Below are positions 1 through 64,000 of a stretch of DNA of 64,000 bases, piece after piece (the stretch's first letter is position 1; each line of letters opens with the position of its first letter). Made by a program: the position numbers and the translations under genes. The DNA lies in assembly GCF_013868135.1 (NCBI RefSeq), contig NZ_JACEMU010000015.1, positions 124,001-188,000 of the forward strand, read 5' to 3'. This DNA is from Paracoccus sp. S1E-3. Lineage in GTDB: Bacteria; Pseudomonadota; Alphaproteobacteria; Rhodobacterales; Rhodobacteraceae. A model generated the notes under the pieces. That model saw only the letters and a list, made by a program, of their open reading frames with translations. It had not been told where the DNA came from and did no database searches.

Positions 1-2
1 CC

Positions 3-620
3 TCGAACAGCTTCCTGTTCTGTGTGATCGCCTCGCCCGTCGCCTCGTATTTCAAGGGCGACGCGGCGGGGGTGTCGCTGTGGGTGTCGGAAAACTATAC
101 CCGCGCGGCACCCGGTGGCACCGGGGCAGCAAAATGCGGTGGCAACTATGCCGGCGCCCTGGCCGCCCAAGCCGAGGCCGCCCGCGAGGGCTGCGAACAG
201 GTGGTGTTCCTGGATGCGGTGGAGCGCCGCTGGGTGGAGGAACTGGCTGGCATGAATATCTTCTTCGTCTTCGACGACGGCACCCTGCAGACGCCGCCGC
301 TGTCGGGCACGATTTTGCCAGGTATCACCCGCAACTCGTTGATTGCGCTGGCGCATGACATGGGCCTGACCGTGCGCGAAGAGCGTTACGGCATCGACCA
401 GTGGAAGGCCGACGCGGCCTCGGGCCGGCTGGTCGAGGTCTTTGCCTGCGGCACCGCCGCCGTGGTCGCACCGATCGGTCAGGTCAAGGGCAAAGGCTAT
501 GATCTGACCGTGCGCGGCGGCGAACCGGGCCCGATCACCGCCAGGCTGAAGAAGGCGCTGACCGACATCCAGTTCGGCCGCGCCCCCGATCCGCGCCACT
601 GGCTGGAGCGCGTCGTCTGA
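3..620 (+). CDS. ilvE: Branched-chain amino acid aminotransferase, C-terminal part (5' end outside window)
   Basis: PLP-dependent transamination between branched-chain 2-oxo acids and Leu/Ile/Val with glutamate, in the cytoplasm. The reading frame is open from base 3, so the N-terminal part, including the PLP lysine, lies upstream of the window; the GTG at 24 is an internal valine. Visible family signatures are the GGNYAG segment, the GCEQVVFLD block, the GMNIFFVF strand and the LSGTILPGITR loop that contacts the cofactor phosphate, all in the order expected for the long class IV aminotransferases. About 206 residues are present of a usual 360 or so. It ends in a clear intrinsic terminator 25 bases after the stop. 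Family assignment is secure; substrate preference is inferred. Confidence 0.93.
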   Translation, partial: SNSFLFCVIASPVASYFKGDAAGVSLWVSENYTRAAPGGTGAAKCGGNYAGALAAQAEAAREGCEQVVFLDAVERRWVEELAGMNIFFVFDDGTLQTPPLSGTILPGITRNSLIALAHDMGLTVREERYGIDQWKADAASGRLVEVFACGTAAVVAPIGQVKGKGYDLTVRGGEPGPITARLKKALTDIQFGRAPDPRHWLERVV

Positions 621-644
621 TCGCAAACGGTCGGCAACGCATCG

Positions 645-671
645 AAAGGGCGGCTTTGAGCCGCCCTTTTT
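645..671 (+). terminator. Intrinsic terminator after ilvE
   Basis: A perfect 11-bp stem (AAAGGGCGGCT, 645-655, with AGCCGCCCTTT, 659-669) closes on a 3-base loop and runs into a T-tract at 667-671. It lies 25 bases after the ilvE stop and is correctly oriented for it. Confidence 0.9.
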
Positions 672-987
672 CATGCCGGGCGCGGTCCGTCCGCCGCTTG
701 TGCTGAACTGCCCATGCCCTGCGCCATGGCCGGGGATCCGAGCCCAGCCGCTGGCGCGTTGCGTCGCCCCCCTCACGACTCTGTCGCCAGGAGACCCGCA
801 GCGGCATCGGGAATTTCGGGGCGCCGGGCCCGCACCCGTCGCGGTGACATGGCATGAGCACCCCAGCCATTCGGGAGCTCACTAAGAAAGGCGTTTGCAA
901 TTTGAGGGCAGAGCTATCCAATAATTGATGTGTATGCTACTGATTCTCGGTTATGTTCGGGTGGAAGCTTGATTTTCAGGAGGCTCC
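672..987. other. Intergenic stretch between ilvE terminator and MarR gene
   Basis: About 315 bases with no convincing gene. Short open frames here lack a ribosome-binding site and recognisable composition. The AT-richer part at about 895-960 is where a promoter for the MarR gene would be expected, but no box pair is clear. An AGGAGG Shine-Dalgarno sequence lies at 977-982. Confidence 0.5.
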
Positions 988-1455
988 GTGGCGCTCGGCC
1001 CCGACACGCCCGGCCATTTGATCCGTCGCCTGCACCAGCACGCGACGCAGCTGTTCGGGCAGCGCATGCAGGCGGCAGGATCCGATCTGACCGTGATGCA
1101 ATTCGCCACGCTGGACGCCCTGCGTCTTCGCCCCGGTATCGATCAGGCCGGTCTGGCCGAGGCGATCGCCAAGGACCGCGCCACCATCGGTGCGGTGGTG
1201 GAGCGGCTGGAGAAAAGGGGGTTGGTGGCGCGCGCGGTCAGCCCGCGCGACAGGCGGGCGCGGGCCTTGTCGCTGACGCCGGCAGGAGCGGCGGTGCTGG
1301 ATGAGATATTGCCGGTGGTCGAGGCCCTGCAGCGCGACATCCTGCCGGGGTTGAGCGACGAGGAGTATCGCCAGTTCATCGCCCTTGCTGCCCGCGCCGT
1401 GACGGCGGCGGCCATGGATTGGGCAAGACCCGGACAGGATCAGATCCCCAGATAG
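988..1455 (+). CDS. MarR family transcriptional regulator
   Basis: A 155-residue winged-helix DNA-binding protein. The GTG start at 988 is preceded at good spacing by AGGAGG. The central region carries the MarR recognition helix segment (about residues 50-75, with AIAKDRATIGAVVERLEKRG) and the wing with the conserved DRRARAL motif (about 88-95). Helical flanks would form the dimer interface. Its 3' end overlaps the convergent livF gene by 16 bases. MarR proteins usually respond to aromatic or phenolic ligands, so regulation of the neighbouring transporter/paa region is possible, but nothing in the sequence shows it. The true target is unknown. Confidence 0.88.
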   Translation: MALGPDTPGHLIRRLHQHATQLFGQRMQAAGSDLTVMQFATLDALRLRPGIDQAGLAEAIAKDRATIGAVVERLEKRGLVARAVSPRDRRARALSLTPAGAAVLDEILPVVEALQRDILPGLSDEEYRQFIALAARAVTAAAMDWARPGQDQIPR

Positions 1456-2141
1456 GCCTCACGGATGCGGGGGTCGGCGATCAGCGCTTCGGCGGGGCCA
1501 TCCATGGTGATCCGGCCGGTTTCCATGACATAGCCCCGATCGGCGATCTTCAGCGCCCCGAAGGCGTTCTGTTCGACCAGCAGCACGGTCACGTTGCGCG
1601 CCTTCAGCCCCGACACCACGTCGAAGATCTGCTGCACCAGAAGGGGCGCCAGACCCATCGAAGGTTCGTCCAGCAGCAGGCAGCTCGGCCGGCCCATCAG
1701 CGCCCGCGCAATCGCCAGCATCTGCTGCTGCCCGCCCGAGAGGCCACCAGCAGGCAGGTTGCGCTTCTCGCGCAGGATCGGGAACATCTGGAAAGCGTCC
1801 TCCATGTCGCGGTCCACCCGGTCGTCGCTGAACAGGAACGCGCCGAGACGCAGGTTCTCCTCAACCGTCAGATTGGTGAAGATCTGCCGGCCCTCGGGCG
1901 ATTGGGTGATGCCGCGACGGATGCGCCGATAGGCGGGGACCGTGGTGATCGTCTCGCCCCGGAAGATGATCCCGCCCGCGGACACCGGCTGGATGCCGGA
2001 GATACAGCGCAGCAGCGTGGTCTTGCCGGCGCCATTTGCGCCGACCACGGTGACGATTTCGCCCGACTGCACGTTCAGCGTGATGCCATGAAGCACCTCG
2101 ATGCGGCCATAGCGGGAGCGCAGGTCGCGGATCTCAAGCAT
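1440..2141 (-). CDS. livF: ABC transporter ATP-binding protein, LivF type
   Basis: Second ATPase of a branched-chain-amino-acid-type (HAAT) importer, 233 residues, the normal LivF length. Walker A GANGAGKTT is near residue 35, the ABC signature LSGGQQQ near 135, Walker B CLLLDEPSMGL near 155, and the switch-histidine position is replaced by Gln in LLVEQN, as is typical of LivF. Its start overlaps the end of livG by 8 bases, so translation is coupled. It is the last gene of the transporter operon. The substrate is probably an aromatic acid rather than leucine, judged only from the divergent paa genes. Confidence 0.93.
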   Translation of the reverse strand: MLEIRDLRSRYGRIEVLHGITLNVQSGEIVTVVGANGAGKTTLLRCISGIQPVSAGGIIFRGETITTVPAYRRIRRGITQSPEGRQIFTNLTVEENLRLGAFLFSDDRVDRDMEDAFQMFPILREKRNLPAGGLSGGQQQMLAIARALMGRPSCLLLDEPSMGLAPLLVQQIFDVVSGLKARNVTVLLVEQNAFGALKIADRGYVMETGRITMDGPAEALIADPRIREAYLGI

Positions 2142-2913
2142 GAAGGGCCTCGGTTTCGGTGCCCAGATAGGCGGCGATCACATCGGGGTTGCGGCTGACG
2201 GTGGCGGGGTCGCCTTCGGCGATCTTTTCGCCATGGTCCAGCACGACGATATGATTGGAAATCCGCATCACCATCTTCATGTCATGCTCGACCAGCAGGA
2301 TTGCCACGCCGCTTCTGGCGACCTCGGCGATCATGCGGTCGATCTCCTCGGTTTCGACGGCATTGCACCCGGCCGCCGGTTCGTCCAGCAGCAGCAACTT
2401 GGGCTTCAGCGCCAGCGCGCGGGCGATTTCCAGCCGCTTCAGCTTGCCGTAGCTGAGGTTGCCCGCCTCGGTTTCGGCCGCGCGTTCCAGACCCACGCGG
2501 GCCAGCAGTTCCATCGCCCCGTCCTTCGCGGCGCGGGCGCGGCCGCGCGAGGCGGGCAGGCTGAACAGATCGGCCAGAAGGCTGCCCGATTCGGTCAGGT
2601 GATAGCCCGCGATGGCGTTTTCCAGCACCGTCATGTTCTGGAAGATCTGCAGGTTCTGGAAAGTCCGCGACATGCCGCGGCGGGCCAGAAGGTCGGGGCG
2701 CATGGCAGTCACGTCCTCGCCGTCCAGCACGATCCGGCCCGTGCCGGGGCGATAGATGCCCGAGATCATGTTGAACAGCGTTGTCTTGCCCGCCCCGTTC
2801 GGGCCGATCACCGACAGGATCTCGCCCGGCTGGACCTTGAAGCCGACATCATGGACGGCGCGCAGGCCGCCAAAGGTGATGCCCAGCCCCTCGACCGACA
2901 GCAGCGCGCTCAT
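2134..2913 (-). CDS. livG: ABC transporter ATP-binding protein, LivG type
   Basis: First ATPase of the LIV-type importer, 259 residues. The start at 2913 (MSALLSVEG) overlaps the livM stop in an ATGA arrangement; an open frame extends further upstream, but that part is only livM read in another frame. Walker A is GPNGAGKTT, the signature region LSYGKLKRLEIARAL, Walker B LLLLDEPAAG, and the H-loop is in LLVEHDMKM. The N-terminal-to-signature insert (NLQIFQNMTVLEN) is typical of LivG. It would pair with LivF on the LivHM permease. Confidence 0.93.
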   Translation of the reverse strand: MSALLSVEGLGITFGGLRAVHDVGFKVQPGEILSVIGPNGAGKTTLFNMISGIYRPGTGRIVLDGEDVTAMRPDLLARRGMSRTFQNLQIFQNMTVLENAIAGYHLTESGSLLADLFSLPASRGRARAAKDGAMELLARVGLERAAETEAGNLSYGKLKRLEIARALALKPKLLLLDEPAAGCNAVETEEIDRMIAEVARSGVAILLVEHDMKMVMRISNHIVVLDHGEKIAEGDPATVSRNPDVIAAYLGTETEALHA

Positions 2914-3866
2914 TGGTCTTTCCCCCGGATCAGGCGCAGGACCTGCGGCAGCAGCCCGTCGCGCATGAAGATCATCACCAGCATCATGATGAGACCCAGC
3001 AGAAGCTGTTCGTATTCCGCGAAACGGGTCAGCACCTGCGGCAGCAGCGTCAGGATGCCGGCCCCGAAGATCGCCCCCAGAACCGAGCCCGCACCGCCCA
3101 GCACGGTCATCGTCACCCATTCGATCGAGTGCATGTAGCCGGCGATGTCGGGCGTTACGAACTGGTTCTGCAGCGCCACCAGCGAGCCCGCGACCGAGGC
3201 ATAGACCGCCGAGATCACGAAAGCCTGCAGCTTGTATTTCGCCACATCGACGCCGACGGTGCGGGCGGCGATCTCGGACCCGTGGAGCGCGCGCAGCGCC
3301 CGGCCGGTCGGGCTGTCATGCAGGTTCAGCGCCAGCCACGCGCCGATCGTCAGCACGATCCCGCAGAACCAGTACCAGAATTCCGAATTCTTCAGGTTGA
3401 TGCCAATGGCCTTCGCCATGTCGCGCAGCCCCGAATCCGGCACCGCGGTGCCATCGGGGCCCCCGGTCAGCCAAGCCTCGTTCATCAGCACCATATAGAC
3501 GAGGATGCCGAAGCCCAGCGTGGCCACCGCCAGGTAATAGCCCTTGAGCCGCAGGATCGGCCGGCCCACCAGCCATGCCAGCGCGGCTGAAATCAGCGCG
3601 CCCAGCACGGCGGCCAGCAGCACGGGCACGCCCCAATGGACCGGCATCAGCGCGCAGGAATAGGCGCCGATGCCCGCGAATCCGGCATGGCCGAGGCTGA
3701 TCTGCCCGGCATAGCCGATCAGGATCACCATGCCCGTCACCGCCAGCCCGTTGATGAAGATCAGCGATCCGACCCGATAATAGAAGCTCGACGGGAAGAA
3801 GACCGGCGTCAGCGCGATCAGCGCCGCCAGCACCAGCAGCGTGGTGGATTTGGGGCCGAGCCGCAT
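2910..3866 (-). CDS. livM: ABC transporter permease, LivM type
   Basis: Inner-membrane permease of the LIV-type importer, 318 residues with about 8-10 hydrophobic segments. The family signature GYAGQISLGHAGFAGIGAY is near residues 50-70, and the cytoplasmic coupling segment (about 185-215, ALRALHGSEIAARTVGVD) contacts the ATPases. The start overlaps the livH stop by one base (TAATG), and the stop overlaps livG. The C-terminus is short, ending LIRGKDQ. It would form the translocation pore together with LivH. Confidence 0.93.
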   Translation of the reverse strand: MRLGPKSTTLLVLAALIALTPVFFPSSFYYRVGSLIFINGLAVTGMVILIGYAGQISLGHAGFAGIGAYSCALMPVHWGVPVLLAAVLGALISAALAWLVGRPILRLKGYYLAVATLGFGILVYMVLMNEAWLTGGPDGTAVPDSGLRDMAKAIGINLKNSEFWYWFCGIVLTIGAWLALNLHDSPTGRALRALHGSEIAARTVGVDVAKYKLQAFVISAVYASVAGSLVALQNQFVTPDIAGYMHSIEWVTMTVLGGAGSVLGAIFGAGILTLLPQVLTRFAEYEQLLLGLIMMLVMIFMRDGLLPQVLRLIRGKDQ

Positions 3867-4738
3867 TACACGCGCTCCGTATGCCTGGCCCCGAACAGGC
3901 CCTGCGGCAGGAAGAACAGCACCAGCAGGATGATGACGAAGGCCGCCGCATCCTTGTATTGCGAGCTGAGATAGCCCGCCGTCAGCGCCTCGATGATGCC
4001 CAGCAGGATGCCGCCCACCAGCGCGCCCTTGGGGTTGCCCATGCCGCCCAGCATGGCGGCGGCGAATCCCTTCAGCGCCAGCGCGATGCCGACATCATAG
4101 GAGGTGTTGGTGATCGGCGTGATCAGCACGCCCGCCAGCGCGCCGATGGCGGCCGACAGCGCGAAGGACAGGGTCATCACCCAGTTGGTGTTGATGCCCA
4201 CCAGCTGCGCCGCCAGCCGGTTGTTCGAGGTGGCCAGCACCGCCTTGCCGGTCAGGGTCCGGGTGAAGAACAGATAAAGCGCGATGAAGACCGCGATGCC
4301 GCCCGCCATCACCCAAAGCGATTGCGGCAGGATGGTCGCTCCGCCGATGCGCAGCGGCGTGTCACCCGAGAATGATGGAAAGCGGTGGATCTGTTTGCCG
4401 AACAGCACCTGCGCCGCCCCACGCAGGAAGATGGAGGCGCCGATGGTGATGATGATGAGCGATACGACCGGCGCGCCGCGCGCCGGCTCGATCGCCAGCT
4501 TGTTCAGCGCCACGCCGATACCAGCCGTAACCACGATGGCGATCAACGCCGCGAGCGGCAGCGGCAGCCCCGCGGCATAGGCCGAGACGGTCAGCATGCC
4601 GCCCAGCATGACGAATTCGCCCTGGGCGAAGTTCACCACGTCCGAGGCGTTGTAGATGATGGTGAAGCCCAGAGCGACAAGCGCATAGACCGCACCCACC
4701 GTCAGCCCCGAGAACAGGAATTGCAGCAGCTCCGACAT
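3866..4738 (-). CDS. livH: ABC transporter permease, LivH type
   Basis: Second inner-membrane permease, 290 residues and mostly hydrophobic. The N-terminal family signature GAVYALVALGFTIIYNAS (about 17-33) is followed by VNFAQGEFVMLGG. The conserved coupling region around LAAQLVGINTN is at about 180-190. A good GGAGG Shine-Dalgarno precedes the ATG. It lies 52 bases downstream of the binding-protein gene and is coupled to livM by a one-base overlap. Confidence 0.93.
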   Translation of the reverse strand: MSELLQFLFSGLTVGAVYALVALGFTIIYNASDVVNFAQGEFVMLGGMLTVSAYAAGLPLPLAALIAIVVTAGIGVALNKLAIEPARGAPVVSLIIITIGASIFLRGAAQVLFGKQIHRFPSFSGDTPLRIGGATILPQSLWVMAGGIAVFIALYLFFTRTLTGKAVLATSNNRLAAQLVGINTNWVMTLSFALSAAIGALAGVLITPITNTSYDVGIALALKGFAAAMLGGMGNPKGALVGGILLGIIEALTAGYLSSQYKDAAAFVIILLVLFFLPQGLFGARHTERV

Positions 4739-4790
4739 CTTGCCTCCGGCGTGGGGAAGGGGCGCGAGGGGGCCTCGCGCCCGGATCAGG

Positions 4791-5927
4791 TCACTGGGCG
4801 ATGGTCCAGTCGCCGTCCTTGATGACCAGCATCTTGAAGGCGTCCAGCGTCAGGCCGAGGTGATCCTCGGGCGAATAGGTGACGTTTCCAGCGGTGCCGA
4901 CGAAATCCTTGGTCGCCTCGATCTGGTCGCGGATGGCCACCGGATCGGTGGAATCCGCGCGTTCGATCGCCGCCTTCAGGATCGCCAGCGCGTCATGGGC
5001 ATGGCCGCCGAAGGTCGACACATCCTCGCCCGTGGCAGCCTGATAGGCATCGCGATAGGCGATCACGACCGGCTTCTGTGCATCGTCATCGGGCAGCTGA
5101 TCGGCAACCAGCAGGGCGGCGGCGGGCAGACGCACGCCCTCGGCGGCCTGGGCGCCGGCCAGTTCGATGAACTGTTTCGACGCGACGCCATGCGACTGAT
5201 ACAGCGGTGCCTCGATCGCCAGCTGCTTGTGGTTGCGGGTGACGACCGCCGGACCCTGACCCATGCCCGAGTTCAGTATCGCCTGCGCGCCCGAACCCTT
5301 GATGTTGGTCAGCTGCGGCGTCATGTCGGCATCTTGCGGGCCGTAGACCTCATCGGCGACGATCTCGACGCCCGAGGCTTCGGCCACGCCCTTGCATTGC
5401 GCCTGCATCGACTTTCCGAACCCGTCCGAGCCCGAGATCATGCCCACCTTGGTGAAGCCCTGCGCCTTCATGTCGGCGAAGATCTTTTCGCAGGCCATGC
5501 GGTCGGTATGCGGCGTCTTGAAGGTGAAGGTCTTCACCGGCTCGATGATGTCGACCGCCCCGGCAAGGCTGATGAACGGGATTTCGGCATCCTCGAACAC
5601 CGGCACCATGGCCATGGTGGTGCCGGTGGTGGTGCCCCCGATCACCGCGACCACCTCGTCATCCTCGACCAGACGGGTGGCGAAGGTCTTGGCCTTGTTG
5701 GCGTCGCCGCCGTCGTCATAGATGATTAGATTGATCTTTTCGCCGTTGATCCCGCCCTCGGCGTTGATCTTCTCGACCTCCATGCGCAGGGTCTTGGCCT
5801 CCGGGTCGCCCAGAAAGGCCGCCGGGCCGGTTTCGGAAATCGAGGCGCCGATATTGATGTCGGCCAGTGCCGGGGCGGCCAGGGCCGACAGTGCCGCCGC
5901 CGTGGTCATCAGATTGCGAAGGGTCAT
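4791..5927 (-). CDS. Periplasmic substrate-binding protein of LIV-type ABC importer
   Basis: Type I periplasmic binding protein (Peripla_BP_6), 378 residues. A signal peptide ending around APALA (about 22) should direct export. The mature protein begins DINIGASISETGPAA, with the family's GGINGEKI and VIGGTTTGTT ligand-loop segments (about 60 and 100). GGAGG lies 8 bases before the ATG. As first gene of the transporter operon it defines substrate specificity. Because paaG, paaI and paaK are divergently transcribed from the same control region, an aromatic acid such as phenylacetate is the likely ligand; this rests on context only. Confidence 0.9.
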   Translation of the reverse strand: MTLRNLMTTAAALSALAAPALADINIGASISETGPAAFLGDPEAKTLRMEVEKINAEGGINGEKINLIIYDDGGDANKAKTFATRLVEDDEVVAVIGGTTTGTTMAMVPVFEDAEIPFISLAGAVDIIEPVKTFTFKTPHTDRMACEKIFADMKAQGFTKVGMISGSDGFGKSMQAQCKGVAEASGVEIVADEVYGPQDADMTPQLTNIKGSGAQAILNSGMGQGPAVVTRNHKQLAIEAPLYQSHGVASKQFIELAGAQAAEGVRLPAAALLVADQLPDDDAQKPVVIAYRDAYQAATGEDVSTFGGHAHDALAILKAAIERADSTDPVAIRDQIEATKDFVGTAGNVTYSPEDHLGLTLDAFKMLVIKDGDWTIAQ

Positions 5928-6090
5928 TCAGCGTTCCTCCCAGTTGCTGAACAGCGCCGCGCGCGGGCGGCGATATTTCTTTGTGATTCGGGCAGAGTGC
6001 GCCACAACCGGGCCGTTGCTTTCGATCCGCGCCGGGCGATCCCCGCGCAAGATTCGGCAAGCTCGTCTCCTCCCATCCTCGCAAAGATAA

Positions 6091-6119
6091 TTGACTGACC
6101 GGTCGGTCTATGCAACATC
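6091..6119. promoter_or_regulatory. Divergent promoter region with palindromic TetR-type operator
   Basis: GACTGACCGGTCGGTC at 6093-6108 is a 16-bp inverted repeat with one mismatched pair (6096/6105). It sits between the binding-protein gene (start 5927, minus) and paaG (start 6162, plus). TTGACT at 6091-6096 with CAACAT about 16 bases on is a weak candidate plus-strand promoter. The minus strand has TTGCAT and AATTAT around the same palindrome. A repressor bound here would block both directions. The TetR regulator at 8824 is the obvious candidate; the link is inferred. Confidence 0.6.
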
Positions 6120-6161
6120 TTTTTTACCGCGGGGAGAAACGCGAGAGGGGGAGGGAAACCG

Positions 6162-6956
6162 ATGATGGCAAGCGAAACGGTGCTGGTCACGCTGGAAAAC
6201 GGCGTCCTTGGCCTGACCCTGAACCGGCCCGAAAAGCTGAACAGCTTCACGCCCGAAATGCATCTGGCGCTGCGCGCCGGGCTGGAGCGGGCGCATGAAG
6301 ATCCCGAGGTGCGCGCCGTGTTGCTGACCGGCGCGGGGCGGGGGTTCTGCGCAGGGCAGGATCTGGGCGATCGCGACCCGCGCAAGGGCGGTCCCGCGCC
6401 CGATCTGGGGGCGACGCTGGACAGCTATTACAACCCGAATCTGCGGATGATTCGGGCCCTGGAAAAGCCGGTCGTCTGCGCGGTGAACGGGGTGGCGGCC
6501 GGGGCAGGGGCCAATATCGCGCTGGCTTGCGATATTGTGCTGGCGGCGCGGTCCGCCCGCTTCATCCAGTCGTTTTCGAAGATCGGGCTGATCCCCGATG
6601 CCGGCGGCTCCTGGGCCTTGCCCCGCATGATCGGAGAGCCGCGTGCCAAGGCACTGACCCTGCTGGCCGAACCCCTGGGCGCCGAGGAGGCCGCCGATTG
6701 GGGGCTGATCTGGAAGGCCGTCGATGACGCGACCCTGCAGGACGAGGCCCGCGCCATTGCCCTGAAACTGGCGGCGGGCCCGACCGTGGGGCTTGGCCTG
6801 ACCAAGCAGCTTATTCACGAGGCCGCGACGCGCAGCCTCGATGCGCAGCTGGACGCCGAACGCGATGCCCAGCGGCAGGCGGGCCGCACGGCCGACTATG
6901 CCGAAGGCGTCACCGCCTTCCTCGAAAAACGCAAGCCGGAGTTCAGGGGCCAATGA
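6162..6956 (+). CDS. paaG: 2-(1,2-epoxy-1,2-dihydrophenyl)acetyl-CoA isomerase-type enoyl-CoA hydratase (PaaG)
   Basis: Crotonase-superfamily protein of 264 residues, the usual PaaG length. It has the CoA-binding AGRGFCAGQDL loop (about 60-70, PaaG style), the oxyanion-hole GVAAGAGANIAL segment (about 110-120) and IPDAGGSW (about 146-153), whose Asp is the PaaG catalytic acid where true hydratases carry Glu. In the phenylacetyl-CoA pathway PaaG converts the ring epoxide to an oxepin. It is the first gene of paaG-paaI-paaK, overlapping paaI by four bases. A purine-rich GGGAGGG lies ahead of the tandem ATGATG start. Confidence 0.9.
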   Translation: MMASETVLVTLENGVLGLTLNRPEKLNSFTPEMHLALRAGLERAHEDPEVRAVLLTGAGRGFCAGQDLGDRDPRKGGPAPDLGATLDSYYNPNLRMIRALEKPVVCAVNGVAAGAGANIALACDIVLAARSARFIQSFSKIGLIPDAGGSWALPRMIGEPRAKALTLLAEPLGAEEAADWGLIWKAVDDATLQDEARAIALKLAAGPTVGLGLTKQLIHEAATRSLDAQLDAERDAQRQAGRTADYAEGVTAFLEKRKPEFRGQ

Positions 6957-7396
6957 CGCGCGCAGCCGATATGACCCCGCAGGAACTGGCCGAGGCCTCT
7001 GCCAGGGCGATGTGGGACCTCGACCGTGCCAGCCAGCAGCTGGGCATGGTGATCGAGCAGATCGCCCCCGGTCAGGCCACGCTGTCGATGACCGTGACCG
7101 AAGCGCAGACCAATGGCCACGGCAACGGGCATGGGGGCTATATCTTCACGCTGGCCGACAGTGCCTTCGCCTTCGCCTGCAACACCTATAACGACATCAC
7201 CGTCGGGCAGCAGGCCTCCATCACCTATGTCGCGCCCGCGGCCCTCGGCGACCGGTTGACCGCCACCGCGCGCGAGGTTTCGCGGGCCGGGCGCAGCGGC
7301 GTCTATGATGTCGAGGTCACCAATCAGAACGGCCGGTCCGTCGCGCATTTTCGCGGCTTGTCGCGCACCGTGCGCGGGCAGCATCTGGCCGAGTGA
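6953..7396 (+). CDS. paaI: Hydroxyphenylacetyl-CoA thioesterase PaaI
   Basis: Hotdog-fold thioesterase of 147 residues. The PaaI active-site motif HGGYIFTLADSAFAFACN is at about 60-77, with the catalytic Asp in LAD, preceded by the QTNGHGNGHGG loop. PaaI hydrolyses dead-end ring-hydroxylated phenylacetyl-CoA esters and rescues CoA. The ATG at 6953 overlaps the paaG stop (ATGA), so the two are translationally coupled; paaK follows 21 bases on. Confidence 0.92.
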   Translation: MTRAADMTPQELAEASARAMWDLDRASQQLGMVIEQIAPGQATLSMTVTEAQTNGHGNGHGGYIFTLADSAFAFACNTYNDITVGQQASITYVAPAALGDRLTATAREVSRAGRSGVYDVEVTNQNGRSVAHFRGLSRTVRGQHLAE

Positions 7397-7417
7397 GCAG
7401 GGTTCAAGGGGGAACAC

Positions 7418-8734
7418 ATGGAAGATCTGACGCCTGACCGCACATCGCTGGACCCGATCGAGATCGCCTCGCGCGACGAAATTGCCGCGCTCCAGCTGAC
7501 GCGGCTGAGATGGTCGCTGAACCACGCCTATGAGAACTCGCCCTTCTACCGCCAACGCTTCGACGCGGCGGGCGTCCACCCGGACGACCTGCAAACGCTG
7601 GCCGATCTGGCGAAATTTCCCTTCACCTACAAACAGGACCTGCGCGACAACTATCCCTTCGGCATGTTTGCCGTCCCGCGCGAGCAGCTGTCGCGGATCC
7701 ATGCCTCCAGCGGAACGACGGGCAAGCCCACGGTCGTGGGCTATACCAAGGGCGACATCGACAACTGGGCCGATCTGATCGCGCGCTCCATCCGCGCCTC
7801 GGGCGGGCGTGCGGGCGATATCTGCCATGTGGCCTACGGCTACGGGCTGTTCACCGGCGGGCTTGGCGCGCATTACGGCGCGGAACGGCTGGGCTGCACG
7901 GTGGTGCCGGTCTCGGGCGGGATGACCGAGCGTCAGGTCGACCTGATCCAGGATTTCAAGCCGCGCATCATCATGGTGACGCCCTCCTACATGCTGTCGA
8001 TCCTGGACGAGTTCCGCCGCCGCGGCATTGATCCGCGCGAAACCGCGCTGCAGGTCGGCATCTTCGGGGCCGAGCCGTGGACCAACAGGATGCGCGAGGA
8101 GATCGAGCAGGTCTTCGACATGCACGCCGTCGACATCTATGGCCTCAGCGAGGTGATGGGGCCAGGCGTCGCCAATGAATGCGTCGAGACGAAGGACGGG
8201 CTGCATATCTGGGAAGACCACTTCTACCCCGAGATCATCGATCCCGAAACCGGCGAGGTTCTGCCCGATGGCGAGATGGGCGAGCTGGTCTTCACCACGC
8301 TGACCAAGGAAGGCCTGCCGATGATCCGCTATCGCACGCGCGACCTGACCCGGCTGCTGCCGGGGACGGCGCGTTCGATGCGGCGGATGGAAAAGATCAC
8401 CGGGCGCAGCGACGACATGATCATCCTGCGCGGCGTGAACATCTTCCCCACCCAGATCGAGGAACAGATCCTCAAGGTCAAGGCGCTGGCGCCGCATTTC
8501 CAGATCGAGCTGACCACCGGCGCCAACCGCATGGACAACATGACCGTGCATTGCGAATGCCTGCCCGAAACCGCGGACGCGGCGGCGCGCGAGGCGGCGG
8601 CGAAGCTGCTGGCCCATCACATCAAATCCGTGGTGGGGGTGTCGACGAAAATCGTCGTCCACGACCCCGCGGGCGTGGCGCGGTCCGAAGGCAAGGCCAG
8701 GCGCGTCGTCGACAACCGCCCGAAAGAGCGGTAA
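7418..8734 (+). CDS. paaK: Phenylacetate-CoA ligase
   Basis: Adenylate-forming enzyme activating phenylacetate with ATP and CoA, the entry step of the aerobic hybrid pathway. It has 438 residues, the family's normal size. The ATP-binding loop SSGTTGKPTVVGYT is at about 92-105, the aromatic-pocket segment AYGYGLFTGGLG follows at about 140, YGLSEVMGPG (A5 region) near 240 and RTRDLTRL (A7) near 308. The C-terminal domain carries GRSDDMIILRGVNIFP near 330-345. The ring epoxidase genes paaABCDE and paaZ are not in the window. Confidence 0.95.
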   Translation: MEDLTPDRTSLDPIEIASRDEIAALQLTRLRWSLNHAYENSPFYRQRFDAAGVHPDDLQTLADLAKFPFTYKQDLRDNYPFGMFAVPREQLSRIHASSGTTGKPTVVGYTKGDIDNWADLIARSIRASGGRAGDICHVAYGYGLFTGGLGAHYGAERLGCTVVPVSGGMTERQVDLIQDFKPRIIMVTPSYMLSILDEFRRRGIDPRETALQVGIFGAEPWTNRMREEIEQVFDMHAVDIYGLSEVMGPGVANECVETKDGLHIWEDHFYPEIIDPETGEVLPDGEMGELVFTTLTKEGLPMIRYRTRDLTRLLPGTARSMRRMEKITGRSDDMIILRGVNIFPTQIEEQILKVKALAPHFQIELTTGANRMDNMTVHCECLPETADAAAREAAAKLLAHHIKSVVGVSTKIVVHDPAGVARSEGKARRVVDNRPKER

Positions 8735-8823
8735 TTCACCACGCTCTTGGCCCGGTGACATTCCGGCGCCGGGGCGCTATTGCAGCGGGTGGCGGAACCC
8801 GCCGCCGCAAGACAGGAAGCTGA

Positions 8824-9420
8824 ATGGCCCGAACCCGCGCCAGCGATTTCGCCGAAAAGCAGCAGGACCTGCTGCGCAATGCGGCAGCCGTCATTGCCGA
8901 GCAGGGCATGGACAAGGCGTCCATGTCCCAGATCGCCGAACGCGCCGGCGTCTCGAAGGCGCTGCTCTATCACTACTATCCGGGCAAGGATGCGCTGATC
9001 TTTGCGATCATCCACACCCATCTGGCCGAGGTGGACGAAGCGGTCGCGGCCGCAGATGACGCCGCGCTGCCCGACCGGGACAGGCTGCGCAAGCTGGTCG
9101 GTGCGGTGCTGGATGTCTATCGCGGCGCCGATAATGAGCATATCGTCCAGTTGAATGCCAAGCGCGCGCTGACCGAGGATCAGCAGCAGCAACTGGCCGC
9201 GATCGAGCGCCGCATCGTGCGCCGGTTCTCGCTGGTCATCGACCGCATCAATCCCGAATTGCGCAACGGACGCCCGCTGCTGATGCCGGTGACCATGTCG
9301 CTGTTCGGAATGATGAACTGGGTCTATATGTGGTTCAAGGACGGCGGCCCGATCACCCGCGAGGATTACGCCGACATCGCCACCACCCTGATCCTCGAAG
9401 GGGTTAAGGCCGTCCGCTGA
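8824..9420 (+). CDS. TetR/AcrR family regulator, probable repressor of the paa genes
   Basis: 198 residues. The N-terminal helix-turn-helix (about 25-60) contains MSQIAERAGVSKALLYHYY, a standard TetR DNA-binding unit. The remainder is helical and should bind an acyl-CoA-like ligand and dimerise. It lies 89 bases after paaK on the same strand, with an AGGAAG Shine-Dalgarno before the ATG. Position and family suggest a PaaR-like role, with phenylacetyl-CoA as the likely inducer and the palindrome at 6093-6108 as its likely site. Neither is shown by the sequence. Confidence 0.88.
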   Translation: MARTRASDFAEKQQDLLRNAAAVIAEQGMDKASMSQIAERAGVSKALLYHYYPGKDALIFAIIHTHLAEVDEAVAAADDAALPDRDRLRKLVGAVLDVYRGADNEHIVQLNAKRALTEDQQQQLAAIERRIVRRFSLVIDRINPELRNGRPLLMPVTMSLFGMMNWVYMWFKDGGPITREDYADIATTLILEGVKAVR

Positions 9421-9713
9421 GAGCAGGCCGTTCCGCCCTGCGCAGGCGAGGGCACATTTGCCGCCTGCGGCGATACGGGCGCGCAAGGATCGGATCGGCG
9501 GTTGAGGCTGTCGTGAATATCGGGCGGCCTTGCGGATTCGCGCGGACGGTGCGATCCGCAAATTTCATCACCACCATGTCCCAACCCGGCGGCCGCGCGA
9601 CCTTGACCAACAGCGCTGGCTGTTCGGGATGAGGGCGCTATGTCGCAGGCGGCAGACTTTCCTGCGCCACAGATGCGGGTTAAGACCCGGTCTTCGCCAG
9701 CATTTCGGATCCG

Positions 9714-11348
9714 ATGGACCGCACGCCTTCCCCCTCTGCCCTTGCCGCACGGCGCATCGAAACCCCGGTGCGGGCGCAACTGTCCCGCGCCAGCGCGCTG
9801 GCGGTTCTGGCCGGGCTGATCTGGCCCTTGCAGGCGGCTGCGATCGCCTGGGCCATCGCCGGTTGGGTCGGCGGCGATCTTGACCACACCGCACCGGCGG
9901 CGGGGCTGTTCCTGCTGGGCGCGGTAATTCGGGCGGCGCTGGATTGGCGGGCGGGCGGCATCCTGTTCCGGGCCGGCGATGCCGTGCTGGGCCAGCAGCG
10001 CGCCGCGCTGATCGCGCGGGAACTGGCCGCGCGCGGACCCGCGCCCTCGGCGGCGATGGCGGCACTGGCCGCCGAGAAGCTGCCGCTTCTGTTGCCCTGG
10101 ATCACCCGCTATCGCCCGGCCATGGCGCGGGCGCGGGTGCTGCCTTTCGTCCACATCGCCATCGCCGCCGTGATCGCCTGGCCTGCTGCGCTGATCCTGG
10201 CGGTGGCGGGACCGCTGATCCCAGTCTTCATGGCGCTGATCGGGATGGCCGCGGAATCCGCCTCGCGCAGGCATCTGGCCGAGATCGGCAGTCTGAATGC
10301 GCTGCTGATGGAGCGTCTGGGTGCGCTGATCGACCTGCGTCTGCTGGGGGCCGAGGCCCGCGCCGGCGCCGATTTCGATGCCCGCGCGGACAACCTGCGC
10401 GCGCGGACCATGGCGGTGCTGCGGGTCGCCTTCCTGTCCTCAACCGTGCTGGAACTGTTCGCCGCAATCGGGGTCGCGCTGATGGCGGTCTATGTCGGCT
10501 TCACCCTTCTGGGCGTGCTGAATTTCGGCACCTGGGGGCGCGAGATGAGCATTGCGCAAGGCATTCTGCTGCTGCTGCTCGCCCCCGATTATTTCCAGCC
10601 CCTGCGCGATCTGGCCGCCGCCTGGCACGACCGCGCCGCAGCCCTTGCCGTCGCCACCGAACTGGCCGAGGCCGAGGCCGCGCCGCGCCAGCCGATGCTG
10701 GGCGCAGGCGCGCCCGCTGATCCCTTGCCCGGCGCGCTGCGCCTGCAAATGCGCGACGCGGTGGCGGCGCTGCCGGGCGGGGCGGGGCTGGCGCTGCCCG
10801 ATCTGGACCTTGGGGCGGGGCAGTCGCTGGCGGTGACCGGCGAAAGCGGGGCAGGGAAGTCGACGCTTCTGGGCGTCGTCTCGGGGCTGGTTCCGCTGCA
10901 GGGCGGACAGGTGCTGGTCGCGGACCGGCCGCTGACGGACGCGAATGCCGATGCCTGGCGGGCGCGGCTGGCGGTGATGCCGCAGGGCTTGCATCTGCCC
11001 GACATGACGCTGCGCGAATGGCTGGGGCCGGGCGATCCCGCGCCGGCTCTGCGCCGCGCCCATGTCGAAGGCGTGGTTGCCCGGCTGCCCGACGGGTTGC
11101 AGACGCGGCTGGGCGAGACCGGCGCCGGTGTCTCGGGCGGCGAGGCGCGCCGCCTGTTGCTGGCGCGCACCATTCACGCCGGGCGCGAATTGCTGATCGC
11201 CGACGAACCGACCGCCGACCTCGATCCCGAGACCGCCGCCCAGATCATCGACAGCCTGCGCGCCCTGCAGGCACAGGGCCACACGCTGCTGATCGCCACC
11301 CATGACCCGGCGCTGATCGCCGCCATGGACCGCGAGGTCCGGCTGTGA
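9714..11348 (+). CDS. cydD: Cysteine/glutathione ABC exporter subunit CydD
   Basis: Half-transporter of 544 residues with N-terminal membrane helices and a C-terminal ATPase domain. Walker A is TGESGAGKSTLLG, the signature VSGGEARRLLLARTI, Walker B ELLIADEPTADLD and the H-loop ATHD. CydDC exports cysteine and glutathione to the periplasm, which is needed for maturation of cytochrome bd. The ATG follows a 293-base intergenic stretch (9421-9713) in which I see no gene and no FNR-type box. Its stop overlaps cydC by GTGA. Confidence 0.93.
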   Translation: MDRTPSPSALAARRIETPVRAQLSRASALAVLAGLIWPLQAAAIAWAIAGWVGGDLDHTAPAAGLFLLGAVIRAALDWRAGGILFRAGDAVLGQQRAALIARELAARGPAPSAAMAALAAEKLPLLLPWITRYRPAMARARVLPFVHIAIAAVIAWPAALILAVAGPLIPVFMALIGMAAESASRRHLAEIGSLNALLMERLGALIDLRLLGAEARAGADFDARADNLRARTMAVLRVAFLSSTVLELFAAIGVALMAVYVGFTLLGVLNFGTWGREMSIAQGILLLLLAPDYFQPLRDLAAAWHDRAAALAVATELAEAEAAPRQPMLGAGAPADPLPGALRLQMRDAVAALPGGAGLALPDLDLGAGQSLAVTGESGAGKSTLLGVVSGLVPLQGGQVLVADRPLTDANADAWRARLAVMPQGLHLPDMTLREWLGPGDPAPALRRAHVEGVVARLPDGLQTRLGETGAGVSGGEARRLLLARTIHAGRELLIADEPTADLDPETAAQIIDSLRALQAQGHTLLIATHDPALIAAMDREVRL

Positions 11349-12952
11349 CCGATCTGCGCCTGATCCTGAACCGCATCCTGCGCGCCGCGCCCTGGCAGAT
11401 GGCGGCGGGGGCGGGGCTGGCGCTGCTGGTGCTGATCTTCGGGACGGCGCTGCTGGGGGTCTCGGGCTGGTTCATCACCGCGACCGGGATCGCCGGGCTG
11501 GCCGGCGCGGGGATCGCCTTCGACGTGTTCCGGCCCTCGGCCTCGATCCGGTTCTTCGCCATGGGCCGCACCGCCGCCCGCTATGGCGAGCGTGTCTTCA
11601 CGCATGAGGCCGTGCTGCGCGCCCTCGCCGCGCTGCGGGGCGATCTGCTGCGCGGCCTGGCCGGGCGTCCGGCACGGCAGGTGGACGCCATGCGCTCCGA
11701 GGCCGCACTGACCCGGATCACCGCCGATGTCGATGCGCTGGATGGGCTGGTGCTGCGGCTGATGCTGCCGCTGGCCGCCGGGCTGGTCGCGCATCTGCTG
11801 GCGGCGCTGGCGCTTTGGGCCATCGTCGGGGCGCCGGTGGCCTGCACCGTGGTGGCCGGTTATCTGCCCGGCACGGCATTTGCGCTGATCCGGCTGGCCC
11901 GGCGCGCCACCGCGCCCGCACAGCAGGCCGAGGCGGCGACCCAGGCTCTGCGACGTAACCTGATCGCCGGGCTGCGCGACCGCGCGGCGCTGATCGTCGC
12001 CGGCCGCCTGCCGGCGCTGGAAGATGCGCTTCATCAGCAGGACCGTGCGGCGCGGGCGGCCGCGACCCGGCTGGACCGGGCGGAACGCGCCGCCCGCGCC
12101 ATATTGTCGCTGCTGCCGGCGCTGGCGGGGGCGCTGGCGCTGCTGGCGGGGGCGTGGATGATCGGGCAGGGGCAGACCGGACCTGCAGCCGCCGCCATCG
12201 GCTTTTTCGTGGCGCTGGGTCTGGGCGAGACGCTGACCGCCTTGCCGCGCGGTCTGGCCGAGTTGGGCCGGATGCGCGATGCCGCAGCGCGGGTTGCGCC
12301 ATTGCTGCGTCCCACCGCAGCTTTGCCGAAGGCCGCCCCTGCGGTGGAGCAGGGACCGGTCCTGCGGCTCAGCCAGCCCGATCTGGTGCTGGAGGCGGGA
12401 CAGATGGCGGCGCTGACCGGTCCCAGCGGATCGGGCAAGACCACGCTTCTGTGGCAGATCGCCGGGCTTCTGCCGCCCTTCGCCCCCATCGCGCTTTGGG
12501 GCGTGCCGGTGCAGGACTGGCCCGAGGACGCCCTGCGCGCCCGCGTCACGCTGGTGCCGCAGCGCGCGGCGCTGATCGCGGGGACGATTGCCGAAAACCT
12601 CGCGCTGTCGGGCGAGGACGATCCCGCCCGTATGGCCGAGGCGCTGGAGGCGGTGGGCCTGACGCAAGCGCTCGCCCCGCGCGGGGGCCTGAACACGCTG
12701 CTGGGCGAAGGCGGCGCGGGGCTTTCGGGCGGACAGGCCCGGCGGCTGGCAGTTGCGCGCGCCATTCTGCGCCGCCCCGGCCTGCTGCTGCTGGACGAAC
12801 CGACCGAGGGGCTGGACGATGCCAGCGCCGATCGGATGCTCTCGGGTCTGCGCAGCGCGTTGCCGGATGCGGCGATCCTCTGCGCCATGCACCGCCATGG
12901 CGATCATCCGGTCTTCGGGCGATATGTCGCATTCAAAATGCGGCATTGGTAA
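11345..12952 (+). CDS. cydC: Cysteine/glutathione ABC exporter subunit CydC
   Basis: Partner half-transporter of CydD, 535 residues. The GTG start overlaps the cydD stop (GTGA). The N-terminal membrane region includes the typical CydC stretch with SGWFITATGIAGLAG (about 40-55) and RYGERVFTHEAVLR (about 80). The C-terminal ATPase has Walker A TGPSGSGKTTLL, signature LSGGQARRLAVARAI, Walker B LLLLDEPTEGLDD and the H-loop in AMHRHGD. It sits 81 bases upstream of cydA. A short 6-bp stem-loop lies at 12968-12982 in that gap. Confidence 0.93.
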   Translation: MTDLRLILNRILRAAPWQMAAGAGLALLVLIFGTALLGVSGWFITATGIAGLAGAGIAFDVFRPSASIRFFAMGRTAARYGERVFTHEAVLRALAALRGDLLRGLAGRPARQVDAMRSEAALTRITADVDALDGLVLRLMLPLAAGLVAHLLAALALWAIVGAPVACTVVAGYLPGTAFALIRLARRATAPAQQAEAATQALRRNLIAGLRDRAALIVAGRLPALEDALHQQDRAARAAATRLDRAERAARAILSLLPALAGALALLAGAWMIGQGQTGPAAAAIGFFVALGLGETLTALPRGLAELGRMRDAAARVAPLLRPTAALPKAAPAVEQGPVLRLSQPDLVLEAGQMAALTGPSGSGKTTLLWQIAGLLPPFAPIALWGVPVQDWPEDALRARVTLVPQRAALIAGTIAENLALSGEDDPARMAEALEAVGLTQALAPRGGLNTLLGEGGAGLSGGQARRLAVARAILRRPGLLLLDEPTEGLDDASADRMLSGLRSALPDAAILCAMHRHGDHPVFGRYVAFKMRHW

Positions 12953-13033
12953 GCGAGATCAGGGACGCTACCCTCGGGGTAGATTCTGGCCAGCCGGTAT
13001 CGGACTTCTGACCGGCCTACCGAAGGAACGCCC

Positions 13034-14629
13034 ATGGAGCTGGACATTGTCGATCTGTCACGCCTGCAATTCGCGCTGACGGCCCTCTTTCATTTTCTGT
13101 TCGTGCCATTGACCCTCGGCCTGTCGGTGATCGTCGCCATCATGGAAACGGTCTATGTGATGACCAACCGCCCGATCTGGCGGCAGATGACAAAATTCTG
13201 GGGCAGTCTGTTCGGGATCAACTTCGCCATCGGGGTCGCCACCGGCGTGACGATGGAGTTCCAGTTCGGCATGAACTGGTCCTATTACTCGCAATATGTC
13301 GGTGACATCTTCGGCGCGCCGCTGGCGCTGGAAGGGTTGATGGCCTTCTTCATGGAGGCCACCTTCGTCGGGCTGTTCTTCTTCGGCTGGGACCGGCTGT
13401 CGAAGCCGGCGCATCTGATGGTGACCTGGCTGGTGGCAATCGCGACGAATTTCTCGGCGCTGTGGATCCTGATCGCGAATGGCTGGATGCAGCACCCGGT
13501 CGGCGCGGCCTTCAATCCGATGACCATGCGGATGGAGATGACCAGCTTCTACGACGTGGTGATGAACCCGGTGGCGCAGGCGAAATTCGTCCATACCGTC
13601 AGCGCGGGTTATGTCATGGGCTCGGTCTTCGTGCTGGCGGTCTCGGCCTGGTATCTGCTGAAGGGGCGCCATATCGCACTTGCGCGACGTTCGATCACGG
13701 TCGCGGCCTCGTTCGGGCTGGCGGGTGCGCTGTCGGTCGTCGTGCTGGGGGACGAATCGGGCTATGATGCTGGTGAAAACCAGCAGATGAAGATGGCCGC
13801 CATCGAGGCGATGTGGAACACTCAACCCGCGCCCGCGTCCTTCACCGTGTTCGGCATCCCCGATCAGGAAGCGCGCGAGACGAAATACGCCATCCACATC
13901 CCCTGGGTCATGGGCCTGATCGGCACCCGCAGCCTGACCGAGCCGATCGCCGGCATCAACCAGCTTGAGGCCCAGGCCGAACTGCGGGTCCGCCGCGGGA
14001 TCCTCGCCTATGACGCGGTGATGAAAATCCGCGAAACGCCACAGGCCATGGGCGACCCCGCCATACGCGCCCAGTTCGAGGACAATGCCGACGATTTCGG
14101 CCATGCGCTGCTGCTGCTGCGATATACCGACGATCCGCGCAAGGCGACCGATGCCCAGATCGCCCAGGCGGCCGAGGATACCATTCCCCATGTCTGGCCG
14201 ATCTTCTGGGCCTTCCGCATCATGGCAGGCCTCGGCTTTACCTTCATCCTGACCATGGCCTTCTTCTTCTGGCGCTCCAGCTTCTGCCGGCAGACCTATC
14301 CGCGATGGTCGCTGTGGCTGGCGGTGGTGATGGTTCCGACGCCCTGGATCGCTGCCGAAATGGGCTGGATCGTGGCCGAATACGGCCGCCAGCCCTGGAC
14401 GGTGGACGGGGTGCTGCCCACCGCGCTGTCGGTCAGTCACCTGACCATCAGCGACGTATTGCTGACGCTGATCGGTTTCGCGGTCTTCTATTCGATCCTG
14501 TTCGTGATCGAGATGATGCTGATGCTGAAGGCGATCCGCAAGGGGCCGACCGATGACGTGCAACTGACCGAAGACTGGGAGGCCGCGCATATCCGGCGCC
14601 TCTCGCCCACCCAAAACCCGGCGGAGTAG
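13034..14629 (+). CDS. cydA: Cytochrome bd ubiquinol oxidase subunit I
   Basis: Integral-membrane heme subunit of the high-affinity quinol oxidase, 531 residues. The heme b595 ligand His20 lies in LFHFLFVPLTLG. The QFGMNWSYYSQYVGDIFGAPLALEG run is cut here to its key parts QFGMNW and GAPLALEG (about 77-100). KMAAIEAMW and GINQL mark the Q-loop, which is of the long type, and EMGWIVAEYGRQPW (about 442-455) carries conserved quinol-site residues. It is spaced four bases from cydB and matches the Escherichia coli CydA length. The complex reduces oxygen to water under microaerobic conditions. Confidence 0.96.
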   Translation: MELDIVDLSRLQFALTALFHFLFVPLTLGLSVIVAIMETVYVMTNRPIWRQMTKFWGSLFGINFAIGVATGVTMEFQFGMNWSYYSQYVGDIFGAPLALEGLMAFFMEATFVGLFFFGWDRLSKPAHLMVTWLVAIATNFSALWILIANGWMQHPVGAAFNPMTMRMEMTSFYDVVMNPVAQAKFVHTVSAGYVMGSVFVLAVSAWYLLKGRHIALARRSITVAASFGLAGALSVVVLGDESGYDAGENQQMKMAAIEAMWNTQPAPASFTVFGIPDQEARETKYAIHIPWVMGLIGTRSLTEPIAGINQLEAQAELRVRRGILAYDAVMKIRETPQAMGDPAIRAQFEDNADDFGHALLLLRYTDDPRKATDAQIAQAAEDTIPHVWPIFWAFRIMAGLGFTFILTMAFFFWRSSFCRQTYPRWSLWLAVVMVPTPWIAAEMGWIVAEYGRQPWTVDGVLPTALSVSHLTISDVLLTLIGFAVFYSILFVIEMMLMLKAIRKGPTDDVQLTEDWEAAHIRRLSPTQNPAE

Positions 14630-14633
14630 TCCG

Positions 14634-15797
14634 ATGATCCTGCACGAATTTTTCTCGTTGGAATTCCTGCGCGTCCTGTGGTGGCTGCTGCTTGGGGTGA
14701 TGCTGATCGCCTTCGCGCTGACCGATGGCTTCGACATGGGGGTGGGGGCGCTTTTGCCCTTCCTTGGCCGCACCGACACCGAGCGGCGTATCATCATCAA
14801 CACCGTCGGCCCGGTCTGGGAGGGCAATCAGGTCTGGTTCATCCTCGGCGGTGGGTCCATCTTCGCGGCCTGGCCGCTGCTTTATGCGGTCAGCTTCTCG
14901 GGCTTCTATCTGGCGATGTTCGTGATCCTGTCGGCGCTGATCGTGCGGCCGGTGGCATTCAAGTATCGCTCCAAGCGCCCCGGCAAGGCCTGGCGGACGG
15001 CGTGGGACTGGGCGCTCTGCTATGGCGGCGCGGTGCCGGCGCTCCTGTTCGGGGTTGCGGTGGGAAATATCCTGCTGGGCGTGCCCTTCCGCCTCACGCC
15101 CGACCTGCTGTCGATCTATGACGGCAATGCGCTCCAGAAGCTGACCGGCCTGCTGCGCCCCTTCGCGCTGCTGGCGGGCGTGGTGTCCTTCGCGATGCTG
15201 ATCATGCACGGCTCGGCCTGGCTGATCCTGAAGACCGAAGACCCGATTGCCAGCCGCGCGCGCCGCACCGGCACGGTGGCGGCAATGATCGCGGGCGCGG
15301 GCTATGCGCTTGGCGGGCTGTGGCTGGCCCTGGGGATCGAGGGCTTTCACTTCGTCACCCAGCCCGATCCGAACGGCCCCTCGAACCCGCTGCTGAACGA
15401 TGTGGCGCAGGGCGGAAGCTGGCTGTCGGCCTATGCCGCGCGGCCCTGGATCGTCATCGCGCCGGTCCTGGGCTTTGTGGGCATCGCCATGGTGCTGCGC
15501 GCCTTTCGCGCGGGCGGGGATCGCTCGCCGCTGCTCTGGTCGAAACTGGCGATCTTCGGGATGGTGGCGTCGGTCGGGCTGACCATGTTCCCCATCATCC
15601 TGCCCTCGAACACCGATCCGCGCTCCTCGCTGACGGTCTGGGATGCCTCATCCTCGCAACTGACGCTGTTTGTGATGATGGTCGCCTGCGCGATCTTCCT
15701 GCCCCTGATCATGGTCTACACCGCCTGGGTCTATCGGGTGTTGTGGGGCAAGGTGACCGCTAAGGAAGTCTCCGACCCCGACAGCCACGCTTATTGA
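14634..15797 (+). CDS. cydB: Cytochrome bd ubiquinol oxidase subunit II
   Basis: Second integral subunit, 387 residues with eight or so hydrophobic segments. Family landmarks are the N-terminal LIAFALTDGFDMGVGALLP segment (about 22-40), PVWEGNQVWFILGGG (about 61-75) and RPVAFKYRSKR (about 104-114). It follows cydA after four bases and precedes cydX after 11 bases, so cydA-cydB-cydX are expected to be co-translated. Confidence 0.96.
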   Translation: MILHEFFSLEFLRVLWWLLLGVMLIAFALTDGFDMGVGALLPFLGRTDTERRIIINTVGPVWEGNQVWFILGGGSIFAAWPLLYAVSFSGFYLAMFVILSALIVRPVAFKYRSKRPGKAWRTAWDWALCYGGAVPALLFGVAVGNILLGVPFRLTPDLLSIYDGNALQKLTGLLRPFALLAGVVSFAMLIMHGSAWLILKTEDPIASRARRTGTVAAMIAGAGYALGGLWLALGIEGFHFVTQPDPNGPSNPLLNDVAQGGSWLSAYAARPWIVIAPVLGFVGIAMVLRAFRAGGDRSPLLWSKLAIFGMVASVGLTMFPIILPSNTDPRSSLTVWDASSSQLTLFVMMVACAIFLPLIMVYTAWVYRVLWGKVTAKEVSDPDSHAY

Positions 15798-15808
15798 AGG
15801 AGTTTCGC

Positions 15809-15946
15809 ATGTGGTATTTTGCATGGGTGCTGGGCTTGGCGATGGCGGCGCTGTTCGCGGTGGTCAACGCCATGTGGCTGGAATTCCAGCACGACCGCCG
15901 GACCGAGGCCGGACCGGCGGAGAAGGATGACGGCATCGCCCGCTGA
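15809..15946 (+). CDS. cydX: Cytochrome bd small subunit CydX
   Basis: A 45-residue single-pass membrane protein. It begins MWYFAWVLGLAMA, which matches the conserved CydX N-terminus (MWYFxWxLG), followed by one hydrophobic helix (about 4-24) and a charged tail with LEFQHDRR. GAAGGAG lies just ahead of the ATG, 11 bases after the cydB stop. CydX binds CydAB and is required for stable, active oxidase in enteric bacteria. The tail (about 20 residues after the helix) is longer than the minimum seen in short family members. Confidence 0.92.
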   Translation: MWYFAWVLGLAMAALFAVVNAMWLEFQHDRRTEAGPAEKDDGIAR

Positions 15947-15954
15947 GCCGACCC

Positions 15955-16010
15955 GGCGCGTCGCGGTTGCCTTGGCCCCGCAAACGGGGCAAATGAAGGC
16001 GTGACGCGCC
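15955..16010 (+). other. Nested stem-loops after cydX
   Basis: GGCGCGTC (15955-15962) pairs perfectly with GACGCGCC (16003-16010). Inside it, GCCCCG (15975-15980) pairs with CGGGGC (15985-15990) over a CAAA loop. There is no T-run, so this is not a classical terminator; an mRNA end structure or Rho-assisted stop for cydABX is the plain reading. Confidence 0.45.
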
Positions 16011-16038
16011 GCCCTGCAAGGTCGCGCCCGGCAAAGGG

Positions 16039-16464
16039 ATGGACATGGATATCAGGAAAATCGACGACACGATCTCGGTCACGCCGCAGATTCTGCCCGA
16101 GGAAATGGCCGAACTGGCGGCGCTCGGCTTTCGCAGCGTGATCGGCAACCGTCCCGATGGCGAAGAGGCCGGCCAACCGGGTCAGGACCAGATTGCCCGC
16201 GCCGCCGCCGAGGCCGGGCTGGAGTTCCGCTTCATCCCCGTGCGCCCCGGCGGCCTGACACCGGAGCTGGTGGCCGAATTCGGCGCGGCCATGGCCGAGA
16301 TGCCCGGCCCGGTGCTGGCCTATTGCCGCTCGGGCACGCGCAGCGCGACGATCTGGGCGCTGTCGCAATCCGGCCTGAAATCGCGGGACGAGATCCTGAC
16401 CGCGGGCGCCAGTGCCGGCTATGACCTGCGCGGCATCGCAGGCGCATTGCGCGACCCGGATTAA
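16039..16464 (+). CDS. DUF442 / TIGR01244 family phosphatase-like protein
   Basis: 141 residues, a single DUF442 domain related to the N-terminal domain of Blh-type proteins and to protein-tyrosine-phosphatase folds. The Cys-x5-Arg loop is YCRSGTRSA at about 95-102, following a typical VLAY strand. The N-terminus VTPQILPEEMAELAALGFRSV and NRPDGEE match the family. Members are described as sulfur-transferase- or phosphatase-like; the substrate here is unknown. It sits 93 bases after cydX and 12 before the S4 gene. The start could also be the ATG at 16045. Confidence 0.85.
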   Translation: MDMDIRKIDDTISVTPQILPEEMAELAALGFRSVIGNRPDGEEAGQPGQDQIARAAAEAGLEFRFIPVRPGGLTPELVAEFGAAMAEMPGPVLAYCRSGTRSATIWALSQSGLKSRDEILTAGASAGYDLRGIAGALRDPD

Positions 16465-16476
16465 GGCGTCGCGGGG

Positions 16477-16767
16477 ATGGAGTCGGTCCGGCTGGACAAG
16501 TTCCTGTGGGCGGCGCGGTTCTACAAGACCCGCGCGCTTGCCCAGCAGATGATCGAAGCCGCGAAGGTCCGCATCGACGGCCAGCCGGTGAAACCCGCTC
16601 GCCCCATCCGCCCCGGTGCCCTGATCGAGCTGCGCCAGGGCCGGACCCGCCGCCGGATCGAGGTTCTGGCCCTGTCGGACATCCGCGGCCCCGCCCCGCA
16701 GGCGCAGCTTCTCTACCGCGATCTGGACCCGCCTGCCCAGGCCGGTATCTTCGACGATGAGGATTGA
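16477..16767 (+). CDS. hslR: S4-domain RNA-binding protein, Hsp15 type
   Basis: 96 residues with an N-terminal S4 fold: VRLDKFLWAARFYKTRALA (about 4-22), then VRIDGQPVKPARPIRPG (about 31-47). Hsp15 binds stalled 50S subunits carrying peptidyl-tRNA. The basic RRRIEVLAL segment (about 58-66) fits the family. It ends 10 bases before the left attachment core of the genomic island, so it is the last core gene before the insertion. Confidence 0.9.
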   Translation: MESVRLDKFLWAARFYKTRALAQQMIEAAKVRIDGQPVKPARPIRPGALIELRQGRTRRRIEVLALSDIRGPAPQAQLLYRDLDPPAQAGIFDDED

Positions 16768-16777
16768 GGCGCGAAAA

Positions 16778-16792
16778 TGGTAGGCCCGGAGG
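16778..16792. repeat. Left attachment core (att) of the genomic island
   Basis: TGGTAGGCCCGGAGG at 16778-16792 is identical to the 3' end of the tRNA gene at 26558-26572. Beyond the 15 identical bases the two copies diverge but still share TGAA-type similarity to the T-arm. This is the duplicated tRNA end left at the far side of the insertion. Confidence 0.85.
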
Positions 16793-16830
16793 ATTCTGAA
16801 ACCCTTTGAATCAAAAGCGAAAAGGGCTGG

Positions 16831-16921
16831 ATACCAACAAAAATACCAACAAATCCGTTGCATTTCGCCGGATTCGTCCGGGTGTTGCGATACCAACACA
16901 TAATCGCCGTGTTGGTATCGC
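16831..16921. repeat. Left-end ATACCAACA repeats and 13-bp inverted repeat
   Basis: ATACCAACA occurs at 16831-16839, 16843-16851 and 16890-16898, and inverted at 16910-16918. The last two sit in a perfect 13-bp inverted repeat: GCGATACCAACAC (16887-16899) with its complement at 16909-16921. The same 9-mer recurs three times at the right end. Position, just inside each att core, fits arm-type integrase binding sites. Confidence 0.75.
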
Positions 16922-17468
16922 GCAACTCACATCAGAAGCCGCACAGACGCACTTTCACGGTGCCCGTGCTCCGATCTAATGCCAGATTGCTACAGGGCGA
17001 CAAACTGCGACAGCACGCGGCAATTCGTAACTGTAGCCACGGCATGACCGGGGACCACGCGACCGACGCGACAGCACCCTTTAGGGCTGTCGCCTGTCGC
17101 GCCCCAAAGCCCCACACTGGAACAGGAAGATGGGTTCTGTTCACAGATCGCTTCCCGGCCATCATCGCCCAGGCTCAACCAGCCCAGCTTCGCTGCGGGA
17201 AATTTGAAATCGCTCGGGTTTCGCGGGTCGGTGTCCCCGCCCGACGCACCCCCACCCCCGGAAGGACCCAGAGCCAAGATGCGGCAGGTGCAATGATGTG
17301 TCCTGTTCGATCTTGACGTGTAGCCCATCAAGACGGTTGCGTGTCCGATTAAAGTATAATCGGGCGGGACGTGCTAAAGTCTCGCAAAAGTGTCCTATTT
17401 GACTTGTAGAATCATTTTTCGGACGATACCGATTTATCGGACAACCTATTAGGACGAAAGGGGCCATC
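16922..17468. other. Non-coding left end of island, with a strong stem-loop and recombinase upstream region
   Basis: No open frame here has a ribosome-binding site or a recognisable product. A stem-loop at 17068-17093 (GCGACAG with CTGTCGC, plus an inner CCC/GGG around TTTA) is the most marked structure. Nearer the recombinase gene there is a perfect 7-bp inverted repeat, CCGATTA (17345-17351) and TAATCGG (17357-17363). CCGATTTATCGG lies at about 17428-17440. The latter repeats may be operator or recombination sites of the adjacent serine recombinase. AT content rises at 17340-17460, consistent with a promoter. Confidence 0.5.
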
Positions 17469-18038
17469 ATGGGTGAGTTGATCGGGTATGCGCGGGTTTC
17501 ATCAGTCGGGCAGAAGCTGGACGTGCAGCTTGCCGCGTTACGGGTTGCGGGTGTCAGTGACGAACACCTTTACAGCGAGAAGGCGACTGGCACCAAGCGG
17601 GACGGCAGGAAGGCGCTGGATGATCTTCTGACGCGGGGCATTCGCAAGGGCGACACGCTTGTTGTGACCCGCCTTGATCGTCTGGCGCGGTCAACACGCG
17701 ACCTGCACAATATCGCCCATACGCTCACGACGAAAGGCGTCGGGCTACGGGTGCTGGAACAGGCCATAGATACCACGACGCCGGAAGGCCGCATGTTCTT
17801 TACGATGATTTCCGCCGTCGCAGAGTTCGAGACGGAAATCAGGAAGGCCCGGCAACGGGAAGGGATAGACGCAGCATTGGCCAAAGGACCGGACTCCCCG
17901 TTCAAGGGCAGGCCCGCGACCATAGACGGGGACCGGGTGAACGCCATGCGGGCGCAAGGCATGACCCCCACGGCAATTGCCAAGGCGCTGGGCCTCGCAC
18001 GGTCAAGCGTCTACCGCTACCTTGAAGGGGCAAACTGA
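17469..18038 (+). CDS. Serine recombinase, resolvase/invertase family
   Basis: 189 residues, the size of the small Tn3-resolvase/DNA-invertase class. The catalytic serine lies in GYARVSSVGQ (about 6-15). The conserved DRLARSTRDL motif is at about 75-84 and the EFETEIRKARQREGI stretch on the long E helix at about 120-134. The C-terminal DNA-binding helix-turn-helix reads MTPTAIAKALGLARSSVYRYL (shown as family-typical, about 165-185). It converges on res, with two bases between the stops. It could resolve multimers, invert a segment or act as a second mobility function. Confidence 0.93.
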   Translation: MGELIGYARVSSVGQKLDVQLAALRVAGVSDEHLYSEKATGTKRDGRKALDDLLTRGIRKGDTLVVTRLDRLARSTRDLHNIAHTLTTKGVGLRVLEQAIDTTTPEGRMFFTMISAVAEFETEIRKARQREGIDAALAKGPDSPFKGRPATIDGDRVNAMRAQGMTPTAIAKALGLARSSVYRYLEGAN

Positions 18039-18039
18039 C

Positions 18040-20649
18040 TCACTTCGCCAAGATCGCCGGTAGCTTCGCCGGAATGTCCTCCATCAGCACCAAGGCGCAT
18101 TCCACCGTCTCGCCGGTCATGGCTATCTGTAGCTGACCGGCAGGCACTGCCTGATCCCATGAGAAGTTCCGTGTCAGGAAGTCCAGCACGTCGCGCTTGT
18201 AGTCGGTGTCCGGGTTTTGCAGGTGGTCGCCCTTTGTTTCCAGCACCACGATCCGCCCAGCGCCCGCCTTGCCGCTCGTGGCGAAGATGAAGTCAGGGTA
18301 TATGCGCCCGCGCTTCCAGCCTTGCAGCCCCATGCCGTAACTGGCCTTGGCCACGTTGCGGTGCCACCATTTCACCGTGCCATCCCCGTCCAAATGCACG
18401 GCGACGTTCTGTTCCTCGCCGTTCAACTCGTTTCGGAACACAGGGGAAAACAGGCTTCGGTCAAGAGCACCGCCATGCGCGCCGGTCAGGTGTGGCGAGT
18501 TCGCCGGTTCCGTGGTCAGCATGTGGTCGGGCATCTGCCAGTTGTTCCCGTCCAGCCGCAGCCGGAATTGAATGTCACTGGCCTTCACCGCCGCGCGGAA
18601 CAAGGTTTCAGACCGGGCATCGCGTTCCGTGGTCAGGGCTACCCGTAGCCGGTCGATGATCACGCCGGATGCAGCGCCCAGCTTGGCCGCGTCGAAGCCG
18701 CGCGCTTCCAAGCCCTTCACCAGGTCCGCGATGATACCGCGCGCCACGAAAGGGTTGGGCACCAGATCGGAGATCACCCGCACCGCGTAGGTGGGGTCAA
18801 ACCGAAGGGTTTCCGCCGCAGCCGCGACAACCTCGCCCCGGAAATACTCGTCTTCCCCGGCATCGGTCAGGGCGATGCGCTGCAACTGTGCCGCTACCTG
18901 TGCAGGATTGTCTGGTATCTCGGCCACCACGCCAGCCGGGGAAAAGTCCCGCCAGTCGATTGCCGCCAGTATGTCCGTCTCGTAATCGAGGTCGCGCACC
19001 TCGCCCGTTTCCACTTTCAGCACCTTGGGCAGGTAGATTTGCAAGCTCTTGAACTTGTCCCGCCGTTCCACCTTGCGGGCCTCGCCGCCACCAGTCGCGC
19101 CACCCTCTTGCGGCACCTCGATCACCAGATCGGCCAAGCCATCGCGTTCCAGCCCGGTCTTGATCGCCTCCACCACATCGCGCGTCGCCGCGTGATGCGT
19201 GACCACATAGCATTCGTCCAGCGCCGCCACGCCGGTCTTCAGCGCGTAGGGCTGGCGCAGGATGCGCCCCACAAGCTGCGTCATGGCGGAGCGGTTGGAC
19301 GCCGCCGCCAGTGAACACAGCACATAGGCAAAGGGGCAATCCCAGCCCTCTTGCAGCGCGGCCTTGGTCACGATCACCCGCACCCGGTTGGTGGGCGACA
19401 ACAGGTCTTGGTTCTCTGGCTGATTCAGGTCGTTCTGTTCGGCGGTCTTGATCGCAACCTCGGCATCATCCAGCCCCGCCGCCAGCAGCCATTCCTTCAC
19501 ATCGTCCGCGTGAATATGCTGCCCGTCCCGCTGATCCTTGCCCGTCCGCTCGACCTGCACCAGCATAATGGGCCGGATATAGCCCAGAGCGCCCTTGTCC
19601 GCACCGTAGGCGCGCGCCTCGGCGTCCAGGGTATTCAGCCTGCCCAGCGCCGCCGTCAGCGTCCCGCGCCAATCCGTGCCTTGTCTCGGGTCAAGGTTCA
19701 ACGGCATCTTGATCATGTCTTCGGCGTGCAACTCGCGCCCTGTCACCTCCACCAAGAGGTTTGCATGGCGCGCTGGGCGGGGATTGGCACCACCCCGTGA
19801 CGCAACATCCTTGGGCGTCGCGGTCAATTCTAGAACGAAGATCGGGTTGAAACCGTAGAGCGTGTCATGCGCCAACTCGGACGTGGCCTTCTGCCCCTCA
19901 TCCATCACCACAACCGGCCTGATCTTGCGCAGCGCGTTCCCAAGCGAATCCTTCACCATCGTGAACATGCCGGTATAGCCGTCGAGATTCGGCACTGCTT
20001 CCAGTTCCCGCGCGTGCGCTGCCTGATCACCCTCGGAAGGAAAGAAGCCATGCACGTCGCCCCGATCACGGAACATGCGCAGTGCTTCTTTTGTCTGTTT
20101 GTTTGCTGACTGCAACATCAGCACCATAACACAAAGATTCGCGTCAACGTCTCGTGCGTCCAGCCGGTCGCCCTTCTCCATCACCTTCACGCGCCCCGCC
20201 GCCGCTCGGTCGAGCGCCTGCCGATAAGGGTGCTGGCGGTTCTTCAGCGCCTTCAGCGTTTGCGAATAGATCGCCTCGTTCGGCACGATCCACAGCACGA
20301 ATCCGGTGTTCTTCGCCAGATACCGGCCCATGATCCGACTGACCGCATTTACCGCCAGCCATGTCTTTCCGCCGCCCGTGGGCACCTTCAGCGTGACGTT
20401 GGGCACGGCGCGGCCCACGCCATCCTTGCGCGGGGAAAAGGGAATGGCGGCACGGGACGCGGGCAAGCGCCCAGCGCTTTTCATCGCTTCCCAAGCCTTC
20501 GCCGTGAAGTCGGGCACCTCAAGCCCAAGGTCCGGGTCCGCCGCCGCCATCGCGGCAATCTTGTCGGCCCGCGCCTTTTCGGGTTTCAGCGCTTCCAGAT
20601 AGGCATCCAGCGTGTCCAGCACCCGCGCCTGATAATCGAGCGTGCGCAT
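18040..20649 (-). CDS. res: Type III restriction endonuclease subunit Res
   Basis: 869 residues. Superfamily 2 helicase motifs are visible: TGGGKT (91-96), the Walker B variant VVMDEGQ, ELTATP (motif III) and QLVGRILRQP (motif VI). The C-terminus carries a PD-(D/E)xK nuclease core, YPDFIFA followed by VVLETKG. Type III Res needs Mod for site recognition, translocates or diffuses on DNA and cuts between sites. The ATG overlaps the mod stop (TGATG), so the pair is coupled. Motif II DEGQ instead of DEAD/DECH-type residues is slightly unusual. All motifs needed for activity appear intact. Confidence 0.95.
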   Translation of the reverse strand: MRTLDYQARVLDTLDAYLEALKPEKARADKIAAMAAADPDLGLEVPDFTAKAWEAMKSAGRLPASRAAIPFSPRKDGVGRAVPNVTLKVPTGGGKTWLAVNAVSRIMGRYLAKNTGFVLWIVPNEAIYSQTLKALKNRQHPYRQALDRAAAGRVKVMEKGDRLDARDVDANLCVMVLMLQSANKQTKEALRMFRDRGDVHGFFPSEGDQAAHARELEAVPNLDGYTGMFTMVKDSLGNALRKIRPVVVMDEGQKATSELAHDTLYGFNPIFVLELTATPKDVASRGGANPRPARHANLLVEVTGRELHAEDMIKMPLNLDPRQGTDWRGTLTAALGRLNTLDAEARAYGADKGALGYIRPIMLVQVERTGKDQRDGQHIHADDVKEWLLAAGLDDAEVAIKTAEQNDLNQPENQDLLSPTNRVRVIVTKAALQEGWDCPFAYVLCSLAAASNRSAMTQLVGRILRQPYALKTGVAALDECYVVTHHAATRDVVEAIKTGLERDGLADLVIEVPQEGGATGGGEARKVERRDKFKSLQIYLPKVLKVETGEVRDLDYETDILAAIDWRDFSPAGVVAEIPDNPAQVAAQLQRIALTDAGEDEYFRGEVVAAAAETLRFDPTYAVRVISDLVPNPFVARGIIADLVKGLEARGFDAAKLGAASGVIIDRLRVALTTERDARSETLFRAAVKASDIQFRLRLDGNNWQMPDHMLTTEPANSPHLTGAHGGALDRSLFSPVFRNELNGEEQNVAVHLDGDGTVKWWHRNVAKASYGMGLQGWKRGRIYPDFIFATSGKAGAGRIVVLETKGDHLQNPDTDYKRDVLDFLTRNFSWDQAVPAGQLQIAMTGETVECALVLMEDIPAKLPAILAK

Positions 20650-22442
20650 CAGTCTCGTTCCATCCGGTAGAGCGAATGGGGCAGGGGCACGAATTCAACC
20701 GGCAATCCTTCGGCGTCCAGCATCCGCTGGCTGACATAGCGGGCGGGGGCAAAGACGAAGTGGCGGGCGTCGGGGCGCGCCCCGGCCACCTGTCGCGCGA
20801 AACTCAGTGTCAGGGCGGCATCGGGCGATTTCAGCCAGTCGAGGTCGGGGCGATAGATCAGCCACACATGCGTGCCGTTCGCCTCGCCCACATAGGCGTT
20901 GCCCTCGTCCAGCTTGGCGGGGTCGAGCGGTTGCGATGTGGCCATGTGGAACAGCCACCCGGCCAGCGCGTCATAGGACGGCAGCGCAGCACCCGTCAGG
21001 ATACCGTCAAGGTCGATGGGGTCGCCCAGCGTGCAATAGGTGAAATCACCGCCCAGACCTTCGGCCCGTTCCTCCACCCGCTTTTCGCCGGTGACGATCA
21101 ATTCGCCGTCGTTCACCTCTTTCTTGATCCGGTCGTATTCATGGCCATGCAGGTTTTCGATCCCCTGCACCTTGTCCACCAGATCGCCCGCCCGTTCGAT
21201 TGCCCGCCAGTTCAGCCGCTCGCGCAACAGTTCCGTTTTCTGCGTTCCGGTGAAGTCATAACCATTGATCACCCGTCGCACACGTTCGGCGGTAAGCCGG
21301 TCGGCATAGTCCTCCATCTCGACCAGGATGAAGCGCCGGTCGCCCCCGTCCCGTTTGTTGGCTTCCAGAACGGCGTGGGCCGTGGTGCCGGACCCCGCGA
21401 AGGAGTCGAGGATGATGGAGTCCTTGTCGGTTGCGAGGTCCAACACCTTTTGGATCACCTGCACAGGCTTAGGAGTGGCGAAAAGGTCGCTGGCGTAGTC
21501 ATCGCCAAATACCTGTTTCAAGGTGACTTTAGCGCCCCTAGTATGGCCCGTTTCTTCCACGTTCGCCCAAAAGCTCGAAGGCGGCAGGCCTCTTTGGTCC
21601 GCAAGATAGGTGCGCCGGATAATCCGCTTCCCATCAGGGGAAAAGCGAAGTTCGCCAGTTTCAAATTTTGCTTCCATCGTTTCTCTTGACCAGCGCCACC
21701 CGTTCGGCGGGTGCTTGATCAAGTTTCCGTTCGGGCCGGGATAGTCGAATTGGAGATTGGGTCGAATGGCCGGGTTCTGGATGTTGTTCCCGTCAAACCA
21801 CGCGCCGCGTGGATCACCGTCCGGGTTGCGGAAATGGGACCGTTTGTCAGGGTCATCAAGAAAATTCGGAGTCCAGTATTCATTCTTCGAGTAGACGAAG
21901 ATCGTGTTAAAGTCCTGAGAGAACTGCGTGACGTTATTGCTACTGCTATCTGAATGTCGCCATGCGATTTCAGTAACATACCCGTCTCGCCCAAATACCT
22001 CGTCCAGTAACTGGCGCAGCAAGTGGTCTTCGTTATCGTCAATCGTGACCCAGAGGCTTCCGTTCTCGTGCAACAACTCATGCAGCAACCGCAGCCGGGG
22101 CCACATCATCGCGCACCATTTGTCATGGCGCAGGCCGTCCTCGATGCCTATGGGGTTGGCGTCCAGCCATTCCCGGATCATCGGCGCGTTAACGTTGTCG
22201 TTGTAGGCCCAGCCTTCGTTCCCGGTGTTGTAAGGCGGGTCGATGAAGATGCAGTCCACCTTGCCCGCATAGATAGGCAACAGCGCCTTCAGCGCGTGCA
22301 GGTTGTCGCCCTGCACGATCAGGTTCCCGTCCAGCCGCGCCGCGCCAGTCCCCTTGTCCGCGTGCATCTCCAGGGGCCGGAACGGCACCGCAAGGTGGTG
22401 GTTCCAAACGAATTCCTTGCCCTTGAATACCAGTTCCGTCAT
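20649..22442 (-). CDS. mod: Type III DNA methyltransferase subunit Mod
   Basis: 597 residues from the ATG at 22442 (MTELVFKGKEF); further upstream the frame is open, but that part is low-complexity and unlike the family. It is a beta-class N6-adenine methyltransferase: motif IV DPPYNTG (68-74) precedes motif I FAGSGTT (348-354). The central target-recognition region (about 150-330) has visibly lower GC than the flanks, as expected for a swapped specificity domain. It modifies one strand of its site and guides Res. The recognition sequence cannot be read from the protein. Confidence 0.95.
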   Translation of the reverse strand: MTELVFKGKEFVWNHHLAVPFRPLEMHADKGTGAARLDGNLIVQGDNLHALKALLPIYAGKVDCIFIDPPYNTGNEGWAYNDNVNAPMIREWLDANPIGIEDGLRHDKWCAMMWPRLRLLHELLHENGSLWVTIDDNEDHLLRQLLDEVFGRDGYVTEIAWRHSDSSSNNVTQFSQDFNTIFVYSKNEYWTPNFLDDPDKRSHFRNPDGDPRGAWFDGNNIQNPAIRPNLQFDYPGPNGNLIKHPPNGWRWSRETMEAKFETGELRFSPDGKRIIRRTYLADQRGLPPSSFWANVEETGHTRGAKVTLKQVFGDDYASDLFATPKPVQVIQKVLDLATDKDSIILDSFAGSGTTAHAVLEANKRDGGDRRFILVEMEDYADRLTAERVRRVINGYDFTGTQKTELLRERLNWRAIERAGDLVDKVQGIENLHGHEYDRIKKEVNDGELIVTGEKRVEERAEGLGGDFTYCTLGDPIDLDGILTGAALPSYDALAGWLFHMATSQPLDPAKLDEGNAYVGEANGTHVWLIYRPDLDWLKSPDAALTLSFARQVAGARPDARHFVFAPARYVSQRMLDAEGLPVEFVPLPHSLYRMERD

Positions 22443-22545
22443 GCACCTGCCCCTTCGATCAGTCTTTTCTTCCTTAGACCACTTCCCCCGCCCGCCCGGC
22501 AAGAGCGGAAAGGGCGGGGGAGTTCGTCCTTCGCGGGGGCTGGAC

Positions 22546-22767
22546 CTACACCAGAAGCTGCGGTTTACGCGACTCATCATATTTCTGCCAAAGCTGCTCA
22601 GCGGCTTCGATGGCCTGATAGGGAGCGCCCCGGTGATAGAGATAGGATGTCAGGGCCGCCAAGGTCCTCACATCAGGAAAGCGGCTGTCGGATTTTGCGT
22701 CATTGATGAAATCAAATTCCATCGGGTCGTCAACTTCGCAGGTTTTCAGGAAGGTTTTGAAATGCAT
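22546..22767 (-). CDS. Small protein, probable YozE/SAM-like fold
   Basis: 73 residues with an AAAGGA Shine-Dalgarno at good spacing before the ATG at 22767. Its pattern of FKTFLKTC, FDFINDAK, a central FPDVRTL and a C-terminal AAEQLWQKY resembles the YozE sterile-alpha-motif-like family (PF06855), a small all-helical domain of unknown function. It lies between the primase and mod genes on the same strand, so it may be co-expressed with either. A 9-bp stem-loop (22485-22493 with 22512-22520) separates it from mod. Alternative roles include excisionase or regulator; no helix-turn-helix is evident. Confidence 0.6.
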   Translation of the reverse strand: MHFKTFLKTCEVDDPMEFDFINDAKSDSRFPDVRTLAALTSYLYHRGAPYQAIEAAEQLWQKYDESRKPQLLV

Positions 22768-22784
22768 TCGCGGTTTCCTTTGGT

Positions 22785-24869
22785 TCAGTTCAGGAGGAAC
22801 GGCAGATCGCTGGAAACTGCCGTCTTGGGTGAAGACAGGGCGTCGAAGCCATCGCATTGGGTATAGGTGCCATTTGCAAAACGGATCAGGCTTTTGTCGC
22901 ACAAGTCGCGGAGTGCCCGTGTCGCTGCGTCGCGCCGGGACTTCGGGTTGGGGGACGCGGATACGTCGCGGCCCTCCATCATTCGGGAAACGTATTCCTC
23001 TTCGGTCAGCCTGCCGCCCGCCTGTTCCAGGATGGAAAGTGCGCCACGTTGAGCTTTCGACAGTTTCTTGTCTTTCTTCGGCGCGCCGATCAACGGATTG
23101 CATCGAGGATAGGTCAGCGCATCGCCGTCTTCATCTTGGCCGAAGTCTTCGGTGGCGATGATGAAGGCAATATCGCGTTCAATCGTTCCGTTCCGATTCT
23201 TGGTCAGCTTGCCCCGAATGATCTTGTATTCGTCGTCCCGTTTCACATGCAGGGCAACATCGAGCGCGCCGTTCAACACACTGTGCCCGCGCGGCGTGCC
23301 GCTTTCCGATTTGGTGTCGTGATGGATCAGGACAACGGCTGCGCCCCAGCGGGCCAGCGCCCGCGCCACCGCGACCACACGGCCCATTGCCTCGGCGCTG
23401 TTTTCTTCCAGGCCGGGGAACGCCATTGCCAGCGTGTCGATAAATATCAGTGCGGGGCTTTCCGCCTTCACCGCCTCTTTCAGCGCCAGAAAATCGGGCG
23501 ACTCTTTGATCAGCAGATTTGAGACGCCTTCCACCAGTTTGAACGCATCCGCGCCGCCGTGTGCCTTCCGCAGCGCCTTCACCCGACCACGCATCCCGTG
23601 CGAGTCTTCGGACGCGACATAGAACACGCCGCCCGCTTTCGTGCGCATCTGGAAGGCTTCCTGCCCCTGCGCCACCATATAGCCTAGGAACGGGGCGATG
23701 AGGGATTTACCGGCACCGGGCGCGCCGAAGATACAAGCAACGTCCTTTTCCGCCAGCAACCCTTTAATCAGGTATTTCCGCGCGGATGACGCCTCGCATT
23801 CATCCGGCGTGAGGAAGGTCAGCGTCGACGGTTTCGGCTTAGGCCCGTCGAACAGCGAACGCGAATCGTCGTTCAGATCGTCAAAGTCATCATCGGAAAC
23901 CGGCACCCACTCGAAACCGCATTCAATCGCGATCCTGAACAGCGTCCCAATCCCGATCCCGCCGCGCCTGAACGATTTCCATGTCCTGCGCTGGTCTCGC
24001 TCATTGAATTTCACAGATTGGCGCGACCAGTGCGACCAGAGGTCGAAGCCCTCATCACTTCCAGCGAATTCAGCGTGAAGCGCCATCCCGATTTCGCGCC
24101 ATGTGTCGCGGTAATCCGCATCGCTGATGCAGGCCAGCGCGCGACGGATTTCGTCGCGGTCAGCCGGTTCCCGGAGCAGGTCGGAAAGATCAGTGTCCGA
24201 TTTTACCGGCTTGGGCTTCGGCCCTATCGAGGTCAGCCCGGTCACGCGGTCAAGCGGCTGCCCTTCCACCAGGAAGGATTCTGCTGGGTGCGCTGCCGTG
24301 TTGCCGAAGTAATAGGACTGCGAGTTGGTGAATGATTCGGCTGCGAGAATACCACCCAGAGCGCCGTTCAGCTTGGCGCAAAGGGCTTCCCGTTCAGCCG
24401 GTGCCACCTGCCGCGCGAGAGGTGCAAGGACGCGCCAACGGGGCGCTTCTGCTGTATGGCTGGGCGTGGTGTAGATCAGCGCCGCGACACCTGCCCGGCT
24501 CAACTGGTCCTTGGCTTCCTGCGGCGATACAGCACCTGCATCATAGTCGCCTTCGATGCCGCTCACGCTCAACAGGTTTGCATCGTGTCGCAGGCTGTTG
24601 CCCTTTTCGGTGCGCGCATCCCCAAAGGTGCCCAGCTTCAACAGCGGCAGCGCTGCCTTGTTAGGCGCGGTTGTGGCGGTCAGTCGTTGTTGAAGCTGAC
24701 GCAGGCTGAGGCATTCGGCTTCGATCCGTTGCGCCTTCACATCTCGGAAGATGGAAACGACTATTGGCAGGTCGCAGCCTTGTTTTGCGGGAATAGAGCC
24801 AAGCAGGTCGCTCAGATCAGTGTCGATTTGGCCTTGATCCCGACCATGGGTATCATTATATTCTGACAT
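22785..24869 (-). CDS. Satellite/plasmid-type primase-helicase (AEP-like, PriCT-2, RepA-like ATPase)
   Basis: 694 residues from ATG 24869; a GTG at 24953 would add 28 residues, and neither start has a strong ribosome-binding site. An N-terminal primase-like region includes SGIEGDYDAG and YTTPSHTAEAPRWRVL (about 103-148). A PriCT-2 domain follows (about 237-315, with RDTWREIGMALH and KSFRRGG). The C-terminal AAA_25/RepA-type ATPase has Walker A GAPGAGKS (382-389), Walker B ALIFIDTLAM and the VVLIHHDTK sensor. It should replicate the excised element. DTDLSDLL occurs twice (residues 16-23 and 225-232), the second just before PriCT-2. A short winged-helix-like tail follows. Confidence 0.85.
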   Translation of the reverse strand: MSEYNDTHGRDQGQIDTDLSDLLGSIPAKQGCDLPIVVSIFRDVKAQRIEAECLSLRQLQQRLTATTAPNKAALPLLKLGTFGDARTEKGNSLRHDANLLSVSGIEGDYDAGAVSPQEAKDQLSRAGVAALIYTTPSHTAEAPRWRVLAPLARQVAPAEREALCAKLNGALGGILAAESFTNSQSYYFGNTAAHPAESFLVEGQPLDRVTGLTSIGPKPKPVKSDTDLSDLLREPADRDEIRRALACISDADYRDTWREIGMALHAEFAGSDEGFDLWSHWSRQSVKFNERDQRRTWKSFRRGGIGIGTLFRIAIECGFEWVPVSDDDFDDLNDDSRSLFDGPKPKPSTLTFLTPDECEASSARKYLIKGLLAEKDVACIFGAPGAGKSLIAPFLGYMVAQGQEAFQMRTKAGGVFYVASEDSHGMRGRVKALRKAHGGADAFKLVEGVSNLLIKESPDFLALKEAVKAESPALIFIDTLAMAFPGLEENSAEAMGRVVAVARALARWGAAVVLIHHDTKSESGTPRGHSVLNGALDVALHVKRDDEYKIIRGKLTKNRNGTIERDIAFIIATEDFGQDEDGDALTYPRCNPLIGAPKKDKKLSKAQRGALSILEQAGGRLTEEEYVSRMMEGRDVSASPNPKSRRDAATRALRDLCDKSLIRFANGTYTQCDGFDALSSPKTAVSSDLPFLLN

Positions 24870-25028
24870 ATAAACATCTTTTAAAGGGTCATCGGGTTGC
24901 CGCCCGGTGGCCCTATTCGTTTGCGCACCATACGCAGAATGAGATAAAGCCACGCTGCCAATATAGCGACAGCGTGGATGTTAATCAAGTTGCTGTTATA
25001 CAACAATAATTTCACGTGCGGCGTGAAA

Positions 25029-25163
25029 CTACAGCCTTAGAAGGTCAGATAAGTCAGTAGTTGAATATTTTCCGGCATTCTCATAGCCATTCAGCTTGTC
25101 GGACCGCCGATTAATCAGTTTGCCGCCCCCTTTGAAGGTCTCTCCTGACAAGCCCTTGGCCGA
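25029..25163 (-). other. In-frame 44-codon extension after the integrase stop, ending in TTDLSDLLRL
   Basis: Reading on past the TAA of the integrase (25164-25166) in the same frame gives 44 sense codons before TAG at 25029-25031. The peptide contains ETFKGGGKLINRRSDKLNGY and ends TTDLSDLLRL, echoing the DTDLTDLLGG integrase terminus. It has no ATG; a TTG at codon 5 is the only plausible start. It may be a decayed C-terminal extension, a readthrough product or a coding remnant. Between 24870 and 25028 there is AT-richer sequence that should contain the primase promoter. Confidence 0.4.
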
Positions 25164-26390
25164 TTACCCGCCAAGCAAATCCGTTAAATCGGTATCGGGA
25201 TTCATTTGTTTCACCGGCTGGCTTTTCGGCTTAGTCTCTTCGTGCCGGTTCATAAGGTCGGAATACCAGTTCATCATCTGCCGCCGTTCCTCAAGATAGA
25301 GTGCCGCGTTATAGGCGCTGCGAACCTCGTTTGCCGGAACGTGGGCAAGCTGCCGCTCAATGGCGTCGGCGCGCCACAGCCCGGACTCGTTCAGGATGGT
25401 CGACGCGGTGCTACGGAAACCGTGAACCGATGCACGGCTGTGATACCCCATCCGGTAAAGCCCATAGATAAGCGTGTTCTCGGAAACCGGCTTGCGATCC
25501 GACTGGCCTGGCAGAACGAAAGGGGTGCCGCGCGACAGGTCTTGCAGTTCCGAAAACATCGCCTGCACCTGAGGGGACAGAGGGACAACGTGTTCTTTCC
25601 GCATCTTCATTTTCCCGGCTGGGATGCGCCATGTGTCACCGTCGATCTCATCCCATGTCGCCAACCGCAGTTCTGAGGTGCGCACGAATGTATGGGCGAT
25701 GACCTTCAAACCCAGCGCCGTTGCCCGGTCCCCGCTATAAGTGGCGAGGGCGGCAAAAAAGTCGTGCAGCTGATCTTCCCGTAGCGCGGCGCGGTGCTTC
25801 TGGCGTGGCGCCGACTTCATCGCCCCGGCCAGCGGCGCGGCAGGGTCAGAGGAAGCCCAGCCATTCGCCACGGAAAAGCGGAAGATCGCACTCATGGTCT
25901 GACGCAGCCGCTTGGCCATTTCGAGGGCGTTGCGGTTTTCCACCTCACGCAACAGCGCCAGCACCTCGGCAGGGGTGACGGCTGCGACGTCCTTCGCGCC
26001 GATCTTCGGGAACACATCCGCGTCAAGCCGTGCCCAGATGCGCGCAGCGTAGCCGCTGACCCATTGGGCTTCACGGGCGCGATACCATTCGCGGGCGGCG
26101 TCCTTGAAGGTCTGCGCGGGCAGAGCGGCTTGTCCTTCCTTCAAGGCAGGATCGGTCCCGGTAGCCAGCTTGTCTTTCAGTTCGGCGGCTCTTAGGCGGG
26201 CCGTGGCAAGCGAAACATCGGGGTATGATCCGAAGGCGGCGGTGCGCTGTTTCCCTTCATAGCGATAATTCATGCGCCACAGCTTTGAGCCGCCTGGCGT
26301 CACTTGCAGGAACAGCCCGCGCGCGTCCGATAGCTTTTGAACCTTCTCGGCAGGCCTAGCGGCGCGGCATTGGGCATCTGTCAGGGGCAT
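25164..26390 (-). CDS. int: P4-type tyrosine integrase
   Basis: 408 residues with an N-terminal DUF4102 arm-binding domain (about 1-90, starting MPLTDAQCRAARPAEK), a SAM-like core-binding domain (about 95-180) and a catalytic domain. The catalytic residues are Arg237 in FVRTSEL, His323 and Arg326 in HGFR, His350 in QLAHV and Tyr360 in SAYN. The set is complete. It lies 168 bases from the tRNA, with its start facing the tRNA and the arm-type repeats in between. The C-terminus ends NPDTDLTDLLGG, a motif shared with the island primase. It catalyses integration at the tRNA 3' end. Confidence 0.95.
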   Translation of the reverse strand: MPLTDAQCRAARPAEKVQKLSDARGLFLQVTPGGSKLWRMNYRYEGKQRTAAFGSYPDVSLATARLRAAELKDKLATGTDPALKEGQAALPAQTFKDAAREWYRAREAQWVSGYAARIWARLDADVFPKIGAKDVAAVTPAEVLALLREVENRNALEMAKRLRQTMSAIFRFSVANGWASSDPAAPLAGAMKSAPRQKHRAALREDQLHDFFAALATYSGDRATALGLKVIAHTFVRTSELRLATWDEIDGDTWRIPAGKMKMRKEHVVPLSPQVQAMFSELQDLSRGTPFVLPGQSDRKPVSENTLIYGLYRMGYHSRASVHGFRSTASTILNESGLWRADAIERQLAHVPANEVRSAYNAALYLEERRQMMNWYSDLMNRHEETKPKSQPVKQMNPDTDLTDLLGG

Positions 26391-26406
26391 TCCAGCGAAT
26401 CCGATT

Positions 26407-26447
26407 TGTTGGTATCGCCGCCATCATACCAACAAACGATACCAACA
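26407..26447. repeat. Right-end ATACCAACA repeats
   Basis: The 9-mer occurs inverted at 26407-26415 and direct at 26426-26434 and 26439-26447. The first two form a 9-bp inverted repeat around a 10-base spacer, mirroring the pair at the left end. They lie immediately upstream of the integrase start and could also let integrase regulate its own promoter. Confidence 0.75.
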
Positions 26448-26557
26448 AAAGATGAGACGCATAGAGAAGCATCTGGACACATGAAGACTGTAGTCGAGCT
26501 TAATTAATTGATTTCAAATTAATTTCGTTCAATCTGAGACGAATGGAGACAAAATTT

Positions 26558-26572
26558 TGGTAGGCCCGGAGG
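26558..26572. repeat. Right attachment core (att), within tRNA 3' end
   Basis: TGGTAGGCCCGGAGG, covering the encoded CCA, the discriminator base, the 3' acceptor strand and the first bases of the T-arm. It is identical to 16778-16792 and keeps the tRNA intact on this side. Confidence 0.85.
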
Positions 26573-26633
26573 GACTTGAACCCCCAACCAAGGCGTTATG
26601 AGCGCCCTGCTCTGACCATTGAGCTACAGGCCC
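26558..26633 (-). tRNA. tRNA with anticodon CAU, probably Ile2 (lysidine) type
   Basis: 76 nt including encoded CCA. A full cloverleaf can be drawn: acceptor GGGCCTG with CGGGCCT (two G-U pairs), D-stem GCTC/GAGC, anticodon loop CTCATAA with CAU at 26598-26600, 5-base variable loop and T-loop TTCAAGT. The short D-loop (AATGGTCA) and the general pattern resemble tRNA-Ile2, whose C34 is changed to lysidine, more than elongator tRNA-Met; this choice is not certain. Its 3' end is the integration site of the island. Confidence 0.9.
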
Positions 26634-26777
26634 GTCCAACAGTCTCTGCCTGACTAGTCAGCACAGGGCGAAGGGTCAAGCGGCAGCGATTGCGAATTCC
26701 CCCTGTCCTTGTCGTGCTGGTCCATGGCAGAGCGCCCGCGCATGTTCTCGACCGGGGCGCTTCCCGCGCTGAACGAC

Positions 26778-26918
26778 ATGCCAAGCGACCCGCAAGTCGT
26801 GAAAATCATTGTCATCATCGCCGCCGTTGCGGGCGTGCTTCTGCCGCTGATGTGCCGTCTGGGTGTCGGACAGGCGGCCAGGTTGAAGGAAAAGCAGGAG
26901 TCCCGGGCCGGGCGCTGA
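26778..26918 (+). CDS. Possible small single-pass membrane protein
   Basis: A 46-residue open frame starting MPSDPQVVK, with one strongly hydrophobic helix (about 10-26, IIVIIAAVAGVLLPLM) and a basic C-terminal tail. An in-frame ATG at 26709 would make it 69 residues. No good Shine-Dalgarno is seen and I do not recognise a family. It is the only gene-like feature in the 369 bases between the tRNA and purM. Topology looks real, but it could be chance. Confidence 0.35.
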   Translation: MPSDPQVVKIIVIIAAVAGVLLPLMCRLGVGQAARLKEKQESRAGR

Positions 26919-26941
26919 CCCTTCCGCGATTGCCAGCGCCG

Positions 26942-26981
26942 GGCCCTTGCGCTATCGGGGGGCAAATTCAGCGCAAGGGCC
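26942..26981 (+). other. Perfect 11-bp stem-loop just upstream of purM
   Basis: GGCCCTTGCGC (26942-26952) pairs perfectly with GCGCAAGGGCC (26971-26981) around an 18-base loop. It ends 21 bases before the purM ATG and just before its GAAGGGG ribosome-binding site. There is no T-run, so it is more likely a 5'-leader structure or protein-binding palindrome than a terminator. Confidence 0.5.
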
Positions 26982-27002
26982 TTGGGGCCGAAGGGGATCG
27001 CG

Positions 27003-28049
27003 ATGGTCGAGCGGGGCAAGGGGCTTTCCTATGCGGATGCAGGCGTCGATATCGACGCGGGCAACGAACTGGTCGAGCGGATCAAGCCTGCGGCCGCCGC
27101 CACCCGGCGGCCCGGCACCATGTCCGGGCTGGGCGGTTTCGGGGCGCTGTTCGATGTGAAGGCCGCAGGCTATAGCGACCCGATCCTGGTTGCCGCGACC
27201 GATGGCGTCGGCACCAAGCTGCGGATCGGGATTGATACCGGCGAACTCGACGGGCTGGGCATCGACCTTGTGGCGATGTGCGTCAACGATCTGGTCTGCC
27301 AAGGCGCCGAGCCGCTGTTTTTCCTGGATTATTTCGCCACTGGCAAGCTGTCCGTGGACGAAGGCGCCCGCGTCATCAACGGCATCGCCGAAGGCTGCCG
27401 CCGGTCCGGCTGCGCGCTGATCGGGGGCGAGACGGCGGAAATGCCGGGCATGTATCACGATGGCGACTTCGATCTGGCGGGCTTTGCGGTTGGCGCGATG
27501 GAACGCGGCTCTGACCTGCCGAAGGGCGTGAAGGATGGGGATGTGCTGCTGGGGCTGACCTCGGACGGGGTGCATTCCAACGGCTTCTCGCTGGTCCGCC
27601 GCGTGGCCGAGGCCGCCGGTCTGGGCTGGCAGGATGCCGCCCCCTTCGCGGATGGCACTTTGGGGCAGGCGCTGCTGGTACCGACGCGGCTGTATGTGCA
27701 GCCCGCGCTGGCGGCGATCCGGGCGGGCGGCGTCCACGGCCTTGCCCATATCACCGGCGGCGGGCTGACCGAAAACCTGCCGCGTATCCTGCCTGAAGGG
27801 CTTGGCGCGGAAATCGACCTTGGTGCATGGGTGCTGCCGCCGGTGTTCACATGGCTGGCCGAAGCAGGCGGCGTCACCGCGCCCGAGATGCTGAAGACCT
27901 TCAACTGCGGCATCGGCATGGTGCTGGTGGTGGATGCGGCCCGCGCCGGAGACCTGTCCGGGTTGCTGGGCCAGATGGGCGAAACCGTGGTGCCGCTGGG
28001 CGATGTGGTGCCGGGGCAGGGGGTCCGGTACAGCGGCACGCTGGCGTGA
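27003..28049 (+). CDS. purM: Phosphoribosylformylglycinamidine cyclo-ligase (AIR synthetase)
   Basis: 348 residues. Converts FGAM to aminoimidazole ribotide with ATP in purine synthesis. The ATG at 27003 has GAAGGGG upstream; a TTG 21 bases earlier is less likely. Family blocks: [18 protein letters not shown] (about 6-23), [11 protein letters not shown] (about 63-73), [16 protein letters not shown] (about 102-117) and the [10 protein letters not shown] loop (about 143-152). Its stop overlaps purN (GTGA), so the two genes are co-translated. Confidence 0.96.
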
Positions 28050-28633
28050 AACGCGCGGCCATTCTGATTTCGGGGGGCGGATCGAACATGGTCCGACTGA
28101 TCGAAAGCATGGTCGGCGACCACCCGGCACGCGCCGTGCTGGTGGGGTCGAATGACCCCAATGCGGGCGGGCTGGCCAAGGCCGCCGCGATGGGCGTGGG
28201 CACCTTCGCCGTCGATCACCGCCCCTTCGGCCGCGATCGCGCGGGTTTTGAGGCCGAACTGATCCGCCATCTGGACGCGGCCCAGCCCGATCTTCTGGTG
28301 CTCGCGGGGTTCATGCGCATCCTGACCCCCGATTTCGTGCGCCATTTTGAAGGGCGCATGCTGAACATCCACCCCTCGCTGCTGCCGAAATATCCGGGCC
28401 TGCACACCCATGCCCGCGCGATCGAGGCGGGCGATCTGGAAGCGGGCTGCACCGTCCATGAGGTCACCGCCGATCTGGATGCCGGGCCGATCCTCGGGCA
28501 GGCGCGGGTGCCGGTATTGGCCGGGGATACGCCCGACGATCTGGCCGCGCGGGTGCTGGTGCAGGAGCATCGGCTGTATCCGGCGGTTCTGCGCCGCTTT
28601 GCCGCGGGCGACCGGACGCGGCTGGACCTCTGA
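28046..28633 (+). CDS. purN: Phosphoribosylglycinamide formyltransferase
   Basis: 195 residues from the GTG at 28046, which overlaps the purM stop. Transfers the formyl group from 10-formyl-THF to GAR. Visible motifs are the N-terminal LISGGGSNM phosphate loop (about 7-15), AGFMRIL (about 90) and the catalytic [16 protein letters not shown] segment (about 107-122), with the family's Asn-His-Asp set completed by [10 protein letters not shown] (about 144-153). Confidence 0.96.
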
Positions 28634-28694
28634 CCCCCCGTTGAACCTCGCCTCGTTTTCCGGCAGGCTCTGCTGATCCAGCCGAGGATGCCAG

Positions 28695-29450
28695 ATGACC
28701 ACCCCTCCCGCAGTTGGCCTTTTCGTGACCTGCCTGGTCGACGCCATGCGCCCGCAGATCGGTTTTGCGACCCTGAAACTGCTGGAGCAGGCGGGCTGCA
28801 GGGTCGATGTTCCCCGCGCCCAGACCTGCTGCGGCCAGCCCGCCGGCAACAGCGGCGACCGGAAAGCCGCGGCGGCGCTGGCGAAGCAGGTGATCGCGGC
28901 CTTCGAGAAGTTCGACTATCTGGTCGCGCCCTCTGGGTCCTGCGTGGGGCAGATCCGGTCCTATCCCGCACTGATGGACAATCCGGGGTGGCGCAGGCGG
29001 GCCGAGGATCTGGCGGCGAAATCCTTTGAAATCCTGAGCTTTCTGCACGATGTGATGGGCTGGCGGCCGAACGGCGTGCGGCTGGATGCCACCGCCACCT
29101 ATCACGACAGCTGCTCTGGCCTGCGCGAACTGGGGGTCGAGGCGCAGCCCCGCGCGCTGCTGGAAAGCGTCGAGGGGCTGGAGATGCGGCCTTTGAACGG
29201 GGCCAATGTCTGCTGCGGTTTCGGGGGCACCTTCTGCGTGAAATATCCCGAGATATCGACCGCCATCGTGTCGGAAAAATCCGCCAATATCGCCGCGACC
29301 GGGGCCGATCTGCTGCTGGCGGGCGATCTGGGCTGCCTGATGAACATGGCCGGGCGCCTGCATCGCGAAGGGGCCGCCACCCGCTGCTTCCACACCGCCG
29401 AAGTGCTGGCCGGCATGGCGGATGGCCCCGCAATCGGCGAGGACACGTGA
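28695..29450 (+). CDS. lutA: Lactate utilisation protein A, (Fe-S)-binding oxidoreductase
   Basis: 251 residues with two CCG-domain motifs, TCCGQPAGN (about 44-52) and VCCGFGGTFCVKYPE (about 173-187), that bind an iron-sulfur centre. It opens GLFVTCLVD, as in LutA/YkgE. LutABC oxidises L-lactate to pyruvate on the inner face of the membrane. First of three tightly overlapping genes; lutB starts within its stop codon. Confidence 0.94.
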   Translation: MTTPPAVGLFVTCLVDAMRPQIGFATLKLLEQAGCRVDVPRAQTCCGQPAGNSGDRKAAAALAKQVIAAFEKFDYLVAPSGSCVGQIRSYPALMDNPGWRRRAEDLAAKSFEILSFLHDVMGWRPNGVRLDATATYHDSCSGLRELGVEAQPRALLESVEGLEMRPLNGANVCCGFGGTFCVKYPEISTAIVSEKSANIAATGADLLLAGDLGCLMNMAGRLHREGAATRCFHTAEVLAGMADGPAIGEDT

Positions 29451-30856
29451 TGGCCGATGCCGCCTTCAAGCAGCGCGCGCATGATGCGCTGGCGGATACG
29501 AACCTGAAGACCGCCATAGACCGCACCACCGGCACCGCCGAGACCAAGCGCGCCATCGCGGTCGAGGCTTTCCCCGAATTTCAGGCGGCGCGCAGCCGTG
29601 CGGCGGCGATCAAGGATCACGTGATTGCCAATCTCGATCACTATCTGATTGAATTTGAACGCAATGCCACGGCCTCCGGCGCGCAGGTCCATTGGGCGCG
29701 GGACGCGGCCGAGGCGGCGGCCATCGTCACGAAAATCTGCACCGATGCGGATGCGAAGATCGTGACCCGCGCCAAATCCATGCTGGGCGAGGAGATCGGC
29801 CTGCCTCATGCGCTGGAGGAGGCCGGGATCGAGCGGGTCGAAACCGATCTGGCCGAGCATATCATCCAACTCGCGCAGGAACGGCCCAGCCACATCATCT
29901 GGCCCGCCATGCACCGCACCCGCGAGGATGTCGCCACCCTGTTCTTCAAGGACCATCACCCGCCGCCGGAGGCGGATGATCCGGCCGCGATGGTGGCCTC
30001 GGCCCGGCGGGTATTGCGCGCGAAATTCATGGCCGCCGATGTGGGGATCTCGGGGGCGAATTTTCTGGTCGCCGATACCGGCGCCACCTGCACCGTCACC
30101 AACGAGGGCAATGCCGAACTGTCGACCACGCCGCCCCGCATCCATATCGTCACGGCGGGGATCGAGAAAATCGTGCCCTCGACCGATCACGCCATGGCGC
30201 TGCTGCGGGTGCTGGTGCGTTCCGCGACGGGGGGCGAGATCACCCAATACACCACTTTCCATTGCGGCCCGAAACGTCCCGGCGATGCCGACGGTCCCGA
30301 GGAAATGCATATCGTGCTGGTCGATAACGGCCGCACGCGCATGATCGGCGACGAGTTCCGGCAGATGCTGCGCTGCATCCGCTGCGGCGCCTGCATGAAC
30401 CATTGCGTCGTCTATCGGCAGATTGGCGGTCACGCTTATGGCGGCACCTATCCGGGCCCGATGGGCGCGGTGCTGACGCCGGTGCTGGACGGGCTGGCGC
30501 AAAGCCGCGATCTGCCCCATGCCTGCACCATGAATGGCCGCTGCGAGGAGGTCTGCCCGGTCCGCATCCCGCTGAAAACCCTTCTGAAAGCCTGGCGCGT
30601 GCGGACATGGGACGAGGGCCTGGTCGAAAAGCCGCTGCGTTACGGCCTCGGGCTGTGGGGCTTCGCGGCGCGCCGGCCCTGGCTTTACCATCTCGGCGCC
30701 CGCATGGCGCTGCCGGTGATGCGGCTGTTCGGGCGCGGCTGGATCCGCAGGTTGCCGCTGGCGGGCGGCTGGACCGACAGCCGCGATCTGCCCGCGCCCG
30801 CTGCGCGCAGCTTCATGGACCAGTATCGCCGCCAGCAGAAGGACGCCCGGAAATGA
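29450..30856 (+). CDS. lutB: Lactate utilisation iron-sulfur protein B
   Basis: 468 residues from the ATG at 29450; a GTG three bases earlier is also in frame. An N-terminal LUD domain (about 60-290, with GANFLVADTGATCTVTNEGN near 195) is followed by two [4Fe-4S] motifs, CIRCGACMNHC (about 307-317) and CTMNGRCEEVCP (about 360-371). The C-terminal region matches DUF3390. It overlaps lutA and lutC and would transfer electrons from lactate oxidation to the quinone pool. Confidence 0.94.
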   Translation: MADAAFKQRAHDALADTNLKTAIDRTTGTAETKRAIAVEAFPEFQAARSRAAAIKDHVIANLDHYLIEFERNATASGAQVHWARDAAEAAAIVTKICTDADAKIVTRAKSMLGEEIGLPHALEEAGIERVETDLAEHIIQLAQERPSHIIWPAMHRTREDVATLFFKDHHPPPEADDPAAMVASARRVLRAKFMAADVGISGANFLVADTGATCTVTNEGNAELSTTPPRIHIVTAGIEKIVPSTDHAMALLRVLVRSATGGEITQYTTFHCGPKRPGDADGPEEMHIVLVDNGRTRMIGDEFRQMLRCIRCGACMNHCVVYRQIGGHAYGGTYPGPMGAVLTPVLDGLAQSRDLPHACTMNGRCEEVCPVRIPLKTLLKAWRVRTWDEGLVEKPLRYGLGLWGFAARRPWLYHLGARMALPVMRLFGRGWIRRLPLAGGWTDSRDLPAPAARSFMDQYRRQQKDARK

Positions 30857-31512
30857 GCGCGCGTGACGACATCCTCGCCGCGATCCGCACCGGCCTGACC
30901 CATGGGCGCGACGGTGCGCTGCCGAGGCAGACGCCCGCGCAGATTGCCGCCGAAGCCGCTGCCCTGCTGGCCGACCCGGATGAAATCCGCCCCGCGCTGT
31001 CCGGCCCCGATCCGGTTGCCGCCTTCATCGCCAAATGCGCCAACCCCGCGCTGGGGGTGACACTGGAACGGCTGGCGGGGTGGGAGGCGCTGCCGCAGGC
31101 GGTCGCGGCCTATCTGACGCGTCACGATCTCGGCCCCCGGATCGCTGTCAGCGGCGATGCGCGACTGGACAGGTTGGCGCAGCTGCCCCTTGAAACGCAT
31201 CGCGACACCGCCCCTGACGAGGCCGCTGCCATCAGCGTGGCACTGTGGGGGATCGCGGAAACCGGATCGGTGGTGATTCATTCGGCGCCCGATCAGCCGA
31301 TCCTCAACGCCATGCTGCCACGGCACTGGCTGGTGGTGCTGGACGAAACCCGCATCCTGCCTTTTCTGGATGATTATGCCGCCCCAGCCGCGCCCGCGCC
31401 GCGCAATGCCGTGCTGATTACCGGATCATCGGGCACGACCGATATCGAGGGCTATTTCGTGCGCGGCGCCCATGGCCCCGGATTCGTTCATGTTCTTCTG
31501 ATTAGTCGTTGA
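30853..31512 (+). CDS. lutC: Lactate utilisation protein C (LUD domain)
   Basis: 219 residues from the ATG overlapping the lutB stop. A single LUD domain, with the conserved GIAETGSVVI strand (about 135-144), LPRHWLVVLDE (about 156-166) and the C-terminal SGTTDIEG motif (about 195-202), plus GAHGPGFVHVLLI at the end. It completes the LutABC complex. No lactate regulator gene lies nearby. Confidence 0.94.
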   Translation: MSARDDILAAIRTGLTHGRDGALPRQTPAQIAAEAAALLADPDEIRPALSGPDPVAAFIAKCANPALGVTLERLAGWEALPQAVAAYLTRHDLGPRIAVSGDARLDRLAQLPLETHRDTAPDEAAAISVALWGIAETGSVVIHSAPDQPILNAMLPRHWLVVLDETRILPFLDDYAAPAAPAPRNAVLITGSSGTTDIEGYFVRGAHGPGFVHVLLISR

Positions 31513-31522
31513 TTTTTATCAG
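31509..31522. promoter_or_regulatory. Candidate FNR/CRP-type box upstream of sqdB
   Basis: TTGATTTTTATCAG matches the FNR consensus TTGAT-N4-ATCAA at 9 of 10 positions. It overlaps the lutC stop and lies 139 bases before the sqdB ATG. One or two such 9/10 matches are expected by chance in a window this size, so the call is tentative. Confidence 0.3.
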
Positions 31523-31661
31523 TCGCGGCGCGAATCCGCCCTGTCACGCAGGTGTCGCATAACTGTCTTGCAGCGGTGATACGTGCCCTTTACTCATCAA
31601 CGCGAAGACGTCGTCTGATGCGATCGAAACAGGCGGCGAAGGCATTCAGGAAAGGCTACTC

Positions 31662-32924
31662 ATGCGTATTGCGGTTCTCGGTGGTGACGGGTTCGTCGGC
31701 TGGCCGACCTCGCTTCATCTGTCCAATCTGGGGCATGAGGTGCATATCATCGACAACCTCTCGCGCCGCTGGATCGATACCGAGCTGGGCGTGCAGTCGC
31801 TGACCCCGATGGATTCGATTCAGGAACGCTGCCGGATCTGGAAGCAGGAAACCGGGCGCCAGATCCATTTCCACCTGCTGAACCTCGCCAAGGAGTTCGA
31901 GCGCCTGAAGCAGTGGCTGGCCGAACACAAGCCCGATGCAGTGATCCATTTCGCCGAACAGCGCGCCGCGCCCTATTCGATGAAATCGGACCGCCACAAG
32001 GTCTATACCGTCGACAACAACGTCAACGCGACCCACAACCTGCTGGCGGCGCTGGTGGAAACCGGCATCGATGCGCATCTGGTCCATCTCGGCACCATGG
32101 GTGTCTACGGCTATTCATCGGTCGGTGCGCCGATCCCCGAAGGCTATCTGGACATCGAGATCGACACCCCCACGGGAAAGAAGGGCCAGCAGATCCTGTA
32201 TCCGACGCGGCCCGGTTCGGTCTATCACATGACCAAGAGCCTCGATCAGATCATGTTCCAGTTCTTTGCCCAGAATGACGGGCTGCGGATCACCGATCTG
32301 CATCAGGGCATCGTCTGGGGCACCCATACCGACCAGACCCGCCGGCACGAGCAACTGATAAACCGTTTCGACTATGACGGCGATTACGGCACGGTGCTGA
32401 ACCGTTTCCTCATTCAGGCGGCGATCGGCTATCCGCTGACGGTGCACGGCTCGGGCGGGCAGACCCGCGCCTTCATCCATATTCAGGACTGCGTGCGCTG
32501 CGTCGAACTGGCGCTGTCGGATGCGCCTGCCGCGGGCGAACGGGTGAAGATTTTCAACCAGATGACCGAGACACACCGCGTCCGCGATCTGGCGGACCTG
32601 GTGGCGCGGATGACCGGCGCCAAGGTGATGAACCTGCCCAACCCCCGCAAGGAGGCCGATGAAAACGAGTTGATCGTGAAGAACGACCAGTTCCTGGCGC
32701 TGGGTCTGAACCCGATCACGCTGGAAGACGGCCTGCTGACCGAAGTGGTGGAGGTGGCCAGGCGCTATGCCCATCGCATCGACCGCACAAGGGTGCCGGC
32801 GGTTTCCGCTTGGACCAAGGAGATCGCGACCAAGGTCGATCACGACCCGGAATCGCATCTGGGCGACGCCCATGCGGCGACAGAGGCGCCTCAACCCCGC
32901 TCGCGCGGCGGTCTGGGGCGATAG
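31662..32924 (+). CDS. sqdB: UDP-sulfoquinovose synthase-like NAD-dependent epimerase/dehydratase
   Basis: 420 residues, extended SDR. The Rossmann motif is GGDGFVGWPTSLHLS (about 7-21), followed by DNLSRRWIDTELG. HFAEQRAAPYSMKSD (about 103-117), THLG-type TMGVYGYSS and the catalytic YHMTK motif are present, and GGQTRAFIHIQDCVRCVEL (about 266-284) closely follows the SQD1 pattern. The family makes UDP-sulfoquinovose for the sulfolipid SQDG. No sqdD/C/X glycosyltransferase gene is adjacent, so function in sulfolipid rather than another sugar pathway is inferred. An AGGAAAGG ribosome-binding site lies upstream. Its 3' end overlaps the convergent channel gene by 34 bases. Confidence 0.85.
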   Translation: MRIAVLGGDGFVGWPTSLHLSNLGHEVHIIDNLSRRWIDTELGVQSLTPMDSIQERCRIWKQETGRQIHFHLLNLAKEFERLKQWLAEHKPDAVIHFAEQRAAPYSMKSDRHKVYTVDNNVNATHNLLAALVETGIDAHLVHLGTMGVYGYSSVGAPIPEGYLDIEIDTPTGKKGQQILYPTRPGSVYHMTKSLDQIMFQFFAQNDGLRITDLHQGIVWGTHTDQTRRHEQLINRFDYDGDYGTVLNRFLIQAAIGYPLTVHGSGGQTRAFIHIQDCVRCVELALSDAPAAGERVKIFNQMTETHRVRDLADLVARMTGAKVMNLPNPRKEADENELIVKNDQFLALGLNPITLEDGLLTEVVEVARRYAHRIDRTRVPAVSAWTKEIATKVDHDPESHLGDAHAATEAPQPRSRGGLGR

Positions 32925-33547
32925 GCGGGCAGGGACCAGCCCCGGATCATTGCCCCGGCGCGCAGGATGAAGGTCGCCGCCCCGCAGCCGATCAGCGCCA
33001 TCGGCCGGGGCAGCCCCAGCCAGACCAGCAGCACCCCGGCAAGCGCCCCTCCGAAGGCCGCGGTCAGATACAGTTCTGATCCTTTCAGGATCAGCGGCAC
33101 CTCGTTGCCGACCACGTCGCGGATCAGGCCGCCCATGCAGCCGGTGATGACGCCCGCGATCACCACGATGACCGGCCCGTAACCCGTCGCCAGCGCCACG
33201 CCGACCCCGGCGGGCACGGCCACGCCAAGCGCGATGGCGTCCAGCCATAACAGCCAGCGATAGCGGCTTTCGAGGAAGGGCGCCGTCCAATAGACAAAAA
33301 AGGCCGCCGCCGCGGCGGTGACGACCAGCCCCGGCCGTTCGACCCAGAAGACCGGATCGCGGCCCAGCACCAGGTCCCGCACCGTCCCGCCGCCAACGGC
33401 CGTCAGGGCGGCCATGAAGATGAAGCCGGTGATATCCAGCTGTTGCCGGCTGGCCACCAGCGCCCCGGTCAGCGCGAAAACCAGCACCGAGCCGTAATCG
33501 AGCGCCCAGATATACCCTGCCAGCGTGGAGACGATATCGGGGTTCAT
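32891..33547 (-). CDS. TRIC-type (UPF0126) cation channel family membrane protein
   Basis: 218 residues. AGGAGG lies six bases before the ATG at 33547; a start 18 codons further upstream is open but lacks this signal. Two repeats of three helices, each with a glycine-rich kink: ALTAVGGGTVRDLVLGRDP (about 47-65) and GVITGCMGGLIRDVVGNEVP (about 132-151). This is the duplicated UPF0126/TRIC architecture, a trimeric cation channel in characterised bacterial members. It is 105 bases downstream of the nitrate reductase gene on the same strand; a functional link is not apparent. Confidence 0.9.
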   Translation of the reverse strand: MNPDIVSTLAGYIWALDYGSVLVFALTGALVASRQQLDITGFIFMAALTAVGGGTVRDLVLGRDPVFWVERPGLVVTAAAAAFFVYWTAPFLESRYRWLLWLDAIALGVAVPAGVGVALATGYGPVIVVIAGVITGCMGGLIRDVVGNEVPLILKGSELYLTAAFGGALAGVLLVWLGLPRPMALIGCGAATFILRAGAMIRGWSLPAYRPRPPRERG

Positions 33548-33652
33548 CAACGGCCTCCTGATCGCGGATCTGGATCCGGGCTTGCCAGATTTTGCCCGCA
33601 CGGGAAAGGGGCAGCGGGGCGGACATGCCTGCGGTCCGCGCCGTCCTGCGCG

Positions 33653-36208
33653 TCAGGCCGAGGGCACCGGTTCCAGCATGGTCGCGAGCAGGGCGCGCAG
33701 TTCGGGTTTGCAGGATCCGCAACTGCTGCCCGCGCCCAGTTCGCGCCCGAGACTGCCGAGATCGCCGCAACGGCCGTCGCGGATCGCGTCGCGGATGGTG
33801 TTACGCCCGACACCGAGGCACGCGCAGACCGTGGGTCCGGGATCGGCGCGACCAACCGGCGGCTGGCCGGTCAGGATCGCGGGCGCGGGCTGGCCGATCA
33901 TGTCGCAGACGGTCTTGCGCGACAACGCCACCGGCTGTGCGGCACAGAACAGCGCCGCCATCAGGATGCCCCCCTCGGACAGGGAAAGCCGCATCAGGCC
34001 GCGCGCGCGGTCGGTCAGAACGGCGGCCTCGGCACCCGGCAGGCCGAACAGGGTGCGGGCATAGTCCTCCCAGTCCGATGGGGGTGCGGTGCCTGCCAGT
34101 TCGGCGCGCAGACCGCCCGCGAAACGGGCGGTGGCCCAATAGTCGCAGGCGGGGGTGAAGGGCCGGGCGCTGGCGGCAAAACCAAACCAGGCGGCGCGAA
34201 ACGGGCTTAGCGTCACCGACGCCTCCTTCAGCGCCGGTTGCCCCGAAACCGGATCGGGGGCGCCCGGCACCAGCGCGCCCACGCGGCCAGACGGCGCATT
34301 CGCCTCGGTCCAGTGGATCGGCGCGAAGACCTGTCCGGGCGCGGTGCGGTCGGTGACGAGAACCCGGAGAATGGCCCGGCCATGGCGGTTTTCCACCGCT
34401 GCGAGGCCGGCAGGCGCCAACCCCAGCCGGGCGGCATCCTTGGGGTGAACCTCGACGAAGGGCTCGGCGATATGGGCGTTCAGGCGGGGCGCGCGGCCGG
34501 TGCGGGTCATGCTGTGCCATTGGTCGCGGATGCGGCCGGTGTTCAGCCGCATCTGCGGCGTCGCCGCGCGCGGTGTCACTGCGATCATCCGCCCGCGCCC
34601 ATCCTGGGTGTGGAACAGGCCATCCCCGAAGAAACGCCCATCGGGCCGATTGCCCCAGAGCGCAGGCACATCGCCAGACAGGCCCGAGATGTCGAAATCC
34701 GCCCCCAGCGTCCCGGCCACGCCCGACAGGGCCTTGAACTCGGCAAAGACGGCGTCGGCGTCGGCCCAGTCGAAGCCGGCAAACCCCATCCGCTGCGCAA
34801 CGCCCGCGATGGCCTGCCAGTCGGCGCGGGCCAGCCCCAGCGGGGGCAGAAAGGCCCGCTGCGGGCTGATGCGGCGCTCGGAATTGGTGACATGGCCGCT
34901 GCGTTCCCCCCAGGGCGCGGCGGGCAGGACCACATCGGCGCGCCGGGTGGTGCCGGTGCTGACCATATCCGATGCGACGAGGAAATCGCAGCTTTCCAGC
35001 GCGCGGGCGACGCGGTCGGCTTCGGGCATGGAGATGGTGGGGTTGGTGCCCATGACCCACAGCGCCTTGATGCGCCCGTCTTCGATGGCCTCGAAGATCT
35101 CGACCGCTTTCAGGCCGGGCCGGCTGGCGATGCGGGGGCTGTTCCAGAAGCTCTGGACAGCGGAGCGGTGCGCGGGATCGTCCAGCGACAGGTGGCAGGT
35201 CAGAGTATTGGCCAGGCCCCCGACTTCGCGTCCGCCCATGGCGTTGGGCTGGCCGGTGACGGAAAACGGCCCCATGCCGGGGCGCCCGATGCGGCCGGTG
35301 GCGAGGTGGCAGTTCAGGATCGCATTCACCTTGTCGGTGCCGCTGTCGGACTGGTTGATGCCCTGCGAATACGCCGTGACCACGCGTTCGGTGCTGCACC
35401 ACATCTCGATGAAGGCGGTCAGGTCGGTGCCGCAATCGCGGCTGCCCGCGCGGGCCGCCGCCAGAGCCTCGTCGTAGCCGGCGACTCGGTTCCGCCACTG
35501 CCCGAGGCCGCGCGCGTCGATCTCGACCAGCAGCGCGTTCCACAGGGCCGCATCGCTGCCGGGGGTGATGGGCAGGTGCAGGTCGGCGATGTCGCAGGTC
35601 GCGGTGCGGCGCGGGTCGATGACCACGACACGCAGCGCCGGCCGTGCCTCCTTGGCGGCCAGCAGGCGTTGATACAGGACCGGATGGCACCAGCCGAGAT
35701 TGGAGCCGACCAGCACCACCAGATCGGCCAGCTCGAAATCCTCATAAAGGCCGGGAACGGTGTCCGAGCCGAAGGCCCGGATATGACCCGCCACCGACGA
35801 TGCCATGCAAAGCCTTGAATTTGTGTCGATATTGGCGCTGCCGACAAAGCCCTTCATCAGCTTGTTCGCGGCATAATAGTCTTCCGTCAGCATCTGCCCC
35901 GATCCGTAGAACGCGACCGAATCCGGGCCGTATTCGGCGATGGTGCGGGTGAATCGCCGGGCGATCAGATCCAGCGCGCGATCCCAGCCTGAGGTCCTGC
36001 CGCCGATCAACGGCGTCAGCAAGCGCCCCTCGGTGCCCAGAGTTTCGGCAAGCGCGCTGCCCTTGGAGCAGAGCCGCCCGAAATTCGCCGGGTGATCGGG
36101 ATCGCCGGCGACCGTCACGCCTTCCGGGCCGGGGGTGACCAGAATCCCGCAGCCGACGCCACAATAGGGGCAGGTCGTGCGGATCGGCTGAGAGGTGGTG
36201 TCCTTCAT
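33653..36208 (-). CDS. nasC: Assimilatory nitrate reductase catalytic subunit (NasC/NasA)
   Basis: 851 residues, cytoplasmic Mo-bisMGD enzyme reducing nitrate to nitrite. The N-terminal [4Fe-4S] motif is CPYCGVGCGI with the distal Cys in LCSKG (about 13-50). Molybdopterin segments include SRLCMASSVAG (Cys ligand, about 130) and GTNPTISMPEADR (about 375). The C-terminus adds a BFD-like [2Fe-2S] domain, CACLGVGRNTI plus SCGSCKPEL (about 785-835), as in NasC/NasA with an extra electron-entry domain. No Tat signal, consistent with assimilation. Last gene of the nas operon, six bases after nirD. Confidence 0.95.
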   Translation of the reverse strand: MKDTTSQPIRTTCPYCGVGCGILVTPGPEGVTVAGDPDHPANFGRLCSKGSALAETLGTEGRLLTPLIGGRTSGWDRALDLIARRFTRTIAEYGPDSVAFYGSGQMLTEDYYAANKLMKGFVGSANIDTNSRLCMASSVAGHIRAFGSDTVPGLYEDFELADLVVLVGSNLGWCHPVLYQRLLAAKEARPALRVVVIDPRRTATCDIADLHLPITPGSDAALWNALLVEIDARGLGQWRNRVAGYDEALAAARAGSRDCGTDLTAFIEMWCSTERVVTAYSQGINQSDSGTDKVNAILNCHLATGRIGRPGMGPFSVTGQPNAMGGREVGGLANTLTCHLSLDDPAHRSAVQSFWNSPRIASRPGLKAVEIFEAIEDGRIKALWVMGTNPTISMPEADRVARALESCDFLVASDMVSTGTTRRADVVLPAAPWGERSGHVTNSERRISPQRAFLPPLGLARADWQAIAGVAQRMGFAGFDWADADAVFAEFKALSGVAGTLGADFDISGLSGDVPALWGNRPDGRFFGDGLFHTQDGRGRMIAVTPRAATPQMRLNTGRIRDQWHSMTRTGRAPRLNAHIAEPFVEVHPKDAARLGLAPAGLAAVENRHGRAILRVLVTDRTAPGQVFAPIHWTEANAPSGRVGALVPGAPDPVSGQPALKEASVTLSPFRAAWFGFAASARPFTPACDYWATARFAGGLRAELAGTAPPSDWEDYARTLFGLPGAEAAVLTDRARGLMRLSLSEGGILMAALFCAAQPVALSRKTVCDMIGQPAPAILTGQPPVGRADPGPTVCACLGVGRNTIRDAIRDGRCGDLGSLGRELGAGSSCGSCKPELRALLATMLEPVPSA

Positions 36209-36214
36209 CGCAGG

Positions 36215-36562
36215 CTATCCCGCTGGAACGGGCGCGGGGCGGCGGTTGATGATCGCCGAGCCGACCAGAACGCGGCCGTTCTCGATACGGGCCGGATAGG
36301 TGGCCACCGTGCCCGCGTCCGCGCCCTGCGCGCGGCCGGTGTTCAGATCGAAGACCCAAGCGTGCAGCGGGCAGGCGACGGTATGGCCGGCGACGATGCC
36401 CTCCGACAGCGGGCCGCCCTTGTGGGGGCAGCGGTCATCCAGCGCGAAGACCCGATCGTCATGGGTGCGGAACAGCGCCACGCAGCCGGTGCGGGCGCGG
36501 ATCAGCCGTGCGCCCTGGACGGGGATGTCGACAAGTGCGGCGATGTCGATCCAGTTGGTCAT
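36215..36562 (-). CDS. nirD: Nitrite reductase small subunit, Rieske-type (NirD/NasG)
   Basis: 115 residues from the ATG at 36562, which overlaps the nirB stop. Complete Rieske [2Fe-2S] motif: CPHKGG (about 47-52) and CPLHAW (about 65-70). It follows NirB and precedes the nitrate reductase. In Paracoccus the equivalent NasG is described as carrying electrons from the NADH-oxidising nitrite reductase to the nitrate reductase as well, which would explain this gene order. Confidence 0.93.
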   Translation of the reverse strand: MTNWIDIAALVDIPVQGARLIRARTGCVALFRTHDDRVFALDDRCPHKGGPLSEGIVAGHTVACPLHAWVFDLNTGRAQGADAGTVATYPARIENGRVLVGSAIINRRPAPVPAG

Positions 36563-38991
36563 TCTGCGGCCTCCAGCTGCATATCGGCGAGGGGGGCGAA
36601 TTCGTCCCGCGCACCGGGTTTGGCGTGTTCCGCCCAAGGGTCCTTGCGATAGACGGATTGGCTGAGATCGAACCGGTCGGACAGCGCGCGGCGGTTTTCC
36701 AGATCGTCGACCACCTGCGCCTTGACCCAGTCCAGCCCGACCTTCGCCACCCATTTATAGGCGCGGTCGAGATAACGGGCGTTTTCGCGGTAGGCCTGGG
36801 TGAAGGCGGCGATTAGCTCGACCGCTTCGTCTTCGGTGGCGACGGTGGCCAGCAATTCGGTCTCCCTCACCTCCATCCCCGCCGCGCCGGCGACGCTGAT
36901 CTGGAACCCGCTGTCGACGCAGACGACGCCGATATCCTTGCAGGTCGCCTCGGCGCAGTTGCGCGGACAGCCGGACACACCCAGCTTGACCTTATGCGGC
37001 GTCCATGACCCCCACATCAGCTTCTCCAGCCGCACCCCGAGGCCGGTGGAATCCTGTGTGCCGAAGCGGCAGAATTCCTTGCCGACGCAGGTTTTCACCG
37101 TGCGCAGCCCCTTGGAATAGGCATGGCCCGACACCATGCCGGCAGCGTTCAGATCGGCCCAGATCGCGGGCAGGTCTTCCTTGCGCACGCCCAGCAGGTC
37201 GATGCGCTGCCCGCCGGTGACCTTGACCATGGGGACGTCGTATTTCTCGGCCGCGTCGGCGATGGCGCGCAGTTCGGCGGGCGTGGTGACGCCGCCCCAC
37301 ATGCGCGGCACCACCGAATAGCTGCCGTCCTTCTGGATATTGGCGTGGTTCCTTTCGTTGACAAACCGCGCCTGCCGGTCGTCGCGGTAATCCAGCGGCC
37401 AGTCGGACAGCAGGTAATAGTTCAGCGCCGGGCGGCATTTCGCGCAGCCATCGGGCGTGGTCCAGCCGCATTCCTGCATCACCGCGGGCATGGATTTCAG
37501 CCCGCGCGATTTGATGAGGCGGCGCACATCTTCGTGGCTGAGATCGGTGCATCCGCACATGCCCGCCGGGGCCTCGGCAGGGGCTTCGCCGAGGGTCAGC
37601 GCCATGACCTGCTGCACAAGTCCCGTGCAGGTGCCGCAGGAATTGCTGGCCTTGGTGGTGGCGCGGATCTTGTCCAGCGTATCGGCGCCGCCGGCCACGG
37701 CCTCCATGATGCGGCCCTTGCAGACGCCGTTGCAGCCGCAGATCTCTGCGTCAGGCGGCAATGCTGCAACGGCCGCCATAGGGTCCACGGTGGCGCCGCC
37801 CTGAAAGGCCGGCCCGAAGATCAGCGTCTCGCGCATCTCGCTGATGTCGGTTCGGTCCTTGATGAGGCCGAAGAACCAGTTGCCGTCGGCGGTGTCGCCA
37901 TACATGACCGCGCCGACCAGCCGGTCGCCTTCCAGCACCAGCCGCTTGTAGAGGCCGCGTCCGGGGTCGCGGAAAACGATATCCTCGCGCCCCGGTCCTT
38001 CGGCGAAATCGCCGGCGCTGAACAGGTCGCAGCCGGTCACTTTCAGCTTGGTCGCGGTCTGGACCGGCTGGAAGGCCGCGTCCGCGCCCATCAGCGTCGC
38101 GGCCAGAACCTTGGCCTGATCGTAAAGCGGCGCCACCAGCCCGAACAGCTGGCCGCGATGTTCGACGCATTCGCCAAGCGCGAAGATGGCCGGGTCGCTG
38201 GTCAGCATCCGGTCGTCGACGGTGATGCCGCGTTCTACCTCGATCCCGGCGTCATTGGCGAGGCGCGTTTCGGGGCGGATGCCGACCGCCATCACCACCA
38301 GATCGGCGCCATAGACGGTGCCGTCCTCCAGCAGCACGGCCTCGGCCCGCTTCTCGCCCAGAATGGCCTTGGTGGCGCCCTTGCAATGGACGGTGATGCC
38401 CCGCGCCTCCAGCGTTTTCTGCAGCAGATGCCCGGCCGAGGCGTCAAGCTGGCGCTCCATCAGATGGCCCATCAGGTGAATGACGGTGACTTTCATGCCG
38501 CGCATCTGAAGGCCGGCGGCGGCCTCGAGGCCCAGAAGGCCGCCGCCGATCACCACGGCCTCGGCGCCGGGCCTGGCGGCCGCGATCATGGTGTTGGTGT
38601 CGTCGAGATCGCGGTAGGCGACGACGCCGGGCAGGTCGCGCCCGGCGACCGGGATCATGAAGGGGGCGCTGCCGGTGGCGATGACCAGCCGGTCATAGGC
38701 CACTTCGCCCCGCTGGCCGACCACCACCTTGCGGGCGCGGTCGATGCCCACGACATGCTCGCCGAAACGGGTGGTGATGCCGCGTTTCGCATACCAGGCA
38801 TCGTCATGGGTGACGATTTCCTCGTAGGTCTTTTCGCCCGACAGCACCGGCGACAGCATGATGCGGTTGTAATTGCCGCGCGGCTCGGCGTTGAACAGGG
38901 TGATCTGGTAAGGGGCGCCGGCCTCGGTCAGATGCTCCAGCATCCGGCCCGAGGCCATGCCGGCCCCGATGACGACCAGTTTTTCCATCAT
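36559..38991 (-). CDS. nirB: NAD(P)H-dependent assimilatory nitrite reductase large subunit
   Basis: 810 residues. Domains in order: FAD/NAD(P) oxidoreductase ([13 protein letters not shown] at about 8-20; [11 protein letters not shown] near 270), BFD-type [2Fe-2S] centre (CGCNGVCKG near 420, NSCGTCTG near 455), a second Cys pair region around [13 protein letters not shown], a ferredoxin-like half-domain and the siroheme/[4Fe-4S] domain with [10 protein letters not shown] and [11 protein letters not shown] (about 640-690). It reduces nitrite to ammonium in the cytoplasm. The ATG overlaps the nrtCD stop. Shorter than the enteric protein but complete. Confidence 0.95.
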
Positions 38992-40631
38992 GCGGCCTCC
39001 TTCTTCCGGCCATGTTCATAGGCTTCGAGGAAACCGATGATCTCCTCGCGGTAGCGGTAGTAATCGGGGTGCGACAGCAGCGCCTTGCGCGCGCGCGGGC
39101 GGGGCAGGTTCACCTCGGTGATCCTGCCGATGGTGGCCTGCGGGCCGTTGGTCATCATCACCACCCGGTCGGCCAGCAGGATCGCCTCGTCCACGTCATG
39201 GGTGACGCAGACGGCGGTGACCTTGGTGCGGTCCCAGACCTCCATCAGCACCTCCTGCAATTCCCAGCGGGTCAGGCTGTCGAGCATTCCGAAAGGCTCA
39301 TCCAGCAGCAGCAGTTTCGGCGACAGCGCGAAGGCGCGCGCGATGCCGACGCGCTGGCGCATGCCGTTCGACATCTCGGCGGCCGGCTTGTTCATGGCAT
39401 CGCCCAGCCCGACGCGTTCCAGATAATATTCCACCACTTCCTGCCGCTCGGGGCGCGAGGCAGTCGGATAGACCCGGTCGACGCCGATGGCGACGTTTTC
39501 GCGTGCCGTCAGCCATGGGAACAGGTTGGGCGACTGGAAGACCACGGCGCGTTCGGGATCGGCGCCCTCGACATGGCTGCCATCGAGGATGATCGCCCCC
39601 TTGCTGATCGGGTTCAGCCCCGCCGCCATGGTCAGGACGGTGGATTTCCCGCAGCCGGAATGGCCGATCAGGCTGACGAACTCGCCCTTCTTCAGGGTCA
39701 GGTTCACGTCCTCCACCACCGTCAGCGGACCGTCCGGCGTGGGGTAGACCTTGTGGAGTTTCGAGAACTGCAGATAGCGCTCATCGGCTCGCGCGACGGC
39801 GGCCCTGGCATAGGCGCGGGGCAGCGCGTGCAAGGGCGTGACATTGGGCAGGCTGCGGCGCTGTTCGGGCGTGGCCTGTGCGCCGGCAGCGATCAGGTGG
39901 CCGGTGATCCGCGCCCGCAGCGCCTTGAAACCCGCATCGTGGTTCATCGCCGCGCGGTCGCGGGGGCGGGGCAGGGCCACGCGGAACTCGGCGCCGATTG
40001 TGCCGTCGGGATCGAGGCACAGGATGCGGTCCGCCAGCACGATTGCCTCGTCGACATCATTGGTGATCAGCACCACGGTCTTGCGGTCGGTCTGCCAGAT
40101 CGCCTCGATCTCATCGGCCAGATTGGCGCGGGTCAGCGCGTCGAGCGCCGAAAGCGGCTCGTCCAGCAGCAGGATCTCGGGATCCATCGCCAGAGCGCGG
40201 GCGATGCCGACGCGCTGGCGCATCCCGCCCGAAAGTTCTGCCGGCCGGCGGCCTGCGGCATGGGTCAGCCCGACCATGGCGATATATTTGGCGACGCGTG
40301 CGGCAACCTCGGCGCGCGGCAGCTTCGGCCAGGCGGCGCGTATGGCGAGGGCGATATTCTCGGCCACCGTCAGCCAGGGCATCAGCGAATAGCTTTGAAA
40401 GACGACGCCGCGTTCCGGCCCCGGCCCGGTGACAGGCTTGCCGCGGAAGGTGACCGCGCCTTCGGTCGGCATCTCCAGCCCCGCCATCAGGCCGATCAGC
40501 GTGGTCTTGCCGGTGCCGGAGAAACCGAGGATGGCCACGAATTCGCCCTCCTCGACGGTCAGGTCGATGCCGCGCAGGACGGTCTGGTCGCCGAAATCCT
40601 TGCGCAGCCCGGTCAGTTGCAGGATCGTCAT
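38988..40631 (-). CDS. Nitrate ABC transporter, fused double ATPase (NrtC/NrtD type)
   Basis: 547 residues with two complete ABC domains. The first (about 1-245) has [24 protein letters not shown] and [13 protein letters not shown]. The second (about 285-535) has [24 protein letters not shown] and [15 protein letters not shown]. The first domain's D-loop/H-loop region reads LITND instead of the usual THD, so it lacks the canonical switch histidine; the second has VTHDVDE. Cyanobacteria encode NrtC and NrtD separately. Here a tandem ATPase replaces them, probably with one degenerate ATP site. It would energise NrtB. Confidence 0.9.
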
Positions 40632-40634
40632 GGC

Positions 40635-41708
40635 TTACCTCTTGTCCGAGAAGGTGATCATCTGCTGGATTGCGAACATCATCCGGTCCAGAAGGAAGCC
40701 GATGATGCCGATGGTCAGCACCGCGACCATGATCCGGGCGAGGCTGTCCGAGGACCCGTTCTGGAACTCGTCCCAGACGAATTTGCCGAGGCCGGGATTC
40801 TGGGCCAGCATCTCGGCCGCGATCAGCACCATCCAGCCCACGCCCAGCGACAGCCGGAGTCCGGTGAAGATCAAGGGCAGCGCCGAGGGCAGCACCAGCC
40901 GGCGCACCTTGGTCAGCGGCGACAGTTTCAGGACACGCCCGACATTGACCAGATCGCGGTCGATGGACGCCACGCCGAGCGAGGTGTTGATGAGCGTCGG
41001 CCACAGCGAACACAGCGTCACCGTGATGGCCGAGATGATGAAGCTGCGCGGGACGCCGCCATCGCCCGATGCGAGGGCCGAGACCACCATGGTCACGATG
41101 GGCAGCCAAGCCAGGGGACTGACCGGCTTGAAGATCTGCACCAGCGGATTGATGGCGGCATTGATGGTGGGCGACAGCCCCGCCGCAATTCCCAGGGGCA
41201 CCGCGATCAGCGTGCCGATCAGGAAGCCCGCGAAGACGGTTTTGATCGAGGTCCAGATCTGGCTGTAGAAGGTCGGCCGTCCGGTATAGGCGCGATGGGC
41301 GACCTGATCGGATTTGTCCTCGGCCACCAGCGCGGCGTTGCGGGCGTCCTGCCGTTGATAGAAGGCATCGCGCCGGTCGCGCTCACGCGCGGCATCGGCG
41401 TTCAGGGCGCGGGCCTGCTGCCAGACCTGCGCCGGGCCGGGGATCGATCCCAGCGAGGTCTGCACCTTCGGCGCGAGGCTCGCCCAGAGCGCGAGAAAGC
41501 ACAGGATCGACAGGACCGGCACGAACAGCGTGCGCCACAGGATCTTCATCTGCCCGCGCGTGTCATCGCCGGCAAGCGCGCGCAGCAGCGGTGCCATGAA
41601 GGGCAGACCAAGGATGCGGAACCAGCCTTCCGCTTTGGAAATGCGGGCCAGACGGCGGCTGCGCTTTTCATCGGCGGTGCACAATTGGGTGGGGTCTATT
41701 GCGGTCAT
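40635..41708 (-). CDS. nrtB: Nitrate ABC transporter permease (NrtB type)
   Basis: 357 residues, longer than the typical 270-290 because of an N-terminal extension with an extra hydrophobic segment (about 50-75) and a charged, Ala-rich periplasmic-type stretch (about 90-130). The core carries IAVPLGIAAGLSPTINAAINPL and the EAA-like loop GRVLKLSPLTKVRRLVLPSALP (about 255-275), which docks the ATPase. GAGGAC lies before the ATG. It forms the membrane pore with the fused ATPase downstream. Confidence 0.9.
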   Translation of the reverse strand: MTAIDPTQLCTADEKRSRRLARISKAEGWFRILGLPFMAPLLRALAGDDTRGQMKILWRTLFVPVLSILCFLALWASLAPKVQTSLGSIPGPAQVWQQARALNADAARERDRRDAFYQRQDARNAALVAEDKSDQVAHRAYTGRPTFYSQIWTSIKTVFAGFLIGTLIAVPLGIAAGLSPTINAAINPLVQIFKPVSPLAWLPIVTMVVSALASGDGGVPRSFIISAITVTLCSLWPTLINTSLGVASIDRDLVNVGRVLKLSPLTKVRRLVLPSALPLIFTGLRLSLGVGWMVLIAAEMLAQNPGLGKFVWDEFQNGSSDSLARIMVAVLTIGIIGFLLDRMMFAIQQMITFSDKR

Positions 41709-41719
41709 GATGTCCTCTC

Positions 41720-43081
41720 TCAGCCCTGCACGCCGGCGGCGGTGACGGTCTGGTCATCCTTCAGCCCGATGGGCAGGCTTTGCAGATAGGCGTTGGGGGT
41801 GCGACTGTCGTAAGGAATGCCGTCGATGAAGGCATCGGTGGCCGGTTTGAAGCCGTCGCTTTGCCAGGGAAAATCGGCCTCATCGGCGTTTCCGTCCTCG
41901 ACCAGCAGCCGGGCGGCCTGCAGGTAGATCTCGGGTTTGTAGACGCTTCTGGCGGTGTCGAAAAACCAGTCGTCCGGCTTGGCCTCGGCGATCTGGCCCC
42001 AGCGGCGCATCTGGGTCAGCGTCCAGATGGCGTCGGAATAGAAGGGATAGGTGGCGTATTCGCGGAAGAAGATGTTGAAATCCGGCGCCGGGCGGAGATC
42101 GCCCTTCTCGAATTCGAAATGCCCGGTCATGGAATTGGCGATGACGGCGGCATCGGCGCCCACATATTCGGGGCGCGACAGGATCTCGGCGGCCTCGGCC
42201 CGGTTGGCGCCGCCATCGGCATCCAGCCACTCCGCCGCGCGGATCAGCGCCTTGGTCAGCGCCAGCACGGTCTGCGGATTTTCTTCGGCGAATTCGGCGG
42301 TCAGGCCGAAAACCTTTTCGGGGTTGTTCTTCCAAATTTCGTTATCGGTGATGACCGGAACGCCGATCCCCTTGAAGACCGCCTGCTGGTTCCACGGTTC
42401 GCCCACGGAATAGCCGTCGATGGTGCCCGCTTCCATCGTCGAAGGCATCTGCGGCGGCGGCGTGACCGAAATCAGCACCTCGGCCCCCGACTGTCCCATC
42501 GCGTCGCCGGGCGCATAGAAACCGGGATGGATGCCGCCTGCCGCCAGCCAATAACGCAGTTCGTAATTATGGGTCGAGACCGGGAAGACCATGCCCATTT
42601 CGAAAGCCTGCCCGGCCGCCGCCTGCGCCTCGATCGCCGGGCGCAGGGCGCTGGCGTTGATCGGATGGGCGGGCCGGCCGTCTGGGCCTGCAGGAATTTC
42701 GGGCCGCATCAATGCCCAGACATCGTTGCTGACGGTGATCGCATTGCCGTTCAGATCCATCGAGAAGGGGGTGACGATATGGGCCGCGGTGCCATAGCCG
42801 ATGGTGGCGGCCAGAGGCTGCCCGGCCAGCATATGCGCCCCGTCCAACTCGCCCGAGATCACCCGGTCCAGCAGCACCTTCCAGTTCGCCTGCGGCTCCA
42901 GCGTGACGAACAGGCCCTCGTCCTCGAAGAACTGCTTTTCATAGGCGATGGCCAGCGGCGCCATATCGGTCAGCTTGATGAAGCCGAGGGTCAGATCCGG
43001 CTTTTCGATGGCCAGCATCCCGGCCCAAGCCGGTCCGGTCAGGGCGGTGCTGGTCATCAGAATCAGGGCGAAACGGGTCAT
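41720..43081 (-). CDS. nrtA: Nitrate ABC transporter periplasmic binding protein (NrtA type)
   Basis: 453 residues with an N-terminal export signal ending near GPAWAG (about 20). The mature part begins with the NrtA/NasS pattern [24 protein letters not shown] (about 34-57; ligand-fold strand), then [15 protein letters not shown] (about 77-91) and [13 protein letters not shown] (about 224-236). It binds nitrate in the periplasm. First structural gene after the nas leader, with AAGGA before the ATG. Confidence 0.93.
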
Positions 43082-43100
43082 GATCGGTCCTTGAGACGTG

Positions 43101-43164
43101 AAAAAGCCGCCGAAACACCCGCCGCTGAGTGGGGAGAGGGAGCGCGGCGGGGTTCGGCGGCTTT
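43101..43164 (-). terminator. Intrinsic terminator in nas leader (attenuator)
   Basis: On the minus strand a 12-bp stem (43153-43164 with 43103-43114) encloses a second 8-bp stem (43144-43151 with 43118-43125) and runs into five U residues (43105-43101). It lies 20 bases before the nrtA start and after nasS, so it would stop transcription of nrtA onward unless prevented. Confidence 0.88.
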
Positions 43165-43203
43165 GCCGTGATGCCCGGTCTTTCGGGCGGGAGGAGGAGA
43201 TGC

Positions 43204-43219
43204 GGAACGTCGTTGTTCC
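43204..43219 (-). promoter_or_regulatory. ANTAR-type RNA hairpin in nas leader
   Basis: On the minus strand GGAACAACGACGTTCC folds as a 5-bp stem with the hexaloop AACGAC, having A at position 1 and G at position 4, the loop signature bound by ANTAR proteins. It lies 40 bases upstream of the terminator stem. ANTAR targets normally have two such hairpins; the first is not clear here, although stems occur upstream (including CATGCCGCGATGCGGCATG at 43274-43292). Confidence 0.65.
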
Positions 43220-43307
43220 TGAGGTTCAGACTGCGCCCGCTTCGGGCCGCTGTCATGCCTTGCGGGCCAATTTCATGCCGCGATGCGGCATGATGCCCGA
43301 AAAAACG

Positions 43308-44465
43308 TCAGGCAGGCGCGGAAAGATCAAAAATGCGGCCATCGAAGAACCTGTTCCGACCGAGAAGCACGGTGCCGCGATTCGCGCCGGCGGTGACGGG
43401 AAGGGGATTTGCGCCCTCGACCTTGGCAGAGGCGGCAGGCAGTACGGCATCCGCGCCGAGATGCTGCCGGAACAGATCGGGCCGCCAACAGGCGGCGGCG
43501 GCTTCGGCGGCCTGCGTGCCGTCCAGCCCGTGCCGGCGCCCCATATGCCAGCCGAGCCACGCCGCCTGCGAGCGCCAGGGGAAATTCGCCGCGCCCTCGT
43601 GGAAATTGACGAAGCCGGGGCTGTCGACAGTGACCCCGCTGCGCGACAGCAGCAGATGGCCGCTCAGCGCGCGCTCGATCATCTCGGGGTCGACGTTCAG
43701 CGCGTCGCCGCGCGCCAGCAGGTCCGAGGCCGCCGCAAGGCTGTCGGGTTGCACCAGCCAGCGACAGGCGCGCCAGACCGCACGCAGCAACCGCCCGGCC
43801 AGATCGGGATTCGCCTCGGCCCAGCCCCCGCGCAGGGCAAGAACCTTTTCGGGGGCAGCCGACCAGATCGCGCTGCCGGGAAGTATCAGCTCCGCCGCAG
43901 CGCATTCGACGGCATAGGAGCCCCATGGCTCGCCCACGCAGAAGGCCTCGATCTCGCCCGAGATCAGCGCCTCGGGCATGCGGCCGGGCGGGACGGTGAC
44001 GGTGCGCCACCCCGGTTCGTCCCCCAGCCACTGATGCAGCAGTTCCGTATGCATCGAAAAGGGAAAGGGCACCCCGAACCGCAGGCCCGAGGGGCGCGCC
44101 CGGCGCAACGCGGTGCGGGTGGCGAAGGCATCGTGGAAGCCGGGGGAATGCCCCGCGTCGCGCATGGCAGCCGCAAGATCGTGCGAGACGCCGATGATCT
44201 GGCCGCCCAGCGACAGGACCAACGGCGCTTCGAAATCGACGGCAGCGCCACCCAGACCCAGCCGTCCGGCGATGGGCACCGCCGACAGCATCTGCGCGGC
44301 GGCGATATGGCCGCTGGCCAGCATGTCACGCAGGGCCGACCAGCTGCGCGCGGGGTGCAGGCGCAGATGCAGCCGCTCCTCGGCGGCGAACCCCATGCGG
44401 GCGGCGATGATCAGCGGGCCTGCGTCCAGCAGCGGCACGAAGCCGAGATCGATCCGGTCGGTCAT
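43308..44465 (-). CDS. nasS: Nitrate-sensing regulator NasS
   Basis: 385 residues, related to NrtA-type binding proteins (GFVPLLDAGPLIIAARMG at about 8-25; FCVGEPWGSYAV near 190) but without any signal peptide, so it should stay in the cytoplasm. It overlaps nasT by four bases. In Paracoccus and Azotobacter NasS holds NasT inactive until nitrate or nitrite binds. The same role here is inferred from gene pairing and the leader downstream. Confidence 0.9.
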   Translation of the reverse strand: MTDRIDLGFVPLLDAGPLIIAARMGFAAEERLHLRLHPARSWSALRDMLASGHIAAAQMLSAVPIAGRLGLGGAAVDFEAPLVLSLGGQIIGVSHDLAAAMRDAGHSPGFHDAFATRTALRRARPSGLRFGVPFPFSMHTELLHQWLGDEPGWRTVTVPPGRMPEALISGEIEAFCVGEPWGSYAVECAAAELILPGSAIWSAAPEKVLALRGGWAEANPDLAGRLLRAVWRACRWLVQPDSLAAASDLLARGDALNVDPEMIERALSGHLLLSRSGVTVDSPGFVNFHEGAANFPWRSQAAWLGWHMGRRHGLDGTQAAEAAAACWRPDLFRQHLGADAVLPAASAKVEGANPLPVTAGANRGTVLLGRNRFFDGRIFDLSAPA

Positions 44466-45049
44466 TTCAGCACCTCGGCGGCGGTGACGACGGCGCGGGC
44501 GATCTCGGCGATCTTGCGGCCCTTTTCCATCGCGCTGCGGCGCAGCAGGGCATAGGCCTCCTCCTCGGGGATATTGCGCGCGCGCATGACAATGCCCTTG
44601 GCGCGGTCGATGACCTTGCGGTCTTCCAGCGCCGCGCGGGTGGCGTCCAACTCGGTGCGGACCTTCTGCAGCATGTTGAAGCGCGCGATGGCGGCATCCA
44701 CCACGGGCGCCACCCGCGCCTGCGTCAGCCCGTCGACGACATAGGCGGCGACCCCCGCCTCGACCATGGCGCGGGTCAGGGCGCTGTCGGACTGGTTCAC
44801 GAAGACCGCCACCGGGCGTTCCATAGGACCGGAGGCGAGGGTCAGTTCCTCCATCTCGTCGCGCGAGGCGTTGTCAGCGTCGATCAGCACCAGATCGGGA
44901 TGCAGCGCCGCGATCCGGCGGGCAAGGCCGGGTCCGGGCGGGACGATGGCGTATCTCGCCCCGGCCATGCCCGCCAGCCCGTCGCAAATGGTGCGCGCGC
45001 GTTCGGAATCGCTGTCGACGATGACGATGGAAAGAGGATGCGAGGACAT
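44462..45049 (-). CDS. nasT: ANTAR-domain response regulator NasT
   Basis: 195 residues from the ATG at 45049 (MSSHPLSIVIVDSD). The N-terminal receiver-like domain (about 5-120) includes DLVLIDADNASRDEME, but the usual Lys of a phosphorylated receiver is not obvious. The C-terminal ANTAR domain (about 130-190) shows DRKVIDRAKGIVMRARNIPEEEAYALLRRSAM. NasT binds leader RNA and prevents termination. Upstream (45050-45196) I see no gene and no clear sigma-54 promoter. Confidence 0.93.
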   Translation of the reverse strand: MSSHPLSIVIVDSDSERARTICDGLAGMAGARYAIVPPGPGLARRIAALHPDLVLIDADNASRDEMEELTLASGPMERPVAVFVNQSDSALTRAMVEAGVAAYVVDGLTQARVAPVVDAAIARFNMLQKVRTELDATRAALEDRKVIDRAKGIVMRARNIPEEEAYALLRRSAMEKGRKIAEIARAVVTAAEVLK

Positions 45050-45196
45050 GCTGCCGCCCGGTTGCTGCCTGTTCCCTCTCGACCTGCGGGGCGCTTTCGG
45101 CACCGTGAAGCCACGGGCCGCCGCCGGGCGTGGTGCGGTTTCTGATGCCGTTCGGGAAAGCAGACCGGGGACGGATTGCCCGGTTTTCAGGCAAAC

Positions 45197-45223
45197 GGCG
45201 CGCGACCGGTCGGGCCGCGCGCC
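45197..45223 (-). terminator. Probable terminator of the glycogen operon
   Basis: An 8-bp GC stem (45197-45204 with 45216-45223) with an 11-base loop lies eight bases past the pgm stop. Minus-strand sequence after it is GTTTGCC, a short U-run, so it is a weak intrinsic terminator. Confidence 0.5.
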
Positions 45224-45230
45224 CGCGGTT

Positions 45231-48955
<3,725 letters not shown>

Positions 48956-48964
48956 GAGGTCTCG

Positions 48965-50563
48965 TCAGCGTCCGCTTAGCCTGTCATAGAGCGCCGCGTA
49001 GTCGCGGGCAGAGGCGTCCCACCCGACCGGGTAGCGCATCGCGCTCTGGATCATCCGCTGCCAGATATCCTGCCGGACGTAAAGGGCGCACATCTTGCGG
49101 ATGGCGCGAACCAGCTCCTCGGTGGCGACGGGGCCGAACTGAAAGCCATTGGCGACGCCGGCCCGCTCGGCCGCCAGATTGGCGTCGATGACGGAATCCG
49201 CCAGACCGCCGGTGCGGGCGACCAGCGGCAGGGTGCCATAGGCAAGCCCATACATCTGCGTCAGCCCGCTGGGCTCGAAACGCGAGGGCACCAGCACCAC
49301 GTCGGCGCCCGCGAACATGCGATGCGACAGGGCCTCGTCATAGCCGACGCGGACGCCGACGCGTCCCGGATGGCTGGCGGCTGCGCGCAGGAAACCGTCC
49401 TGCAGGTCGTTTTCGCCGCTGCCCAGAACCGCCAGCTGGGCGCCCTCTGCGATCAATGCCGGCAGCGCGGCCAGCAGCAGGTCCAGCCCCTTCTGCCGGG
49501 TCAGCCGGCTGACCACGATGCACAAGGGCCCCCCCTCGGGGTCGAGGCCGAATTCCGCGCGCAGGGCGGCCGCGTTCACCGCCTTGCCCGAGAGGTCATC
49601 CACGCTGTAATTGGCCGCGATCAGGGGGTCGGTGGCCGGGTTCCAGACGCCGGTGTCGACCCCGTTCAGAATCCCCGACAGCGCCCCCGCGCGGCCGCGG
49701 ATCACCCCCTCGAGGCCGAAGCCGAAGGCGGGCGTGGTCAGTTCCTGCGCATAGGTCGGCGAAACGGTGGTGACCGCATCCGCCGCCACCAGCCCGGCCT
49801 TCAGGGCGCTGATCTGGCCCCAATATTCGAAGCCGCCGGGGTTGAACCAGGAATGGGGCAGGCGCAATTCCTCGATCGCGGCGGCGGGGGCGATGCCCTG
49901 AAAGGCGATGTTGTGGATGGTGATGACCGAGGGGACCGCCCCATGCACCCAGATCGGCGCAAAGCCTGCCTGCCAGTCATGGGCGTGCAGCACCGAGGGG
50001 ATCCAGCCATCTGACAGCCCATCCAGCGCGATCTTCGACGCCACCCAGCTGAGCGCCGCGAAACGGCGCGGATTGTCGGCCCAGTCGGCCCCGGCCTCGT
50101 CGTGATAGGGGCCGCCCGCGCGGTCGAACAGATGCGGCGCGTCCAGCAGCAGCAGGTCCAGCCCGTCGACGGTTCCGGCCAGAACCCGGCCCGGCCCACC
50201 GTAAAGATCGGGGTTGGACCAGACCTCCACCGGGTTTTCCAGCTTTTCGACTAGTCCGCGATAGGCCGGGATCAGCGTGCGCAGTCGCCAGCCAAGCGGC
50301 GCCATGGCGCCCGGAAGGGCGCCGACCACATCGGCCAGCCCGCCGGTCTTGACCAGCGGCGCACATTCCGAGGCGACAGACAGGACGTCGCCGCGATGGG
50401 GCAGAGGTTCCGGCACCAGGTCCCGCGCGGCGGGAGCAGGCGCCTTCGCCGCTGCCTTGGCGCCTTCCGAGGTCCTTTTCGCAACGCGCGCCTTGGCCGC
50501 CGGTTTGGCGGCAGATTTTGCGGATCTCGCAGCCTTCGCGGGTTTCGGCGGCTCCTCGGTCAT
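48965..50563 (-). CDS. glgA: Glycogen synthase with Ala/Lys-rich N-terminal extension
   Basis: 532 residues, GT5 family. The ADP-glucose binding motif [13 protein letters not shown] begins at residue 72; the canonical start of the fold ([11 protein letters not shown]) is at residue 60. The first 58 residues are Ala-, Lys- and Pro-rich, resembling histone H1 tails, and are absent from typical GlgA. The extension is supported by the ATG overlapping the glgC stop. C-terminal EPSGL-type motif [13 protein letters not shown] is near 405-417. Elongates alpha-1,4-glucan. Confidence 0.94.
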
Positions 50564-51828
50564 AGCGACAATGCCCTTCGGTTCAGCATGTCCTGGGTGA
50601 TCAGGGTGACGCCGTTATCGGTGACGCGGAACCATTGCGCATCCGCTTCCGGGTCATCGCCTACGATCAGCCCCTCGGGTATGGTGACCCCGCGGTCGAT
50701 GACCACATTGGTCAGCTGGGCATGCCGTCCGATATTGACGTAAGGCAGCGCCACCACCGATTTCAGCGTCGAATAGCTGTTGGCCTGCACGCCGGTGAAC
50801 AGCAGCGAATTGCGCACCTCGGAGCCCGAGATGATGCAGCCCCCCGACACCATCGAGCTGATGGCGTGGCCGCGCCGGTCCTCGTCGTCATGGATGAATT
50901 TCGCCGGCGGCACGATCTCGCCATAGGTCCAGATCGGCCAGTCGCGATCGTAGAGGTCCAGCTCGGGCGAGAAATCGGTCAGGTCGATATTGGCCTTCCA
51001 GAAGGCGTCGATCGTGCCCACGTCGCGCCAGTAGACCGGCGCGTCGGGGCTGGAGCGGACGCAGCTTTCGGTGAAGCGATGCGCCACCGCTTTACCATTC
51101 CTGACGATCTCGGGGATGATGTCATTGCCGAAATCATGGCTGGAACTGGCATCGGCTGCATCCTTCAGCAGCAGCTCGCGCAGGAATTTCCAGTCGAAGA
51201 CATAGATCCCCATGGAAGCCAGCGTCGAATTCGGATCGTCGGGCATTCCCGGCGGATCGGCGGGCTTTTCCAGAAACGAGACGATGCGGCCGTCCGCATC
51301 CACATCCATCACCCCGAAGGCCGAGGCTTCGCTGCGCGGCACGGTCAGGCAACCGATGGTCACATCCGCGCCCGAGTCGACATGCTGTTGCAGCATGATT
51401 TCGTAATCCATCTTGTAGATGTGATCGCCGGCCAGCACGATCAGGTAATCGACGTGATAGCTGTCGATGATGGCGATGTTCTGGGTCACGGCATCGGCGG
51501 TGCCGCGATACCAGTTCTCCTCGTCCATCTGCTGCGAGGCGGGCAGGATATCCAGAAATTCGTTCCGCTCGGGCCGAAAGAAGGACCAGCCCCGGTTCAG
51601 ATGGCGAATCAGGCTGTGGGCCTTGTATTGGGTGGCCACCGCCATTCGACGAATGCCGGAATTCAGCGCGTTCGACAGCGCGAAGTCGATGATGCGGGAC
51701 TTGCCGCCGAAATAGACGGCCGGTTTGGCCCGGCGGTCGGTCAGCTCTTTCAGGCGCGAGCCGCGGCCGCCGGCCAGAACATAGGCCATGGCGCGGGATG
51801 ACAGGCGGTTGGGACGGTGCAAGCTCAT
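50560..51828 (-). CDS. glgC: Glucose-1-phosphate adenylyltransferase
   Basis: 422 residues from the ATG at 51828, which has AGGAG upstream; a GTG at 51843 lacks one. N-terminal nucleotidyltransferase [19 protein letters not shown] (about 21-39) and the ADP-glucose loop YRGTADAV (about 112-119). Catalytic Asp in [13 protein letters not shown]-terminal left-handed beta-helix. Makes ADP-glucose, the committed glycogen step, under likely allosteric control. Confidence 0.95.
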
Positions 51829-51852
51829 GGGTCTCCTCCCCACAAAAACTGA

Positions 51853-54093
51853 TTAAGCGGCCTCGTAGACAAGAACGGAAAGCGGTGGCAGGTCGATCAT
51901 CGCGGACTGGTCATAGCCCTGCCATTCATCGCCATCGGCGGTGATGATGGTGGGGGCCTGCATCCCGGACCCGCCATAGGTGCCGGCGTCGCTGTTCAGG
52001 CGCAGCTTCCATTTGCCGTCGTGCGGCAAGCCTGCGCGCCAGCCATGGCGCGGCACCGGGGTGAAGTTGCAGATCACCACCACCGGCGCGTCGCCTTCCT
52101 CGCCATAGCGGGCGAAGGCCAGAATGGATTCGGAAGCCGCGCCGCCTTCGATCCAGCCGAAGCCCTGAGGCAGGGTGTCGCGCCGGTGCAGCGCCGGCAG
52201 TTCGCGATAGAGCCGGTTCAGGTCGCGGATCAGCGTTTGGATGCCCTTGTGGCGCGGGTCGTCCAGCAGGTGCCAGTCCAGCGATGCGTTGTGGTTCCAT
52301 TCCTTCCACTGGCCGAACTCGCAGCCCATGAACAGAAGCTTCTTGCCCGGATGGGTCCACATGAAGCCGTAATAGGCGCGCAGATTGGCGAATTTCTGCC
52401 ACACATCGCCGGGCATCTTTTCCAGCATCGAGCCCTTGCCATGCACCACCTCGTCATGGCTGATCGGCAGGATGAAGTTTTCCGAGAAGGCATAGACCAG
52501 CCCGAAGGTCAGCTGGTTGTGGTGATGCGCGCGGTGGATCGGCTCGCGCTGGATGTAGTCGAGCGTGTCGTTCATCCAGCCCATGTTCCACTTGAACCCA
52601 AAGCCGAGGCCCCCCGCATCGACGGGCCGCGAGACACCGGGGAAGGCGGTCGATTCCTCGGCCACGGTCATGATGCCGGGGACCTCGCCATAAGACACGG
52701 TGTTGACGCTGCGCAGGAACTCGATGGCCTCCAGATTTTCGCGTCCACCATGGATGTTCGGAACCCACTCGCCTTCCTTGCGCGAATAGTCGCGATAGAG
52801 CATCGAGGCGACCGCATCCACCCGCAGCCCGTCGATGTGATATTCCTCCAGCCAATACAGTGCGTTGGCGGTCAGGAAGTTGGACACCTCGCGGCGGCCG
52901 TAATTATAGATCAGGGTGTTCCAGTCCTGGTGGAACCCCTCGCGCGGGTCGGCATGTTCGTAAAGCGCCGTGCCGTCGAAATGCGCCAGCCCGTGCGGAT
53001 CGGACGGGAAATGCCCCGGCACCCAGTCCAGCAGCACGCCGATCCCGGCCTCGTGCGCCGCGTCGATCAGGGCGCGGAATTCGTCGGGCGTGCCGAAGCG
53101 GATCGTCGGCGCATAAAGCCCGACCGGCTGATAGCCCCATGACCCGTCGAACGGATATTCCGACACTGGCATCAGCTCCAGATGGGTGAACCCCATCTCG
53201 ACCACATAGGGGATCAGCTCGCGCGCATGTTCCAGATAGGAGAGCGGGCGGTTGCCATCCTCAGCCACGCGTCGCCAGCTGCCCAGGTGGACCTCGTAGA
53301 TCGAGATCGGCGCGCCGATGTTCTGCGCCATCCCGCGGCGGTCCATCCAGCCGGCATCGTTCCAGTCGTAAACGTCGATCTTGCGCACCACCGAGGCGGT
53401 GGCCGGGGGGTGTTCGGCGCCGAAGCCAAGCGGATCGGCTTTTTCGGGCAACGGCTCGCCATGGGGTCCGGTGATGGCGAATTTATAGGGCGCGCCCTCG
53501 CCGATATTGGGGATGAAGATTTCCCACACGCCGGTCGATCCGCGTCGGCGCATGCCGTGGCGGCGGCTGTCCCAGCTGTTGAAATCACCCAGCACGGCGA
53601 CCCGGCGGGCATTGGGCGCCCAGACCGCGAAATGGGTGCCGTGCACGCCCTGATGGCGGATGACATGGGCGCCGAGCGCCTTCCACAGCTTGTGATGGGT
53701 GCCCTCACCGATCAGATATTCGTCGATCTGGCCCAGCACCGGCCCAAAGCGGTAGGGGTCTTCATATTCCCATTCGCGATCGTCATTGCTGCCGCGCAGC
53801 AGATAGGGCATCGGCTCGGGCAGATAGCCGGCGAACAGGCCCGGCGCGCTCTCGACCGGGGACATCGGGAAGACGCCTTCAATGGTGGCGATGGACATCT
53901 CGGTGGCGCCGAAATCCAGCGCCACGACCCGCCAGCCACCGGCGACCGGGTGGGGACCCAGGATGGCGAAGGGGTCCGGGTCGCGCCCTTCAAGCAGGGT
54001 GCGGATACGCTCCGGCGGCAGCCTCAGTTCAAACCGGGGCTGCGGTTCGAGATCGTCCTGCGTCCTGCTGTGCCCGTCCTGCTTTGCGGCCAT
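51853..54093 (-). CDS. glgB: 1,4-alpha-glucan branching enzyme
   Basis: 746 residues from the ATG at 54093, with GGGGGAG at five bases; a GTG at 54132 lacks a ribosome-binding site. Two N-terminal CBM48-type domains precede the GH13 barrel, with [16 protein letters not shown] (nucleophile Asp, about 415), [14 protein letters not shown] (Glu, about 470) and [13 protein letters not shown] (about 530). Introduces alpha-1,6 branches. Its 5' end overlaps glgP by 65 bases in a different frame. Confidence 0.95.
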
Positions 54094-56488
54094 CTTGCTC
54101 CCCCAGCTTCCAAACTCGTTCCACGTAGTCACGAATCGAACGGTCGGACGAGAACCACCCCATGCGCGCGGTGTTCAGCGCGGCCATGCGATTCCATTCC
54201 GCCTTATCCCCATATGAGGCATCAATACGGCGTTGAGTCGATTGGTAATCGGCGAAATCCGAACAGACGAGATAGCTGTCCCAGTTGGTCAGGATGTCGA
54301 CGATCCGGCCATAGCGCGCGGGGTCGCCGCCGAAGGTGCCGGTGGCGATCAGGCTGATGGCGCGCGACAGCGAGGGGCTGGCCGCGATGGCCTGACGGGC
54401 ATGGTCGGGGATCTGGCGGCGGGCCTCGACCTCCTCGGTAGTCATCCCGAACAGGAAGAAGTTCTCGGGACCGACTTCCTGGCGGATTTCGACATTGGCA
54501 CCGTCCAGCGTGCCGATGGTCAGCGCGCCGTTCATCGACAGTTTCATGTTGCCGGTGCCCGAAGCTTCCTTGCCCGCGGTCGAGATCTGTTCGGACAGGT
54601 CCGCCGCCGGGATCAGCCGCACCGCCATCGAGACGTTGTAATTCGGCGGATAGGCGACCAGCAGCCGGCCTTTCATCAGCGGGTCATTGTTCACCACCGC
54701 GGCCACGTCATTGATGAGGTGGATGATCTCCTTGGCCACCGCATAGCCGGGCGCGGCCTTGCCGGCGAAGATCTTGACGCGCGGCTGCCGGTCCGCATCG
54801 GGTTTCTGGCGGATCTCGTCCCACAGCGCGATGGTGTCCAGCAGGTTCAGCAACTGGCGCTTGTATTCGTGGATGCGCTTGACCTGAACATCGAACAGCG
54901 CGTCAGGGTCGGGGGTGATCCCGAGTATCCCGCCCAGCCAGTTCGACAGCTGCACCTTGTTGTCGCGCTTGGCGGCCGCATAGCGGTCCAGCCAGCCGCT
55001 GTCGTCGACATGCGGTTCCAGCCCGGTGAGCTGGTCCAGATGATCCACCCAGTCCTCATTGCCCAGCGTTTCGGTGATCAGCCCCGACAGCGCCGGATTG
55101 GCGGAATACAGCCAGCGGCGCGGGGTGACGCCGTTCGTTACGTTGACGATGCGGTCGAGATGCAGCTGGTTCAGGTCGTGGAACACCGTCTCCTTCATCA
55201 GTTCCGTATGCAGCGCCGACACCCCGTTCACATGGCCCGACTGCATGAAGGCCAGCGTGCCCATGTGGACCTGCCCGTGATGGATGGCCGACAGCTCCCA
55301 CGGGCGCGAAGGGTTGCGGCGCTTGTGGTGATCGTCGATGCGCTCGACCAGATCCATGTGGCGCGGCAGGATCTTGCGGAACAGACCTTCGGACCAGGAT
55401 TCCAGCGCCTCGGGCAGCAGGGTATGGTTGGTATAGTTCAGCACCCGCACTGCCATGTCGGCGGCATCGTCGAAGCTCTGGCCGAAATCGTCGATCAACA
55501 GCCGAACCAGTTCTGCCCCGGCGATGGCGGGGTGGGTGTCGTTCATCTGGATCGCCACCCGGTCGGGAAGTCTGGCGATGCTTTCGCCTTCCGAGGCGAA
55601 GCGGCGCATGATGTCGCGCACCGAGGCGGCGGTCAGGAAATATTCCTGCTTCAGCCGCAGTTCCTTGCCGGCCTCGGTGGAATCGTCGGGATAGAGCACC
55701 TGGCTGATCGTCCGCGCCAGCGCCTCGGCGGCGCCGGCCGCGACATATTCGCCGCGGTTGAAACGGGCGAGATCGAACTCGCCCACCGGCTTGCCGGCCC
55801 ACAGCCGCAGCGTATTGGCCCAACGCCCGCGCCAGCCCACCACCGGGGTGTCATACGCGGCGGCGATGACGCTTTCGGCCGGGTGCCAGATCTTTTTCGG
55901 ACCGTCGCCCTCGACCCAGCCGCCGAAGCCGATCTCATAGGCGACCTCGGGGCGCTCGAACTCCCACGGGTTGCGCGATTTCAGCCAGCTGTCGGCGGTT
56001 TCGACCTGCCGGCCATGGTCGAAGCGCTGCCGGAACAGCCCCTGTTCATAGCGCATGCCGTAGCCATAGGCGGGCACGCCCAGCGTGGCCATGGATTCCA
56101 TGTAGCAGGCCGCGAGACGGCCGAGGCCGCCATTGCCGAGCGCGGCCTCGGGTTCATCATGGATCACCTCGTCGTAATCGACGCCGAAGTGCTTCAGCAC
56201 CGTGCGGGCGGCATCGTCGAGACCCAGATTGACCACCGAATCCTCCAGCAGGCGCCCGATCAGGAATTCCATCGACAGGTAATGCACCCGCTTCAGATGC
56301 CGGTCATAGGTGGCGCGGGTCGAGGCGAACCACGGCTCGACGATATGGTCGCGAACGGCCAGCGACAGCGCCATCCGCCAGTCATGGACCGAGGCATGGG
56401 CCTCGTCCTTGCCGATCGAATAGGTCAGGTGGTCGCGGATCGACTGGGCAAGTCCGGCGGGGCTGGCATTTGCGACGGGGTGCGGCAT
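54029..56488 (-). CDS. glgP: Glycogen/starch/alpha-glucan phosphorylase
   Basis: 819 residues from the second of two tandem ATGs (56488), which is better spaced from GGAAGG; 56491 is the alternative. GT35 features: [16 protein letters not shown] (about 75-90), [21 protein letters not shown] (about 115-135) and the PLP-lysine motif [15 protein letters not shown] (about 650-665). Releases glucose-1-P from glycogen. Its last 21 codons or so overlap glgB and give a non-conserved, Arg-rich tail. First gene of the operon, only 90 bases from the divergent GH13 gene. Confidence 0.94.
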
Positions 56489-56578
56489 CATTGCCTTCCA
56501 TATGTCTGTAATGTTAGCGGTCAACAGTAAGGCCGTCGGGCGCGGTGTTCAATGGCGTGGATCGGGCAGGGGGGCGGG

Positions 56579-58165
56579 ATGGCCGAAGAATGGTGGCGCG
56601 GCGCGGTAACCTATCAGGTTTACCCGAGGTCGTTTCAGGACAGCAACGGCGACGGGATCGGCGATCTGAAAGGCATCACCGACCGGCTGCGTTATATCGC
56701 CAGCCTCGGCGTCGATGCGGTCTGGCTGTCGCCGATCTTCCGCTCGCCCATGGCCGATATGGGCTATGACGTTTCCGATTACACGGACATAGACCCGCTG
56801 TTCGGGACGATGGACGATTTCGACCATCTGGTCGCCAAGGCCCATGAATTCGGGCTGAAAGTCATTGTCGATCAGGTGATCAGCCATTCCTCGGATCAGC
56901 ATCCCTTCTTCATCGAAAGCCGCAAGGGGGGCGATAATCCCAAGGCAGACTGGTATGTCTGGGCCGATGCGAAGCCCGACGGCACGCCGCCGAACAACTG
57001 GCCGTCGGTCTTCGGCGGCAGCGCCTGGGAATGGGATGGCGGCCGCAAGCAGTATTATCTGCACAACTTCCTGCCCTCGCAGCCGGATTTCAATTTCCAC
57101 AACCCCGAGGTGCAGGACTGGCTGCTGGGCACCATGCGTTTCTGGCTGGAACGGGGCGTCGATGGCTTCCGGCTGGATACGGTGAACTATTATTTTCACG
57201 ACGCGCGGCTGCGCAACAATCCGCGCCGGCGGATTGCGCCGCAGGTGAACCCCTACGAGATGCAGCTGCACAAATTCTCGAAATCGCGGCCCGAGAATCT
57301 GGATTTCCTGGCCCGCGTGCGGATGCTGACCGATGAATACGGCGCCGCCACGGTGGGCGAGGTCGGCGATTCGACCCGCGCGGTCGAGATCATGGCCGAA
57401 TACACCAGCGGTGCGCGGCACCTGCATCAGGCCTACAGCTTCGACATGCTGGGGCCGGAATTTACACCGAAACACTTCCGCCGCACGATCGAGGTCTTCT
57501 TCAGGAACGCGCCGGATGGCTGGCCGGCCTGGGCGTTTTCGAACCATGACGTGATCCGGCACGTGACGCGCTGGCGCGAGCACGGCGCCGATCAGGACAG
57601 CCTTGCGAAACTGGCGGCGGCGATGCTGTTGTCCTTCCCCGGCTCGGTCTGCCTGTATCAGGGCGAGGAACTGGGCCAGACCGAGACCGAGCTGGAATTT
57701 TCCGAACTGACCGATCCGCCCGGCATCCGTTTCTGGCCCGATTACAAAGGCCGCGACGGTTGCCGCACGCCGATGGTCTGGGAGGCGGGGACAAGCCGGC
57801 AGGGCGGCTTTACCACCGGCACGCCCTGGCTGCCGGTGAAGGATGCGCAATCGGCCCGCAACGTGGCCGGGCAGGAGGCCAACGACCACTCGGTCCTGCA
57901 TTTCTACCGGCACATGCTGGAGTTCCGCAGCGAGCGCCCGGAACTGCATGGCCGCGAGATGGCAGGCTTCCTGCGCGCGCCGGACCCGGTATTGATGTTC
58001 CGCCGCGGCGGTCTGACCTGCGCCTTCAACCTGGGGGTGGAGGCGCGCCGGATCACCCTGCCGCGTGGCGCCGAGGGGGCGCTGACCGGTCCGCGACAGG
58101 CGGCCAGCCTGTCGGGGCGCAAGCTGGATCTGGGGCCGAACGGCTTCGCCTTCGTGACGGCCTGA
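56579..58165 (+). CDS. GH13 alpha-glucosidase / oligo-1,6-glucosidase family protein
   Basis: 528 residues from the ATG at 56579; the ATG at 56552 would add nine. Barrel motifs: YQVYPRSFQDSNGDGIGDL (about 13-31), DQVISHSSDQH (about 98-108), DGFRLDTVNYY (nucleophile Asp, about 199), ATVGEVGD (Glu, about 262) and FSNHDVIRH (about 321). The QDSNGDGIGDL calcium-type loop and QPDFNFHNPEVQ mark the oligosaccharide-hydrolysing alpha-glucosidase group. It is divergent from glgP and may trim maltodextrins. No signal peptide, so cytoplasmic. Exact bond specificity is open. Confidence 0.9.
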   Translation: MAEEWWRGAVTYQVYPRSFQDSNGDGIGDLKGITDRLRYIASLGVDAVWLSPIFRSPMADMGYDVSDYTDIDPLFGTMDDFDHLVAKAHEFGLKVIVDQVISHSSDQHPFFIESRKGGDNPKADWYVWADAKPDGTPPNNWPSVFGGSAWEWDGGRKQYYLHNFLPSQPDFNFHNPEVQDWLLGTMRFWLERGVDGFRLDTVNYYFHDARLRNNPRRRIAPQVNPYEMQLHKFSKSRPENLDFLARVRMLTDEYGAATVGEVGDSTRAVEIMAEYTSGARHLHQAYSFDMLGPEFTPKHFRRTIEVFFRNAPDGWPAWAFSNHDVIRHVTRWREHGADQDSLAKLAAAMLLSFPGSVCLYQGEELGQTETELEFSELTDPPGIRFWPDYKGRDGCRTPMVWEAGTSRQGGFTTGTPWLPVKDAQSARNVAGQEANDHSVLHFYRHMLEFRSERPELHGREMAGFLRAPDPVLMFRRGGLTCAFNLGVEARRITLPRGAEGALTGPRQAASLSGRKLDLGPNGFAFVTA

Positions 58166-58205
58166 GGCGGCGCCTTGCTGGGGTCGATCCTTGATCGGCC
58201 GACAG

Positions 58206-58246
58206 AAAAAGACCCGTGACGCCGGCATCTGCCAGTGTCACGGGTC
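58206..58246 (-). terminator. Intrinsic terminator of the TonB receptor gene, shared by convergent genes
   Basis: GACCCGTGAC (58211-58220) pairs perfectly with GTCACGGGTC (58237-58246). On the minus strand the stem is followed by five U residues (58210-58206), 49 bases past the receptor stop. The same hairpin lies 46 bases after the GH13 stop but has no U-run in that direction. Confidence 0.85.
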
Positions 58247-58294
58247 TCCCGAGGGACCGGCGCAGAGGGAACAGCGCCGGTGATGCGCGTCGGA

Positions 58295-60313
58295 TCAGAA
58301 CGACTTGGTGAAGCTGATCGACAGGGTGCGGCCGGGCGCATAGGCGGGCTGGATGTCGCGGCCGGGAACGGCCCGGATCACATAGCTCGTGCGCTCGTAA
58401 TAGGTTTCGTCGAACAGGTTGTCGACGCCCAGGCGCAGCATCCCGCCCTGCAGCTGCGCGGGCGACCATTCGGCGTAAGCGTTGACCACCGAATAGCTGT
58501 CATGGGGCTTGTAGAAAGCAGCCTCCATCGCCTCGTCCGACAGCTCGCCTGCCCATTCCAGCGTCGCGCCCAGCTTCAGGTCATATTGCGGCATCACATG
58601 GTCGATATAGACCGAGGCCATGTCGCCGATCGGCATGAAGGTGCCCCCGCCGGGCAACGCGAAATCGCCATCCGTGGTCACGTCGGCCTTGGTATAGCTG
58701 GCGCCGATGCGGGTGTTGGTCCATTCGTAACCGGCATTCAGGGTAAAGCCCTTGCTGCGGCCCTCGCCGCCATTGGTCAGCAGGCCCGCTTCGACATCGT
58801 ATTCGGCCAGCTTGTCCAGCCGCGTATCGAAGAAGGTCAGGCCGGCTTTCCAGTTCGCGCCGCTGGCATTGACGCCGATCTTGTAGTTCTTCGCGGTCGC
58901 GGGTTCGAAATCGGGATCGGTGGCGAAATCGGCATTGCGGGCGTGCAGCAGCCCGTATTCGCCGACATCGTAGCCCATCCAGGTGTGCGAGGCACCGGCG
59001 AAGACCTCGATCATGTCGTTGAAGCGATAGGACAGCGTCGCATTGGCGCTGCCCCCTCCCGAGCTGAAGCGGTCGTTGTTCCAGTCTTCGAAGCGCTGGT
59101 GGTCGTAGCGGAGGCCGGTGGACAGGTCGAAGCCATTGGCGAATTCGAACCGGCCCTGCGCGAAGGTGCCGACCTGACGGGTCGAGAAGTTGTGGATGCG
59201 CGGCTGGGCAGTGGAGTGGTCGCCGTAGTTATTGACGCTGTAGTCGTTGTCCGAGAAGTCGACCCCGGCGGTGATCGTGCCCTGTGCGATGCTGAACGTG
59301 TTCTGCAGCACCCCGCCGAACGTGTCGCGATCCAGCACCATGTCGCCATTCGGACGGGCGCTGCCATTGGCCGGATCGAGCAGATCCCCGGTCACGTAGT
59401 TCGGCCGCCAATAGCTGCTGGAACCGAGATACAGCTTCGCTTCCGGGTCCCACATCTCGGTGGGGGCGGTCGAGGTGTAGGTCAGGCTCAGCGTCTCGTT
59501 TTCGACCTTCAGCGGAAAGACTGCACCGTCCCGGTTCAGGTCCATGTTCATCTTGATGACGCGGTCGGCATCGTCTTCGGACTTGTCATAGGCCAGTTCG
59601 ATCCGGCCACCTTCCATTTCATAGCCCAGCTTCACCAGTGCGCCCTTCGCGGCGGGTGCGGTGCCCGGCATCTCGCGGCCATTGCCGGCGTCGTAATTGT
59701 CGCCATCCTGGGCGTGCAGCATCACGAACCAGTCGAAATTGCCATAGACGCCATAGCCGGCCAGGCTGCCCGAGATCCCCTGCCCATTGCCGCCATAGCT
59801 GAGCGAGGCGCGCGCGCCATGGGCCTTGCCGTCTTCCAGCAGGTCCTTGGCGCTCACGGTTTCATAGCGCACCGCCCCCGCACCGGCGGCAAAGCCCGCA
59901 TCGGCGGCGGCAGCGCCGGCCTCGACCTCGACCGCGCGGATGAAGGCCGGGTCGATGATGTTCGACCCGGTATGGTGCCAGCTCGACGGGCCCTGCGGCA
60001 CGCCGTCGACGGTGACCGCCAGCTTCGACTGTTCGATCCCGAAGACGTGGATGCGCTTGGATGGTCCGGCCCCGCCCGACACCGAAACGGCGGATTCGCG
60101 GGCGAACAGCTCGGACACATTGTTCGGTTGCAAGACCTCGATATCCTCGGGCGTCACCACCGCGCCGCCGGTGGATTCGATATTCTCCTGGCCATCGGCG
60201 ACCAAGGTGATCTGGTCCAGAACGATCGGGTTCGACGCGTCCTGCGCAAGCGCGGCGGTCATCAGCGCCAGGGTGGACACCCCGGCCAGCGGAAGCAGGC
60301 GTTTCATCAGCAT
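58295..60313 (-). CDS. TonB-dependent outer-membrane receptor, FetA/FrpB-like
   Basis: 672 residues with a signal peptide ending around AALAQ (about 23). The plug domain (about 40-165) includes KRIHVFGIEQSKLAVTVDGVPQG (split here as RIHVFGIE and VTVDGVPQG) and HHTGSNIIDPAFIRAVEVEAG-type blocks (HHTGSNIIDP), then AKDLLEDG, a pattern like FetA/FrpB ferric-catecholate receptors. A 22-strand barrel follows and the protein ends in Phe (SISFTKSF), as outer-membrane proteins do. AAGGG precedes the ATG. The ligand (siderophore, heme or another metal complex) is not determinable; no Fur or Irr box is evident in the 221-base gap (60314-60534) to napC, which contains no gene. Confidence 0.88.
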   Translation of the reverse strand: MLMKRLLPLAGVSTLALMTAALAQDASNPIVLDQITLVADGQENIESTGGAVVTPEDIEVLQPNNVSELFARESAVSVSGGAGPSKRIHVFGIEQSKLAVTVDGVPQGPSSWHHTGSNIIDPAFIRAVEVEAGAAAADAGFAAGAGAVRYETVSAKDLLEDGKAHGARASLSYGGNGQGISGSLAGYGVYGNFDWFVMLHAQDGDNYDAGNGREMPGTAPAAKGALVKLGYEMEGGRIELAYDKSEDDADRVIKMNMDLNRDGAVFPLKVENETLSLTYTSTAPTEMWDPEAKLYLGSSSYWRPNYVTGDLLDPANGSARPNGDMVLDRDTFGGVLQNTFSIAQGTITAGVDFSDNDYSVNNYGDHSTAQPRIHNFSTRQVGTFAQGRFEFANGFDLSTGLRYDHQRFEDWNNDRFSSGGGSANATLSYRFNDMIEVFAGASHTWMGYDVGEYGLLHARNADFATDPDFEPATAKNYKIGVNASGANWKAGLTFFDTRLDKLAEYDVEAGLLTNGGEGRSKGFTLNAGYEWTNTRIGASYTKADVTTDGDFALPGGGTFMPIGDMASVYIDHVMPQYDLKLGATLEWAGELSDEAMEAAFYKPHDSYSVVNAYAEWSPAQLQGGMLRLGVDNLFDETYYERTSYVIRAVPGRDIQPAYAPGRTLSISFTKSF

Positions 60314-60534
60314 TCTTGTCCCTTATGCGTGCAGGGAGGGCGTGGCTGAAGATTGGCTGCGATTCCCGATTGTTTTCGTTGGTTATGGGCCGCTGTGCCC
60401 CAGTTCAACCCGATCCGGGCTGCCAGCGGCCTTTGTCGCTGCCTGGTGCAATCCTGCAACAGCTGACCCGGCGGCGGCCCACTACGGAACCGCCCCCGGC
60501 GCGCGGGAGCGGTTCAGCCGTGTTTCGCGGGCGA

Positions 60535-61233
60535 TCAGTTGGCGGCCGTCCGTGTCGCCTCGGCGCCCAGATAGTCCTGCAACTGCGCGGTATCACCGCT
60601 ATCCAGCGCCTCAGGCGGGACGTTTCGCGGTCGCATCCAGCCCGGATCCTCGCCAGTCATGTCGGGCAGTTCATGCGCGATGCCCTTGTGGCAATCGATG
60701 CAGGTGGCCTGACCGGTCAGCAGATAGGTTTCATGCATCTCGGCTGCGCGCGGTGCCTGCCGCGAGAAGTCCATCGCCGCCGCCGTATGACAGTTGCGGC
60801 ATTCGAGGCTGTCATTGGACTTCAGCCGCACCCATTCGTGCTGGGCCAGTTCGAGCCGCTTTTCCAGGAACTTCTGACGGGTGTTGATGGTGCCGAAGAT
60901 CTTGCCCCAGACCTCTTTCGAGGCCTGCATCTTGCGCGCGATCTTGTCGGACCAGTCATGCGGCACGTGGCAATCGGGGCAGGACGCCCGTACCCCCGAG
61001 CGGTTCGAGAAGTGGATCGTGTGCGACAGTTCCTCATAGACGTTGTTGCGCATCTCATGACACGAGGTGCAGAATTTTTCCGTGTTGGTGACTTCCAGCG
61101 CGGTGTTGAACGCGCCCCAGAAAATTACGCCGCCGATGAAGCCGCCCAGCGTCAGGAAACCGATGCTCAGCGTCACCGCAGGCGTGGTGACGATCCGCCA
61201 GATCCGCCGGATCAGGTTGAGGATCCAGCGCAT
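60535..61233 (-). CDS. napC: Tetraheme cytochrome c NapC
   Basis: 232 residues of the NapC/NirT family. One N-terminal membrane anchor (about 18-40) is followed by four CxxCH heme sites: CTSCH, CPDCH, CRNCH and CIDCH (about 55, 84, 145 and 177). It oxidises quinol and passes electrons to NapAB in the periplasm. It starts directly after the napB stop. Confidence 0.96.
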
Positions 61234-61719
61234 CTACTCCTCTCCCTGTTGCTTGACGCCCATATCGGCCATGTCGGTGAAGGTGTTGTCGACCAACGGC
61301 TTGGCGTCCGCCTGCGGCACATGGCAGGCGGTGCAGAAATAGCGGCGGGGCGAGACATCGGCCAGCATCTGCCCCTCGCGCGTCATGTAATGCGTGACCG
61401 AGATCATCGGCGCCCCCGATCCTTCGGTCGCCTCGCGGCGGTGGCAGGACATGCAGCGGTTGGCATTGACCGACAGCTGATAGCCCTCGATCGAATGGGG
61501 GATGATGGGGGGCTGTTCGGGATATTGCCGCATCAGCCGCACGTCATCGGTGATCCAGCGCGGAATGGGTGCGGCGTCCGCGTTCTCCATCGGCGGCTGG
61601 GGGCCGTTGATCTCGGGGGCGCTGCGCAGCCCTGCCTCGGCACCCAGGTCCTGTGCGGGGGCTGCACCTGCGAACAGCAGCGCTGTCAGCAGGGCGGCGA
61701 TCAGACGAAGCGGGTTCAT
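61234..61719 (-). CDS. napB: Diheme cytochrome c subunit NapB
   Basis: 161 residues from the ATG at 61719, overlapping the napA stop. Signal peptide ends near GAAPAQ (about 23). Two heme sites, CMSCH (about 90) and CTACH (about 130), with [20 protein letters not shown]-type spacing ([10 protein letters not shown]) typical of NapB. It is the electron-transfer partner of NapA. Confidence 0.96.
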
Positions 61720-63998
61720 GCGGATACGATCCTGACTGCGCATTTCTTGAAATCCGTCTGCTTGGAGATCGGGTCGGTCGCGTCCAGCGTGACCTTGTTG
61801 ATCAGCTTTGAGGCGTCGAACCACGGCACGAAGACCACGCCCTTGGGCATCCGGTTGCGCCCACGGGTTTCGACCCGCATCTTCACCTCGCCCCGGCGGG
61901 AGATGACGCTGACCTCGGACCCCTGATTGAAGCCGCGCTCGCGCGCATCCATGGCGTTCATGAACAGCACCGCGCCCGGAAAGGCCTTGTAAAGCTCGGG
62001 CACCCGCATGGTCATCGAGCCGGAATGCCAATGTTCCAGCACTCGGCCGGTCACCAGCCAGAAATCGTATTCGGCATCCGGGCTTTCGGCCGGCGGCTCG
62101 TAAGGCACGGCGAGGATCACCGCGCGCTTGTCGGCATTGCCATAGAACTGGACGCCGCTGCCGGCCTCGACATAGGGATCATAGCCTTCGCGGAAGCGCC
62201 AGCGGGTTTCCTTGCCGTCGACGACCGGCCACCGCAACCCGCGCACCTCGTCCGACTGATAGGTGTCGTAAGGCGCCAGATCATGGCCGTGGCCGCGCCC
62301 GAAGCTGGCATATTCCTCGAACAGGCCTTTTTGCAGGTAGAAGCCGAAATCATTGGCCTCCTGATTGGCATAGTCCTCGCGCAGCTCGCTTACCGGGAAC
62401 TGGTCGATCTGGCCGTTGGCGAACAGCACGTCGAACAGGGTCTTGCCCTTGTAGTCGGGATTGGCGTCCAGCAGATCGGCCGGCCAGACCTCGTCGGTGG
62501 TGAAGCGCTTCGAGAATTCGACCAGTTGCCACAGGTCCGAGCGCGCCTCGCCCGGCGCATTGACCAACTGATGCCAGGTATGCGTGCGCCGCTCGGCATT
62601 GCCGTAACCGCCCTCCTTCTCGACCCACATCGCGGCGGGCAGAATGATGTCCGCCGCCAGCGCGGTGACCGTCGGATAGGCGTCGGACACGACGATCATG
62701 TTGTCGGGATTGCGATAGCCGGGATAGGTTTCGTTCTGACTGTTCGGCGCCGCCTGCAGGTTGTTGTTCACCTGAATCCAGTAGAAATTCAGCACCCCGT
62801 CCTTCAGCATCCGGTCCTGCAGCACGGCATGGAAGCCGGGCTTGGTGTTCAGAAGACCCGCCGGCAGTTTCCAGACCGCTTCGGTGCGCGCGATGTGTTC
62901 GGGATTGGTCACCACCATGTCAGCGGGCAGCCGGTGAGCGAAGGTCCCGACCTCGCGCGCGGTGCCGCAGGCCGAGGGCTGGCCGGTCAGTGAGAAGGGA
63001 GAGTTGCCGGGCTCGGAAATCTTCCCGGTCAGCAGGTGGATGTTATAGACAAGCTGGTTTGCCCAGACACCGCGGACATGCTGGTTGAAGCCCATGGTCC
63101 ACAGCGACATGACCTTCTTGTCCGGGTCGGCATAAAGCTCGGCCAGTTCCTGCAGAAAGCCCGGCTCGACCCCCGACAGCTCGCTGACATAATCCAGCGT
63201 GTAATCGGCGACGAAGGCCTTGTAGGCCTCGAAATCGGACGGGTCCATCCTGCCGGCCTCGGCCGCGCCGGTGGCGGCCTGTTCCAGCGGGTGCTCGGGG
63301 CGCAGGCCATATCCGATATCGGTCTGGCCCATCTTGAAGACCGTATGCCTGGCGACGAAATCCTCGTTCACGCGGCCGGTCTGGATGATGTGATTGGCGA
63401 TATAGTTCAGGATCGCCAGATCGGTGCCCGGCTTGAACACGATCGGGATGTCGGCCAGATCCATTGAGCGATGGGTGAAGGTCGACAGCACCGCGCATTT
63501 GACGCCCGGTGTGCCTAGGCGGCGGTCGGCCAGACGCGTCCACAGGATCGGGTGCATTTCCGCCATGTTCGAGCCCCACAGAACGAAGGCATCCGCATGT
63601 TCGAAATCGTCGTAACACCCCATGGGCTCGTCGATGCCGAAGGTCCGCATGAACGCCACCGCGGCCGAGGCCATGCAATGCCGCGCATTGGGGTCGAGGT
63701 TGTTCGACCGGAACCCCCCGCGCATCAGCTTCGAGGCCGCATAGCCTTCCATGATCGTCCACTGGCCGGAGCCGAACATGCCGACGCCTTCCGGCCCCTT
63801 GGCTTTCAGCACCTCCTTGACCTTGGCGGCCATGGTGTCGAAGGCCTCGTCCCAGGTGACCGGCTCGAACTCGCCGTTCTTGTCATAGACGCCGCCGGTC
63901 TTGCGCATCAGGGGCGTGGTCAGCCGATCGCGGCCATACATGATCTTGGACAGGAAATAGCCCTTGACGCAGTTCAGGCCGCGATTGACCTCGGCCTG
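61716..63998 (-). CDS. napA: Periplasmic nitrate reductase catalytic subunit, C-terminal part (5' end outside window)
   Basis: About 760 residues are visible; the N-terminus, with Tat signal and [4Fe-4S] cysteines except the last, lies beyond base 64000. The visible part opens [18 protein letters not shown], containing the last cluster Cys. The molybdenum ligand Cys lies in [20 protein letters not shown]-type sequence (ARHCMASAA, about 130 in). Bis-MGD contacts such as [16 protein letters not shown] and [14 protein letters not shown] follow. Dissimilatory or redox-balancing nitrate reduction. First of napA-napB-napC here; napD/napE would lie upstream. Confidence 0.96.
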
Positions 63999-64000
63999 CA

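What the first reader, a model, noticed from the sequence alone, without database searches (positions are those of the whole stretch)
16778..26572. A 9.8-kb satellite-like defence island in a tRNA(CAU) gene with both ends resolved
Two identical 15-bp copies of the tRNA 3' end bound a block with a P4-type integrase, a primase-helicase and a complete type III R-M system, but no virion, packaging or conjugation genes. The parts are known, but this compact combination (int, primase, small SAM-like gene, mod-res, serine recombinase) looks like a discrete element class carrying R-M as cargo. It has no recognisable excisionase.
Basis: partly seen in the sequence, partly recalled or inferred. Interest (0 to 1): 0.65.

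Follow-up and report, generated by a model that had tools for sequence, protein, structure and literature searches.

The report
Headless phage satellite carrying restriction genes
A 9.8-kb restriction-modification island in a bacterial tRNA gene looks like a phage satellite that lacks its own head genes but carries a copy of a phage's DNA-packaging site, which suggests that bacterial defence genes could spread inside phage particles.

Summary
The island is real: identical 15-bp tRNA 3' ends at 16778-16792 and 26558-26572, empty tRNA loci in three relatives, and seven ATACCAACA integrase-arm-like repeats, all at the island ends. Its backbone (int, primase, serine recombinase, end; 78-83% identical DNA) recurs in Jannaschia pohangensis with another R-M system. 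An 84%-identical integrase in G083 accompanies a type ISP R-M enzyme.

The primase's nearest kin include ~12-kb alphaproteobacterial satellites with their own TerS, TerL, portal, capsid and connector genes (cf-PICI-like). And window 17193-17278 is a phage-type cos site: a model from five RcD-cluster Rhodobacter phages (12-base 5' overhangs are published for that cluster) hits it at E 4.6e-11, next best in the window 2.3. Its 12-nt cohesive-end sequence equals the aligned bases of phage RcCWillis.

Best reading: a head-less, cos-carrying satellite with exchangeable R-M cargo, packaged in trans by a helper phage. Excision, packaging and restriction are inferred. Sister elements carry two inverted cos-like sites, one phage-type and one satellite-type, which suggests packaging by either.

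The parts
16778..16792 (+). attL core, 15-bp copy of the tRNA 3' end
   Evidence: exact repeat; the same 15-mer bounds the G083 element
16830..16918 (.). left integrase-arm-like sites: ATACCAACA at 16831(+), 16843(+), 16890(+), 16910(-)
   Evidence: 7 copies in 64 kb, all at the island ends; same 4+3 layout in G083; 3+3 in Jannaschia L112
17058..17101 (+). origin-like hairpin with GCGACA/TGTCGC repeats around it (origin inferred)
   Evidence: DNA fold z -3.9, 0 of 200 shuffles as stable; aligned in G083; a similar hairpin core in 27 of 103 primase-TerS segments of head-bearing kin against 48 of 2060 random pieces
17193..17278 (+). phage-type cos site; 12-nt cohesive-end sequence GGTCGGTGTCCC at 17226-17237
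   Evidence: model of five RcD phage sites: E 4.6e-11, next best in window 2.3; RcCWillis 80% over 79 bp; RcD records end here and 12-base 5' overhangs are published for RcD; Infernal model R1 E 1.9e-23 (that model includes this sequence)
17469..18038 (+). serine recombinase (resolvase/invertase family), 189 aa
   Evidence: Pfam PF00239+PF02796; 90% and 93% identical copies next to the same kind of cos in G107 and G046
18040..20649 (-). type III restriction subunit Res, 869 aa
   Evidence: PADLOC REase_III 1.5e-175; motifs present
20649..22442 (-). type III modification subunit Mod, 597 aa
   Evidence: PADLOC MTase_III 1e-209; DPPY and FAGSG
22546..22767 (-). YozE_SAM_like small protein, 73 aa
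   Evidence: Pfam 1.5e-7, phrog_8600 3.7e-8; a 72-aa gene at the like place in G083 hits phrog_8600 weakly (E 0.003)
22785..24884 (-). primase-helicase (PriCT_2 + RepA-like AAA_25)
   Evidence: nearest kin 69-74% identical
25164..26390 (-). tyrosine integrase, 408 aa
   Evidence: Pfam Arm-DNA-bind_3, Phage_int_M, Phage_integrase
26407..26447 (.). right integrase-arm-like sites: ATACCAACA at 26407(-), 26426(+), 26439(+)
26558..26633 (-). tRNA gene labelled tRNA-Met (cat); attR core = 26558-26572
   Evidence: ARAGORN, Rfam RF00005

Best explanation
The island is a head-less, cos-carrying phage satellite with a type III R-M system as cargo. Shown: it is an integrated element with attL/attR and arm-like repeats, relatives carry the same backbone with other R-M systems, and it holds a site homologous to the genome ends of RcD-cluster phages. 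Inferred: the integrase excises it as a ~9.8-kb circle; its primase-helicase replicates it from the hairpin/repeat region beside the cos; the concatemer is cut at 17226-17237 and packaged by the terminase of an infecting RcD-like helper phage; it then re-enters a tRNA gene of a new cell. The R-M system protects host and satellite from other phages. Its primase shares ancestry with those of capsid-forming satellites; in this lineage a phage-type cos, a serine recombinase and R-M genes stand where kin have the head module (direction of the change not established).
For: Element: direct repeats, empty sites, arm-like repeats. Mobility and cargo exchange: window versus Jannaschia L112 blastn 82%/1425 bp (int), 78%/1702 bp (prim), 80%/710 bp (serine recombinase), 83%/128 bp (end), with a 23-bp tRNA-Met repeat and N6/N4 MTase + Mrr + HNH cargo. 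G083: same 15-bp core, int 84%, type ISP/IIG R-M. cos: RcCWillis match; 10 of 23 phage records begin exactly in the block; RcRios ends rejoin it; 12-base 5' overhang published for RcD (PMC8601537, passages); five-phage model 4.6e-11 in the window, reversed-window best 1.4; without RcCWillis 2.2e-6 in a search of about 177 sequences. Satellite stock: primase tree joins the window with L112 and two head-bearing loci, SH-aLRT 100. The homologous block of head-bearing satellites also behaves as a cos: one 12,224-bp viral contig ends inside it and its two ends rejoin it with about 8 nt missing.
Against: No excision, replication, packaging or transduction has been seen. No AlpA/Xis-like gene, TerS or capsid-size gene was recognised. 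The own genome has no terminase hit of either type at the cut-offs used, so a helper would have to infect. RcCWillis itself is not recorded as opened at this block (it lies at 2594-2672 of the record), so its end is inferred from RcD kin; its host is Rhodobacter capsulatus. One RcD-like terminase was found in 125 genus genomes (G095), and no phage-type cos was detected in that genome. A 9.8-kb monomer is far below the ~68-kb helper genomes, so packaging would need multimers or small heads. The satellite-type cos of its sisters is missing, which could mean decay. The contig evidence is a single contig picked by eye; the automatic end test over 176 loci flagged only another locus, L242.
Confidence: 0.72

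Rival explanations
1. A decaying, now immobile relic of a satellite, kept only for its R-M system.
For: No recognisable excisionase; only one of the two cos-like copies of its sisters is detected; no helper terminase hit in the own genome.
Against: All six genes are uninterrupted, and arm-like sites and core are complete; the backbone is shared across genera with different cargo.
Confidence: 0.2
2. The 17193-17278 block is not a packaging site but part of the replication origin or a regulator, shared because phage and satellite primases are related.
For: In RcD phages and head-bearing satellites the block lies 3' of the primase gene, and in RcCWillis it is 22 kb from terS.
Against: It is where 10 RcD records begin, in a cluster with published 12-base 5' overhangs, and one head-bearing satellite contig also ends inside its version. 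In head-bearing satellites it lies between primase and TerS. In the window it is not next to the primase.
Confidence: 0.08
3. The island is packaged by a capsid-forming satellite (its own kin) rather than by a phage: a satellite of a satellite. Not exclusive with the best reading.
For: G083, Jannaschia and a remnant in G059 keep a satellite-type cos-like copy (head-model E 4.5e-8, 4.1e-11, 3.8e-7) beside the phage-type one. Hits to a satellite TerL at E <= 1e-80 in 26 of 125 genus genomes (these mix close satellite TerL and more distant gpA-type terminases).
Against: The window itself shows only the phage-type copy (head model 8.5e-4, phage model 4.6e-11).
Confidence: 0.12
4. An integrative mobilizable element moved by conjugation.
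For: Many tRNA-integrated int elements move that way (recalled).
Against: No relaxase or conjugation family hit among the proteins scanned; a phage-type cos is present. oriT was not searched for.
Confidence: 0.03

Closest known systems
Capsid-forming PICIs (cf-PICIs)
   Same: Close kin of the primase lie in ~12-kb tRNA-integrated elements with TerS, TerL, portal, protease-capsid, head-tail adaptor and decoration genes, the kind of gene set that PMC10690885 (passages) gives for cf-PICIs; its HNH gene was not looked for.
   Different: The window island has none of these head or packaging genes; it has a phage-type cos and R-M genes.
PICMIs of Vibrionaceae (PMC10803314, abstract and passages)
   Same: Small, head-less, int + primase, defence cargo (R-M types I and II among it), dependence on the helper for particles.
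   Different: PICMIs have alpA, sit next to fis, use another primase family in their model (DUF3987/DUF5906) and appear to package headful-like, with no cos or pac identified. This island is in a tRNA gene, shows no AlpA hit and has a cos-type site.
P4-like satellites and cos-type PICIs
   Same: Integrase with the arm domain of P4-type integrases, primase-helicase, cos shared with a phage (P4 DNA is packaged by P2 terminase at cos sites, per PMC10690885 passages).
   Different: No hit to P4 or PICI packaging-redirection proteins in the scans (whether the libraries hold each was not checked); the helper would be a Casjensviridae phage.
Rhodobacter phage RcCWillis and other RcD phages (Casjensviridae)
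   Same: Same cos-type site: the 12 aligned bases are identical in RcCWillis and 11 of 12 in RcRios and RcMrWorf; primase gene next to it.
   Different: ~66-69-kb phages with head and tail genes (for RcCWillis; lengths); the island has only the site.

Membership tests
cf-PICI | own capsid, portal, terminase and connector genes | tested here: not met
   no hit in the window island; present in kin
cf-PICI | integrase and replication gene in a site-specific element | tested here: met
PICMI | int + AlpA + primase, integrated next to fis | tested here: not met
   no AlpA-family hit among the proteins scanned; tRNA site
PICMI | headful packaging as concatemers | not testable with these tools
   island carries a cos-type site; no packaging data
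P4-like satellite | P4 marker genes (psu, delta, sid; recalled) | tested here: inconclusive
   no such hit, but it was not checked that the libraries hold models of each
P4-like satellite | cos shared with a helper phage | tested here: met
   shared with RcD phages, not P2; that they act as helper is not shown
phage satellite (general) | induced, replicated and packaged with help of a phage | not testable with these tools
   sequence only
type III R-M system | Mod with N6 MTase motifs and Res with helicase and PD-(D/E)xK motifs | tested here: met

The most novel reading that the evidence does not exclude
A family of head-less, R-M-carrying satellites with exchangeable packaging tickets: some members (G083, Jannaschia) bear two adjacent cos-like sites in opposite orientation, one matching RcD-like phages and one matching capsid-forming satellites, so they could travel in phage heads or in the heads of fellow satellites. 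Head-bearing satellites turn into such passengers, or back, by swapping the whole head module for a phage cos plus an R-M cassette.
Probability: 0.25. Interest if true: 0.85.

Novelty: new variant of a known kind. Interest (0 to 1): 0.68.

Why it matters
It gives a concrete, testable route by which R-M defence islands could move between Alphaproteobacteria: inside phage particles, through a phage-type cos. It links a defence island to a named phage family by a shared 12-nt cohesive-end sequence. It shows many capsid-forming satellites in Alphaproteobacteria and suggests repeated switching between head-bearing and head-less states: on the primase tree the label changes 18 times, at least 16 forced by well-supported branches. 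Some 'head-less' rows are truncated contigs or carry other head families, so this is an upper view.

Tried and rejected
A loose 18-base core pattern in viral contigs gave 19 stretches; none of the 19 had a tblastn hit (E <= 1e-5) to the 13 satellite and phage proteins tried, and they look like chance matches. A strict two-block pattern found nothing in viral contigs and only the own genome among 394 family genomes; exact patterns are too rigid for this site.

The first idea, that the block is an origin because in RcCWillis it lies next to the primase and 22 kb from terS, was dropped when the RcD record starts and the published overhangs placed the genome end inside it. The cos itself folds no better than shuffles (z 0.0 to 1.0). 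An invertible segment driven by the serine recombinase was considered and not tested.

Copy-number arithmetic: 7 x 9,780 bp = 68,460 bp, close to RcCWillis (68,804 bp), but sister elements (12.9 and about 10.5 kb) do not fit whole numbers, so treated as coincidence.

G016 has, judged by eye from the translations, ordinary genes between tRNA and S4, not an island. G105 could not be judged (contig break).

Literature: searches (open PMC subset; judged from titles and abstract starts, with passages read in five papers) showed nothing on satellites with these features in Rhodobacter or Paracoccus. Two papers asked for by DOI (meant: the cf-PICI and the SatelliteFinder papers; DOIs recalled) are not held; what they say on Alphaproteobacteria is unknown to me.

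Full report
Observation. The window (G000:C15:124001-188000) carries one tRNA gene, 26558-26633 minus. Its CCA-bearing 3' end is repeated exactly at 16778-16792. Between the copies are int, primase-helicase, a YozE-like gene, type III mod-res and a serine recombinase. The genus is unnamed in the searches; one member, G106, has a contig of the same length (42,499) as a record titled uncultured Paracoccus sp.. Of 125 genus genomes, 124 have a PurM hit and 118 an S4 hit. Of the PurM-side stretches fetched from 18 genomes (read), G037, G066 and G008 have S4-tRNA-PurM with no insert; in most of the others S4 lies elsewhere, so they do not test the site. G119, the nearest relative by PurM (95%), has a different, broken 5.2-kb insert bounded by the same 15-bp core. 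The PurM-side tRNA gene is also used by a capsid-forming satellite in G054 (L064, 15-bp repeat), and next to it in G095 stands a prophage-like stretch with head and tail genes (L065, far end not resolved) whose TerL is 49% identical to that of phage RcCWillis.

Integration machinery. [quoted passage not shown] G083 shows the same 4+3 layout around an 84%-identical integrase, and Jannaschia 3+3. These fit integrase arm sites; binding is not shown. G083's element uses a tRNA-Met gene with the same core, but PurM is not beside it.

Element class and cargo. The Jannaschia pohangensis locus L112 is the same element: tRNA-Met, 23-bp repeat, ~10.5 kb, int-prim-serine recombinase backbone 78-82% and left end 83% identical in DNA, with a type II MTase, an Mrr_cat protein and HNH genes. 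G083 carries a type ISP/IIG enzyme. G046 (L088, a mosaic locus) has a serine recombinase 93% identical to the window's, and EcoRII with its C5 MTase. G107 (L087, a 5-kb contig) has a serine recombinase 90% identical, a type II MTase and a BsuBI/PstI-type enzyme. With the window, five of the six loci that hold the phage-type cos in the genus or in Jannaschia have an R-M system, each a different one; the sixth (G059, L089) is a remnant. A Sphingomonas locus, L118, also hits the phage-type model (1.6e-7); no R-M gene was recognised there, but its genes were not scanned against families.

Relation to capsid-forming satellites. The window's primase falls with L112 and two head-bearing loci (SH-aLRT 100). 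Among primase relatives, 39 of 62 loci from genomes and 74 of 79 from viral contigs carry TerL, and 32 of 62 and 46 of 79 carry at least four of TerS, TerL, portal, protease-capsid, adaptor and decoration genes (viral contigs are selected for viral genes, and many loci are cut short). 23 of 62 genome loci showed none of the six. Besides the window and G083, eight elements with matched tRNA repeats span 11.2-12.7 kb (coordinates); six of them bear head genes and two (L051, L073) are R-M types. In L068, nine of 13 called genes were scanned and none is a tail gene; two of the nine have no Pfam match and one no match at all. On the primase tree (123 rows, 24 labelled 'nohead' when neither TerL nor portal was found in the locus) the label changes 18 times, at least 16 forced; shuffled mean 22.2, 4 of 500 shuffles as low. 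L158 and L248 carry other capsid and portal families, so not every 'nohead' row is head-less.

The cos site. Window 16793-17468 matched phage RcCWillis at 2594-2672 (80% over 79 bp, E 2e-8), the only phage record found at E <= 0.1, in a noncoding stretch. RcCWillis belongs to cluster RcD (PMC9753621, part 1 of 2 read). For RcD, Rapala et al. (PMC8601537, passages) report genome ends with 5' overhangs of 12 bases, from reads that stop at fixed bases. The RcCWillis stretch searched against phages gave 23 records; in 10 of these (RcMrWorf, RcGingersnap, RcMcDreamy, RcIroh, RcSalem, RcMaeve, RcWata, RcPescado, RcPutin, RcRios) the match stops at record base 1, each at the same query base; these include all eight RcD phages of the published table. 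Other records, RcCWillis among them, begin elsewhere. Joining the ends of RcRios restores the block; RcMrWorf's record repeats the 12 bases at both ends. These 12 bases are, in window orientation, GGTCGGCGTCCC; the window reads GGTCGGTGTCCC at 17226-17237, identical to the aligned bases of RcCWillis, and the G083 plus copy is identical to RcRios/RcMrWorf. A model from RcMcLean, RcPeripeteia, RcWhiteOak, RcRios and RcCWillis finds 17193-17278 at E 4.6e-11 in the window, next best 2.3; in the reversed window the best is 1.4. Without RcCWillis the hit stays at 2.2e-6 in a search of about 177 sequences. In 125 genus genomes model R1 (which includes the window sequence and its sisters) gives strong hits in G000, G059, G083, G046 and G107, and three weak ones at E 1.5e-4 to 5.9e-4, in head-bearing elements of G038 and G059 and in the G123 element (stricter filters).

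The satellite cos. Between primase and TerS of head-bearing satellites, 87 of 103 unique segments hold the anchor GGGTCC[TC][TC]C, against 48 of 2060 random 500-bp pieces. A model of 71 such blocks matches 145 of 176 loci at E below 1e-3, many of which supplied the blocks. The viral contig L252 (12,224 bp; not in the training set) runs from just before TerS to just after the primase, and its ends rejoin this block with about 8 bases missing (junction E 8.4e-9): one contig, noticed by eye, but what a cos-cut linear genome would give. The satellite model finds minus-strand copies in G083, Jannaschia and G059 and blocks in L051 and L073, and the plus copies only weakly (2.3e-4 and worse; window 8.5e-4). 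The phage model finds the plus copies (4e-8, 4.6e-7, 2.3e-8) and, at E <= 0.05, not the minus copies of those three. The two copies lie in opposite orientation, 26-30 bp apart. In the window only the plus, phage-type copy is detected.

Mechanism. Shown: integrated element, intact genes, cargo exchange, phage-type cos. Inferred: excision, replication from the region with the hairpin at 17058-17101 (z -3.9), packaging by an incoming cos-compatible phage, R-M protection. The own genome has no TerL hit of either type at the cut-offs used (1e-100 and 1e-80), so no resident helper was found.

Weight. Head-less satellites with defence cargo are known (PICMIs), as are cf-PICIs and cos-type satellites. 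New, as far as I could search, are the alphaproteobacterial setting, the cohesive-end sequence shared with a named phage family, the pattern that five of six of these elements carry R-M systems of changing kind, and the paired inverted cos-like sites of two kinds.

Noticed in passing
window 25173-25193, 25038-25058, 24801-24821, 24174-24194 (minus): The peptide TDL[ST]DLL recurs four times in the island: integrase C-terminus, a ~40-codon open stretch after int, and twice in the primase. A looser DLL-type motif is in the first 60 residues of 18 of 129 primases and 28 of 100 TerS, and of none of 92 TerL, 69 portal and 66 capsid proteins (gene starts are from my own caller). It may be a shared docking motif.
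   Followed up: partly
L063 5203-5278(-)/5308-5373(+), L112 12316-12392(-)/12420-12495(+), L089 9111-9187(-)/9213-9289(+): Paired cos-like sites in opposite orientation, one satellite-type and one phage-type.
   Followed up: partly
L065 (G095), tRNA-Met beside PurM: A prophage-like stretch with head and tail genes and RcCWillis-like TerL (49%) sits at the same tRNA locus as the window island; a possible helper type, but no phage-type cos was detected in that genome.
   Followed up: partly
L051 and L073 (tRNA-Asn): Elements with 36-40 bp tRNA repeats, EcoRII-type R-M genes, a Vsr-family gene (scanned in L073), DUF3800 in L073, a satellite-type cos-like block (E about 1e-13), and no head gene found by the family models.
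   Followed up: partly
L063 12365-13309 and L073 14727-15671: A DUF3800 protein of 314 aa recurs as cargo next to R-M genes in elements with different integrases.
   Followed up: no
L158 12695-15758; L248 4675-7772: Primase relatives with a different head set (Phage_capsid and Phage_portal families; in L158 also an S78 protease), suggesting head-module exchange in this satellite stock.
   Followed up: no
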